Source: Phanerodontia chrysosporium
Lineage: Eukaryota; Basidiomycota; Agaricomycetes; Polyporales; Phanerochaetaceae
Assembly: GCA_001910725.1 (NCBI GenBank)
Contig: MJGA01000001.1
Coordinates: 2,046,001-2,110,000, forward strand
Length of the DNA stretch: 64,000 nucleotides
Reading direction: 5' to 3'
Shown one piece after another: positions 1 through 64,000 of this stretch (the first letter of the stretch is position 1; every line of letters begins with the position of its first letter). A program made the position numbers and the translations under genes. The notes under the pieces are model-generated. The model made no database searches, was not told the DNA's origin, and worked only from the letters and a program-made list of their open reading frames with translations.

Positions 1-537
1 CGGAGGTCCCAGAGGAACTTGTCGACGTCGGCGCGCGACATCGTGCGCCGTTCGGCGAGGTCCGCGCCCGCGCAGAACGCGCCGAGCGTCGAGGAGCGCA
101 CGATGAGCACGCGTGCGCTGGCGTCCCGGGGGGTTGCACCGTCAGTTGCTGCTGCGAGATTCACGGGAAGGGCGGCGGGCGTACTCTTTGTCGAACTGCA
201 GCTTGTCGAGGCAGTTGTGGAACTCCTGTGGCGGGGTGTGAGTGCCGGACGGTCTGGCGTGGTGCGCACGACTCACCGCTAGCAGCCTGCGTGAGATGGC
301 GTTCTTTGCCTTCGGCCTGTTCAGCGACAGGTAGTGCACGCCTGGCTTGGCCTCCTGCAGGTACGCTTCCGCGGGACCATCGGTCGCAGACGCAGTCTGG
401 ATATGCCTGCGTCCGACGTGGACGAGCCTTGCCCGAGAGCACTGTGCCACTGCGTGCACACGGGGAATCGCGGTTGCCTGGCGGACGACGAGGGAGAACA
501 TGGCGGCACGAAGAGGAATGCGGGGTAATGACAGCAC
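1..537 (-). CDS. Enoyl-CoA hydratase/isomerase, AUH-like, mitochondrial (partial, 3' end off the left edge)
   Basis: The N-terminal part of a crotonase-fold protein. Family members hydrate enoyl-CoAs; AUH-type proteins act as 3-methylglutaconyl-CoA hydratase in leucine breakdown in mitochondria. The first exon carries an Arg-rich, Ser/Ala-rich leader that looks like a mitochondrial presequence, then the family motif LNRPKAKNAI. Later sequence reads LGAFCAGADL and ERRTMS, the CoA-binding loop with the GAD oxyanion region. Translation may begin at 537 or, more likely, at the internal ATG at 501, which starts MFSLVVRQ, because a TATA-like tatata sits at 543-548. An intron lies about 285-237. Near 160-180 the frame between FDKEYA and ALPVNL does not join without a one-base shift. 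The gene runs off the window, so exact substrate is open. Confidence 0.8.
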
Positions 538-1021
538 CTCCCGCTATATACGCTCGGCCCGGCGCGAGTTGCTCATGGCCGGATCTCACCCGCACAACTT
601 CACCTTTCGTCACACTGCATGGCCGGCTGGAGCCAAGAAAACCGGCACACATAGTTCTCGAGGGAACGAACGTAGAATAGTCATTACATGTGTCGACCTG
701 AACTAGATGAAAAAGGTACATGACACAACACACGATGACCTACAATACTTGTACCTTATGCCCATATAGTAGTTACAAGATGAATCACACTAATACCTGA
801 CGAACCACGGGAGAATCAAAAATCCGCGTCTCGTCAACAGACAGATGTAATGCCAATGAGGGATGAGAGGAAAGGATGGGGCATCCAGAATGGGGTATGA
901 ACTTCCAAGATAGCTCGTGAGATGGGGTCATGACAAGAGGATCAAAGAGTTGAGTGACTGGACCAGGAGACTATGCAACAACGAACGCTGGGATGGTGCA
1001 GGTACTTGACGCATCAGCGAT
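538..1021. other. Intergenic stretch, 484 bp
   Basis: This is the promoter side of the AUH-like gene and the 3' side of the Ser-rich membrane protein gene, both on the minus strand. It is AT-richer than the flanks. I see no open frame with family character, no repeat and no RNA gene. Confidence 0.5.
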
Positions 1022-2264
1022 TTACTGAGCGTATCCGTCGTCAATACCGCCGTAGGCGTCGCCGACCTGTGTCGGGGGCCGGTGGGTCTGGGAGACTGGC
1101 GGTGCCCGTGCCCGAGGCACGTTCTGCGGGTCTGCAAAAGGATGAGAACCAGTAGGTGATGGCGCGGTGTTGTAGTTCGTGGCACCATAACCAGTATATT
1201 GGTACTGGCTACCTCCTGCGGCAGCAGCATACGCGGTGCCAGGGGGGTACTCGTGCTGGCGAGTCGCGCTATAATCTTGAGTAGCCTGACTAGAGCCATA
1301 ATGAACTGTGCGGTCGAGATACGCGTCGTGACGAGCAGGGGCCATAGCCGGTGCGCTGGCCAGGTTCCAGGAGCTATCGTTGTTGCTGCCGCTAGCGTGG
1401 ATGGCGCTGGGAGGCTCCTCGTACTTCTCAAAGTACTCTGCTTCCTCATCGTCACGCTTCCGTGCACGGCGCTGCATGATCTTCATAACGATGAAGATGA
1501 GGATCAGAGCACCAATGACGCCAATTATGCCGAAGACCGCCCCCACGGCGCCTTTAGTCTGGAGGAAGCTGCAGCACTCAAAATCAGCATCATGGCAGGC
1601 TCTTGTAACTGTGCGACGTACCCCTTTCCGGACGTTTCGGCAGCGCCAGTCGGGGCCGCAGCATCGGACGAAGCACCTGACGGTGCTGGAACAGAGAACT
1701 GGCCAGAGATGGGAGCGAAAGACGTGTGTTCGCCGCTGCCTCCCGTAACCACGGGTTGAGCGGCAGTGATCGTAGTAGGCTTAGCACCCGTGGCAACAGA
1801 CGACGCTGATCTGTGATAGACGAGAGTTAGGTGAGAAACAAGTATCTTTGACTGTGCACGCACGAAGAGGGCGCCGATGAAGACGCGCTGCTACTGGAAG
1901 CCGAGCTGCCAGCAGAACTACTGCCGCTGCTGGTTGCTGCAGATGAGCTGGAGGAGCTCTGGAGAGAGGACGAAGCGGTGGGAACACTGCTCGACGATGC
2001 AGCGGGGTGAGACGCCGCCGCAGATTCCGCTGCAGAGGATGGGGCGGGCGTCGAGGACGCGGACGCGGCGGGCGCGCTGGAGGCGGGGGTAGAGCTTGGA
2101 GGTGCCGCTGTTGGGGAAGATGTAGGGGTATCGGTAGGGGTTACATTCGGGAGAGCCAAGTCTGTGGAAGACTGGGCATTTACAGAGCCAAAGGAGTGTG
2201 ACAGTAGGACGACAAGAGTAAAGAGCGTGAGGATGCGCGCTGTGGACGCCTTGCAGCAACGCAT
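1022..2264 (-). CDS. Ser/Ala-rich single-pass membrane protein (Mid2/Wsc-like layout)
   Basis: Three exons. The ATG at 2264 begins a signal peptide (MRCCKAS, hydrophobic TLFTLVVLL, ending near VNA-Q). It is followed by about 130 residues dominated by Ser, Ala, Thr and Pro, expected to be O-mannosylated and extracellular. A transmembrane helix follows (VFGIIGVIGALILIFIV), then a basic stop-transfer (KIMQRRARKR). The cytoplasmic tail of about 130 residues is rich in Tyr, Gly and Pro. Introns at about 1810-1860 and 1563-1615 restore one frame; the second uses the acceptor that gives FLQTKGAVGAV before the helix. The plan matches fungal cell-wall stress sensors such as Mid2, but I see no WSC or other named domain, so the role is inferred from layout only. 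Alternative: an unrelated Ser/Thr-rich surface glycoprotein. Confidence 0.7.
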
Positions 2265-2540
2265 GGTGGGCGGTGGGTATAGGAGGGACGCGGGGACGAG
2301 GGCGTCGCGAACGGTGAGCAAGGGCCGAAAGACGGTGACGGGGAAGATAGAGGACAACAACCAGCGTCGGTCACGTTCTGGGGAAAGTCACACATCAACT
2401 CGCTCATCTTTCTCACCTGCCAAACTCAGGCTCTGCGCCGTCCTTCTTGATCGGCAGCCCGTCACGTTACTGATCCCGCCGCCGCTTGTCACGCTTTGCC
2501 AAGACAACATGCGCCACGCGCCACTGAATATTCGAACGAA

Positions 2541-4197
2541 CTAGGCTACCTCCCGCAGCTTCTTCCTCACAAACTTTCGTGACTTCTTCTCCAGCTCCTC
2601 GTCGCTGCTCAGACGAACACAAAACTGCTGGAACTTGTTGTCCTCGATGAGTCCCGAGATCTCTTCTGCTGTCAACTCCGTGTTCCACTGCTTGCGTAGT
2701 GCCTGCGCTAGGGAAACCTTTGCCTGAAAAAAATCAGCATCCTCGAGCGACAATAACAATCCAGAACCGTACATCCTTGATGTATTTGGGCCACTGCGCC
2801 GGCATTTCCACGTAACTCCATCGTAGCTTTCCGATGTAGTGATACTCTGCCGTATTCTGTTCCCTGCGTGAGTTAAGCAGCACAGAAAGGAAAGTGAAGA
2901 CACACATGCTCCCCGAGGCGTACGATCATATGGTACGCTGGATCCCCATCGTTTCGACCTGGTCCCAATGTTCCACGTACGTTTGTGCGGATTTCTCCCG
3001 GGTCATCCAAGTGATCATGAAGGTATCGGTAGGCGATTCAAGGAAGATCGGGTTGTTGACGAAGACGGTATTCTCGGCGATACACAGCTGAAATTCGCGC
3101 TTTTCCGTGCGCTCATCCAGCCTGTAATACCGTTAGGCAACCTCGTTAGGTCAATAAGAGTGCGGCATCCTCACTCCGTGCCGAGCTCTTGCACCTGAAT
3201 GTGGTTTAGAGCGAAAAAGGGCTAGTAGAAGACCATACTCACAATGTCTGGTTTCAGTCCTAGCAGCTCCTGGAGCTGTCGAAGGCTTTTCGGCCCGCAG
3301 CGTACTCTAGCCGCGTTAGGTATGTCCGAAATCTTGAACTGGAATGTGAGGTCGGGCTCTTCTCCAGGTGGTGGTGGCCCTGCATCGAAAGAGTAGTTCG
3401 CATATATGTCGCGAGGCCCTTCGACGGTCCTCTCGGATGCATTATCGTTGTTCGGAGGTTCCCCTCCGTCATCGTCGCTGGCGACTGTCTCCACACGAGC
3501 TGCCCGACTTGCATATCCGCGCGGGTCCTCACGTCCATTGAAGTCCATGGGACTTAGTGGTGGATCGCGATGCGCCCTCGACGAGCCCAGTGCACTACCC
3601 TGTCTGTTCGGGGTCCTCGGACTTGACGACTGTGCGGTCGTATAACGACTCCGAGGAGACGTAGATGCCATAGAGGTCTACACCTCACGTTATCGAATGC
3701 AAAACTGAACACTGAATAAACGCACGTTGTTCACTACACGCCCGGACAGGTCGTGATTGTATTTAATTGCATGCTTCAGCTTGCTTTGAAGCTCGTCGCG
3801 TTCAGCGTGCAAAGCGCGAATCTTCTGTTGTAGGTCGGTAGAAGGGCCATCTGTGGTCCGTTGAGCACGAGCTCGCGCCAGTCTCCTCTCAAGTTGCTCG
3901 ATGCGGACACGCTGCTGTTCGTTTTCGTTTTCGAGCTCCTCAATTCTGCGTGTCCAGCGTCCGACCTCCTCCTCAGCAGTGACCGCGGCAGCTTCGAGTC
4001 TTCGCTGCAGGGTCTCCACGCATTGTGGGAAATTTCTGAAAGGCGCAAAGATGTCACTGAGCTGTGTTCGGACGGAAGTGAGGCCCCTGAGTTCTGCACG
4101 ACACGTAGCACGGTACCTCGTCGCGGATCGCCTTGAACCCGAACGGGTCGTGCTGTTCCGCCGGCCGCGACGTACGGTCTGCGCGGGATGGGGCCAT
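2541..4197 (-). CDS. Coiled-coil protein with C-terminal globular part, not recognised
   Basis: I do not recognise this family. The ATG at 4197 gives MAPSRADRTSRP, then QHDPFGFKAIRDE; joining across introns gives LSDIFAPFRNFPQ. About 85 residues of coiled coil follow (heptads through EELENENEQQRVRIEQLERR). Next is a Ser/Pro/Asp-rich linker holding the MASTSPRSRY segment, then a conserved-looking region: FQFKISDIP, LQELLGLKPDI, EFQLCIAENTVF, MITWMTREKSAQ, YHYIGKLRWSYVEMP, and a basic tail KKSRKFVRKKLREVA. About six introns are needed; the donor used to join LSGR to TSMAS (gtagtg) is weak. A long coiled coil followed by a compact C-terminal domain recalls kinetochore or spindle adaptor proteins, but that is only shape. 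The upstream 338 bp runs straight into the mobile element. Confidence 0.55.
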
Positions 4198-4535
4198 GGC
4201 ACAGCGATGGCGTCCGGAGCAAGCAGAGGGTCGGAGGGTCGACGTTCGACGTCGAACAGGGACCGAACCAGCGATCAGCATCTCGCCCGCCACTGTTTGC
4301 CGAGAGAAGACTGTAATTGGACGGCTCGGTCTTGCGCTTGTGCCACAGCGAGCGGGGGCGTCCTGCGCGAGACGGCGTCCAGCGAGGAAAATAGCACTCC
4401 GTGCATGGTCCGCTGAATGGCTGAGAGGCGGGAGCAGCGTTCGCTGCGGTCATTCGCAGAGCTTGGGCCTTGCCGCGGAGGCTCTCGGTGACGCGATCAG
4501 ATATCTGCCCCGCACGCGGGTAAACACCGAGGCCT
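4198..4535. other. Residual upstream region of the coiled-coil gene
   Basis: The 338 bp between the coiled-coil gene start and the left target-site duplication. Without the mobile element it would be continuous with the 91 bp upstream of the ACMSD-like gene, giving a short divergent promoter. An in-frame ATG at 4293 could extend the coiled-coil protein. No TATA box or repeat stands out. Confidence 0.4.
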
Positions 4536-4544
4536 ATCATCCGC
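4536..4544. repeat. Left target-site duplication, 9 bp
   Basis: ATCATCCGC directly precedes the left inverted repeat. The same nine bases directly follow the right inverted repeat at 10613-10621. A perfect 9-bp direct repeat at both outer borders is the footprint expected from insertion of a cut-and-paste DNA transposon. Confidence 0.85.
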
Positions 4545-4673
4545 TAGTCTCGCCAGCCAGACCTTCCGGAGCTGATCTCCGATCCGGATGCGGAATACCT
4601 GACGGTGCATCCGAGCTCCAGAAGGTCTGGTGGCTTTACCCCCGTGACTCCTACATCGAGTCACAAGTGTGAC
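4545..4673 (+). repeat. Left terminal inverted repeat
   Basis: Pairs with 10485-10612 in inverted orientation. The outermost 8 bases are identical (TAGTCTCG). The middle is diverged, with scattered matches such as CCAGCC. The inner block 4605-4673 is strongly conserved: from GTCTGGTGGC (4625) to GTGAC (4673) about 44 of 48 aligned bases agree with one gap. It includes a GTGACTC/GAGTCAC hairpin at 4644-4664. Confidence 0.85.
4644..4664. promoter_or_regulatory. Palindromic site in the left TIR
   Basis: GTGACTC, a 7-base spacer, then GAGTCAC: a perfect 7-bp-arm inverted repeat. The same site with the same spacer (read on the other strand) lies at 10494-10514 in the right TIR. As the best conserved part of both ends, it is a candidate binding site for the element's own protein. 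The TGACTC core also resembles a Gcn4/AP-1 half site. Function is inferred. Confidence 0.5.
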
Positions 4674-4742
4674 AAAATTGCGTGATCAGTCTGCGTGCTC
4701 CTGCCCGTTTTGCTCGCACAGACGCCACCACGCAGACACCAC

Positions 4743-7580
4743 ATGGACGAATTTGGCATGGACGAAGAATGGTTCGGCTCGGACGAGGAAGAAGAACCCA
4801 TGGACGAGGGCTACGATAGCGACCGTCTTTCGGACATCTCCGACTGGGACGAAGATCCTGCTGCCCCTTCAGCTCCGCAGGACCCCATACAATTGAAGAA
4901 TACGCGGCGATTGTGGGCCAAGCTAAGGGGAGGCCCAACAGACTACCGCGCGAAGGTGCGCAAGGTCCTGTACATGATGGACGTCGAAGGAATAAATCTG
5001 CCCATGTTCCTTCACCTTGTGTGCTGGGGAGATGACGGCTGCATCAAAGACGAGAAAATTCGGTATGAACGGACCGCTCTCATGGTGAGCGAAGAGCTTC
5101 CCGGCATCTTATCTGCCATGCGCGAGCCTCCGCGCTCGAGCGAATCACGATCTCACGCACGGCGACCTGCGGGAGCAGCCAAGGCGCTCAACGACTTTGC
5201 CGTCGACACTGTCAGCAACCTCCTGGACGACGAGCTCGAGCAGAGCACCCGCCTCTTCCGCTCCCCCGCAGACGGTCTCTCTGAGGCCGAACTCAATGGC
5301 TTCTCCATACGCGACACGGCGAAGCAGCTCGCAGAGCCGTCAGGAGCGCCCACTCTCGTGCGCATCCTTCGAGCAGCCATGGACAGGCAGCGTAGACCGC
5401 GCAAGAGGAGGCGGCCTGGTGAGGAGCGGAAGACACGGAAGGACTTCGACGCGGTATGTTCGCAGTACTTTCATGTTGTTAGCCTCGTCTTATGCGCCTG
5501 ATCAGATTGTAGTTATGCTTGTTAATACCTTGCAATACACACGTTCCCACAATGCAAATGCGTGGACGAAGCCTCTCACTCTTTATCTCAAGTACAAGGG
5601 AGCGTCTGCAAAGGCTCTCGATTTCATGCACACGCTGGGGATTACCATGTCCCATAGCTGGTCAGTCCGTGCCTTCAGGAAGATATCTGCGCGGGCCCTC
5701 GAGCAGTTGCGCGAGATGGTTCGTGTACATCCCTGGCGCATCGGCCATGACAATCTCAACCTGCCCTTCGTCGCCTATTCCCAGAGGCTCAACAATCAGT
5801 CTCATTTCGATTCCGGCACCGTTGGGTCGATATTCATAAAACCGTCTGCACCGAGAGAGCCTCCGCTTTCTGCTATGGAGCTTCGGGAGGCTCAACGCGA
5901 AGGCCGCAAGCAACCGCTCACGGCCGTCGACCTTGCACGGCTGGACAGAGATGCGGCGCCCCGGCTACATGAGTGGAAGGTCTACTATGCCTTGCGCTAC
6001 CTGCTCGACAGCCCGGAGTTTGGACTAGACACGTACACACACCGGAAGGACCCCATTCTGCAGGCCCCGCCGTCACTCCGTCAACTACCACATGGTGCTG
6101 AACATGTCACCAAGCAATGGGTGCTCGAGACGTTGCATCTCGATGAGTCGACATACGAGGGCACGGATTCAATAATAAATTCGTATCTGCACATGCTCGA
6201 TCTTGACTCGGACGAAGATCTGCGGGCTACAAGCCTGGACCAGGTGCTCGTATGGATTGGCGACCAACTAACGGTTGAGCGCATGCGTGGACTCGCCAAC
6301 TATCGATGCGAGGACCGCAACAGCTTCGAGCGACTTGACTGGATTTTGACGTCTTTCGGCTGGTTTCACCTGCTCATGACGTACGCGAATTCACTACACA
6401 AGCAATACTTTGGCACCACCTCCGGCCGTGGCCTCCGGCACGCGTTTGCGCTTTTACATCGTCGCGGACTCCAGTCAGCGCAGATCAAAGGCACCTTCTA
6501 CCACCACCTTCATGAAGGCATCGAACATGTCGCAGAAGCACGACTATTGACCGCCTGGCATGCACTTACGGGCGCCGTAAAGCTATCAGACTTGTGCGAC
6601 AAGACTCCTGCGGACCTGAAAGCGCTTGCCGAGGAGCTTGTATTGCGCTACGCGTCAAACGATGCCTTAGAAGACCACGATATGCTCCCTGATAACCAGC
6701 AAGACGGTTTACTACGTCAATCTATTATGTGGAACCGCGACATCCTGCCGTATCTCATGCTTAATGACGCTATCAAGCGCGGCGACGTGGGCATGATGGA
6801 GGGGCTACTTCCTCACATGTTCTTTCGCTTCTCTGGCTCCGGCAACAACAAGTATGCAGGAGAGATATTAGAACTTCTCCAAGGACTTCACCGTGAGTGG
6901 TCCCCATCTGTTAGGTATGTCAATTCATGGTTTATTGCGTGCATATACTTCCAAGTCACTTATTAATATTTTAAACAAGCGATTATGTCCGTCAGCACTG
7001 CTGGCTAGTTAACATGAAGGGTGGCGCCAGGGACTTCACCCCGTACGATCTCGCTATTGAGCATACAGTCAAAGACGTAAAAGTAACACTTCGACCGGGA
7101 GGGCCGTATGGCTCTTGGGAAGTTATGCAGCAGCGCAGCCCTGCTATCCCGACGCTTCGCACGCTGGGTGTACACATTGAAGCCGAATTTCCAACTGTCT
7201 CTCGTGGAGTCAAGCATAGCGCACCATCGAAGGATCAGGACGTCAAGCTGTTGCAACAACACTATGCATTATCGGGTATCTACGCAAACAAACAGCGCAT
7301 ACTCGAGTCAGACGACAACACTACTGATTATTTGATGAAAGGCTTCGATGACGGGGCCCGAAAAGTCCTTCCTGGGTGGGTTGAGAGGCGAAACGCATAC
7401 ATGCATGCATCACGACAGACCTGGAGTGACTACGCGAACGCATCGGCGGCAGGGGACTCGGAGCCGCAGTCAGAGCTTAGTGAAGTGGCGCCCGGATGTC
7501 GGAACAAGGGGATAGCGGTGGCAGCGGTGGAGGTGTCAACGGAGCCATGGCGGGATCTACATAGTTGTGAAGATCAGTAG
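4743..7580 (+). CDS. DUF6589-type protein, probable mobilisation protein of the element
   Basis: Exons 4743-5453, 5506-6914 and 6980-7580 join cleanly to 906 residues. The start MDEFGMDEEWFGS opens an acidic N-terminal region of about 50 residues; a basic RQRRPRKRRRPGEERK patch follows near residue 220. The remainder matches the Agaricomycete family I know as DUF6589, with landmarks HDNLN (D319), WIGDQLTVER (D490), ILTSFGWFHL, ELLQGLHREW and DLAIEHTVKD (E734). These three acidic residues sit in the most family-typical stretches and could form a D-D-E triad of an RNase-H-like transposase; that is inference. The last 100 bp overlap the helicase gene tail to tail. No function has been shown for this family that I know of; the position inside TIRs argues for a role in movement. 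Confidence 0.75.
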
Positions 7581-10389
7581 CAGCAACAATCGAAGTGGCA
7601 TGTGAATGACGGGGTGCAAGCGGTGAACGCGGACTCTGCGGAGCGACACCAGGGCCGGATAATCGAGTGTTCGATCGTGCAGTTGGCGGTAGGGGACACA
7701 GACCGCTAGCGATAGTGCCATGGTCCTTGTTGTATGGCCCCGCGTATGGTGGTGGTGTGCAGCGTGTCGGCATGAGGCAAGCAGCCTGTATGTTGTGAAG
7801 TGGACGTGCTCGTGTGGAGGTGCGCACCACAGGTTCCGGGACTGGCGGGAATAGACGTGGATCACTCCTGAACGAGGTTGCGGGTACTCCAGGCCCTACG
7901 AGAGCCTGCCAGGGTCGCATGAGAGTGTCTAAGATATAAATGAGCTCGAGTAAACGTCTAGACTAAGCATATTGCACTCACCTTCGGGACTGGCAGCGGC
8001 AACACGTCGAGGGCATTCTCGACCATGCGCATATGACGGCTGCCTCGGTAGTCCATCTGTACAGCATCTGGGGGCACGGCAGCTGGGAGCCTCCGCTTCT
8101 CTATGGCCCCCTTTGCCTTCTTCTCGCGAACTGCCTGCCGCTGTGCCTCGGCCGCCTTCTTCCTCTCCTCGGTGACCTGCCGCTTGGCAATGCGCCGTGC
8201 CTCCAGCTCGCGTCTTCTGTCCTCTGCCTGACGCCGCTTCTCCTCCACTGCCTCCTCTCTGGCTCGCTTCTGAGCCTCGACAGCGTCCTTGCGGCGTTGT
8301 TCGTGCGCAGTATCGAGAGCTGTGACAAGCTCGATGACCTCGCCACCATGTTCGTCCAAGAAGATCCAGGGTGGCTTGAGAACTCTGCGTAAGCCCTCGA
8401 TTGACTTGCAGCCTCGGCGATGGCTTGCAATCGTTTGTACGGCACGGTCAGGGAGCAGGTTCATTGCTGAGAGGGAGCTAAAGGGGTACAGACGTCGTCG
8501 AGCGGTTACCCGCCACTTGCGGAGGCCCTCCTGCACATCTTTGAGGTGCTGATTGGTTCGCCTTTTAGGGGACAGAGGAGGGAGGCTAGGGTTGGTGTTC
8601 TCGACATCAGAGTGGTTGGAATGAGAGTCAGAAGGGCTGTCTTGTGCGTCCGGCTCGGCGTCACTCGAGGCAGCGTCACTGGTGTCACTGGAAGTTGCTG
8701 ACTCGATATCGGATGGAAAATCGACAGAGCTCGGGGAGGTGCTCTGTTGTGGCATTGCTGCTTGCTGGGCAGCCTGTGAGCAATTGTCGCAGCACTCGTG
8801 GGGTCGGAGAGCTGGAGGTCGAAGTCAGAAGGTGATCCCATATGAAACCAGAGTCTTACCGTGTGAACGAGGTGGATTATTGAAATGGGCGTCCAGAACC
8901 ACGCGTCTGCACCCATTTGTCTCGAGCCACTCCCTTACACTTTCATCGACCATCTTCTTGAAATCTTGGCCGTCTTCAGGCTCTGCTGGCGTGGCCTGTT
9001 TGTCTGCTCCCCTCTTCCTCTTTCCAGGCTTCCTAGCAGCGCCCTTCTGGGTGACCGAGATCTCAACCAACATCACCGCACGGGCGCGCTTTCTCTGGGA
9101 GCGTCCAGCCCGTCCGGCTCGCTGAACCCAAACGGTGAGTGAACTAGCCACTCCAAACTGAACAACGAGCTCTATGTCTGAGACATCCATTCCCTAGTAC
9201 ACCAATGGTAAGCAAAACGCACTCCAGCTACCGGGAATCACTCACCAATGCCGCCGCCTCAGTCGCGACAAGTATTCGGACTCTGCCTCTGGCAAACTCG
9301 TCCCAAACCTCGTGCTTCGAGCGTGGAGACCGAAGGGCATGGAATATACCAATGTGAGTCGCAAGAGCCGGCCCAACGAGCGTACGCAGCCGGCGAGCCA
9401 CCGCATGTGTATCGGCACGTTTATTGACAAATATTATTGCTCGCGGCAGGTCTTCTCTCGTAGCATGGCCTGCCTTCTGCGTCGCCGCGTCCACAACAAA
9501 GTCAATCGCAGCCCAGTCCTCTGCCGACTTCATATACCGCACTTCTTGGTAGAGATTTTGACGGTCGTTCCCCAGATTGAGGCAGAAGGACTTTTCCGTG
9601 CGGATTCGAAGCTTCCTCTTGACTTCGCTAAGTGCGGACGGTGTTAATGTTGCAGATGCGGCCAATACTGGGATTCCAAGCTCAGCAAATACATGTAGGT
9701 TTTCGAGTCTGCTGTACTCGGGTCGGAACTCCCCACCCCACTCGCAGATCATGTGCGCCTCGTCGACAACGAGAAGCCCGACCCTTTGTACAAATCTTGG
9801 GGTTGTAAGGAGTCTACGCAGCCTCTTGTTGTGTGCGAGCATCTCGGGCGAAGTCAAGATCACTTGGACCTTGAAGTCCTCGATTTCCTGTCAGAGCATT
9901 GAGTCCTGTACAATGTGTGCTACTGAGTGAATGACGCACCTTGTGAAGCGCATCATTGTACGTCTCGCTGTTGACCGCACGAGCGCTGAGCCCCATTGCC
10001 GTGAAACGCGCAACCTGTCATTCATTAAGCTGAGTTCCGCACACAATTTCTGGCACTCTTACTTGGTCCCTCTCGAGGGCATTCAAGGGAGAGACGATGA
10101 TCACAATTTTATTTGTAATGAACGCCGGCATCACAAAAGGAAGTGTTTTTCCAAACCCTGTCCCTGCAATAACTACCCCGTCGAGCCCCAGGAGCAACGC
10201 CTCCGCCACATCTAGCTGCCAAACATACGGCAGCTTCTCTTGGCACCTGCTCTTGAACTCGGCGGTCAGTTGCGCTCGCACAACCTTAGAGTTATAGTTG
10301 CGCTCTTCCCGGGCGTTTTCTCGGGCCGCCTCGAGCTTCGCATAGAATTCCGGGTGAGTCGTTGGACTAGGCGGCGGCGGGGTTGCCAT
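7477..10389 (-). CDS. RecQ-like DEAH-box DNA helicase carried by the mobile element
   Basis: Six exons (10389-10063, 10014-9940, 9887-9246, 9193-8860, 8811-7982, 7905-7477) give 878 residues in one frame. An ATP-dependent SF2 helicase: Walker A GTGFGKT (about 76-82), box VVDEAHMICEW (DEAH about 176-179), SATLT, IIFVNKRAD, ILVATEAAALGMDV and QRAGRAGR. A Zn-binding-type CCDNC follows, with the GCRR region before it supplying other possible ligands. The C-terminal half has an Asp/Ser-rich linker, an LKDVQEGLRKWRVT...LLPD segment typical of fungal RecQ-like proteins, a long charged helix (KRAREEAVEEKRRQ), and a Pro-rich tail. The DEAH box and the expanded C-terminus set it apart from cellular RecQ (Sgs1/BLM), so I read it as a transposon-borne paralogue. 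Confidence 0.85.
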
Positions 10390-10484
10390 AGAAGGTCGCC
10401 AGAGAGCTATAGATGGAAGAACTGGGATGCGCAGGTGGACGAGCGTGGAATGATGGTGCAGAACGCGCAAAAAGAAGTCGCATC

Positions 10485-10612
10485 GTCACGCGTGTGACTC
10501 GATGTAGGAGTCACGGGGCAAAGCCACCAGACGTTCAGGAGCGTCGGATCGCCGAAGGCAACTGATCCGAAGGCCGCAGGCCCGCTCAACAACGGCTGGC
10601 GCCGCGAGACTA
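10485..10612 (-). repeat. Right terminal inverted repeat
   Basis: Inverted partner of 4545-4673 (see there). Read inward from 10612 it starts TAGTCTCG and ends at GTGAC. The conserved inner block contains GTCTGGTGGC and the hairpin at 10494-10514. It lies directly upstream of the helicase ATG (10389) and may hold that gene's promoter. Confidence 0.85.
10494..10514. promoter_or_regulatory. Palindromic site in the right TIR
   Basis: GTGACTC, a 7-base spacer, GAGTCAC, the same inverted repeat as at 4644-4664. Conservation at both ends while the outer TIR has diverged suggests selection for protein binding. Confidence 0.5.
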
Positions 10613-10621
10613 ATCATCCGC
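10613..10621. repeat. Right target-site duplication, 9 bp
   Basis: ATCATCCGC immediately after the terminal CGAGACTA, identical to 4536-4544. Confidence 0.85.
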
Positions 10622-10712
10622 GCGTGCCTTGCTTGCTAGACACACCGCACGTCTGCAGCAGATAGCGTGCAGGGACATCTTGCACAGATACCACCAGGAC
10701 GCGTCGACGACG

Positions 10713-12040
10713 ATGGCAGCTCGGAGGTTGCTTGTAGACGTCCATACCCACGTCTACCTCCCGCGATACGCCGCGTTCCTCCGCTCGCGCACGAGCGTAC
10801 CACGCATCTTCACGCGGACCAGCGATGCTGGGGAGCAAGAGGAACGGCTGTTGATCCTAGGCAATGAGCCCAGCGGGGGAAGGCCCGTCGGTGCGCAGGT
10901 ACAAGGCCAGCATCGCTCTTCACTGCACATGATACTGAACGCACCGCCAGTACTGGGACAGAGACGAGAAGCTGAAGTTTATGGATAAGCATGGGATTGA
11001 CGTCTCTGTTGTTAGGTGTGTTCTATGGGCCGTATGGCAAAGATATAGCTCATCTTTTGTACCTCCAGCTCGGCGAATCCGTGGTTGGACTTCCTTCCTG
11101 CGTCCACGGCCCACCAGCTCGCGGGAGAGCTGAACGAGGACCTCGAAGCGTACTGCGCAACGTCCCCGTCCCTACAGAATGACCCGCTGAAGCGGCTATA
11201 CGGATTTGGTCTCCTGCCGCTGGTGCCCGAGGTGACGGTCCAGTCCCTCCTCGACACAGTCAAGCAGATCTCCAGCCTGCCGCACCTGAAGGGCATCATC
11301 ATGGGCACGCGCGGAGTCGGCAAAGGCCTGGACGACGACGCACTGGAGCCCGTGTGGGAGGCGATCGCCCAGGCAGGGCTCGTGGTGTTCCTGCACCCCC
11401 ACTACGGCGTCGACGGCAAGGCCTGGGGAGAGAAGGAGAACGGACACGTCCTGCCGCTCGCACTCGGCTTCCCGTTCGAGACCACCATTGTGAGTCTGCA
11501 TCTCCCGCTAGTATGGACGTGATCTAGAGCACATCTCCGCAGGCCACAACGCGCCTGATTCTCTCTGGGGTGTTCGACCGCCACCCAGACCTGCGCCTTC
11601 TGCTCGCACATTCGGGCGGAGCACTCCCACAGCTGTCGTCCCGCCTCGCGTCATGCATCGACCACGATCCTGCCGTCGCGTTGCGCCTCAAGCACGACGC
11701 GCGATACTATCTCGGGAAGTTGTACTTTGATGCTGTCGCGTACGGCTCAGAAGAGCTCGGCTTTGTGAGCGACGTCATCGGCCGTGCCGACGCGTTCTCC
11801 GCGCGCCCTTCGTCGGCGAGTGCGTCAAAGACGGTTGGCTCCGAGAAACGCAAGCTCGGCAGCGCTAGAATGCTCTTTGGCACCGACCATCCATTCTTCC
11901 CGCCCCTCTCAGAGACGGAGAAATGGAAGAGCGTTGTCGAGAACCTGGAGGCCATCGACGGTGTAGAAGAATGGACTGAGGTTGAGAAGAACGGCGTGCG
12001 TGGTGGCAATGCGCTAAAACTGTTCGGGCTGTCGTTGTGA
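10713..12040 (+). CDS. Amidohydrolase of the ACMSD family (aminocarboxymuconate-semialdehyde decarboxylase-like)
   Basis: Exons 10713-10898, 10951-11015, 11069-11489 and 11543-12040 give 389 residues. Metal-dependent TIM-barrel hydrolase signature: VDVHTHVYLP at the start (HxH metal ligands), YWDRDEKLKFMDKHGIDVSVVS, LVVFLHPHYG, LLLAHSGGALP and GTDHPFFPP near the end (metal-binding Asp), then GGNALKLFGL, which aligns with the C-terminus of human ACMSD. ACMSD removes CO2 from 2-amino-3-carboxymuconate semialdehyde, diverting it from NAD synthesis. It faces the quinolinate phosphoribosyltransferase gene, which uses the other branch, and this supports the assignment. A gamma-resorcylate-type decarboxylase is the main alternative. 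The ATG is only 92 bp from the right end of the mobile element's duplication. Confidence 0.8.
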
Positions 12041-12124
12041 TGTGCATGGATGCTTTATATGCTACTGCTATTGGATCTCTGGGTGGTGTACACTTGTGGG
12101 TTTACTTGTACTAACATGAACATC

Positions 12125-13241
12125 TTATACATCTTTGGGCTTCTGGATCTTCAGGCTGAAGTCTATATGCTGGACCGATTGATGGACAACACTCGTGCTG
12201 AGGATGTCGATCTCTGCATTGTCTTGTGAGCGAGGAAGTGGTATAGTCTGACTAGCTACTCACCATTGATCGCCCGTTCGTGCAAGTTCGCCTCCGTGAT
12301 GTTACCGCTGCTCTCGAACAAGAACTTGCGCCTCCCTGTCCATTTCGCCTTCAGCCGGGCGGCGACCTCTTTGAGCTGAGTGCCCTCAATGTTGTCGAGC
12401 ATGATGATATCCGCGCCGGCATCGATGGCCTCGTCCGCCTCTGCCTCAGACTGGACTTCGACTTCAAGAAGCAGGCTGAAGCCACCGACCTTGCGGGCCT
12501 GCTTGATCGCGTTCGTAATCGAGCCTGCATCGCACAATCTTTAGCCGCGCCGCAAAGAAGCAAGCAATGCATGAAGCGCACCAGAGGACCAGATGTGGTT
12601 ATCCTTCAGCATGATCATGCTCGAGAGGTCGTGCCGGTGGGGGTCGATCCCGCCGACGAGCATGCCGTACTTCTCGACGAGGCGGAAGCCCGGCGTCGTC
12701 TTGCGCGTGCCGGCAATGATACCGGTGTACCCGCTCGCGCGCGCGAGGGTGAGGATGCGCTGCGACCTGCGAATGGGGGGCGCGTGAGCCGGGGGAGCGC
12801 ACGACGGCGGCGCATGCACACGCACTTGGTCGCGATCCCGCTGCACCGCGCAAGCATGTTCAGCGCGACACGCTCGCCGAGGAGGATGTGCCGCGCCTTG
12901 CCCCGCACCGTCGCGACGTGCTTGATGGGCTCGAACGTCTCGCCCTCCTCCATGTGCCATTCGACTCTGTCCGTGCCGGTCAGCTTTCATGGAGACCGTC
13001 GATGCTGTAGTGTCGCTACTCACTCACATCCGAGCTGCGTAAACACCTCCGTAAAGAACGGCTTCCCAGCGAGGACAGCAGTTTGGTGGCCTTTGCCCAG
13101 AAGGAAGGCTTCACGGGGGGCTTCGCCTACGACGAAACCGCCGTAGTCAAATGACGGCGTGTCTTCCTGGAGCCAAGCTGTGACTTGGGTCTTCCAGCTT
13201 GCAGGCAGGAGGTATTCGTAATGCTCAGAAGTCGCGGACAT
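12125..13241 (-). CDS. BNA6: Nicotinate-nucleotide pyrophosphorylase (quinolinate phosphoribosyltransferase)
   Basis: Converts quinolinate and PRPP to nicotinate mononucleotide in de novo NAD synthesis. The start [13 protein letters not shown] (13241) is followed by [57 protein letters not shown] (phosphoribosyl-binding RK and TTPG), [45 protein letters not shown] and a C-terminal [10 protein letters not shown]. Four introns join these in one frame; the one after DNHIWSSG ends at the acceptor before GSITNA. Length of about 300 residues is usual for the family. Stops of this gene and of the ACMSD-like gene are only 84 bp apart, tail to tail. Confidence 0.95.
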
Positions 13242-13611
13242 GATGGAGTCAGAAGGCAAAGTGCTCAACCCGGGTATACTTTGTAAGAGCCAAATACGCT
13301 AACAAGCGACGCGGGGCGGAACAAGCGGGGAAGTTGTCTCAGTCTAAGACAGAGCGTTCCCCACCTCCACCGCAACCCAAAAATCACAAGGTAGTAAGGA
13401 GGAATACACCACTATATACGGACGGAAAGTCCACAGAGTACTATATACCACATAATGACAGACGCGTCGAGGGACTGGATACAAGCTAACAAAGTCCGTC
13501 GGTCAAGAATGTCTGGTGACGACCGAATACTCAAGGGAGAAGATAAAAAGAAGACCGTCGAGATGCGCAAAGGCACGGGTGGAGGGAGGAGTGAAAAAGC
13601 TCGCCCTTGAT
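13242..13611. other. Intergenic stretch, 370 bp
   Basis: Holds the upstream region of the QPRTase gene and the 3' flank of the GPI-protein gene. Contains several short TATA-like runs (ctatatacg, tactatatacc at about 13411-13451). No gene or repeat seen. Confidence 0.45.
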
Positions 13612-14324
13612 TTATGCGAGGAAAGCGCCAACGAGGGCAACCAGGCCGAAGAAGGAGGCCTGCACACCGGTAGAGACGGCAGCATTGGTGTTAGAGGGGG
13701 AAGTGGAGGTGTCGGATGTGGTGGGGTTGAGGTCGGTCGTGCCGTCGGTGTTAGTAGGACTTTTGGGTGTTCCCATGATACAGATCAGTAAAAACAGCGG
13801 CTAAAAAGACACTGGGATGCTTACGTAGGGGGGTTAGCAGTGTTCGAGACGACAAGCGTGGTGCCACCGCTCGTAACGGGACCAGAAGTCGAGGTCGCGA
13901 CGGAGGAAGAACCAGTGGGGGTAACGAAGGAGAACTGCTCGGACTGCGCGAGGATGGAGTTGAGGTGATCCGGGTCCGCAACCAGGTTGATCTGGAAGCC
14001 AGAGCCAGAGGGCCATCCAGCAGACGGCGGGTTGACCTTGACAGTGCCAGCAGATGTCTGAACGAGGGCGTTCAGGACCTGCGAGTAGGGAGGGAACTTG
14101 GCCTGCAAGGCAACGAGATCAGACCTCAGTACAATGCGCGGACGCGCGAAACACGCACCATGTTGACGAGCACGACGGTAAAGTTGGTAGGATCAGTGCT
14201 GACTGCGTTCCAGGACACCGTGTTCTGGCCAACGGTGGAGAAACCCGTAGTGTTGGTGGGCGCAGTGACCGTAATGGCCAGAGCAGAGGCCGCGAGGGCG
14301 AGGAGGGTAGCGACGATACGCATT
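13612..14324 (-). CDS. GPI-anchored Ser/Thr-rich cell-surface protein with Kre9/Knh1-type domain
   Basis: Three exons. The signal peptide MRIVATLLALAASALA is followed by a compact beta-rich domain (ITVTAPTNTTGFSTVGQNTVSW, NFTVVLVNMAKFPPYSQVL, GSGFQINLVADPDHLNSILAQSEQFSF) of the type found at the N-terminus of Kre9/Knh1 and the fungal Ser-Thr-rich GPI-anchored family. A Ser/Thr-rich stretch (SSSVATSTSGPVTSGG, TTSDTSTSPSNTNAA) leads to a hydrophobic C-terminus ASFFGLVALVGAFLA, which has the form of a GPI-attachment signal. About 190 residues. Expected at the cell wall or plasma membrane; relatives are linked to beta-1,6-glucan in yeast, but a precise role here is not shown. Confidence 0.85.
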
Positions 14325-14814
14325 GTCGAGACTGCGGAGGGGGAGAACGACGGTAGTTTTGACGTGAAAGGTGACGGCGAGGTCGAAAGTGAAGATAAGA
14401 GGCGACGAAGCTGGGCCTGGCTTAAAAGTAGAGAACGTGGGTGTGCGGAACGAGAAGGCACGAGAGGAAGAGGCGGTGACCAACACGGCGAGAACAGTCC
14501 CCTGCTGTCACGCTCCGTCACGCCGATTGGGCGCTTTTGCCGCGCCAAGCACCAATCGGGGACGGCCGACGACGCGGAAGTGGGCAGCAGTCTCCGGCGC
14601 GGCAAGTGTTCCCCGCCAAGAGCGAACTCACCTTCGTCAGGCCTTGCCGAGATGCCTTCGAGTCCCCTCACTTGTGGCAGTGGTGCGCACACCAAACGCA
14701 CTAAGGTCCCAAAGCAAAACAAGGTTGCATTTGTGACCGCTGTTCCATATGCTACAGAACCCGGGCTGATTGCGACGGAAGTCTCCTTCCAGGATCAGAA
14801 TAAACCACAATCCA
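14325..14814. other. Promoter region of the GPI-protein gene and 3' flank of Gemin2
   Basis: 490 bp with no gene. Contains an inverted pair of CCAAT boxes (separate entry) about 200 bp upstream of the GPI-protein ATG. Both neighbouring genes are on the minus strand. Confidence 0.45.
14523..14559. promoter_or_regulatory. Inverted pair of CCAAT boxes
   Basis: CCGATTGG at 14523-14530 and CCAATCGG at 14552-14559 are exact reverse complements and hold CCAAT cores in opposite directions, 21 bp apart, about 200-235 bp upstream of the GPI-protein start. CCAAT is the HAP/NF-Y target. Role inferred from motif and position. Confidence 0.4.
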
Positions 14815-16145
14815 TCAAGAGAGAAACTTGTCTACACCTCGAGAATCCAGCTCAGCCAGCATCGACTCCGCGTCTTGCCACAGATCATGCTGGCCCCAGA
14901 GGCCAACAACAGCAGCGACGACCATCCAGCACGATGCTTCGGCGATGGCTGCATTCTGAGTGTCCTCCGCAGCGACATCTGGAGATGACCGCCTCTCCAG
15001 CCGGTCCTTAACAAGTCCTATGCAGCCGCGAGCGAGACTGCGCAAGGTACTGGTCTCGTCGGCTGAGAGGTAATCATCGACCCGGGACAGAAGCGCGAAC
15101 ATCCATCGAGCGTGCGTCTCCGTTATCGTGCAGATCCGTGGCGCAGGCTCCTCGAGGTAGAGGTTAATCCAATGCGCGAAGTACATCAACAGGTGCAGCG
15201 AGTACCGCTAAGCGTGGAGAATGATTAGCGTTACGCCAGCCGGTCAGATCAGGACGACTTACGTGGTCCATGTGTCGGAGAAGTGATGGTGTCGGCTCAG
15301 GCTGGATAACGCGCGTAGAGCTGCTGGTTGGAGAGACAGGGTCGGTGGACATACCGTTGGGTGCCTGCTCAGATGGTGCGGGTGTTGATAGCGGCGTGGA
15401 AGTGAATCGGCGGGTGGGACGGCAATGGCTTGCTCAACTTCGCCCTCTTCGGTGGTGTAATGCAGCTCGAGGGCCGCAGGGTCTTGGAGTGGAACCTCGT
15501 ACTCCGAGGTGAAGGACCGCATTGTCCCATAGCTGCTGTACCTCTGTTCCTTCGTAGGTTTCTGCTTTTTCGGCTTCTTTGGTGGGTTCCATTCGCTCTC
15601 TGGGCGGCCAGTAAGGAATGCCCACCAGTGATCCCGCTCTTTCATCTCTGGGGTAAGTTTTTGCCCCGAAGGACGCATTGGCCCGGGTGTAGCGCTGGGT
15701 TGTACGACATTCTAAGCAGTCTGTTAGTCGAGGGGAAATCGGAGTGGGGCGAAAGAGCACCTACTTTTCGGAAGTTTCTGAAGCGTGATACAAATACCTC
15801 TCGCCAGTCTTCAGATGGTAGAGCAGAATGTGGTGTACTTAACGATGCTGTCGCGCGATCTACCGGCTCCTCTTTCACCTCGTATGGGTTCGCAGCTCGA
15901 GTTACGTGCGGTAACATACGAGCATCACGCCTATGTCATAGCATAGAGCAAGCCGAAGTCAGATTCAATAAGGCATGAGGGAGTCATAATACCCACCGAA
16001 CTGTGAACAGGTATTCCAAACCGTCCTGAGGTTCCCCTGCAAAGTCTGCGGGGAGGTTGGCAACTGGCAGTACCTGCTTGCCAAGGGCAGGCTCCTCCTC
16101 GTCGGAATCATCAACTTCAGAGTATTTGCGCTTCGCAGACAACAT
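14815..16145 (-). CDS. Gemin2 (SMN-interacting protein 1), snRNP assembly
   Basis: Gemin2 binds Sm proteins and SMN during spliceosomal snRNP assembly. The start MLSAKRKYSEVDDSDEEE leads to LPADFAGEPQDGLEYLFTVR, the classic N-terminal region; then EDWREVFVSRFRNFRK, KERDHWWAFLTGRPE, and after introns PTPSLLRHMDHRYSLHLLMYFAHWINL, THARWMFALLSRVD, and ASCWMVVAAVVGLWGQHDLW near the end. These are strong Gemin2 landmarks. Joining EEGE to APNGMSTD needs a 74-nt intron (about 15376-15449) with a weak gttgag donor; otherwise a frameshift sits there. The gene starts 261 bp from the divergent gene at 16407, so the two probably share a promoter. Confidence 0.9.
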
Positions 16146-16406
16146 CTTCTGTTAACTCTGGCGGGTGGCTGTAGCACAGCGAGTAGTAATCTTTGAGGTT
16201 GACAGACGAGGTCGCCCACCGTGGTATCGGTGCAGCACTGCGTCGACGGATTGCGGGTGCGAATTTGGCGGATAACCCCCTTGTCGGAGCGTCACCACGA
16301 AATGCGGGCGGAAACTCCTTTTCTGTACACCGTCTTCAGAATGTGCTTGTTCACCACCACCTTTGCGCACGGCCTCCTCCAGCGGCGGCAGTTTGGATAG
16401 CTAGTC

Positions 16407-17324
16407 ATGGAGGACTACGAAAATGATGTGGATGCGGAGACTCTGCAGGCGCAGGTTGACATGTCTTTGGCCTTCACGCAGAACCTGGTCTCTTCATGGC
16501 TGAAGCCAAAGTACGGCTCCGGAGCCTCGAGTAGCTCGCGGGGGAACCAGGAGAAAGAGCTTGAGGAGCTCTTGAAGCGACCTCCGAGGTGTGTCCACTC
16601 TACGTTGGCTATTGATTAGGCTCACGGAAATCTAGGCTCGGAGTGGGCGCGCCCATACCCGCTTCAACCGGAGTAGCGGGCCATGAGGCTATGAAGCTCA
16701 AGGGCAAACTAACAGGCAAGAAGCGTGCGAGGGAAGAGGAAGACGTGAAAATGGCCGAGCCATCGGATGACGAGGGCGAGAGCAGAGCGGGGGCTATCAA
16801 GAAGAAAGCTAGGCCTGACCCCTTTGCGCCAAAGCCAAGAAGCAGAAGGCAAACGCGCCGGGTGTCATCCCAGTTCCCACTAAGCCTACGTCGAAGAAAG
16901 CTGCGAAGAAGGCTGGTAGTCCAGACTCGCCTGTAGATGCAGGCAAGCAAGGCGCTACGGAGACCACGTCCTCTCAAGTACCTGCATCGAAGAAGCAGAA
17001 ATCCTCTCAAAAGGGCGCGGACACCCCGACGAACCAAGGGTCAAAGTCTGCCGGTATGTTCATTGCGGGAGCTCGGCGTAACTGTGCTCATGGACTGTTC
17101 TAGATGAAGACGCCATGGAGGTAGACAAGATGCTTGTATCCCCTTCGTCCACATCTACGCCTTCGTCCGGCGACAAGCCAGCAAGTAAGCCTGATTCACA
17201 AGCGGTGCCTCTGCTGAATCTGGACGGCCCGCCGCCTGCGGTGGATCCTTCGCCGTCCAAGAAGAAGCGCAAACGAAACAAGAAAAAGAAAAAGGCCGGC
17301 CAGTCTGGCAATACGTCTTCATGA
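16407..17324 (+). CDS. Lys-rich nuclear-type protein of unknown function, with apparent frameshift
   Basis: The start MEDYENDVDAETLQAQ is followed by VDMSLAFTQNLVSSWLKPKYG and, after an intron (16589-16635), PPRLGVGAPIPAST. This layout recalls the fungal DUF3245 type, but I am unsure. The rest is Lys/Ser-rich and disordered, with several nuclear-localisation-like clusters (KKARPDPFAPK, SKKAAKK, KKKRKRNKKKKK at the C-terminus). Around 16831-16833 (ccaaag) the frame PDPFAPK must shift by one missing base to continue as KKQKANAPGVIPVPTKPTSKK. The same kind of one-base loss recurs in unrelated genes here, so a consensus error is likelier than a true break. Last intron about 17056-17103. Confidence 0.6.
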
Positions 17325-17706
17325 TCACATGCGCAGGCGGTACTAGAGAACTTGGCAGCCGCTCCCTATCTATGCCACGCTGCTTATTGGAGGTAAAGTC
17401 AACGGTCATCTGGCCTTGACATGCTCACTCATCATGTTTCCTGCTGGAAATAGGTCATGATCGGCGTTTTCTTGGCCAGCTACTTGAGTGCTGCCGACCA
17501 TCCATGCTTGGTGTCATACTCAGCCATCTCTCCAGTCCCCATCTTTCCACAGGGTCTAGGGCATACTATTTCTGCATATACATCTACATCGTCTCATCTA
17601 TCTGTCCTACGCATCCAGTGCGCCACGCAATCGATACTGTACAATGTTTGGATAAGGTTATGCAATAATAACGTCTCTTAGATATGAAAGGAATCTGTCG
17701 GCGACG
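17325..17706. other. Intergenic stretch, 382 bp, between convergent genes
   Basis: The 3' flanks of the genes at 16407-17324 (+) and 17707-18365 (-). No family-like coding sequence or repeat seen. Confidence 0.45.
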
Positions 17707-18365
17707 TCATCTCCGATGACGACTCCGAGGCGGGTCGGTGGTGTGCCGTCTGGTATGGTGCGAGGGACGTTGGGAACTCGACCGCTCACCCGCAACGGTG
17801 GCCCGCCTCTGGGGCGCCGGACGGGAGTGGGAGGAGCTGCCGCGGGGCGACGTCGTCCTGCTCTGGGTTATCCTCCCCTCAACACGGGTGCTCTGACTGC
17901 GCCTGGGGGACTTCGTGCGGGAGGAGACATGGAGCACGAGCTCGTTGCCCTTGCGGCTGGACGAGCTGCGCTGGATGGTCGCACGGGTCGTGCCGCTGCG
18001 GCTCGACGACTTGCTCTTCGTGCTGCGCTTCTTCGAGCCGAGGCCGAGGAAGGAGAAGAGCCCGCCGCCCTGCTTCTGCCCCGCGCCCGCCGCTCCTTTG
18101 CGCGCTGACGCTTGTACTGCCGGATCGCCTTCGCGGTCTTCATCTCCTTGATGCCCTTCCAGCGTGTACGCTCGTTTCCGACAAGTGTGCCCCGCATCTT
18201 GGTCACCCAGCCGTGGATGGTGGATGCCTTGCTGCTGTAGGGACGCTTTGTGCCGTCACTTCGGATGTCTTTCTGCGTGGAGATACAGAGTCAAATACCG
18301 CAGGGCTATAGACCATGGTTACTCACCTCCGAGTCCCACTCGATTTCGATCTCGGGGAACTTCAT
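17707..18365 (-). CDS. Basic Ser/Arg-rich protein of unknown function, with apparent frameshift
   Basis: Not recognised. Exon 1 reads MKFPEIEIEWDSE, and a GT-AG intron leads to KDIRSDGTKRPYSSKASTIHGW, KMRGTLVGNERTRWKGIKEMKTAKAIRQYKRQRAKERRARG. Beyond this, at the C-run 18079-18082, the frame giving QKQGGGLFSFLGLGSKKRS is reached only if one G of the minus strand is restored. That frame then stays open to the stop (SSRSGTTRATIQRSSS, a Ser/Arg/His tail). The GLFSFLGLGSKK stretch looks like real protein while the unshifted frame is Ala/Arg noise. The N-terminal WxxI and KGIKEM region faintly recalls CsbD-like stress proteins; I would not name it. Confidence 0.5.
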
Positions 18366-19444
18366 CGTATGTCGGGGCGCACTTCGATAGAAAGAGGATG
18401 TGTCTCTCGGGAATTAGGGTAGGATGGCGAAAGCAAGGACGGCGCGGGTATATGTACTCGGGACACGGGCCACGCCAAAGTCCTTTGAGAGCCCGAATTT
18501 ACGTACTTGGACGGGCTGTCGGCTCTTGCCGCTGACCCGATTGTGTCTGCTACACGTGCATGCCACATTGGGGGCTATGGCTAAGCACCGGTTCGTGCGC
18601 CGACGACGGTGGCGAGCGTCGCCTTTGTCACTTTTGTTTCCTTTTCACGCGTTTCTGGTTTTTAGTCTAAGCCTTGGGTGGTTTGCCTTTCATCATATAC
18701 ACATGGTTAGCCACACAACGTTGTCTCGTGCTCACAATGGCGGTGCATGCCACGCTGTGGAAGTGCGGCTCCTCCCTCTTCCCGCCGTCTGAGGAGCCCC
18801 TAGGGGGTGGATGCCTGGCTGCCGTAAAAATGCAAACGGTGGGATCTCGTCGTACCCTGAGCAGTCTCGCAGCGAGAAAGGAAATTGGGGGAGCGGAAAC
18901 ATGACTGGAACATGGTGGGAGCTCGTCGCGGTCAAGTTGTGGCAACGGCACAGGCCGTGCACGGTTCCGTTGCCGATGGCTCCGTCGCGACGCATCAGGT
19001 GTGCCTGATCGCGCTGCTCCCTCGATCTTCACCTAGCCGTTGCCCTCCGTCCTCTTCCGCCGTTGCGGGCTTCTCGCAGCCGCGGGCATTTTTGTGAGGC
19101 CAACACAGAGAGGGTTTGCCTCAGTACTTCGTCGACCTCATGGACATCGAGACTCGTGTCCGTAGCATCACGCACGCCGTCATTCAATGTGGACCTTCGT
19201 TACGGTCACCTCTGCAAATCGCAACATTGTCATTTGCATTTCGAGGCCGCAGCAGTTCGTTGTGACCCCTGTGTGACCCGACACAGTGAAATTGCGTGGT
19301 AGGCGGCCTCGACCATTCCAGAGACGCTCTCGCGACCCTCTGGACCGCCAGTGTGCTCTGCCATAGGTGAGCTGTCGTTCTCGATCCATGTTTCGCAGTC
19401 TAGTCACCGATATCCACCTGGCAATTCTTTGCCTAGATTCCGCC
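18366..19444. other. Intergenic stretch, 1.08 kb
   Basis: A large gap for this gene-dense window. Open frames exist on both strands but none shows domain character, splice-linked continuity or codon bias that I can defend. It holds the upstream regions of the divergent genes at 18365 (-) and 19445 (+). No direct or inverted repeat noted. Confidence 0.4.
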
Positions 19445-20714
19445 ATGTCTCGTGCCGTCGCCCCTGCTTGTTCCTACCGTGCCGGAAGCCATGCCGACTC
19501 AAGCGTCGATAAAGGCCAGCGGATGTAGGCCTTTGTGCAGAACGGATCCCATACCATTCCACGCAGTCTGCCAGCCCCATCTTCACACCACAGCCGTTTG
19601 GAAGTCGCCTACTCGATGGACTTCTCCATGACCGGACAAAAGATCTGTCCATACTCGGGCAAGTCGCCATTGAAGAAACCTCTTCCTTCCGAACAGCGAC
19701 ACCTTCGCATTCATCGCACGAGTCCTCCACCAATCCAACGTCGCATGGTGCGGAGTCACCCAAATGCCCTGTCATTTTCACGCAGGAAGTCGACCCTGTG
19801 CTCTTGAAGACATCGCTAGAGGATCGCGTTGCGTACCTGACCGACTTCCTCAACTTCACTGCGCATGATGCCGCAGTCATCAAGCAAATAGCTCCCGCTG
19901 TCAACGATATCATTCCGGGACTGGTCGACGATCTCTATGCCAAACTGTTTGAGTTTGACATCACAAAGAAGGTTTTCATGACTCGGAATCAGGTCGGTGA
20001 TACTCTGCTTTGATCCTTTCATGTATGATGCTTGGAAGTCTGACGCTTTGCTTTCATGGTACCAGGGCTTCGAAGGTCCATTGCCTGCAAAGTTAGAAGA
20101 TCTTACGCTCGACAGCGCTCAGATTCAGTTCCGCAAGGTAAGCTTCGGTGCTGCTTCGGTGTCATACATCCGTTCACCGAGTCCGTACACAAAGGTTTTC
20201 ATGAAGGTCTGGGCACGGAGGGTGTTGACATCGGATTATACCAATGGCAAGACGTGGGCGTACATGGACAAAGTCGGGATCATGCACACGGGTGTATCAC
20301 CTTTCAAGTGAGCGGTTATCCTTCGCGCTGTGAAGCTGTAACGGCGTCTGATATTTTTTTCCGTGCTGTAGGCATCAGAGAACAATGGGCATCGCCCCGC
20401 TTAACGTACCTTGTGAGTCTGTGCTGCCGTGTGTACTGCGGTCGGATGGTACTGACGCACTTGGCGTGTGTCAGACCGAGATTGTGCCCTGGCTCTAGGA
20501 TGGGTGCAGACGCTGCTCCAAAGCGCTATCCTGCAGCTGCCCGACCGAACTGCGAGTATGTCCACAAAAATTGAGGCTGTGGCGGCCATCAACAAGGCAT
20601 GTCTCGTCGCGGCCCTTGCCCCATTGCGAGTCATTTTGAAACATCTGACCATCGCTTTTACAGGTGATCTGGATACAGAACGACTTGTTCTCTCGGCATT
20701 ATATCAACGAGTGA
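19445..20714 (+). CDS. Protoglobin (globin-sensor fold) domain protein
   Basis: A single-domain heme protein of the protoglobin family. Core landmarks: LEDRVAYLTDFLNFT, DDLYAKLFEFDITKKVF, GFEGPLPAKLEDLTLDSAQIQFRK, YMDKVGIMHTG (His of MHTG, candidate proximal heme ligand), PFKH, VPYRDCALALGWVQTLL and NKVIWIQNDLFSRHY at the C-terminus. Six introns; the last (20597-20663) has a GC donor (aag|gcatgt) and is needed to give NKVIWIQND. The N-terminus is less sure: I propose MSRAVAPACSY from 19445 with an intron to 19540, followed by about 90 Ser/Pro-rich residues before the globin fold. Fungal protoglobins have no established role that I know; gas sensing or redox chemistry is inferred from the fold. 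Confidence 0.8.
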
Positions 20715-21968
20715 TGTGCCACGGACTGCGCAGACGTATCTACTATATCCCTTGTGTAATACCAGCATATCGTGTATACCATCCTAACGGACATTACCGG
20801 CAAACTTGACAATTTTGACGGCACTGTGACCTCTGACTTATTCTTGAGGCCATAGCGAACACCGCCACAGCGGACCTTCGGGACCGCTTCCGAATCCGGT
20901 AAATAAACTTGCCTGGGCGTGAATAACCGGCAAGCGCCCGGGCATGGTCCGTGAGCATTCTTGCTCTCGCACTGCCATCTACTGCCTTCACCCCCCTCCT
21001 CGGTCGTACGACGGTCCGCCCGTTGCATGGAAAATTGTAACACGCTACGATTCGACTGCGTAGAATTTGGTGTTGTTAGGTACAGCTGTTGCGAGGTACG
21101 CATGCTTGGGTCCCTCGATTAGCGACCGCAAACGACTCTACTGCGCAGTGACTCCCCGCGATGTGGGTCCGTTGACCCTGCACTGGTAAGCATGGTATCT
21201 GACCCTTGGAGATTCGAGTCATCAGTGCCTTGAAGATTGTGAAGGGTTTGCGCATCTCGCCTACGAATCAATGAAGCAGGGCCCAGCCGTTACGCATTCG
21301 GCTGCACTGCAGAAAGAACTCTTTCGCACGGAGTCCAGCGGCAGTGCGGCGAATGCTGCAAACTACCTCCAACATTATCAGGGTTGTTTTAGGGCAAGTT
21401 AATTGAGCTCAGGTATGTTCTTTTGGCAGATCCTGTCTAGGGACGTATGCAGAGAGCTACCGCGCAGCGCGACCCGTTCTGAACCCTCTGTGTCCACAGG
21501 GGATTGCCGCGTTCTGTCGGGATGCTGTGAGCTCGCTCTGCTCTTCACTACATGCTTCACGCTTTGCAACGGCATCTGAGCATCGGTGGCAGCTGCGGCC
21601 GTGCGGAGTGCGCGCTTAGGTGGACTGACTCTTCGTACAGCTTTAGACTTTTGATCCCTACCGGATCCCAGATGCGATCGATGACGTCGTATTCTGGGCG
21701 CCTCGCTCACGTGTTTGCCACGTGTGCCACTGCTTGCCCTTCCCTGCAAACCCAATCTGGCTGTACGGTCGTTCACTGCCACGGACGCTGCTTTCGCGAC
21801 GCTATGACTGACAACGGCTCGGACGAGCATGAGTCCGCTAGAGCGCGTAACCCCACAACGGCGGGAAAATCCATGCGCCGGGAGAGGCTCTCTACAAAAC
21901 CCACAGGTCTCTGAGCGAGATGGAGGCGTCGACTGCAGCGCACTCGAACTCCGGACAGACACCCAGCC
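20715..21968. other. Intergenic stretch, 1.25 kb, with one coding-like scrap
   Basis: Between protoglobin and the phosphatase gene, both on +. A 21190-21402 frame reading CLEDCEGFAHLAYESMKQGPAVTHSAALQKEL looks protein-like but has no ATG at its head and no clear splice partner; it may be a relic or a missed exon. Nothing else supported. Confidence 0.35.
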
Positions 21969-22721
21969 ATGGCCACCTGGAGGAACATCAACCCAATTAT
22001 TGAAGGACGACTGTTCCTTGGGACGTGAGTTTATCGTGCCGCCTTAGCTTAGTGCCGCCTTCTGACGTTCCGCTCGCACTTGCTCCGGCTCGCACCAGCA
22101 TTGATGCCGCGAAATCCTCGAGGATCCTCACGGAACGCCGTGTCACTCACATCGTGTCTGTCGGCGCCGAGCCTATTCCTGCGGATAACCCCGCGTCGGG
22201 CTACAGGCACCTGCGGATCCCGGTGGAGGACGTCGACTATGCAGACCTGCTCATTCACCTCCCTGCGGCGTGCCGGTTCATCCATGAGGCCATGACGACG
22301 AACGGCGTGTGTCTCGTACACTGCGTTCAGGGTATCTCCCGGAGTGCCGCTGTCGTAGCTGCATATCGTAAGTGTGCTCTAGCTGATGCCCGGTTTCTGG
22401 CACGTGCTTACTTATTCTACTAGTCATGTTTTCCCAACGCGTTAGCGTAACAAGGGCGATTGAGATGGTCCGCCAGGGTTAGTGCGCACGTTCAGTGACG
22501 CGGTTTCTAGCTGACTGAACGCGGTGTATGCCTAGCCCGAGAGCAAGTCTGGATCCTGCCAGGCTTTCAGGTATTCCCGCCTCTGCATGCACTGACGACA
22601 GCGATATTGACGCCACTTGTAGGAGCAGCTCGTCTTGTTCGAGCTATGCCAATACAACCCTCATGAGAATGAGGGGATTTACAGGAAGTGGCGCAATAGG
22701 ATCGCCAACCACGGCCACTGA
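21969..22721 (+). CDS. Small dual-specificity protein phosphatase
   Basis: A cysteine phosphatase of the DUSP type. MATWRNINPIIEGRLFLG is the usual first strand, and after a 74-nt intron (22025-22098) comes KSSRILTERRVTHIVSVG. VEDVDYADLL holds the likely general-acid Asp; LPAACRFIHEAM is followed by the catalytic loop HCVQGISRSAAVVAAY (HCX5R with Cys nucleophile and Arg). LMFSQRVSVTRAIEMVRQARE and ILPGFQEQLVLFELCQYNP complete the fold. The protein is about 160-170 residues, little more than the catalytic domain, like atypical DUSPs. No docking or targeting domain is visible, so the substrate cannot be guessed. Confidence 0.9.
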
Positions 22722-23336
22722 TGTATCAAATGCCCTCCAAAAGCATTCCCAAAGCCGCGACTGTCGACACTCAGGAGCCCACGGAAGGCACTTCATGGAA
22801 CGGGTTATACTTTTTGTAACAATTATCATTCGTTGGTAGATCCGTACGAGTTATTGTCTTGGAGAGCGTCTTACAGTATGTAGTCTCCCAGTAATCCCTA
22901 GTTATTGTTGTACTTGTACCGTTGTATACCTCTTGATAGTCTAGTTTTGTTATGCATACCCCGCTATATTACATTGTACTACATCTGGCTGAGAGTGGGA
23001 CAGAAGTGCCAGGTGGTTGGCGCGGCGCCTGCCGAAGCTTGGATGAAGTGAAGCGGGCACCGACCTGCCGGTTTGGGTGTGGAGCGGCGCACGCGAGGAC
23101 ACCAACCTGCGAGGAAGATGTTCCTGGCCAAACGTCCCCTGCCCGGTGCAGGCGTTCGCAACGCCATCCAGCTCAGGTCCTGCCCGCCTCGCGGCCACCA
23201 CCACTCTCCGTCCGCGACGACCACGACCGCCCGGCCGACGCCTACTCTTGGCAGTGCAGAGCCTTCGGTTATCAGCGCACCGCACCTATACCCAGAGCCT
23301 CTCCACGGCGCACCCCGCGCCCTCCCCTTCCCAGTC
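22722..23336. other. Intergenic stretch, 615 bp
   Basis: The 3' flank of the phosphatase gene and 5' region of the lipase gene. The part from 23000 on is GC-rich with open frames upstream of the chosen lipase ATG, but they lack a splice-consistent link. No repeat seen. Confidence 0.4.
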
Positions 23337-26300
23337 ATGCCCGTCAGCACGACCTCTGCCGCGTTCTACATCACTCCAGGTGGAGTCCCCTCCGCCAAAT
23401 CCGCTTTGCCTGGTGCTGATTCTTCCCCACAGTCGTCTTCAGGACGTTCTTTCGCCATGTGCAGGCCAAGGGACGCAAGTTCAAGGACGGGGACGATTGC
23501 GCCGCCGCGACGGACGACGTCTTGTTTGATGAGTGAGTTTGCACCCACCCGCGGGTACGTTAATCTCGCTAAGTGCTCGCGCAGGGCCTTTCATATCGTC
23601 AAGGCGTTCATTCAGATGGGCACCGAGAACACCGTCGAGTCTCTCCAGGCATTGTGCGCCCTCGCCCTCTACGCTATGCATGCCTTGGCCTCACGCTTTG
23701 CAGCACGAATACGCATGTCATCGCGCCGTACTGGGCCGCAGTCGCCCCTGTGCTCATACCCCTAGTGTGCTGCAATCGCGCCGCGGACGTCCTTATCGAC
23801 TGGTTCGGGCCGGAGGACCTGAAGACCGTCGTCGGCGGTGAAAAGTGGTGGCAGGTCCGCGGTCTGGACGGCATTGAGGCGGAGTGGGTTACAGAGAAGG
23901 AGTACCTCAGCCCTTCCCCTCAGAAGACGGACAGGAAGTATAGCAATGAAGAGATGAGCATTATCCGCATGGACCACCTTGATACTGTTATGGTATGTCG
24001 CGCATATACCACGACATCTTGATGCTTACTCGCGCTTTGAAGCTCTATGTTCATGGAGGTGAGACCAGTCCTTCCTTCCCTGAAATCCCCGGTGCTGACA
24101 CTGGTCTGTAAGGCGGGTACTTCTGGGGCTCAATCAGTAAGCATGTCGTTTCCACAAATGATCTCCATTGACATGAAGCCACAGACACGCACAGATATCA
24201 AATCATTCGTTATGGTGCGCTGATCCGCATATATGCTGCTTGTTTGCCATCGCTGACGTTCAAGACTCGAAAGCCCGCAAGATTCACGGCCGATGTTTTG
24301 CGGTTAACTATCGGAAAGCACCACAATACCCTTGGCCATGTCCTCTACAAGACGTCTTAGCGGCTTGTAAGTTCAAATCCTCACCTCTAGCAGACGGGTA
24401 TACTCACTGGGTTCCAGGGTTCTACCTGACCGAGCCGCCACCCGGCGCATTGCACAAACCCATCCCACCTTCTAAGATCGTTATAGCAGGCGACTCAGCT
24501 GGTGGCGGTTTGTGCATAGCCGCCCTGACCGTGTTACGTGACATGGGATACGAGCAACCGGCTGGTGCTGTTCTCATCAGTCCTTGGGTGGACCTAACAC
24601 ACAGTTTCCCAAGCGTGATGAAGAACACTGAGACGGTCAGTCATCTCGAACAGGCGGGCATGCTTGTGGTCTGAGTTCATCGTCAACACAGGATATCATC
24701 CCACCCTATGGTTTCATTCACAAGCCTTCGCCAATATGGCCTCTTCATCCCCTTCCTCCGGATGGTGAGGGTCGTGTGTAGTGACGAAGACCAACCCGCC
24801 GCCGGTACCAGGTCACGCGGACACTCTCCGACCGAGCCGCGAACGTCTGGACGAGCAGATCGAGGAGCGTACTGAGAAGGCCACCGAAGGAGAAGAGCCA
24901 ACGCATACAGGTGAACTCCAGGATCCCGAGGTGAAGACACAGAAAAGTCAGATCGAAATGCTTGACCAAGACATGGACGAGAAGAATATGTCATCTGTCG
25001 CTGATCACCCGGCTAATGTCCAGAATGATCTGTCACAACAGGGGAGCCCTTCGGACAACGACGAGAAGAAGAACCTGCCAGAGGAGAAGAGACGCTTTTC
25101 GTCGACTTACTCTCACGATATCAAGGACGATGACCCCGATTACGACGCAGCTCTGGCATTTTGGGAGCCGAAGCCGCCAAAGGTGCTAATGGAAGATCCG
25201 AATGAGCAACCGCTGGAACTGCGCTCGCAGATTCAGCTATATGCGATGAATGAGTAAGACCTATCTCTCAGTGGTGACTTGAAAATTCACTGATTCGTCT
25301 TCCTAGACAGTTGACACACCCGCTCGTGTCACCAGTCCTCCAGGGATCCCTTGGCAACTTATGTCCTCTGTACATCCTTGCAGGAGATGGGGAGGTTTTG
25401 CGGGATGAAATTGTCTATTTAGCGCACAAGGCTGCCAACCCAGAGAAGTACCCAACTCGCAAGGGTGTCCTTAAGGATGGTGTCAGACAGCAGGAGAATG
25501 CCAAGAAGTTCACCAAGCCGACGAGAGTTCACCTCCAAGTTTTCGACGGGATGTGTCATGTGTTGACGGTCTTCACTTTCACTGATAGTGTATGGTCTAT
25601 CGTGGGTAACTCTTACTATCGCTTCTGACGCATATACCCACAGGCAAAGTACGCATACCGTTCTATAGCTGAGTTCGTCAAGCATGTCACGACCCATGAT
25701 GCTGCACACCTGGAGAAGAACCCATTTCCCGAGTTCCACATTCCGCCCGCCGAGATCGACGACCCAGCCTCGGATGACGAAGAGAGGCCGCGTAAATCGA
25801 GAAACCAACGTCCACGGCGCCACTCATCTAAGTTCCTCAGCTTCCTCCGGCGCACGCATGACACCGCCCCTGCCCCGGTCGACTCTCCAGTGTCGCGTGC
25901 GGATGTAGAGCTGTACAGGGCGAACGAGGAGATGGCGAAGGAAGAAGTGCGGAGCCAGAGTTCGGCAGTCGAAAACTACTCGGACGTGCACGGCAGGGCG
26001 AATGACCACACGATTCAAAGCTCGGAAAGCAGTACTGCACCCCAAAGCAAGGCTTCAGACCCCAAGGCAGCAGAGCCTGCGGCAGAGGTAATCCAGGGTT
26101 CTGGCCTTGTCTGATGATTGATTCACATTCATGCGTGCTAGGTAGCGGACATTCCAGGTGTGGTGATGCTTCGCGAACGCGTCGACATCTTCGGACAAGT
26201 TCGACCTATGGAGCCAGAGGAGGATATACAGGCGCTCAACATCCCCGCGAGGCTCATCGGCATCATCAAGGAGGAGCCGGTGAAGCGGTGGCTCACGGGA

Positions 26301-27052
26301 CAGGAGCTCTGGGACAAGCGTTTCCATAAAGCGGCTCTGCACGCCATTCAGCAGAAGGAGCACTACGAGAAGAAGTATGCCGCCATTATTGAAAAAGCCC
26401 GGAGCCAAGGCCTTGAACTTGTCCACGATCACCACAAACCTGCTGAATACAGGCGCCGGCGAGCCTCGACGACATCCGTTGAGTCGACATTCACTACAGG
26501 GGAGGTCGTCGAAGATAGGCGGTATGGCCCCTTTGACGTCGATGACGAGCGGCCGGCTTCAAGCGCAATTGTCGGTAGACGGGACAACGTAGGTGCTCCG
26601 CCGTTCATTAGATGCACGTGCTGATGCGATTCATACAGCGAGAGTCGATTGCGCTTGTCAAGAAATGCATCTACTACACAGCTCCTGCGACACACAAGAA
26701 CGTACCGAAGCGGTCGGCCTCCGACGCGCTTCGCGCGGCGTTCGACCGTGAAGACAATCCCGTGAAGCCTCCCAAGCAGTCTGTCTCTGAGCAGCAGACA
26801 GAGAGCAATGTCCTTCCAATGCATGGTCTCCATATGTGGCAGAATCTCATTACGTGAGTTGATGAAGGTGTGCAGTTTTCTCGCATTCAGGCTGAACATT
26901 ACGCTAGGATGTTCATGCGCAAGAGCTCCGCCAAGTCAAAGGCCCGTCGGAAATCGATGCCTAACCTCAAGGCTGCTGCTGAGCGTACCAGCCATTCGAC
27001 CAGTCGGCACGAGCGACATAGCTCTTCAGGCGACGGGTCGTTCAGTTCGTAA
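23337..27052 (+). CDS. Large hormone-sensitive-lipase-type alpha/beta hydrolase
   Basis: Many short exons. The start MPVSTTSAAFYITP joins VVFRTFFRHVQAKGRKF, FDEAFHIVKAFIQMGTENTVESLQAF and NTHVIAPYWAAV. Catalytic landmarks: oxyanion HGGGYFWGS, GDSAGGGLCIAAL (nucleophile Ser), LYILAGDGEVLRDE (Asp) and FDGMCHVLTVF (His), in the order of the HSL/bacterial family IV hydrolases. Between the Ser and Asp sits an acidic, disordered insert of roughly 170 residues (KNMSSVADHP, NDEKKNLPEEKRR). After the His come several hundred more residues with LSFLRRTHD, RYGPFDVDDERP and a Lys/Ser-rich tail. The layout resembles large fungal steryl-ester or acylglycerol lipases; the actual substrate is not visible. 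The N-terminal hydrophobic PVLIPLVCC could be a membrane anchor. Confidence 0.85.
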
Positions 27053-27446
27053 GGTTCGACGAAACGAAGTTTTCTCACATGATACACGGTCATTTGGAGC
27101 TCCCCGCATCTCGTAGAGTCAGATATATAGACTATCAGCAGGCATAGCGTCTGTGTCTTCGCAATACACGCTGTTTGAGCATTTCATGCCGCTGTGACGG
27201 GGATAATTACGAGCGTGACGAGTCACTGGTTGGTCACCTGTGCGGAGGTTCAACCGTGGGAATCCTTGTGATAAGCGCCTGCGTGTTTCCCTTTCTTAAC
27301 CCTTGCCCTCTCAACGTGGTGCGTGTCTTTGTCGACCTTTTCCATCACCCACCCCATACCCTCCGTGAGTAGCCTAGACACCCGCTCACACAACGAGCAT
27401 GACCTGAAAGTCTCGGTCTTACAGTCCTCGGTCTCGCTAGGCAAAA
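27053..27446. promoter_or_regulatory. Promoter and probable 5'UTR intron of alpha-tubulin gene 1
   Basis: A 394-bp gap. From 27364 a donor-like gtgagt and an acceptor ttacag ending at 27424 outline a 5'UTR intron of about 61 nt just before the ATG. Tubulin genes of fungi often carry one. No coding sequence seen. Confidence 0.4.
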
Positions 27447-29148
27447 ATGCGTGAAGTCATCTCAGTCCACGTCGGTCAGGCTGGTGTCCAGATCGGTAAC
27501 GCCTGCTGTAAGTTCGTTTCCTTCCGCGACCTCCTAGAGACGCCGCGAGCCTACGTGGCTTTTGCCACGACGCGTCGTTTGCGCGTGCGGCGGTAGTGTC
27601 GCCACGTCGTATGTTACCGAGCGGCGCTGACGATCGTACGATCCACAGGGGAGCTGTACACCGTCGAGCACGGTCTCAGCGTGAGTATCAACGCGTCTAC
27701 CCTCGGATTCCGCATCTAAATTCAGTTGTAGCCCGATGGTCGTCTTGTTGAGGGCTCTCCCTCTGCGCACGACGATGGCTTCAGCACTTTCTTCTCTGAG
27801 ACTTCGTCGGGCAAGCACGTTCCCCGCTCACTTTACGTCGACCTCGAGCCCAACGTTATCGATGAGGTCCGGTCCGGCACCTACAGGAGCCTCTTCCACC
27901 CCGAGACTCTTGTCACCGGCAAGGAGGACGCCGCGAGCAACTGTATGTGATCGCTTTGGATGCCACGAAGTCAACTGGGCTGATGTTTGAACAGACGCCC
28001 GTGGTCACTACACTGTGGGCAAGGAGATGATCGACACCGTGATGGACAAGGTCCGCCGCCTCGCGGATAACTGCAATGGTCTTCAGGGCTTCTTCGTCTT
28101 CCACTCCTTCGGCGGTGGAACTGGTTCCGGTTTCGGTGCCCTTGTCCTCGAGCGTCTCTCTACCGACTATGGCAAGAAGTCCAAGCTCGAGTTCTCCGTA
28201 TACCCCGCGCCGACGATGGCCAACTCCGTTGTCGAGCCCTACAACTCCGTTCTTACCACCCACACTACCCTCGAGCACTCTGACTGCTCGTTCATGGTGC
28301 GCCGATCAGTATCTCATACTCAAGTTAAGTGACTGACGGGCTACATTACGCTTAGGTCGATAACGAGGCTATTTACGACATCTGCAAGAAGCGCCTCGGT
28401 ATCACCTCGCCAGGCTTCACCAACCTGAACCGTCTGATCGCGCAGGTCGTCTCCTCGATCACGGCCTCACTCCGTTTCGACGGCTCCCTGAACGTCGACT
28501 TGAACGAGTTCCAGACGAACCTGGTGCCATTCCCCCGTATTCACTTCCCTCTCGCCACCTTTGCGCCCATCATCTCCGCTGAGAAGGCGCACCACGAGCA
28601 GAACTCGGTCGCTGATATGACCTTCTCCTGCTTCGAGACTGGCAACCAGATGGTCAAGTGCGACCCCCGCGAGGGCAAGTACAGTAAGTATAAGCGTATC
28701 ATGTTAGGCCAACGGACCCAGTCTGATCGCAATTCTAGTGGCTTGCGCTCTCCTTTACCGTGGTGATGTCGTCCCCAAGGATGTCAACGCTGCAGTTGCG
28801 ATCATCAAGACCAAGCGCACCATCCAGTTCGTCGACTGGTGCCCGACTGGCTTCAAGCTCGGTATCTGCAATGAGCCACCAGCGCACATCCCCGGCGGTG
28901 ACCTCGCCAAGGTTTCTCGCAGCCTTTGCATGTTGTCCAACACAACCGCCATCTCGACCGCGTGGAGCAGACTCGACCACAAGTTCGATCTTCTGTACTC
29001 CAAGCGTGCCTTCGTTCACTGGTATGTCGGTGAGGGTATGGAGGAGGGTGAGTTCTCTGAGGCTCGTGAGGATCTTGCCGCGCTCGAGAAGGACTACGAG
29101 GAGGTCGGCATTGACTCTGCGGATGCTGAGGAGGCCGGCGAGTACTAG
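27447..29148 (+). CDS. Alpha-tubulin, copy 1
   Basis: Six exons (27447-27507, 27649-27680, 27732-27942, 27995-28296, 28356-28683, 28739-29148) give 447 residues, the usual length. Full alpha-tubulin signature: [24 protein letters not shown], the GTP-binding [31 protein letters not shown], the M-loop region and [22 protein letters not shown]. It ends in EEAGEY with the terminal Tyr that can be removed and restored in other eukaryotes. Position 40 is Ser, not the acetylatable Lys. Codon use is strongly biased to C-ending codons, as expected of a highly expressed gene. It is followed 422 bp later by a second alpha-tubulin in the same direction. Confidence 0.97.
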
Positions 29149-29570
29149 AGGGTTTCATTTCTTGTTCGTCACTCGGAATACTTCATACTTTGCATCGCTG
29201 TCCACGGGTTCCCATAATTCCTGCACCCTCTAATTCTGTTCTCGTTGTCATGAAATTTTACGCATCATCGATATCCTACATGTTTCCTTTTCTGCGGGCA
29301 TATTCTCTACATAAATGATATCACCAGTATAGTGAGGATGTATATTTTCTACACAAAGTCCTTCAAGTGTGAAATGTGAGCATGCACGGCATGAGTTGCG
29401 GCTCCGGCAGAGTTTACGTGTTGCATTTCGAGATCAGTCCAGATTCTAAAGTCCCGCGTTGAGCCGCCCAGCGTCGCGATCGACTCTCGCTTCATCCTCC
29501 TGAACGACCACCATCTCCTCCGTCTCCTCCAACTGCTCGTCGCCACATACCCCACGTCTAATATTCGATA
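29149..29570. other. Intergenic stretch, 422 bp, between the two alpha-tubulin genes
   Basis: The 3'UTR of copy 1 and promoter of copy 2. A pyrimidine-rich track (ctcctccgtctcctcc, 29514-29529) lies upstream of the copy 2 ATG. No gene seen. Confidence 0.45.
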
Positions 29571-31259
29571 ATGCGCGAAGTCATCTCTATCCACGTTGGA
29601 CAAGCCGGTGTTCAGATTGGTAACGCATGCTGGGAGCTCTACACGCTTGAACACGGCCTCAGCGTACGTGGTCGTTGTCGCTTTTCTTACACGTAGCCTG
29701 CTGACACGAGGCCACGCTGTAGCCCGAAGGTCGCCTTGTCGAAGGTGCCAAATCGCTGAATGACAGCGGATTCTCCACTTTCTTCTCGGAAACAGGCTCG
29801 GGCAAGTATGTCCCGCGCTCGCTCTACGTGGATCTTGAGCCTGGGGCGATCGACGACGTCAAGACTGGCCCATACAGGCAGCTCTTCCACCCCGAGTCGA
29901 TGATCAGCGGCAAGGAGGACGCTGCGAACAACTGTGCGTGTCGTTTCGCGTCGCATACGTGTCGTGGTTGCTCATTGGCGACGCGTGATTTGCAGATGCG
30001 CGTGGCCACTACACTGTCGGAAAGGAGCTCATTGACCCCGTCATGGACAAGCTGCGCCGCCTGGCGGACAACTGCTCGGGCCTCCAGGGCTTCTTCGTCT
30101 TCCACTCGTTCGGTGGTGGCACTGGCTCCGGTTTTGGCGCGCTTCTGTTGGAGAGGCTGTCGATGGACTACGGCAAGAAGTCCAAGCTCGAGTTCTGCGT
30201 ATACCCCGCTCCCCAGCTCTCGAGCTCAATCGTTGAGCCGTACAACTCCGTGCTCACCACCCACACGACCCTTGAGCACTCTGACTGCTCGTTCATGGTG
30301 CGTTTTCCTATCCTGATAAAGGTTCTACATTGCGCTGACTTCATGTGATAATGCTCCGCAGGTTGATAACGAGGCCATCTTCGACATTTGCAAGCAGCGT
30401 CTCGGCGTTTCTCAGCCAAGCTACAACAACCTGAACCGTCTTATCGCACAGGTCGTCTCATCCGTCACTGCGTCTCTCCGGTTCGATGGTTCTCTGAACG
30501 TCGATCTGAACGAGTTCCAAACGAACTTGGTGCCGTTCCCTCGTATTCACTTCCCCCTCGCCACATTCTCCCCTCTCATCTCTGCCGAGAAGGCCTCACA
30601 CGAGCAGAACTCTGTCGCAGAGATGACCCTGTCGTGCTTCGAGCCCGGCACCCAGATGGTCAAGTGCGATCCCCGTGAGGGCAAGTACATGGCCTGCTGT
30701 CTGCTCTACCGTGGCGATGTCGCACCCAAGGAGGTCCAGGCTGCCATTGCATCGATCAAGACCAGAAAAACCATCCAGTTTGTCGACTGGTGCCCCACTG
30801 GCTTCAAGGTTTGTCAATACATTGCAACGTTCCCAACTTCTTCTGACGGGGTAATTCTTGTAGCTCGGTATCTGCAACGAGCCTTCCGCGAATGTCCCTG
30901 GTGGTGATCTCGCTAAGACTTCTCGTAGCTTGTGCATGCTGTCCAAGTACGTGGATTCCATTGGTGGATGTAACTGAGCTAAGTTGTTCTTTCCAACAGC
31001 ACTACCGCCATCGCCAGTGCTTGGAGCCGTCTTGGTGAGTAGCACTCCTACTTGCGCTATCAACGCATGCTCACTGGTCTTCGCAGACTACAAGTTCGAT
31101 CTCATGTACTCCAAGCGTGCCTTCGTTCACTGGTACGTCGGCGAGGGTATGGAGGAGGGTGAGTTCTCCGAGGCTCGTGAGGATCTCGCGGCCCTTGAGA
31201 AGGACTACGAGGAGGTTGGTATGGACTCGGCTGATGCCGAGGAGGAGGGCGAGTACTAA
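29571..31259 (+). CDS. Alpha-tubulin, copy 2
   Basis: Seven exons (29571-29663, 29723-29933, 29996-30297, 30362-30808, 30864-30946, 31000-31034, 31087-31259) again give 447 residues. The GTP-binding [42 protein letters not shown] shows alpha type. It differs from copy 1 in the loop after Ser31 ([15 protein letters not shown]; Ala at 40, Lys at 41) and in the H7-S7 region ([12 protein letters not shown] against [12 protein letters not shown]). It ends EEEGEY. Three intron positions are shared with copy 1 (after codon 31, within codon 102, before VDNEAI), and the others are private, so the duplication is old despite the tandem position. Confidence 0.97.
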
Positions 31260-31646
31260 AGTCACCGTCCGCTGTGGGATGTCGGCCTGCATGTTCTCTT
31301 TCTTTTCTCTTTCGCTTACTCTAGTCCTACTTACCCATTAAAGTACTGGCAGCCCTAGGCTCTGCTTGGTTTACTGTAGCATTAGTCTTATTGCTGACCT
31401 GTATCCATCCACAGCGCATAGTCCACACCCTAGTACTTGCTATCCAGCATTCTTCCACCTTATACTGGACCCGGTACTGTCCTCGGGAGTAAGAAGTGTA
31501 GCACATAATAGACCCGCTGGAGTGGAGCAGCGAATGCAATATTGTGACTTGCGCATACGGTAGCCAGAGTCTTCGTGGCGCGGCATCTTCCGCCGTCCTT
31601 TGGTCGCGTTGGGCGTTCGAGAGTTCAACTCGTGCCAGTGACCAGC
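31260..31646. other. Intergenic stretch, 387 bp
   Basis: The 3'UTR of alpha-tubulin copy 2 and promoter of the Bin3-type gene. No coding or repeat structure seen. Confidence 0.45.
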
Positions 31647-32745
31647 ATGTCGAAACGAAATGATTTTGTGCCAATATATGGCAACTACCACGGGTATGCG
31701 CATAATTAACGCACATGTCTGGCGAGGGCTGAGAAATAATCAGGTACTACTCCAAGCGGCCATTCTCGGAGGACCAGCGATTAGACCGTCTTCCGAAAGA
31801 CCTGTTCACCGGCAAGCGCGTCCTCGACGTAGGGTGCAACGAGGGCCTGGTGACGTGCCAGATAGGTGTGTGGAACCGCGCAAGCGTTGAGCTTGAGGTA
31901 TGCTCACCAGGCGACCCCGGAAAGCTAGCACAGTCGCTGGGCGCGCACAGAGTCGTCGGCGTCGACATCGACGAGTCGCTCGTGCGTGCCGCGTGGAAGC
32001 GGCGGAGGAGCGTATGGAGCACGCAGGCACCTCCTGACCCATCCGACGTCAGACGCTCTGACGATGCAGAGACCAAGAAACGAAAGCGCAGCGTGTCGCC
32101 GGCCGTGCAGCCACCGCAGCCGGACTACTTTCCTGCGTCGTGCGAGCACATGTTCGGGCCGCTGCCGGTACCGTCACTCGCAGTTCAGTCTGATGCGTTC
32201 CCGCACAATGTGACGTTTCGCGCAGCGAATTGGGTCAACACTGAGATTGCGGAGGACGCGGACGGGTACGACGTCGTCGTGGCGTGGGTTGCAGCGTGTT
32301 CTATGGTGATGAATCCGCCGTTGACGCGTTACCCTCTTGCAGGTTCTCGATATCGAAGTGGATACATCTCAATGGCGGGGATGAAGGCCTGCTGCGGTTC
32401 TTTCGGCGGGTCCACGCCGTGCTCAGGCCTGGTGGAGTATTCATTCTCGAACCGCAGCCGTGGGATACGTATGGAAAGGCGAAGCGAATGGACCCGGTAC
32501 GGACCTTCATATCGCCGCTGTGTCGCGCTGACATTGCGCTTAGAGGTTGAAAGAGATGGCAACAGGCCTTAAAATACGGCCCGATGACTTTCCTAGGCTT
32601 CTCAAGGACATCGGGTTCGGAGAAGTCGAACACCGAGGGGAGACAGGCGAAGGAGGTAGGTGACGTTATATTTTTGAACGGCTCTCTCTAAAGCACAGGA
32701 ATTCTAGGATTCCATCGTCCGATAGATCTATATCGTATACAGTAG
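31647..32745 (+). CDS. Bin3-type RNA methyltransferase (MePCE/BCDIN3 family)
   Basis: An S-adenosylmethionine-dependent enzyme of the family that caps the 5' gamma-phosphate of small RNAs (7SK or U6 in other organisms). Family landmarks: [13 protein letters not shown] at the N-terminus, [12 protein letters not shown] (motif I), [11 protein letters not shown] (motif II), a Lys/Arg-rich insert (KKRKRSVSP), [26 protein letters not shown], the Bin3 block [20 protein letters not shown], and [25 protein letters not shown] at the C-terminus. Five introns; the one after TCQI ends at ctag before AQSLGA. The last exon follows a gtaggt donor and ends at 32745. Which RNA is the target in this fungus is not known. 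Confidence 0.88.
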
Positions 32746-32842
32746 TGCGGGTATAACTGCATCTACCGTGACTTGCAGGGGTGTATGCTCTATATCTTCT
32801 AGCAACAAAGGTTCTCATCCGCACTCGTGAGCATGAGCACAA

Positions 32843-33811
32843 TTACTCAATCTTAATGGTCACGTCGACACCGCCATTCTCGGCGATCTTCATTGTCACG
32901 CTCGATAAATCTTTGACGATGAACGTAGGAGACGCGGCCTCGACTTGTGCCCTGCTGTGGGAAGTAAGCAGGGCGAGAGTTTGGCAGCCGGCAGCTTTTC
33001 CGCTCCGTACACCGGCAGGGGCGTCTTCGACGACGAGGCAGCGGGCAGGGTCTACACCGCACCGCTTGGCACCCAGGAGGTATGGGTCGGGTCTAAGGAC
33101 GTAATGAGTACACTGCAAAAATGCCAGTGGTGAAATTCTTACGCAGGTTTTCCCTTCTCCACGTCTTCGGCCACGACGAAAGCATCGGGAACTTCGATGC
33201 CAGCGGCACTCAACGCGGCGGTTGCGTATTTCCGCGTCGCAGACGTGCAGATCGCCCAGACAGGCTTGGGGAACTTTGCACCGGCGCGAAGCTATGCGAT
33301 CGCGAAGATCAGTAACACGCCGCATTAAATGCGTTTGATGCCTACGTTGTTCATAATTTCCTCGACACCTGGAAGGCGGACGATGCCACTCTTGCCATCC
33401 TTGTTGGCGGATGTTACGATGGCTTCCTCAAAGCGTTCTGCTTCCCTCTTCAGGCGCTCAGTCAGCGTAAGGATCAGACATATTGCTCTTCATGCATACC
33501 TCGAGTTCATCCGGGTCTGTGATGCCACAGTGAACACGGAGGTTCTCTACGGTGCGCACACCATGAGAAGCTAATGCCACCAGTTATCAACCACAATATA
33601 TAGCAAGATGTGTATTTGTTACGCACAGCTAAGGATATCGTGGACGTCAAGGCCTGGGTATGACTGGGCAAAGACTTCCCATGCGCCCACCACGCCAGCG
33701 GTAGAGTCCACAAGGGTCCCGTCCATGTCGAACAGACTGTACCCGATGAGTTAGTGCCGCGAGACGTCGAAGCGAGACTTACATTGCGTCGAAATGGTGC
33801 GTCTGGCTCAT
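32843..33811 (-). CDS. HAD-superfamily sugar-phosphate phosphatase (GPP/DOG-like)
   Basis: MSQTHHFDAI joins LFDMDGTLVDSTAGVVGAWE: DxDGT motif I with nucleophile and acid Asp residues. Later exons hold SHGVRTVENLRVHCGI, SGIVRLPGVEEI, WAICTSATRKYA (motif II Ser/Thr), FVVAEDVEKGK (motif III Lys) and DPYLLGAKRCGVDPARCLVVEDAPAGVRSGKAAGCQTLALLTSHSRAQ (motif IV acidic residues). About 240 residues. The pattern fits the fungal glycerol-3-phosphate or 2-deoxyglucose-6-phosphate phosphatase group; the exact substrate cannot be told from sequence. Its ATG lies 180 bp from that of the divergent CPSF100 gene, so the two share a promoter. Confidence 0.88.
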
Positions 33812-33991
33812 CGTGGGGCTTGGCAGATGGGGGTAGAGAGTAAGAGCTAGTTCGTGACGGAGCAGGCTGCCCTGGGGCCGGACCTCGATGTCCGAGTCGG
33901 TCTTCTGCGCGCCCGCGCGGGCGACACGCACGAGCGCTTCCTGCGTCGGTGTCGCTCGTGCCCTGCAGACGCCCGTTCGCGTTCGTGCTCG

Positions 33992-36900
33992 ATGATTACC
34001 TTCACCCCGCTCTCGGGTGCGGCTCGCTCTTCCCGCACCGTCCCACTCGCCTACCTCCTCCAAGTCGACGATGTGCGCATCCTACTCGACTGCGGCGCCC
34101 CCGACTGGTGTCCGGAAGACACGTCGTCCGCAGTGAAGGAGGAGGATCTGCAGGAGAGACACTACCACTGGGAGCAGTACTGTCAGACATTGAAAGAGTG
34201 CGTAGCAGTTGCATGTCGTTGTTACGGGCACCTACAGTCTCTGTCTTGTAAATTAGAAGCTTCTTATAGCTATGCCCGTCGCGCTGTGAACTTTCGTATT
34301 GAAACTGCCTGACAGATATGCGCCCACCATCGACCTCGTCCTCATGTCGCACGGGGACCTTCAGCACACGGGACTTTACCCGTATGCATACTCTCGATGG
34401 GGGCTTACCGCTCCTGCATACACGACGCTTCCCGTACAAGCCATGGCGCGCATTGCAGCCACGGAGGACGTCGAGGGTATCCGGGATGAAGAAGACGTTG
34501 GCGACGCCTCCGCTACGCCAGGGAGGACGAGATGCAAGATGTGCAAGATCAGTCTGGTGAGAAGAGCCAGAGTCCTGAGCGGAAGAGCGCTCCTGAGCCA
34601 CGGTCGCGCAAGTATGTGGCCACTGTGCAGGAAGTCCATGACGCTTTCGATTCGGTGAACGTCCTGCGTTACTCGCAACCCTGCCACTTGCAAGGTGCGT
34701 GTCCTCTTGTGTGTCGCTACAACCCTTCGCTCACGCACAACAGGGAAATGTCAGGGCTTGACCATCATTCCCTTCAATGCCGGACACACGCTCGGTGGTA
34801 CCATCTGGAAGATCCGCTCCCCCACTGCTGGCACAATCCTCTATGCTGTCGACATGAACCACATGCGTGAACGCCACCTTGACGGCACTGTACTTATGAG
34901 GCAAGGCTCGAGTAACACTGGGATATTCGAGACCCTGGTCCGACCAGACCTTCTCATCACCGACGCAGAACGCGCTAATGTTACAACTGCGCGTCGGAAA
35001 GACAGAGACGCTGCCTTGCTGGGTAGGTCTGTTGAAACCTTGATATTCAGCTTCAGCTTATGCCCTTTTAGACTGCGTTACTGCGACCTTGACCTCACGA
35101 AACTCGCTCTTGCTGCCATGCGATGCCAGTACACGGGTTCTCGAATTACTGGTTCTGCTCGACCAACATTGGAACTTCTCTCGACTCAAGTTCCCTATCT
35201 GCTTGCTTTCGCGAACGGGCCATGAGATGCTAACGTTCGTGCGAAGTATGATGGAGTGGCTTGGAGGCACAGTGAGCAAGGAGGACGTAGGTGTCGAGGG
35301 TCAAGATGGAAAGCCTGGGAAGGATCGAAAACGGAAGCGAATGGACGACGACGATGACAACGAAGCTCTGGGTGCATTTGCACTGCGTTTCCGTAAGTCT
35401 GTGACATGACCTCCCTATGCAGCAGCTCATGAAAATTACAGTCACCTCGAGATCTTCCTAGCCCTGCAGCGCTCATGCAGAGGTACTCGTCCAAGGATCC
35501 CAAACTGATACTAGCAGTGCCAGCGTCACTGTCCCATGGACCGTCGCGTACTCTCTTTTCAGAATTCGCCGAGACCCCCGACAATGTAGTGCTCTTGACC
35601 GGCCGTGGCGAAGAGGGTACACTGGGCAGGATATTGTTTGAGCGGTGGAACAACTCTCAGCGTGACGACACGAAATGGGATCGAGGAAAGATCGGTAACA
35701 ATGTCATGATGGACGGGAGCCTTCATCTGAAAGTCAGTGCAGTCCTCCCAGTTTACAAAGCTCTGTATTGACGGCAGGACAGATCAGCTCGAAAGTGCCA
35801 CTGCAAGGCGCGGAGCTGGAGGAATACCTCGCAAAGGAGCGGGCCGTGAAGGAGAAGGAAGCGGCGAAAAAGGCGGCGGAAGACCGGCGGCAACGCATTC
35901 TGGAGGCCGACGCAGAGGACACGGATGAGGAAGAGAGCGACTCAGACACCGACGATGAGAACGAGGTCGAGATGGCGCTGACGATCGTCGAGGACCGCAA
36001 GCCGCGCAAGGACGGGAGCGGGCGGCGCAGCGGAAAGCGGCGCGACGTGGACGACACGACGTGGAGCGCGACGCTCGATGACGACGGCGTATCGCGGCAG
36101 ATGCTCTCGTACGACATCTACCTGAAGGGCAACGTCTCGAAGGCGACGTCCTTCTTTAAGAGCGCGGACGGCCAGCCGCAGCAGCGCTTCCGCATGTTCC
36201 CGTACATCGAGAAGAAGCGCAAGATCGACGATTACGGAGAGCTCATTGACGTCGAGATGTGGATGAGGAAGGGGAAGGCACTGGAGGAGCATGCGGAGAA
36301 GGAGGAGATGAAGGAGATGAAGATGAACACCGAAGAGGAAGAAAAGGTCTGCCAGTTTTACTCATGGTCGCAGTGTAAGACTGACCCTCTTGCAGCCGCA
36401 AGAACCCCCATCCAAATTTGTGACAAACGAAGTAGAGGTTCAGCTCGCCTGCAGACTGTTGTTTGTCGACTTGGAAGGTCTGAACGATGGGCGTGCCGTC
36501 AAGACTATCGTTCCGCAAGTCAACCCGAGAAAGATGGTGAGTACGGTTCGAGGACGCCTTTCATAACAACCGTTTGAAGCCATGAGCAGATCATCGTACA
36601 TGCCCCGCAAGCTGCCACGGACCACTTGATAGAGGCCTGTGCAGGCATTCGTGCCATGACCAAGGATATATACGCGCCTGCTGTTGGTGAAAGTATCCAG
36701 ATCGGCCAGCACACGAATAGCTTCTCTATCTCACTGAGCGACGAGCTGCTGGCGTCGTTGAAGATGTCAAGGGTTAGTCATGATTAGTCTGGGACTGGCA
36801 TGCATCCTGACATTCCTTGCTGCAGTTCGAGGACAATGAAGTTGCGTACGTCACCGGCCGCGTGGCGAACCTTGCGACGTCGACAATCCCTATTCTCGAA

Positions 36901-37257
36901 CCCATGGGCTCATCCTCAACTGGCCGAGTGGTGGTGGCTCCCAGCGCAAGCAGAGGCCGCATCCTGGGCTCGCGGCCCGTACGCACGCTGCCACAGTCGA
37001 CCATGATCGGCGAGCTGAAGCTCACGGCGCTCAAGGCGCGCCTCGCGTCCGTCGGGGTGCAGGCAGAGCTCGTCGGCGAGGGTGTGCTCATCTGCGGAGC
37101 CGCGGCGCGGAAGGACAGCGCGCCGGACGCGCTCCAGGAGAGTGTCGCGGTGAAGAAGACTGGGAGGGGTAAGCTCGAGATTGAAGGTGCTGTGTCGGAG
37201 GTGTACTACAAAGTACGCCGTGAGGTGTATAACTTGCATGCACTTGTTGCGGCTTGA
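33992..37257 (+). CDS. CFT2: Cleavage and polyadenylation specificity factor subunit 2 (CPSF100/Cft2)
   Basis: Subunit of the nuclear pre-mRNA 3'-end processing complex. Metallo-beta-lactamase and beta-CASP fold: MITFTPLSGAARSS, LLDCGAPDW, LVLMSHGDLQHTGLYPYAY (the metal-ligand His cluster of CPSF73 is degenerate here, as expected of CPSF100), LTIIPFNAGHTLGGTIWKI, AVDMNHMRERHLDG, PDLLITDAERANV and LSRTGHEMLTFVRSMMEW. A Lys/Glu-rich insert (KERAVKEKEAAKKAAED, EDTDEEESDSDTDDENE) precedes FRMFPYIEKKRKIDDYGE and the C-terminal domain through RREVYNLHALVAA. Around 34460-34530 the frame must change between ATEDVEG and DVQDQSGEK; a 62-nt intron (gtatcc...caag) would do it, or one base is missing. At least eight other introns. 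Confidence 0.92.
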
Positions 37258-37668
37258 ATGTATTGTCTGATCGCTTTCGCCTTCTTCACTTCTGGACCTG
37301 AGTGGACGGGTATACGAGGTAAGTGAGATCGTTGTCTCTTGTTTAGGGTCGCTGGGTCCGTAGTCTCGAGGTGAGGATAGTTTCTACATCATTCCGTCTG
37401 TCTCGCTGATCCGTCACATCTTTTCTAGGCAAACACGAGTCCTCGCATGTGCATCAATCCGTGAAGCCAAGACTACGAAAACCTTTTCATCGACGGGCCT
37501 AGTACCACGCTGAAACCTCTATCATGCCCGCAAACGCCGAAAAACAGCACCAGAAAGAAACAGACAGCCTCACACCTGACGTGTTACGAGCGGTTGCGAC
37601 AATGTCCGCAGCGATAAAACGACCGTACCTCCATCCTCGCGCGCACATCCGCCCTACATTGCACCACG
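37258..37668. other. Intergenic stretch, 411 bp, upstream of the P450 cluster
   Basis: The 3' flank of CPSF100 and promoter of P450-1. A short open frame beginning at 37524 is overrun by the P450 gene; not supported as separate. No repeat seen. Confidence 0.45.
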
Positions 37669-40437
37669 ATGGGCCTCACTCAGGCACAGCGCCTCGTCCT
37701 CGGCCAGCTCGCACGGCTCGTCGCGCCCGCGCTCGCGGTGTGCGTGCTCCTTGCCGCCGCCCGCCGCACACAGCTTGTACGCGCCCCTGTCTGGGCCGAC
37801 GCGCTCATCGCGCTCATCGCGATACCCCTGTTCCACGTCGGCCGCGCACACTGGCGGTACGCCCGGCTCGCGCGCAAGGCTGCGCGCCTCGGCGCGGCGC
37901 TCCCGCCCCGCTGGGAGGGGAAGCTGCCCGGCAGCGTCGACGTGCTGCAGCTGGTCGATGAGGCGTATCGGCATGGCTTTTTGAGTGGGTGTCTTCGATT
38001 TCGGGAGAGGGGTTTCGCTGAGCGTCGTGCAGGTGACTACTTTTACGAGAAGTTTGGGGAGCTTGGACACACCTATAACTTCTACGTGCTATGGGATATG
38101 GACTACTGTACCGAGGACGCTGCGGTGATCAAGGTAAGCGAGATTCTTGAGTTGAACATCGTGCACTCACTTGCTTTGGGTTAGGCGGTCCTCGCTACTG
38201 ACTTTAACAACTGGGTTAAAGGTGATTAGTAACGGCCCTTGGTTTATGCCACCGCTGAGGAATCGTGAGTGCAGGCGAGCGATTCGATTCGTACATGCAC
38301 TCGGTACTTGGGACTGGTGTATTCAATGCGGATGGTAAGCAACATGCTATCCCATCGTCGCGGTTGGGACTGATGTGTCGCTCCCAGGCGAGCTGTGGAA
38401 GTAGGTCCACTGTAGCGTTGTGAAGCAGCCGTATCTGACCAACATCAGGTTCCATCGCTCGATGACGCGCCCCTTCTTCGCACGGGAACGCATCACCGAC
38501 TTCGAGACCTTCAACCGGCACGCAGAGGAAGCAATCCTCAAGATGAAGGAACGCCTCCGCGAGGGCTTCGCAGTAGACTTCGCCGTAAGTGTCCCCTCAC
38601 CCAGCGTCACCTCAAACCCGCCTGACACCGCCCCAGGACCTCATCAGCCGCTTCACGCTCGACGCCGCGACCGAGTTCCTCTTCGGCGCATGCGTGCACA
38701 GCCTCGCGGGCGCGCTGCCGTACCCGCACGGCGCCCCCGCGCACCTGCACAGCACACGCGCACGCGTTCCCGCAGACGACTTCGCGCGGCGTTCCGCGCG
38801 GCGCAGGACGCGGTCTCGCATCGCGCGCGCCTCGTGTGGCTCTGGCCGTGGTTCGAGCTCGCGCGCAGCCGCACGGACACGCCGATGCGCACGGTCGACC
38901 GCTACCTCACGCCGATCATCGAGCGCGCGCTGGCAATGTCTCGGGCTGCCAAGCAGGCTCCGCAGGGTGAGAAGGAGGAGGTTGCGGATGGTGAGACGTT
39001 GTTGGACCATTTGGCGCTGTACACGACCGGTTGGTCTAGGGTGGTTTTCTGAGGCTTCTATGGCACGCTGACGTTGCGCAGACCCTACTATTCTTCACGA
39101 TGAGATTCTGAACATTATGATTGCTGGCAGAGACACGGTAAGCGCAGGAGATTACGGGATTCTATGCACGTATTGAGGGTTTACGCAGACGGCGGGCACT
39201 CTGACCTTCGTGATATACTTCCTGACCCAGCACCCGAACGTACTTCAACGCCTCCGCCAGGAGATTCTGGACGTTGTCGGGCCGAGCAACCTCCCCACGT
39301 ACGATGACATCAAGCAGATGAAGTATTTGCGGGCGGTATTGAATGGCAAGGAGCAATCTCTCCTCTCCGTATATTCAGGTTAATCCTGCGTAGAGACTCT
39401 GCGGCTTTATCCTCCTGTGTGCGTACAAGAGACACTTTCCATCCTTGACTGAATGTAACAAACTTGATGCACACAGCCCTTGGAATATGAGGTAGGGAAA
39501 CCAAGCATGACCCTGTTCGTTCTAGCTGAACACCGTATTAACTAGATACGCAGTTAAGGACGGTATTCTGCCAAATTCCGAACCTGACGGAAAGCCTTGG
39601 TTCATCCCAGCTGGGGCTTCGTAAGTAAACATCTCAGTCTTCCTGTACAACGCCAATAGCGACTACTTCTAGGGTTTCATACTCAGTGCATTGCATGCAC
39701 CGCAGAAAAGATTATTGGGGACCGGACGGTGAGCAGACATTTCAGCAACCAACACATGTCTGACTTCTTTACAGCGGAGGAGTTCGATCCTGACCGCTTC
39801 CTGGACGAAAGACTACACAAATATCTGACACCGAATCCTTTCATCTTCCTCCCTTTCAACGCCGGGCCACGTATCTGCTTGGGGCAGCAGTTCGCATACA
39901 ACGAGATGTCGTTCTTTCTTGTAAAGCTGCTTCAGACGTTTGAGGATATTTCGTTTGAACGCGACGCGTTCGAACCGAATGCGCTGCCACCAGCAGAGTG
40001 GGCAAAGTTCCCGGGACGCAAGGGAAAGGAGAAGTTCTGGCCAAGGGCACATCTGACCTTGTACTCAGAGGTATGCATGACAGTGGTACGTAGTGTTCCG
40101 CTCACTCTCGGTTTTGCAGGGCGGTATGTGGGTGAAGATGCGCGAGGCACAAGCAATGGGCTCAAGTTGCATGAACAAACCAACGGGCAACGGCCCGGGA
40201 GAGCGTGGTGTGATAATGAGGATGACGCTTGACCCTCGGAGTAGTGCAGTACCTAAACAGCTTCCTTCTATGGACAACGGTGTTTCCTCGCGGTGCTTGC
40301 GCTCGCCTCCTCCAGGCGAAGGAATCAAGGATTGTGTCAAATGTCCCGAGTCATCCCCGCAGGAAACGCTGCGATCATGGCCATGGATGCCACATTATCC
40401 CACGCTGTCCGGCAACTTCTTACCGCAGGTCCAATAA
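37669..40437 (+). CDS. Cytochrome P450 1, CYP63-like, with one apparent frameshift and long C-terminal read-through
   Basis: A heme monooxygenase anchored in the ER by its N-terminus ([22 protein letters not shown]). Landmarks: [65 protein letters not shown] (I helix), ETLRLYPP (ExxR), [43 protein letters not shown] (heme Cys in ICLGQ). At 38788 the frame DFAR to AFRAAQDAV needs one missing G (gcgcgggcg against gcgcggcg), after which WLWPWFEL follows. The intron before ETLRLYP (39346-39393) has a GC donor. After [10 protein letters not shown], where the siblings stop within 10 residues, this frame stays open about 95 more residues to 40437, only 54 bp before the next P450 ATG. CYP63 relatives oxidise alkanes and aromatics in white-rot fungi. 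Confidence 0.8.
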
Positions 40438-40491
40438 ATATACGCGCGCCGCTGCATACGCGGTCGACTGCAGTCCTTTTGCGCTGCCGCC

Positions 40492-42998
40492 ATGTTGGTC
40501 TCCGTGGATGCACTCGCATTGCGCACACTTGTGTACGAGCTAACCTACCTTCTCTACCCCGCAGTCCCCACAGCTGCCGCGCTCGTACTTCTACAACGAC
40601 TCGGCAGCGTCTGGCTGCCTACATGGACGATCGTACTCCTCAGTCTATGCAGCGTGCCCGTCGCGCATCGCATACTCGTGTGGCTGAAAGACTGGCGTGC
40701 CGCCCGCAAAGCCGCTAGCATGGGGGCCATCCTGCCTCCTCGTCTCAAAGGACGCTGGCCCGGCAGTATCGATCTGCTCCGGCAGCTCACCAAGACTTTC
40801 GAGACGGGCTTCCTCAGTGAGTCGATTCATCACGCAAATGGCAACCACCTAAAATGCCACATCACACAGGCGAGCTGCTCTGGGACTATATGCACGTGCT
40901 CGGGCAGACCTTTGAAGTATATATTCTCTGGGATAGCAACTATGTCACGTCCGATGCCAATGTCATCAAGGTAATCCGCACTGTATGCATAGCAGCTCAT
41001 CAGGCGTCTCATTGGTCTTCTACAGACAATCCTAGCTACAGATTTTGATAATTTTGTCAAAGGTGAATTATTACCTCCACTCCATCGTACTATCTCTCAC
41101 CTTGACGCAGGGGAGAAATTGGACGTCTGCGTGCGTCCCGTGCTGGGAACAGGCGTGTTCAACTCGGATGGTACGCATAATTTCACCCTTCGTTGATTCC
41201 ATCGTCCTTACAGTCGTATTAGGCGAGATGTGGAAGTAAGGACATCATCGTGTGATGCGTACCTTGCTGATTGCCTGGCCTATCCTAGATTTCATCGCTC
41301 CATGACGAGGCCGTTCTTCACCCGCGAGCGAATCAGCCACTTTGACTTGTTCGACCGTCACGCAGGTAGGGACCGCATCTGACGTTCAACCAGACACACC
41401 TGACGCCTGCGGCCACCCAGACGCCACGATGGCCAAAATGAAAGCGCGCCTCGCGGAGGGCTTCGCCGTCGACTTCCAGGACCTCATCTCGCGCTTCACG
41501 CTCGACAGCGCGACCGAGTTTCTCTTCGGGCAGTGCGTGCACAGCCTCGCGTCCGTGCTCCCTTACCCGCACGACGCGCCCGCGCACCTGCAGACGACGG
41601 GCGCGTCGCGCACCGAGGACTTTGCGCGCGCGTTTGCGGAGGCGCAGGACGCGGTGAGCTTCCGCCTCCGCATGGGCTGGCTCTGGCCGTGGTTCGAGCT
41701 CTTCGGGAGCCGCACGAAGGCGCCGATGGCCGTCGTGGACGCGTTCCTCGACCCGATCCTCAGGGACGCCGTCGCGCGTGCGGACAAGATCAAGCGTGAG
41801 AACGGTGGGAGAGTGCCTGAGGTCAAAGGGGAGATCGAAGAAGATGAGACGTTGCTAGACCACTTGGTCAAGTACACCAACGGTAGGAGGCTATTGTGCA
41901 CCATATCTTGCTATCATTTGCTGATAGCGTTGCTCAGACCCAAAGATCCTGCATGATGAGGTTCTGAATATCATGATCGCGGGGCGAGACACCGTGAGTC
42001 TCCTGCTCCTCCGTGCTATATATCGCTTACCGTACCATCTTCCTCGTTAGACCGGTGGTACACTGACGAGCGCTGTCTACTTCCTCTCGCAGTATCCGGA
42101 AGTCCTTCGCCGTTTGAGAAAGGAAATTCTCGAGAAGGTAGGCCCAACGCGCAGGCCCACGTACGATGATATTCGTGAGATGAAATATCTGCGAGCTTTC
42201 ATCAATGGTGTGGTCCTCCACTACTACTATGTATACACTTTACTGACCGCTTATTGGGTTAGAAACGTTGAGACTGTATCCTGCTGTGTACGTGTTCAAT
42301 ATCAATCTCTGGAGGATATTCTAACACATCGCTCCCGGTCTGCAGCCCGTGGAACGTTCGGTTCGTCACCAGCAATTTGCACTCATCCTTCGAGATGGCT
42401 CACTTTTGTTGTTCAGTTACCCAGTCAAGGACACCACCATCCCTGGCCCGCACCCAGACAAGCCGTACTTCATCCCGGCCAACACACCGTAAGCGACCTC
42501 TTTTCACCACGTGCTGACAAAACTAACGCCATGACAAGGGTGTCATACTCTGTCCACTGCATGCACCGGCGCACAGACTATTGGGGCCCAGACGCGGAGG
42601 CGTTCGACCCGGACCGCTTCCTCGACGCGCGCGTGCAGCGGTACCTCACGCCGAACCCGTTCATCTTCCTCCCGTTCAACGCCGGGCCGCGCATCTGTCT
42701 CGGGCAGCAGTTCGCGTACAACGAGATGAGCTTCTTCGTGATCCGGCTCCTCCAGCACTTTGACGAGGTGCAATTGTGCGAGGACGCGCTCGCGCCGGAC
42801 TGCCGTGTCCCCGACGCGTGGCGCGGCGCCCCCGGGCGCAAGGGCGTGGAGCGCTTCTGGCCGAAGGCACATTTGACGTTGTATGCGAAGGTGAGTAGGC
42901 CTCGTATCAGTTCGGGAGTTTCACCTGATTGGTGCTGGTTCCAGGGCGGGTTGTGGGTCAAGATGAGAGAGGCGTCGACCTCGGAGGCCGTCGTTTAA
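40492..42998 (+). CDS. Cytochrome P450 2, CYP63-like, apparently intact
   Basis: [25 protein letters not shown] begins a membrane anchor with a second hydrophobic run ([13 protein letters not shown]). Then [125 protein letters not shown] (I helix), [24 protein letters not shown] (ExxR), [16 protein letters not shown] after a 56-nt intron with a gttcgt donor, FDPDRFLD and [19 protein letters not shown]. The stop follows [17 protein letters not shown]. All frames join through GT-AG introns without shifts, so this is the best candidate for a working enzyme of the three. Substrate unknown. Confidence 0.88.
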
Positions 42999-43464
42999 TT
43001 GTCTAAGCCTAGTGGATGTGCCCTGCGTATGATCGTGTATTTTATTGACTACCAGTTTGTGCAATATCTGTTGGCTGTCGAATGGACTGAAGTTCATGGA
43101 CGTGCCCTAGCATTTTGGTGTGATGGCCCGTTAAAATCACGTGGAACCGGTACGCGATGCATTTCTCCGCTCGGCTTCACCCACTGGCAAGCGTCCTTCA
43201 CAGAAGGTACTGTGGGTGTACCGAGGTATCGTCCTTCGATGATCACCTTGGACTAACCGAACGGCCAGGACGGTGGTTGATATGAAAGCAAATGGTCGCT
43301 GCGGGCCCCGGAGAGTGTGTTGCACGGCAGAGGCAACAACTTGAAGGGCTCATGACCTGCAACATCAGTTGTCTCACGGTGCTCGGACAAGAATCGGCAG
43401 CCTCTGTGCGTTGACTCTTTTATCGCGCTGCTGTGCAGTCGACTGCGGCTTGCGTCCTGCCACC
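42999..43464. other. Intergenic stretch, 466 bp, between P450-2 and P450-3
   Basis: Intergenic region of the tandem duplication. The last bases before the P450-3 ATG (gtcgactgc...) resemble those before the P450-2 ATG, showing that the duplicated unit included promoter sequence. No gene seen. Confidence 0.45.
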
Positions 43465-46003
43465 ATGCCGTCCTCCATCGACTTTCCGGACAGGCTTGTC
43501 TTGCGCGTCATCGCGTACGAGCTCGTCTTCCTCTTTTACCCCGCAGTCCCCGCAGCTGCTGGACTCGTGCTCCTGCGACGGCTCACCGACATTTGGCTCC
43601 CGACATGGGCCATTGTCCTCCTGAGTGTGTGCAGCCTACCAGTCGTCCACGGGCTGAGCATATGGAGAAATCACTGGCGCGCCGCTCGCAAAGCCGCCAG
43701 GATGGGCGCTGTGCTGCCCCCTCGCCTCAAAGGACGATGGCCTGGCAGCATTGACCTGCTCATGCGCCTCACCGATGCCTTTGAGACGGGCTTTATGAGT
43801 GAGTCGTCCCCACACATATCTTTATCCGCCATTTAGTAATCCGATATTACGAAGGCGACCTACTCTGGGAATATATGCACACGATCGGCCAGACCTTTGA
43901 AGTTTACGTCCTCTGGGACAGCAACTACGTGACTTCAGACGCTAATGTCGTAAAGGTAAGCCCAGGCTGCAGAACTCTTCGGCAGGTCTCTTACTTGTTT
44001 GCTGCAGGCAATCTTGGCTACAGACTTTACCAGCTTCGTCAAGGGTAAGCCAACTGAGTGCCTACTTCACTCCGTTTCACGCTGTCTCAACTTGCTGGGC
44101 TAATATAGGGAAAAAGTTCGATGTCTGTATGCGATCTGTGCTCGGGACCGGCGTGTTCAATTCAGATGGTACGCTAACATCTATTCCAATTCATACGTAC
44201 TAACACTCTGCTAACCCCGCCCTAGGGGACATGTGGAAGTAAGAGCTCTTTGGAACAGTAGACCTTGCTCGCAACCTCATCATGTTTGTGTCACCAGGTT
44301 CCACCGCACCATGACAAGACCATTCTTCACTCGTGAGCGGATCAGCCACTTCGACTTGTTTGATCGGCACGCAGGTGCGACGGTACTCTTCAGTCCTCAA
44401 ACAGCCCTAACGCACGCATCCACGCAGACGACGCCATGGCCAAGATGAAGGCGCGCTTTGCGGAGGGCTACGCTGTCGACTTCCAGGATCTGATTTCGCG
44501 CTTCACGCTCGACAGCGCGACAGAATTTCTCTTCGGGCAGTGCGTGCACAGCCTCGCGTCCGTGCTCCCGTACCCGCACAACGCGCCCGCGCACCTGCAA
44601 ACGACGAGCGCGTCGGCCGCGGAAGATTTTGCGCGCGCCTTCGCGGAGGCGCAGACCGTGCTCAACTTCCGCATCCGCATGGGCTGGCTCTGGCCGTGGT
44701 TCGAGCTCTTCGGCAGCCGCACGAAGGCGCCTATGGCGGTTGTGGATGCGTTTCTCGATCCGATACTCAAGGCTGCAGTCGAGCGTGCGGACAGATCAAG
44801 CATGAGAATGGCGGGAAGGTGCCAGAGGCCAAGGAGGAGATAGACGAGGACGAGACGTTGCTGGATCATCTGGTGAAGTACACCAACGGTAGGCTCTCGC
44901 GCACAACAGTCTATTATCACTCGCTAAGGGAGCTCTGCGCGCAGACCCGAAGATTCTTCACGACGAGGTTCTCAACATCATGATTGCAGGACGCGACACT
45001 GTGGGTGCCTGCTTCCCTCATAACCCATACACTCCTGACGCTTTCATCTTTCCCAGACTGCTGGAACACTGACGAGCGCCGTCTACTTCCTCTCGCAGTA
45101 CCCGGAGGTCCTCCGCCGTCTGAGAGAGGAGATACTCGAAAAGGTGGGCCAACACGCAGGCCTACATACGATGATATTCGTGAGATGAAATATCTGCGAG
45201 CGTTTATCAATGGTGTGTGGTCCTCTACCGTTATATGCACGTTTCTCATAGTCGTTGGCTCAGAAACGTTGAGATTGTATCCCGCTGTGTACGTGTATTC
45301 ACTACCAACCTTTGCAGAGATTCTAACATACTGATCTTCCGGTTTGCAGCCCATGGAACGTTCGGTCCGTCGCCAGCTACTCACGTTGATCGTGCTCCGA
45401 GATATCTGACTGTCGGACCCAGTTACCCAGTCAAGGACACTACAATCCCCGGTCCAGAGCCTGACAAACCGTACTTCATCCCCGCCAACACCCCGTAAGC
45501 GCGGACCTTCCTCTCCTCACAGTCGGAGCTGACGCCACAGCCAGTCTCTCATACTCAGTGCACTGCATGCACCGGCGCACAGACTACTGGGGCCCGGACG
45601 CGGAGGCGTTCGCCCAGACCGCTTCCTCGACGCGCGCGTGCAGCGGTACCTCACGCCGAACCCGTTCATCTTCCTTCCGTTCAACGCCGGGCCGCGCATC
45701 TGCCTCGGGCAGCAGTTCGCGTACAACGAGATGAGCTTCTTCGTGATCCGGCTCCTCCAGCACTTTGACGAGGTGCAGTTGTGCGAGGACGCGCTCGCGC
45801 CGGACTGTCGCGTCCCCGACGCGTGGCGCGGCGCCCCCGGGCGCAAGGGCGTGGAGCGGTTCTGGGCGAAGGCGCATTTGACGTTGTATGCGAAGGTGCG
45901 TCGTGGCCGTCGTGACTGTCATCTAGTGTTGTCTGACTTGCGCTGGCTGCAGGGTGGGCTGTGGGTGAAGATGAGAGAGGCGCCAACCTCCGAAGCCGTC
46001 TAA
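43465..46003 (+). pseudogene. Cytochrome P450 3, CYP63-like, three apparent frameshifts
   Basis: A close copy of P450-2 with the same exon plan: MPSSIDFPDRLVLRV anchor, [110 protein letters not shown] and a stop after REAPTSEAV. Against P450-2 three single bases are missing: in gcggacagatc (about 44791-44794, ERADK), in ggtgggccaac (about 45149, KVGPTRR) and in gttcgcccagacc (about 45611-45613, FDPDR). No alternative intron repairs them. Either a recent pseudogene or a correct gene with consensus errors; the same one-base-loss pattern in unrelated genes makes the second reading at least as likely. 3' exons from about 45541 are almost identical to P450-2. Confidence 0.75.
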
Positions 46004-46218
46004 GACGAGTCAAGATGTACAGGACAAGGACTTCAAGCCTTTACAACACTCGCATAGCTGTACAATATTTGTTGGTTTACGTTGTATGTTGTAAAACAAA
46101 TGGTGCATGTGGATAGGTTGATAAGTATCACGTTTGCGTTGACAGCTCAATGGATTACGGGATAGCATTTGAATAGCAACTACAAAATGACTGGAAAGTG
46201 GACTACGCATCTAGAACA

Positions 46219-49020
46219 TCACGCGGCCTTGCCCGAGTCCTCCTTCAGGCTGACGATCCGGTTGAGCACGATGCGGTCTGTGGGCCTGCGCGCGGGGACG
46301 ACGTCATCGGGCTCATCGAAGCACGCGAGCTGCGCATCCTTGTCGAGCGCAAAGTACGCGACACGGAGGCCCTGGAAGCGCACGACCTCTTTGCCGACGA
46401 GCTGCTCGCTCGTCGCCTGGGGCGTGTCGTCGCCGAGGGCGGCGTGGCCCTCGGCCTGCTTCGTCGTCTTGCGCGCCTGCTCCGTGCGCGCCTTGCCCTC
46501 GGCGCGCGCCTCGGCGTACAGGCGGCGCGCGAGCGGCCAGAAGCCGACCTCGACGAGCGCGCCGCGCACGACGTCGAGGCTGTGCGGGTTGATGTCCGCC
46601 TGAAGTCCGGCTGCGCGGCTGCGGGTTGTCGCTCTTGAAGAGCTGGTGGAACACGCGCGTCTCGTCGACGACGACGGGGCTCCCCGATGGCGCGTGCTCC
46701 GCAACCCATTGCACGAACGCCTTCGGCTTCTTTGTCGCGAGCTCGCCCTCCGTCTCTGCGCGGCACACGAGCTCGGTGATCTCACCCGTGGCTTCGTCGA
46801 CCTTGTACGACACGCAGGTGATCGGGTACGGCGCCTGGAAGAGGCCGACGGTCTTGCCCGGCGCAAGGCGGAAGTAGTCCTTCGAGTCGACGAGCCGGAA
46901 GTCGTCCCGATCAATGTAGATTGTACGTGTGAACGGCACCTTTGAGGTGCCAAGCTCTGGGACCTTCGGGTGCAGTGGCTTCTCGAGCATCATCAGGAAG
47001 TCTTCGGGCAGGTTCTCGATAGTGACCTTGAGCGGGTTGAGCACCATCAGCAGACGTGGCGCAGAGCCCTCAAGGTACTGTCTGACGGTCTGCTCGAACC
47101 GCACAGTCTGGATATTCGATGCGGCAGTCGAGACACCGAGCGAGCTGACGAAGGAGAGAATAGCGCCCGGCGGGACACCACGTCTCCGGAGGGCGATGAG
47201 GGTGTATAGCCGCGGGTCGTCCCAACCGTTGACATAGCCCTCCTTCACCAGCTGCAGGATTTTCCGTTTTGACATAACAGTGCCTGTCACGTTCAAACGA
47301 CCGTACTCGGACTGACGGGGCTTGTAAACCTCGAGAGCGTCGCAGAGCCATTCATAGGACTCGCGAGAGGCGATGAACTCCGTCGTACATAGCGAATGTC
47401 TGGCGGATCGTCAGCTGCAGGGAGACAGAACAGTATGGACACGTACGAGATGTTCTCGAAGCTATCGCAAAGACAGTGTGTGAAGTCGTATGTCGGATAA
47501 ATCTTCCACTTGTCGTGGGTCCTATGATGTGGTGCATTGAGGACGCGATAGGCAACCAGGTCCCACATCATGGTATTGCCAGACTCGAGGTCCTGCTTCA
47601 TACGCATGATCGCCTCGCCTGGCTTGTAGAAGCCATCCCGCATCTTCCTGAACTCTGCGAGCGACTCTTCCACTGGGCGGCTGCGGTGTGCACATGCTTT
47701 GCGAGGACCACGCTCGTCGCCTCCGCGGTTGGTGTAGATCTCCTCGGCTGGAAGGATATGTCAAGGGATATACTAAGAAAGAGTAGCGAACTGCAGATAC
47801 CTGTACAGTGGCAAACGTAACCCTTGTCCCGTCTGATGAGCTCTTCGGCAAGCTCGTAAAGCTTATCGAAGTAGTCACTCGAGTACGTGATCTTCCACGG
47901 TTCATACCCAAGCCACCGCACAGTCTCCAGGATACTCTCAAAGTACTGGGCCTCCTCGGCCTCCGGGTTCGTGTCATCGTACCGCAAGTAGCATTTGCCG
48001 CCGTGGTATGCGGCATAGCCAAAGTTGACGAAGATCGCTTTCGAGTGACCAATGTGCAGGTAGCCGTTCGGCTCGGGCGGGAAACGCGTCCATACCTGGC
48101 CGCCGGTGGCTGCGAGGTGCTGCTCACGCAGGTGCGGGTGGATCTGGGGGTTCTCACCGGGCTTGTGGAGGCGTCCGAGGAAACCCTCTGCAAACACGGA
48201 TCTTGAGGTCGACGCGGCGGACTCGGACGCATCTACGGTGGCAGTCTTGGGCACCGCCTCTTCTTGGGTTCCTGTAGCGGTCACCAAGACAATTAGACCC
48301 GCCCGGGCTCGCTTGCTGTGAAGCGGCGCACCTTGCCCTTGGGCTTTGCAGCCTCTTTCGCGCCAAACTTCTCGGTGAATGCAGCCTCTACGGCATTCTT
48401 GAGTTCAAGGGGGTTTGCCCAGCGCAAGTCGGTGTTCTTCAGAGCACCGATGGTAGCTCCAAGCTTGTCCCATCCAGCGGCGGCACTTGTAGAGACGAAT
48501 TCCTTGACCTTCGTAGCAAGCTCCTCGGCGGTAATGCTAAAGCCTGATTGGATATGTTATTTCCAGATGGATTCCCTGATGGTCGTGCGCTACGTACCTA
48601 CACCACACTGCTTGTCAAAGTCGGCCTGGTCGACCGGGACAGTATGCGCCTCGAGATACTTGGTGGCGGCTAGATAACACGAGCAAGAGGACTGAGCGGG
48701 TATACGGGAACCGTGAAGAGGATTCTAATACCTGAGACCTGGTCTGTGCTCTTCAGCCTGCCATCCAAGATTGCATCAACGGCATACCCTCGCTCGTCTT
48801 CGCCTAGCTTGTTACCCTGGACGGCCAAGGCTGCCAGAAGGACAGCAGTCTTCTCATCGAGGTTCTTGCCGGCGAGTTGCTTCTTCTCAATGATGTCCTT
48901 GAGCGTTGTCGCGCTCTTGGGACTCTTGGCGGCCTCTGCAGCCTTGGACTGAGTGAGGCCGATGGACTTGAAGAGCTCAACGAGCTCAGCGGTGTCTGCT
49001 GACGCTGCCTTGGGAGGCAT
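46219..49020 (-). CDS. GLN4: Glutaminyl-tRNA synthetase
   Basis: Class I aminoacyl-tRNA synthetase that charges tRNA-Gln in the cytosol. [22 protein letters not shown] opens the yeast-type N-terminal helical domain ([19 protein letters not shown]). The catalytic domain has [17 protein letters not shown] (HIGH), [49 protein letters not shown] (KMSKS-like) and [10 protein letters not shown]. Near 46597-46625 the run FKSDN / PAAAQPDFR / ADINPHSLD lies in three frames: one C and one G appear to be missing, each in a short run. The enzyme should be essential, so consensus errors are the better explanation. The junction KPKG to TQEEAVPK needs a GC-donor intron (48272-48336). Ends in KEDSGKAA. Confidence 0.93.
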
Positions 49021-50096
49021 AGTGTGTTTGAGAGACGAAGGAGTGCCTCTAGAGGATGTAAGAGTCAAGAGATAAAGAGCAAGGCAGTGAGCAGCGAGTC
49101 AAGGACGAGATGCTGTAAAGCAGCCGTCGACTCAATCGATGCAGTAAATCTCGCTAAGGATCTCGCACAAATACGCGTAAACAACGCGCTTTATACCGAC
49201 GTCACTTCAAGGCTGCTCTCTGAAGAGCTCGTGAGTCGTAGGACCTTAGAACTGCAAAAAAAGGAGAAAATAACAGCAATAAATGAGCAGGCAACTCTAC
49301 AAAAGTGTGCAAATTATTGGGAAAGTCTATGTAAAGTACAGATACGGGCTGGTGGCGCGAGGACCACGAGGAAATAAACCTACGACGTAGAGAAGGTCGC
49401 TCGTGTGGAAGGTCAGACGACCCTGCATCCCTGAACGGTGACGAGGGTCATGCATTACTCGCCTTGGGAGCCCTGTCGCCTGAATTCAAGTCTGTGAGAA
49501 CCAGGGCAACTGTGCATGACGACAATACTACTTGCCTAGGTCCGTGGAGACTGCGTATATAGGACGTCTCGCGTGCCTTGCGAGACATATCGGTACCGGG
49601 AGACCAAGGCTGCGCATAGAGCCAGAGTCACCGGGGCCGTCTGCACAGCGTCGGGAGGGTCCCTTTCAGGAAACCGCCGCACTGTCCGCCTTCCACGTCA
49701 GCGTTTTGATTCGCGTTATTGGCTGGGGACCTCGAGGCTGCACCGTTGGACGTGGGTGCCAGCGGGCGCCTGTGCTGCGATGGACGGGACTGCGCGTCGC
49801 AGGGCCCTGTGCGAGCTGGACATGAGAGCAGGATACACGTATTTCGCTGCTGCTGGCGACGTGGTCGACGCTGTCGAGGGCGGGGCAGAGGAGGGAATAG
49901 TATAAAAGACGGCCGAGGCAGAGAGGCAGTGTGTGTGCGCGCCCAGGGAAATTGCCACGCATCGGTCGGCAGCGGAGTTACAAAGTTCGAACGTAGACTC
50001 GCCTCACGCAACCACAACCGAAGTCGACCTCGACACCTCCCTCACCGTTCGCCTCATCGTCTTTCCCGGTCTTTACTCTCCAGACACCTCGCAAAC
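49021..50096. promoter_or_regulatory. Divergent promoter region between GlnRS and Arf1 genes, 1.08 kb
   Basis: Holds a clear TATAAAAG at 49901-49908, 189 bp upstream of the Arf1 ATG, followed by a pyrimidine-rich 5'UTR (cctccctcaccg onward, 50035-50095). The part near 49240-49340 is AT-rich. Scattered open frames are not supported. No tRNA or repeat found. Confidence 0.5.
49901..49908 (+). promoter_or_regulatory. TATA box of the Arf1 gene
   Basis: TATAAAAG, a perfect consensus TATA, on the + strand and 189 bp before the ATG at 50097. The spacing leaves room for a transcription start and a 5'UTR of roughly 150 nt. Confidence 0.5.
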
Positions 50097-50945
<849 letters not shown>

Positions 50946-51263
50946 AGATTCGAGTTCTTTGAAATGTCACGGGTTCCTCATGAACGACACCACGATCCCT
51001 TACGACAGGCAAAGAACCCTCCTGCCCCTCGCCCCTGCTGTGTAACTCTGTCTTGTCTCCTTCCATACCTTTCTATCTTCTCTGTCTGGAGTTCGTCAAC
51101 CTTGTTACCTGTACGAAGTGCGCCCCGGGGGTCTTGAATGCTCTTTAACCTATATGGAGTGCATGCGAGGGCGACACATATAATACATCCACAACTGGGT
51201 ATCCTTTCTCCAATAAATTAGCTTCCGTCGTTCTAGAGTACATGCACGCAGGCCATCGATGGA
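50946..51263. other. Intergenic stretch, 318 bp, between convergent genes
   Basis: The 3' flanks of Arf1 (+) and Sec15 (-). AT-rich part around 51175-51225 includes aataaa at 51214, a plausible poly(A) signal. No gene seen. Confidence 0.45.
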
Positions 51264-54196
51264 TCAGCGCGTCTCGCCTGGGTATATCTTCCCTATGGCC
51301 TCGGCCTCCTTGCGCCTACGCTCGCCGCGTTCGCGCGAGGGCGAGTCCCGACACTGCCCGCCGAACCGAGCGAGCTTCTCGAGCATCGCCTGCAGCCGCT
51401 TCGGGCGGATGACGGCATAGTTGTTCTGGCGTATCGTCGGATTGAGGAACTGCTGCACGTTGCTGTTCAGCACGATGGAAGCGATCTGATCGAACAAGAA
51501 AAACGGAGCGTCAGCGTCGAGATCAGGGCCAGGGCATTGTGGCGTAAGGAGAGACCACGCACGGCGCGTAACTCCGCGAAGGCAGCCATCAGCTGCGGCC
51601 GTCCCGCCTGTTTGAACTCGTCCTCGAGAAAGTCGACGTCGACGAGAATATTGTGAATCGCGTTTTCATTCAGCATCGGGATGCTGCGTCCCGTCAGGAA
51701 TTCCTATCCCCAACTCGTCAGCATACATCGAGGCAAACTACGCGCGGACGCACCATGAGACAGTCCGCAAGGTATTCCACTGCGCTTTTGTACGCTTGAT
51801 CCTTGTACTCCTCCTTGATGACGAGCGTGTCCACGACGGTCGTAAGCCAGTTGACAAGCTCGTCCAGGTACATGCTCGGCCTGTTTACACGGTTGTTTGG
51901 CGTCCAGTCGTACTCGGACAGACCAAAGAAGTCATCAAGCTTCGAGGTGATCGAGGCATTCACGCGTGCTACCGCACGTCGCAGAGCGGAAGCAAACGCG
52001 CTCGAGGCGTTGACCCGGATGGTACCGCCGCGTTGAGACGCCCTAAGGTAGGAGGTCAAGACCAGGAAGTCAGTGGTAGTCGCGACGAAAGTACCTAATG
52101 CTTGTCAAGGACCGCTCCAGCTCTGTGCACGCCACTTCGAAGTGCTCTAAGTTGGTAATAATTTGGGCCAACTGTGACAGATTCGGGGTCGCTTCAGCAC
52201 GCCGTGCCATGTTCTCAGCAATGTGCTTCGTAAGGAGGTTTTCTAGCGACTAACGAGCCAATAAGCATCCAAAACAACGCCTATAGGGTGCGGCCTACCT
52301 TGCTGAGAAAGTCATCTATATTTCGATGATGCTGCGAGACACCCTCCAGGAATTGATAGAAATTCTGCACGAAATTGCGAATCTATGGAGAGTGATCAGC
52401 TTCGTATATACCACGTCGTATTCACGACACATACATCTTGACAGCACAGATAGAAGCCTTGAGACCATGGGAAGTTCACCGGTAGCGGGCTCCTGAGATT
52501 TCTGCGTTAGAGTATTCCAGCACGGCTATGCAATATCTTACTCGAGTAGCTGTTCTCGCTCCGGTTGTGTAAGCCAGACAGTCTCCAGCACAGTATCCCG
52601 TTCCAACTCGTTTTCGATGAACATAGGCAGGCAGTCGTCCTGAGAGATGATCTGTACAGAACAATCAGACCTAGCCGGAGCAGACGATGTAAGGGAAATC
52701 ACCCACCGACTCGAGATGTTTTCCGAATTGCTTCTCTAGCAAGGAAACATAACGTTCAAAGAGAACAATTATGAATGAGTGCAAGCTCGTCGTAGAATAG
52801 GAGTAAGCCTATGATGCTAGGTGAGTGCGAGCTTCCGTCGGAGTCTGGATGGGCTTACATCCAATGTCATGACAAAGGCGATGAGTCCCTCCTTCACTCG
52901 GAGATAGGAGTCGGCATCCGTTTCTCTGGCAAGTGCTCGGTCAACAGCAGAGGATAGGCGTCCTAGAAGCGCGTCCCAGAGCTCCTCGACGTCACGCTCC
53001 GATCGGAAGTTGCCTGTAGTGTTCAAGACGTGCGTCTCTATGATGAAGAAACCGACAATCTCTTGGGTAACAGAGAATAACTGGGACAGCTGGAGCGTGT
53101 CCTGGATAATCAAGTCTGATTGGGCCTGCATGGTAGCATGAGCACCGACACAAATGTAGCGTTCAAGCAACACACCTTGCGGTCAGCCTGATACGACTTG
53201 CGAAGCTCGTCTAGTGCATCTAAGGCGGTGTAGATGTGTATGCACTGATACAGGTCCGTGAAGTCCACCTTTAAAGCTTCGTTATCCAACACGTTGTCTG
53301 ACACATAGTCTAAGTATGAATAGAGACCAAAGTGGGATGGTACGCACGATCAACTTTCTCGTAGGTCACGCTTTCCACTGCACTGCCTACGCGGTTCAGC
53401 TTGAGCATCGGGTCCTTCTCTCGCCTACTGCGCCACCTCCGCGTCCGGTTATCCATGGCCTCAAGGGCAAGCTGACCGACCTGGGAGCTGACGTTCCGTA
53501 TATCGAGCAGCCATTGCTTCATGGTCGCCGTCACGGCATCCTTGATCTGGCCACGCAGCGACGGCAGCGAGGAGAGCAGGTGCTGGAAGAGCGGGGTCTG
53601 CGACAGCGACGTCGGCGGCATGCTCTCGATGTCTTCGAGCGACTGCACACGGCCGGTCGTTCAATGCTACGGGGCGCACACACGGACAAGGCGGGAGGAC
53701 GGACCCTGAGCGCACTCCAGTACTTCCCCTCCTCGATCATCTCGCCGACGCGGTGCACGACGTCGAGAACGCGGAGCGACGCCTGCAGCGTGTCGATCGC
53801 CTCGTCGAGGTTCGCCGCGGTCTTCTTCGACTTGAGCAGCGCGCGTTTCTTCTCGACAAGACCCTGGCCGACCTGGGCCACGCTTTGGTCGAGCGACGTG
53901 ATGGTCTCGCGGAGGTTGGTCGTGTACGACTTAATCGTGAAGAGCGTAGATACCGAGCCAATGAACTCCTGGTAGTTGTCCGCGCATATCTGCTCGATTT
54001 CGGCGTCCTTAGAGTCTATGAGCTGCTTGACTGCGCGAAGGTAGGCCTCCTGCTGGCGGTTGGTATGTATCTGCTTGATGATGGGGCCAAGCTGTTCGAG
54101 GTTCTCGGATGTAGAGGAGGGGTCGAGCAGATGTATCTGCTGCAATTGCTGTTCGACATTTTCTTGCGTAAACTGCTGCCTCCGTCGTGGTGGCAT
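51264..54196 (-). CDS. SEC15: Exocyst complex component Sec15
   Basis: Subunit of the exocyst that tethers secretory vesicles at the plasma membrane and binds Rab GTPase Sec4. MPPRRRQQFTQENVEQQLQQIHLLDPSS starts a coiled-coil N-terminus (IKQIHTNRQQEAYLRAVKQLIDSKDAEIEQIC, VEKKRALLKSKKTAANLDEAIDTLQASLRVLDVVHRVGEMIEEGKYWSALR). Next come SLEDIESMPPTSLSQTPLFQHLLSSLPSLRGQIKDAV and helical bundles (LDALDELRKSYQADRK, IVGFFIIETHVLNT, ELWDALLGRLSSAVDRAL). The C-terminal part includes FFGLSEYDWTPN, the Sec15 signature before the end, and FDQIASIVLNSNVQQFLNPTIRQ. About ten short introns. Length is in the family's range of about 750-800 residues. Confidence 0.92.
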
Positions 54197-54978
54197 AGCA
54201 CCTGGATGTCGAGCGGCTAGAGTAGCTAGGCCGAGGACTGGCCGAGCCCTCCGTGTTCGGAGTTGTGCGCGCCTCGACTCCGTTCCGCTTTGAACTGACC
54301 ATCATGTCTTCCACAGACTCTCCAGGTAGTCGCTTGTTCAATCACTGCGGCTATAGCTGACCAGCGTGCTTTCAGGCTGGGAACGTGGCCCGCCAACGAA
54401 CCTACCACGCCAGACTTGCGTCGGCGATCGAGCCCAGGTGTGAGTAGCATGTACCACAATATTCGTGATCAGGCTCCCATCGAGCACGGTCTTGACAGAG
54501 CTCTCCGTTACGGCCTGGGCAAATTTCTCCGACAACGACCATCTCGACTGGAAGCTCAAACGTCTTTGAGCCGAGCCTCCATACTGCCTTGTCGTCGCGG
54601 CCCAGCACGAACCCCATTGCCTCGTTTCAGACGGCGAGGAAGGTCACGATTCGTGCGGACCCGGCTCTAATTACCTGTTTCGATCCTGCAGACAAGGAAC
54701 TCTACGATCTCTGGGCTCCGAAGTAGCTTTTGTGGTCAGAAAATGACTATGTCATTGACCCCATTCATGGCGAGTACAAAATCGGAGACAACTGGTATCA
54801 AAGTGACTGCAAGTGAGCGTGGTGGGTAATACTATAGATACATGCAGGTAAGGCAGTATGCCATAGCAATAATAATACTACAAAAGACTGATCATGCACT
54901 GGGCATAGAAAACGACGTGAGCGACTCATGAGAACAGATCATCAAGCAATCCTCATCATATCCACTCGCCTGCGGGCT
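54197..54978. other. Intergenic stretch with possible gene relic, 782 bp
   Basis: Around 54555-54831 on + a protein-like frame reads VFEPSLHTALSSRPSTNPIASFQTARKVTI, then DPADKELYDLWAPK, a stop (tag at 54724), and resumes with LWSENDYVIDPIHGEYKIGDNWYQSDCK before the next stop. The composition looks coding, but no start, splice frame or family is recognisable. It may be a decayed gene. Nothing else is supported here. Confidence 0.35.
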
Positions 54979-56500
54979 TCATGCGCAGGGACGTATATTT
55001 GTGCGGGAGTTTGCCACGTTGAGCGAGCCCGGGACCGTCGGCGTCGCGGGGTGCCACCCGACTTCAGCGACGACGCTTGCACGGGGACTGTGGCTTGAGG
55101 CACTCGTACCGGACGCGATGCCAGAGTCGCCCGAATGACGGTTGCGCTTCTCCTTGTGGCGCGGCGGCTCTTCCGCGTCGTCGACCATCTCGCGGAGCGC
55201 GCCGAGGCTGAGGCTGCGCACGGAGCCCGTGCTGAGGCTTGTGCTGCTGATGCCACGCGTATGCAGCGACGCGCGTGCCTGCACGAGGCTCTGCCGCGAA
55301 CGGAGCTCGTCCGTGCAGAGCTTGTACAGCTCCTCGAGCTCGAGATAACGGGCCTCGTCGCGCAGCTCGAGCAGCGCTTCGAGTCGCGCGGACGACGAGG
55401 AGAGAAGCTGCGCGCCACGCGGCAGCATGGCAGGCTGCTCCGGCGTGGAAAGTGGCGTGCGCAAGTAGGCAAGGATGTGGGCATATCTGGGAGACGATAA
55501 GCCTTGTGGTCGAAATGCAGAATCCGCATGGCACTTACGGTGCGCTAGGCCTGTCAAGGAAGACGTGCAAACTCGAGGCATTCGGGAGCAGAAGGCCAGA
55601 CGACGCGAGGTGTCGGTGAAAGATCGCAGTGAACGAGCCGTCTGTTTCGCTCGAACGTGATATCGGCGTTTCTGGCTCTACTGCGCTGTCTGGGGGCGGC
55701 ACCAGTGCCTGCAAGTATTTGGCCAGTTTGGACGGTCGCGACATCAGCGTTTTCATTGTTGTCTTGTGCGTGACTGTCGACGTCTCCAAAGAGACAATGA
55801 CCTTGGCGGGATCCATGTTGCTTGCAGGTGGCGATGAGAGGAGGATAGGGTCGAAGGGCACTTGCGGCGGGGAGGCCGGAAGGTTGACGGGCAGCGCAGG
55901 AACAGGAGGGAAAGCGTCAAGGACTTTGAGCGCAGGTCTGAGACTTGGAGTGTTCGGGATGGAGGACGTAGAGTCTTCCTCCGATATTGGCGGAGGTGGA
56001 ATTGGGCGTGAAGGACGCGAGGGCGTGGATGACGCTGAAGGGGCAGGCTCCTCAGGTTGATACTCGACCTCCTCGTCATCTGGGATCGGTGGGAGTGGCG
56101 GACTGTTAGGCCTAGAGGGAGAGTAGATTGACACATCGTCCAGCTCTTCCTCAGCAGCCTCCATGTCCGACTCCATCCCTCTGTCTTCAACTGCCTCTCC
56201 AATTGGCCCTGGGCCAGCCAAGGCTTCCTGCGGTGTACGCACGACAATGGCTCCTGCGCCGAGTGTACCGGTGCGCTTTGCCACGCTATCAAACGCACTC
56301 TGAAGCTGCGGCTCCGATATGCGAATCGGCTTGGAAGGCGCATAGGCTGTGGATGAGGTGCTCGCCGAGCTAGAGGACCGGCCCAGCCAGTTCATAGGGC
56401 CTGAGAGCGACGGCCGGTGCGACTTGGACTTGATTGTCGCAGAGCGTTCCGGGGATTTCTGCTTGTTGCTGCGTATACTAGCGCTACGGTGGCTCGACAT
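54979..56500 (-). CDS. BTB/POZ domain protein with long disordered N-terminus
   Basis: Two exons. MSSHRSASIRSNKQKSPERS opens about 220 Ser/Pro/Glu-rich residues (IYSPSRPNSPPLPPIPDDEEVEY, RPIPPPPISEEDSTSS). A BTB-like fold follows: DPAKVIVSLETSTVTHKTTMKTLMSRPSKLAKYLQAL, then GSFTAIFHRHL, SSLHVFLDRPSAP, and after an intron YAHILAYLRTPLSTPEQP, then ARYLELEELYKLCTDEL, where AxYLELxxLYxLC is the usual end of a fungal BTB. A Ser/Arg/His-rich tail closes the protein (about 490 residues). BTB proteins often adapt substrates to Cul3 ligases, but no MATH, Kelch or BACK domain is seen, so the partner is unknown. Pro-rich PPPP runs could bind SH3 domains. Confidence 0.8.
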
Positions 56501-57085
56501 AGTGATACAGATGCTGTTGAGCTGAGCGTGCGGTAAATATTTACGGTGTTGGGTGCCCGCAGGGCTACGGTGGGGGAGCACGAAGGTTGCTGTCGAAGCA
56601 ACTGAGAGAGTGAAGAACGAAAGCAGAGTGCGTGGGGATGCAGAACGACATGCGCATGGCTGAAATGTGGGTCAAGTACAACGCAGGACAATAACCCAAT
56701 CCTGCACAATAAACGCGTTCTTTCTTGCCTTTTCTGGACAACGGCCACCACGTGGGTACAATGCGTGGGCGATGCGGCGGCGCTTACATCGACGTCCGCC
56801 CGTCATGTGCCTCGCTTGGCTGGCGTGCGTCGTGAGTAAGTATGAGCTGCTATAGCCACGGGCAAATGAGCAAACTCTTGAGGTACAACCCATAATGCAG
56901 GGAGCAACGACAGCCGGGGCTGCGAATAGGAGGTCAATACGCGCCGTCGGGGCGAGCGTTCATCGCGCACCATGTGCACGTGGTCTAGCCGTGACAGAGC
57001 CGGGTCACGACGTGACGAAGCGCGGCGCGAAATCAGCGTCACGCTTGCCCGCAGAGGCTCGATTCGCGCTTTCCCTTTGACCACC
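56501..57085. promoter_or_regulatory. Divergent promoter between BTB and Vid27 genes
   Basis: 585 bp between two divergent starts. No TATA consensus stands out and no coding sequence is supported. Confidence 0.4.
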
Positions 57086-59980
57086 ATGAACATCTTCCGG
57101 AATCGTGAGCTCGGCCATCAGACTGCTCGTCTGCCCCCTGCTAACCCCTCTTTCTCTCTCTAGTGTTTGGCAAAGTCTGGCGTACGTTTCCCACCCGCAG
57201 TTACCGCCACAACGCCCAGCGTAGACTGACATCATGCGGCGTTACTTCCAGATGACCCCAACGCAGCAGAGGTCGTCAAGATCTCCGAGGGCCAGCTCTA
57301 TCTCGTTCGCGAGGAGACAATTCGCTGTGCCAGAGAATGTATGTGAGTACGTCTTTCGCCTGTCATGCGCACCTACTCTGAACCCCATCACAGATACAAA
57401 GATGCGATGGCGACCATCCGACGGGTACCGTCCGTCGAACACCATTTCCAGCTGGTAATTACGCGGGTGTATGAGGAGGGCGACCAAGAGCTGCTTGAGG
57501 ACGAAGACGAAAGTGCGTGCGTTGCGCCATAGGCCGCTGCTAGCTGAGATATGCTGACTTGTGCCCTAGCCGATGAAGAGCGCGTCTTCCTGATCGGTGA
57601 AGAGCTTGAGTTTCGCACAGGTGAAAACGCAGAAGGCGAACCTGTTTTCATCTGGCGAGACATCGAAGGCGACACCAACGAGTTCTACGAATTCGTCGCC
57701 AGCGGGACGAATGCACCCACAAGAGCCTTCTTCGAGACCTGCATGTACCGCGCCATGTATGAGCGAAAGTACCGTCGTAGCGCGGACAATACGGCGGACG
57801 ACGATCTTGCGGAATTTATCTACCAGTACGTTACTTTCAAAAGGATCTACTCGCGCAAAGTGATGATCATCGCATTAGACCTCCTGTCAAGAAAGGAAAA
57901 GGCAGAGCGAAGAGGCAGAGTGCTTCTCGCCCTGAAGAGTCACCGACTTCCCACGAACCGACACACGTTCAATCACCGTCGTCTTCCCAAGCCACCAACG
58001 CGAGTTCGGAACCACCTAGCTCGCCGCCTTCACAGCCTATGGCTTTGCCCGACCCACAGTTCCATGTTATCGCCAGTGTTGAGGCAACTCTACACCTCTT
58101 CGACGCGGACATGTACCAGTTCGTGTATCAGCACGACACTGTCGCACAAATTGTGCGACCGGTGGCTGGCCCGGCGTTCACGTACTACCTATGCCTGTGG
58201 CGGGATGGCACTAAGGTGCTTCTCCACCGCATCGAATCGAGCATGAACCAGAGATGGGCTCTGAGGACGCGCTCTTTGACCTGGAATCACGAAGCAGAGT
58301 CCGGCCGGCAGAGCAGTTGGTCCATTGCACTTATTAACGAAGAGGATTATGCACCGTTCAAGGAGATGTTCACGCGCGTCATGTGGGAATCGCTACATGA
58401 GGAGTCATGGAACAAGGCGAAGGTAGGATGACTGCTGAAGTCGAGTCATTCCTGGCGACTTACCGCATATCTAGAACGATGAGCAAGCGTACGTGCTGAG
58501 TGCGCAGCAGGACGAAGATGTGGAGATGCGTGACGTCGAAGACGAATCCGACGAGGAGGATGAAGTTGCGGACGAACTCGGTAAGCTACCCCGTCTTTGT
58601 GGGCTTATCAAGAACTCTTTTCTGACTAGATTCCAATAGATAAAGAGGATAGTGAGTCGGAGGAAGAGGAGGATGAACTGGATCAGGATGACGAAGATCA
58701 AGAGCCTCGTCTGCCGCCCGGCGAGAAAAACTCTCAGCTGACGGTCGGTTACAAGGGCGATAGGTCTTACGTCGTGCGCGGGAACAACATTGGCGTATTT
58801 AGCCACACTGGAGATCAAGTCAAGTACCATGCCACAATCAGCAAGATCGCTGCACCGAAGGGCAGTAAATCAATTCAGCCCGTGCAGGTACGTGCCCTTC
58901 ATAGCCTCAGTTGAGGGGACAAAACTGAATGTTCTCGTCAGGTTATGCTACATGACCAAGACTCGAAGATGGTCATTATGGACAAAGATTCGCCGAACTC
59001 TCTATTCCACCTCGACATCGAGCGTGGAAAGATCGTGGAGGAGTGGAAGGTCAATGAGAACATACCCGTCAGACATATTGCTCCGGAGAGCAAGTTCGCC
59101 CAAATGACCCCTGAACAAACTCTCATTGGCGCGTCGGGCAATGCCCTCTTCCGCATCGACCCCCGTATCGCTGGAGAGAAGCTTGTCGACAGTCAGTACA
59201 AGCAGTATGCGAGCAAGAACAAGTTCTCGGCCGTAGCGACCAACAAGGACGGGAAGATTGCTGTTGCAAGTGAAAAGGGCGACATTCGGCTTTTTGATTC
59301 CATCGGCAAGAATGCCAAGACCGCACTCCCGGCCCTTGGCGACCCGATTCTTGGCCTCGATGTCACTGCGGACGGCCGCTGGATGGTCGCGACGACTCGC
59401 ACATACCTGCTGCTCATCGACACCCTCATCGGTGAAGGTCGGTACACCGGCTCATTGGGCTTCGATCGCCCATTCCCTGCGAACTCGAAGCCAATACCGC
59501 GTATATTACAATTGCGTGGGGAGCATGTCTCCCTCATGCGCGGAAAAGTCAATTTCACGCCTGCACGGTAGGTCTCTAGATCTTTGGAGTTTGGCTGCTA
59601 GCTCATGCGAGTGTGCACAGTTTCAATATGGGCCCAGACCAGGAAGAGAATGCGATCGTGACATCGACTGGCCAGTTCGTCGTCGCTTGGGACTTCGCAA
59701 AGGTTAAGAAAGGCATGGTCGACAAGTACGAGATCAAGAAGTACGAGGACAACGTCGTGCAGGACAACTTTAAGTTCGGCGACTCGCGGGAGATCGTACG
59801 TTGCTCACTGTGCTCCGCTTTCCAGTTCGGCACGCTGACCTTCGTATGCAGATCGTCGCGATGGAGAACAACGTCGTTGCCGTGAACAAGAAGCAGCTCA
59901 AGCGGCCGACGCGCGCCTCACTTGCGGGGCCGCCGACGAGCCTCCGCAGCCACTCAGGCATCGTCAATTCCCCATACTAG
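57086..59980 (+). CDS. VID27: Vid27-family protein (vacuolar import and degradation)
   Basis: Named after yeast Vid27, linked to vacuole-directed degradation of fructose-1,6-bisphosphatase; biochemical role unclear. MNIFRN joins LFGKVWHDDPNAAEVVKISEGQLYLVREETIRCARE, the N-terminal PH-like part. Then FLIGEELEFRTGENAEGEPVFIWRD, FFETCMYRAMYERKYRRSAD, ESMNQRWALRTRSLTWNHE. An acidic run (DVEMRDVEDESDEEDEVADEL, SESEEEEDELDQDDED) separates it from a WD40-like C-terminal half: SQLTVGYKGDRSYVVRGNNIGVF, VMLHDQDSKMVIMDKDSPNSLFHLDIERGKIVEEW, TNKDGKIAVASEKGDIRLFDSIGKNAKTALPALGDPILGLDVTADGRWM, TGQFVVAWDF. The final exon ends HSGIVNSPY. About ten introns. The C-terminal block is the strongest family match. 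Confidence 0.93.
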
Positions 59981-61172
59981 TGTTTTACTCCCTCAGATTG
60001 TTGACTGTTAGAGAGCGTTCCATTTTCGGTTATTCCCTTGTCAGGTATTCGTATCACGACGATGATTCTTTGTTGTAATATGTAGGTTGTATGACTCTCT
60101 TTTGTCGCTTCTGGCATCGTGTAATATGACTGTCTATTCTTGCATTCCGTCTCGTATATATCCAACTTGCAAGTGCCCAATATGATGCACCAATACTCGG
60201 CCAAGCAACGACTTCCATAGAACTCTTTAGGCAGCTTCTGTGACACTTTACTGTCCTCAGGAGCAGATTGGGGCGGGGGCAAACTGTCGAAGTCGTCGCC
60301 CGATACATTCACTCCAGTGATTCCGTCTTGCTGACCTCCACCGCGAGTGCGTCTAGCTAGGAGGAGGTAGGCGGGTGCATGAGAACGATTGCAATCCCGA
60401 GCAGGTCCGAGGCTGTCGAAGCGCAGAGGCCTGCGATGATATTACACCGACGTATCCTAAAAGTCTGCCGAGCTGTCGACCAGCAATAGACTAGTCAGGG
60501 CGCATACTGGGGCTGAAAACTCAGCTCTAGCACGTCCGACATTAGCTTTCGCTGAAAGACCTATCATAGACGTTCAGGTATGCTCTCATGACAGCTACAG
60601 AGATTATGACTTCAATTGAGATGTTTGCACGCTCGCCCAGCACACGCCACAATGGCTAGTTACAAGCCGGAGTGCTGCGAGGTCACTGACGTATAACTCC
60701 ATATCCGCGGGCGTGCCGATTTTGTCACTTATTTTGTCGCTTTTTCGCAAACCATCCATCCGTTGGACGGTCGGAGGTGTGACAGGCGAAGGCTCTAGGC
60801 GCGGTGTCTATTAGCCTACGTCCTCGACCTTCGCGTAGAGGACTTCCGCAGGCTTCGAAGCGGCCAAGCACCGAAGTCTCCTCGTGCACTACACCGATAT
60901 CGCCTACGCGTGGCGGATCTTGGATTCTTGGTTGCTTAGCGAGACCATGACGTTGGGGAAGCGTTCAATTTTCGTGCAATGACTCGAAGCACGAAGAGCA
61001 AGCGTGAAGTCTGCCTTCCAGCGGACCGAACAGGATCGAACGCGCACACAGTGCAACGCTATGAAGACGCCGCAGAGGTATATACGATTATCTCCCTTTG
61101 TCCTTCAATATACACCAAATAATACAAGATACAGCCGAGCTCCTCTCTAAACCATCCTTTTTACTTCCTTGT
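59981..61172. other. Intergenic stretch, 1.19 kb
   Basis: Between the convergent Vid27 (+) and glutamine synthetase (-) genes, an unusually long gap for convergent neighbours. No family-like frame, tRNA, inverted or direct repeat that I can defend. A search against repeat libraries and RNA-seq would tell whether it holds a non-coding transcript or an old element. Confidence 0.35.
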
Positions 61173-62541
61173 CTAGAGGAGGCACGTAGTCTCGACGATG
61201 ATGCCAGTGACACGGTACGGGTCTGAGGAAAGCGAGATGAGCATCGACGTCAGCAGGTGGCAACGACTCGACGTACCGATGTTCGACGCCGGGCGACGGT
61301 CCTCGAGGTAACCCATACCCTGAGACGCGACGTGGCGGGGAATACGAATCGAAGCACCACGGTTGGCGACACCGGAGGAGAAGGTACCAATGTGACCGGT
61401 CTCGTGGCGACCGGTGAGACGGAGGTCGTTGTCCTCGCCGTAGACGGCAATGTGCTCGTTGTGGCGCGTCGAGAGCTTCTCGATAGCAGCCTCGATAGCC
61501 TTGATTCCTCCGGGCTCACGCATAGCCTTGGTGGAGTAGTTGGTGTGGGCACCGGCGCCGTTCCAGTCACCCTGGAGGGGCTTAGGGTGGAAGGAAACCT
61601 TGATGCCCCACTGCTCAGCAATGCGGACGAGGAGGTAGCGCGCCATCCAGAGGTGGTCGCCCATGGAGATACCCTCGCACGGGCCGACCTGGAACTCCCA
61701 CTGAGAGGGCATGACCTCAGCGTTGATACCGGAGATGTTGATGCCAGCGTAGAGGCAGGCACGGTAGTGTGCCTCAATCAGATCGCGAGCGAAGACCTTT
61801 CCGGCGCCTGGAGGGTGAAAGCGCTGGTTAGAGGTAGGGATCGACGGTGCATCAAAAGTCAGACATACCAGCACCGCAGTAGTAAGGGCCCTGAGGGCCG
61901 GGGAAACCGCCCTTCGGCCAGCCGTAGGGCTGTCCGTCCATGTCGAAGAGGGTGTACTCCTGCTCGATACCGAACCAGGGCTCCTGGTCCTTGGCCTGGT
62001 CCATGATCTTCTTGGCGTGGTAGCGGTAGTTAGTCCTGTTGGGGGTGCCATCGTTGTTGTAGCACTCCGCGAGGACGAGGATGTTGTCACCACCACGGAA
62101 CGGATCCTTGAAGATGGCAGCGGGACGGAGGTAGACATCGGAGTCGTTGCCAGGAGCTTGGTTGGTGGAGGAGCCGTCAAAGTCCCAGACACGGAGGTCG
62201 TTGATGGAGGTGACCTTCTTCGTGACGGTCTAGCATAGGAGCGACCTGTCAGCGTCCCGTCGGAGAGCCGCGGGAAGAGGCCCGATCGAGCGGGGACGCG
62301 CCGCTGCCCCAGCCCGACGGGTCATCGAGCAAAATGCTCACCGTGGTCTTTGAGCGGAGGCCACCGTCGCCGTCGATCCAGACGTCTGCAGGGCGGGCGT
62401 GTGAGTCAGGACTGGGCGTCGGTGGAAAGCGCGAGAGCGCGGGAATAGGCGCGCTGGGGACTCACACTCGGCCTGGATCTTGTCGCCCTGGGGGAGAGCG
62501 AGGAAGGGGGCGAGCAGCTCTGGGTGGTAGTGCTGGGCCAT
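61173..62541 (-). CDS. GLN1: Glutamine synthetase (GSII type)
   Basis: Makes glutamine from glutamate, ammonia and [28 protein letters not shown] is followed over introns by [52 protein letters not shown] (DGSST), [12 protein letters not shown] (Glu metal ligands), [69 protein letters not shown] (ammonia and ATP site), [22 protein letters not shown] and [13 protein letters not shown]. The last exon reads [16 protein letters not shown]. About 355 residues, usual for eukaryotic GSII. Codon use is highly biased. An inverted GATAAG pair 130-150 bp upstream suggests nitrogen control. Confidence 0.96.
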
Positions 62542-63103
62542 GGCGGACGACGTAGGAGGGTTTGAGATGAGGAGGATGTGGTTGGAGGGAGAGGTGGAGG
62601 ACGAGCGAGAAAGGCCTCGGTATAATATCCAAGTCATACCATTGTTTGTGCATGTTTGTACCAGGTACTCCGATAAGTCATGGCCTTATCAGAGGCCGTG
62701 TCCCGTCTTCCGCTTGAACCAGTCCCCTCCGAGCTCCTCCAGAGAAAAAAATATACAATTCGCAAACAAATCGGAGGCTCAAGTTTTTGCGTCTCGCTTC
62801 TCAGGAGGTCCCTGGCTCGTGACTCCGTTACTACAGTTACAGCGGCAGATTACCCCTAGCGAGCCATATATTTCCTGCACAGCTCTTCCCCCGCAGAGCC
62901 TCGCTCCTCCTGTAATCGGGAAAAGACCGGACGCTGCACATTGCTATCAAGCCAGCGGATCCATTTTTTGATTCGCCCCACACGCCGCAAATCCAGCGAG
63001 TGCGGCGCCCTCGGAAGGATGCCCCCCGCACGCATAGCAGGAGACAGAGCGATCTATATTGGCTGCTCTTCGGCAAAGTGTATCATATGCTCAGCCTCGG
63101 ACA
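62542..63103. promoter_or_regulatory. Promoter region of glutamine synthetase; 3' flank of the Erj5-like gene
   Basis: 562 bp without a gene. Contains the inverted GATAAG pair (62672-62690). Both flanking genes are on the minus strand. Confidence 0.45.
62672..62690. promoter_or_regulatory. Inverted GATAAG pair upstream of glutamine synthetase
   Basis: GATAAG at 62672-62677, a 7-bp spacer and CTTATC at 62685-62690 form a perfect inverted pair. GATAAG is the target of fungal nitrogen GATA factors (AreA/Nit2, Gln3), which commonly control glutamine synthetase and often bind paired sites. Distance to the ATG (62541) is 131-149 bp. Binding is inferred. Confidence 0.55.
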
Positions 63104-64000
63104 TCATTTCCTCCTCACTGCCTTCCGCCTGCGTCCCCCAGCCATCGATGTCGCCACCGGCCCTCCGTTGCCTGCACGCGCCTTGCGTTCTTTGGGCGTA
63201 ACGGTTCCACTGCCGGGCGCGTCAGATGCTGTCCCTGAGCCATCCTCACTGTCTTCGTTATCTTCCTGATCGACCACCTGCCGGCTTCCGACAATCTTGG
63301 CGTACAGGCTAGACACGAGCACAGCAGGCCATGTCCTCCTAAATGACGGGGGAACTGCGGTCGAACTGTCAACTGGCAAGAGGCTGCCGTCCTCTTCGAG
63401 CTAACGACCCCCTGCTGATCAGAACTCCTCCGCTCGAGTCACACGAGGGTACGCACAATAAACACGTCGTTGCCTTCTACGACCATGTCCACCATCCGAC
63501 CCGGGACGACATTGCCGTCTTCATCAAACCGTGGAGCGCCACCAAGATTGACTTTGACCTGAACAACATTCTGTGAGAACCTGTTCTTCCCCTGGCACAA
63601 TCATCGCGACACCATCGCACCTTTCTCTGTCCCTCGCCGGGCGTAAGCTTGTTTCCCCAAGCTGCGGACCTGGCCTGGGCGACTACCTCCTCCACCCGCT
63701 TCAGATCGCGCTTGTAGTTGAGTCTCTGGACCACGTATTGCAGAGCGGATGTTACAATGGTCAGGAATACAAAGACCGTCTATTGCATGATTAAATTGAG
63801 CGATCGCACGGTCTACAGAGCGTGGCGACTTACCCCAAGTCCTGGTCGGAATCTGGAGTAGTAATACCCTGTGCCCCGCCACCTCGGTACGCCATTCTTG
63901 TAGAAGAAATCATAGCTGCATCGTCTATGAGAAACCACATCTCTCTAGCCCTCATGGGACTAGCACCGACCGTTTGCGACCTTCAGGGTCCCTGAGAATC
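63104..64000 (-). CDS. ERJ5: Erj5-like ER J-domain membrane protein (partial, N-terminus off the right edge)
   Basis: The C-terminal part of an ER Hsp40. The right-most exon reads [10 protein letters not shown], the last helix of a J domain, then [31 protein letters not shown] hydrophobic helix follows ([17 protein letters not shown]), then [61 protein letters not shown] and [36 protein letters not shown]. The tail is Gly/Arg/Lys-rich ([11 protein letters not shown]). The order of J domain, membrane helix and this conserved segment matches fungal Erj5, a co-chaperone of ER Hsp70 in protein folding. The HPD motif lies outside the window. Introns at about 63420-63475, 63560-63620, 63790-63843 and 63925-63970. 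Confidence 0.85.

Follow-up and report, generated by a model that had tools for sequence, protein, structure and literature searches.

The question raised by this locus of Phanerodontia chrysosporium is whether a gene of the DUF6589 family and a neighbouring gene for a RecQ-like helicase form the cargo of a single transposable element and, if so, to which of the known types it belongs. The window, i.e. the whole stretch of 64,000 nucleotides under analysis, had been described in an earlier note as containing borders with terminal inverted repeats (TIRs), a 9-bp target site duplication (TSD) and two convergent genes, and this anatomy proved right in our repeat scan, in the comparison with a second copy and in the Pfam and PDB matches. 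The complete transposon occupies positions 4545-10612 (6068 bp), as delimited by the TSD and by the exact limits of its match to the second copy, and runs from TAGTCTCG to CGAGACTA. The left outer TIR, TAGTCTCG, lies at 4545-4552 on the plus strand (0/8 mismatches), and the right one, CGAGACTA, at 10605-10612 on the minus strand (TIR/TSD scan). Both are flanked by the TSD ATCATCCGC at 4536-4544 and 10613-10621, which was recognised by repeat scan and by comparison with the second copy. A longer inverted repeat is situated inside the outer TIRs, its left arm (4609-4673, plus strand) being 89% identical to its right arm (10485-10549, minus strand). This TSD/TIR pair was the sole match within the first 15 kb of the window in a scan for 9-bp repeats around 8-bp TIRs that tolerated up to two mismatches; 20 shuffles of a different 9.9-kb locus gave a mean of 0.1 matches, and a few weak matches (1-2 mismatches) occur in unshuffled loci too. 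The DUF6589 gene lies on the plus strand and the helicase gene on the minus strand, and the pair is therefore convergent. To the right of the element, an amidohydrolase-like open reading frame is present at 11049-11522 (Amidohydro_2, E 0.0021, below the cut-off).

A whole-element search of the assembly (39.0 Mb, 145 contigs) revealed a second full copy at C113:1202302-1208371, where the match breaks off exactly at the element ends. This copy is flanked by its own TSD, ATGGGGAAG, unlike the ATCATCCGC of the window; four 1-nt indels, and not a single substitution, distinguish it from the window copy. Near identity combined with a different 9-bp TSD indicates that the 6068-bp unit is a real, recently mobile DNA transposon, and the expectation that other copies would carry different 9-bp duplications was borne out. 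The four indels may be either real or assembly errors. Those at 7985 and 8107 fall within the last helicase exon, so that the copies differ in frame between these two positions, and the indel at 7507 changes the end of the transposase frame. An empty site was not found in the same assembly, in which each of the two window flanks matches once, at the window itself. Copies that differ only by four 1-nt indels would also be expected from a segmental duplication or an assembly artefact, with DUF6589 and the helicase as ordinary host genes. However, the homology ends precisely with the TIRs, and every copy is flanked by a 9-bp TSD of its own, as is likewise the case for the pair of insertions on C124 and C135 described below; we reject this explanation on account of the separate TSDs and give it next to no probability.

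Six further insertions in the genome, from three other lineages, resemble these copies in their ends and in the 9-bp length of their TSDs (one with 8/9 bases), and five of them contain both genes while the sixth is a deletion copy. The elements on C124 (7679 bp, TSD GGGAAGAAC) and C135 (7691 bp, TSD ATTTTGTGG) are 99.2% alike and both have the termini TAGGCTCG...CGAGACTA. The element at C2:940950-955467 is flanked by AACGAACGC and AACGAACGA, which agree in 8/9 bases. An internally deleted, 2459-bp member of the C2-like family with a perfect 9-bp TSD (CCTTGCCGC) is found at C83:120330-122788 (L025) and is likely a non-autonomous derivative. The C57 element has the ends CAGACTCC...GGAGTCTG and the TSD TGCACAGCC, and the C59 element the ends TAGTCTTA...GGAGACTA and the TSD GGCCGTTGA. 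With the window and C113 copies included, the insertions number eight; the 9-bp TSD is perfect in seven of them and agrees in 8/9 bases in the other, and both genes are present in all but the deletion copy. The right end GGAGTCTG is common to C60, C64 and C69, where the flanks beyond it differ and the TIR/TSD scan found no TSD. The stretches scanned around the DUF6589 loci L021, L023, L024, L026-L030 and L032 held no TIR/TSD unit with both genes, weak scan matches in L021, L027 and L032 being left out.

The plus-strand gene has three predicted exons. Exon 1 (4743-5453) was delimited by splice sites and frame, exon 2 (5506-6914) carries most of DUF6589, including the proposed D314 and D485, and exon 3 (6980-7580) holds the end of DUF6589 followed by a tail of low model confidence. 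DUF6589 (Pfam PF20231) matches the exon-2 frame with an E value of 4.3e-93, and no other Pfam family matches either the transposase frames (E up to 1) or P0001 (E up to 0.01), a database protein of 896 aa that is 100% identical to the window protein over the searched region. The C-terminus of the window protein (906 aa) departs from that of P0001 downstream of the indel at 7507 (also L017). The fold predicted for DUF6589 consists of an RNase H-like core with a helical insertion, and its best matches among solved structures are Hermes, the P element, Tn5 and RAG1. Three acidic residues, D314, D485 and E685, are conserved in the homologues and are proposed as the catalytic triad. By predicted fold and conserved residues, DUF6589 thus looks like a probable DDE transposase. 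In alignment A1, N takes the place of the proposed first catalytic D (D314) in 3 of 60 homologues. Although hAT (Hermes), the P element and RAG1 are among the best structural matches, a Pfam match to these families is absent, and to our knowledge they have no RecQ partner and TSDs of other lengths.

TSDs near 9 bp are typical of Mutator-like elements (MULEs), and the 9-bp TSD could accordingly be taken as the mark of a MULE that captured a host RecQ gene. Since neither the transposase frames nor P0001 contain a MULE transposase domain at the above E values, we reject this origin as very improbable. Returning to DUF6589 as the transposase, no animal or XPG-fused relatives are named among 39 matches of a profile search that scored only candidates sharing most words. 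DUF6589 is named in no paper of the literature searched, most subscription journals being outside its coverage, and the link between this family and transposase function may therefore be unprinted. One DUF6589 protein of Ganoderma boninense (P0119) is annotated as 'Transcriptional regulator containing an aminotransferase domain', which is likely wrong.

The minus-strand gene encodes, judging from its motifs and matches, a RecQ-family DEAH helicase in five predicted exons. Exon 1 (10063-10389) contains the Walker A motif GTGFGKT (Pfam and PDB matches), exon 2 lies at 9940-10014, exon 3 (9246-9887) carries the DEAH box and SAT, exon 4 (8860-9193) motif VI and the first RecQ zinc cysteine (Pfam and PDB matches), and exon 5 (7956-8811), whose 3' end is uncertain, the remaining zinc motif and a charged C-terminal tail. 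Matches in PDB are WRN (1.9e-33), RECQ1 (3e-32), RecQ (4e-29) and BLM (6.4e-27). The nuclease of AcademX transposons is XPG, and a Pfam scan of seven frames (all exons but helicase exon 2) found no XPG nuclease.

The two genes are associated throughout this genome. Matches were reduced by hand to 17 DUF6589 and 25 helicase loci, which are lower bounds since scoring was confined to the best candidates in both searches. Of the DUF6589 loci, 11/17 have a helicase match within 5 kb, 12/17 within 10 kb and 14/17 within 11 kb, the remainder being C73, C2:415k and the C83 deletion copy; random placement gave a mean of 0.26 within 12 kb and a maximum of 5 in 20,000 trials. Judged by eye from the match strands, the 14 pairs found within 11 kb comprise 11 convergent and three divergent ones (C2, C124, C135). 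The convergent order is common but not obligatory.

The pairing extends to other species. The DUF6589 protein search gave 175 matches and the helicase search 247, the best 120 of each being listed, and the genera named among the listed DUF6589 proteins are ones that we take to be Agaricomycetes. At least 35 of the 120 listed DUF6589 proteins have a contig in common with a listed helicase, as inferred by eye from organism and equal length, which on megabase contigs does not imply adjacency; the other 85 have no partner among the helicases listed. At least seven of the common contigs listed are under 100 kb, the shortest measuring 5.3 and 6.3 kb. Gene numbers are consecutive in Trametes cubensis (g5810/g5811), Agrocybe chaxingu (g10340/g10341), Pleurotus djamor (g13520/g13521) and Paxillus involutus (12088/12087). 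After the ambiguous proteins P0010, P0014, P0029 and P0038 had been dropped, 32 unambiguous pairs remained (31 from the DUF6589 search, and P0121 from the profile search). In this set plus the window, the transposase and helicase distances correlate with r 0.888, a value reached by 0/2000 permutations. As species history alone could give such a correlation, the swapping of partners was also restricted to proteins of one species. The true pairing then ranks second of 144, one swap being higher by less than 0.001, with a median of 0.70. We interpret this position near the top as evidence that both genes have travelled together. Co-divergence over many species also argues against a recent capture of the helicase, the step on which a MULE origin would depend. 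Recurrence of the gene pair inside TIRs with 9-bp TSDs, its presence at 12/17 loci within 10 kb and its co-divergence bear out the suggestion that the two genes form one transposon type, in which the helicase, proposed earlier as a dedicated partner, looks like a fixed one.

Many ends of these elements contain palindromes that are predicted to form hairpins. In the window, a hairpin-capable terminal palindrome extends over 4557-4630 on the plus strand (arms 4557-4573 and 4614-4630, DNA fold). Folded as single-stranded DNA, the left end reaches z -6.5 in one run and -4.9 in another, and the right end folds less well (-4.3 and -2.80). Among the 16 ends of the eight insertions, which as related copies are not independent, nine fall below z -3. 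Of 300 background windows, 7.3% do so and 2.7% fall below -4, the lowest value being -9.8. In 7/8 insertions, one or both ends lie below -3.8. The left ends of C124, C135, C2, C83 and C59 and the right ends of C2 (-2.64) and, in the same run, the window (-2.80) do not reach -3. These scores are noisy at 40 shuffles, as the nearly identical right ends of the window and C113 differ (-2.80 vs -3.93). Only the z-score separated ends from background: simple stem length does not, 12 pairs being reached in 21% of the 300 windows, and the ungapped palindrome score lies clearly over 10 shuffles for some ends only. The C57 element (L022:640-6834) has about 142 bp identical between both ends (counted by eye), with a palindrome at about positions 10-117 and z-scores of -7.7 and -6.8.

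In the mechanism that we propose, the DUF6589 transposase would bind to the terminal repeats, excise the element and reinsert it where the target is cut with a 9-bp stagger. The RecQ-like helicase, as a stable accessory factor, may serve to unwind or resolve DNA, either during gap repair or where the ends tend to form hairpins. It is conceivable, though rather unlikely, that the hairpin palindromes block or regulate transposition and are unwound by the element's own BLM/WRN-like RecQ, long tied to the transposase in mushrooms; if true, the element would represent a machinery for DDE transposition that strictly requires a dedicated helicase, its transposase being supplied by the large 'unknown' family DUF6589. 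Independently of this reading, DUF6589 proteins, listed as hypothetical in many mushroom genomes, gain a likely catalytic identity, and some RecQ-like genes of these genomes are seen to be transposon cargo. With its two copies nearly identical and the frames of the window copy open, the element offers a practical start for asking why a DDE transposon keeps a helicase.

The earlier note knew of no described transposon with this gene pair, a claim that does not hold: AcademH, KolobokH and fungal Academ elements with recQ are in print in the available text of PMC10045372, PMC9587614 and PMC6416283. According to the available portions of the sources, AcademH has a helicase and TSDs of 9 or 10 bp, whereas AcademX, of the same superfamily, has a nuclease instead and TSDs of 3 or 4 bp (PMC10045372); AcademH occurs at low copy number in Basidiomycota and others and carries DEAD/Helicase_C domains (PMC10799480); fungal Academ copies with DEAD/DEAH and recQ_fam domains are annotated as host genes (PMC6416283); Academ is counted among the DDD/E superfamilies (PMC9587614) and present in Marasmius oreades (PMC8290104); and subtelomeric RecQ is likewise on record (PMC7473861). 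KolobokH, a RecQ-encoding form of Kolobok that is reported from fungi only, shares the pairing of DDE transposase and RecQ, but in the available text Kolobok has a TTAA 4-bp TSD and 5'-RR..YY-3' termini (PMC9587614). The TSDs here are of 9 bp and lack TTAA, and the window termini are TAG..CTA; these contradictions lead us to reject KolobokH, to which we give hardly any credence.

The element most likely fits the already described AcademH type, matched by published descriptions: it has a 9-bp TSD, a helicase, a DDE transposase as indicated by predicted fold and conserved residues, and no XPG nuclease. An undescribed DDE superfamily that independently gained RecQ and a 9-bp TSD, AcademH-like in its working and not homologous to Academ, would agree with DUF6589 being unnamed in the literature searched and with a likeness to Academ that is one of description, not of protein comparison. 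We consider such convergence improbable, however, as the available descriptions of AcademH and fungal Academ agree with the element in gene content, in low-copy occurrence in fungi and in TSD length. We therefore regard the window element, with considerable confidence, as a recently mobile class II AcademH-type transposon with a DUF6589 DDE transposase (proposed triad D314-D485-E685), an accessory RecQ-like helicase and 9-bp TSDs. It resembles AcademH (Kojima 2020, via citing papers) in its helicase, TSD of 9-10 bp, fungal host and low copy number, whereas DUF6589, the end palindromes and co-divergence are absent from the descriptions in the available text of those citing papers; the DUF6589 assignment, the co-divergence and the hairpin palindromes inside many ends are possibly new additions to the picture of this transposon type.
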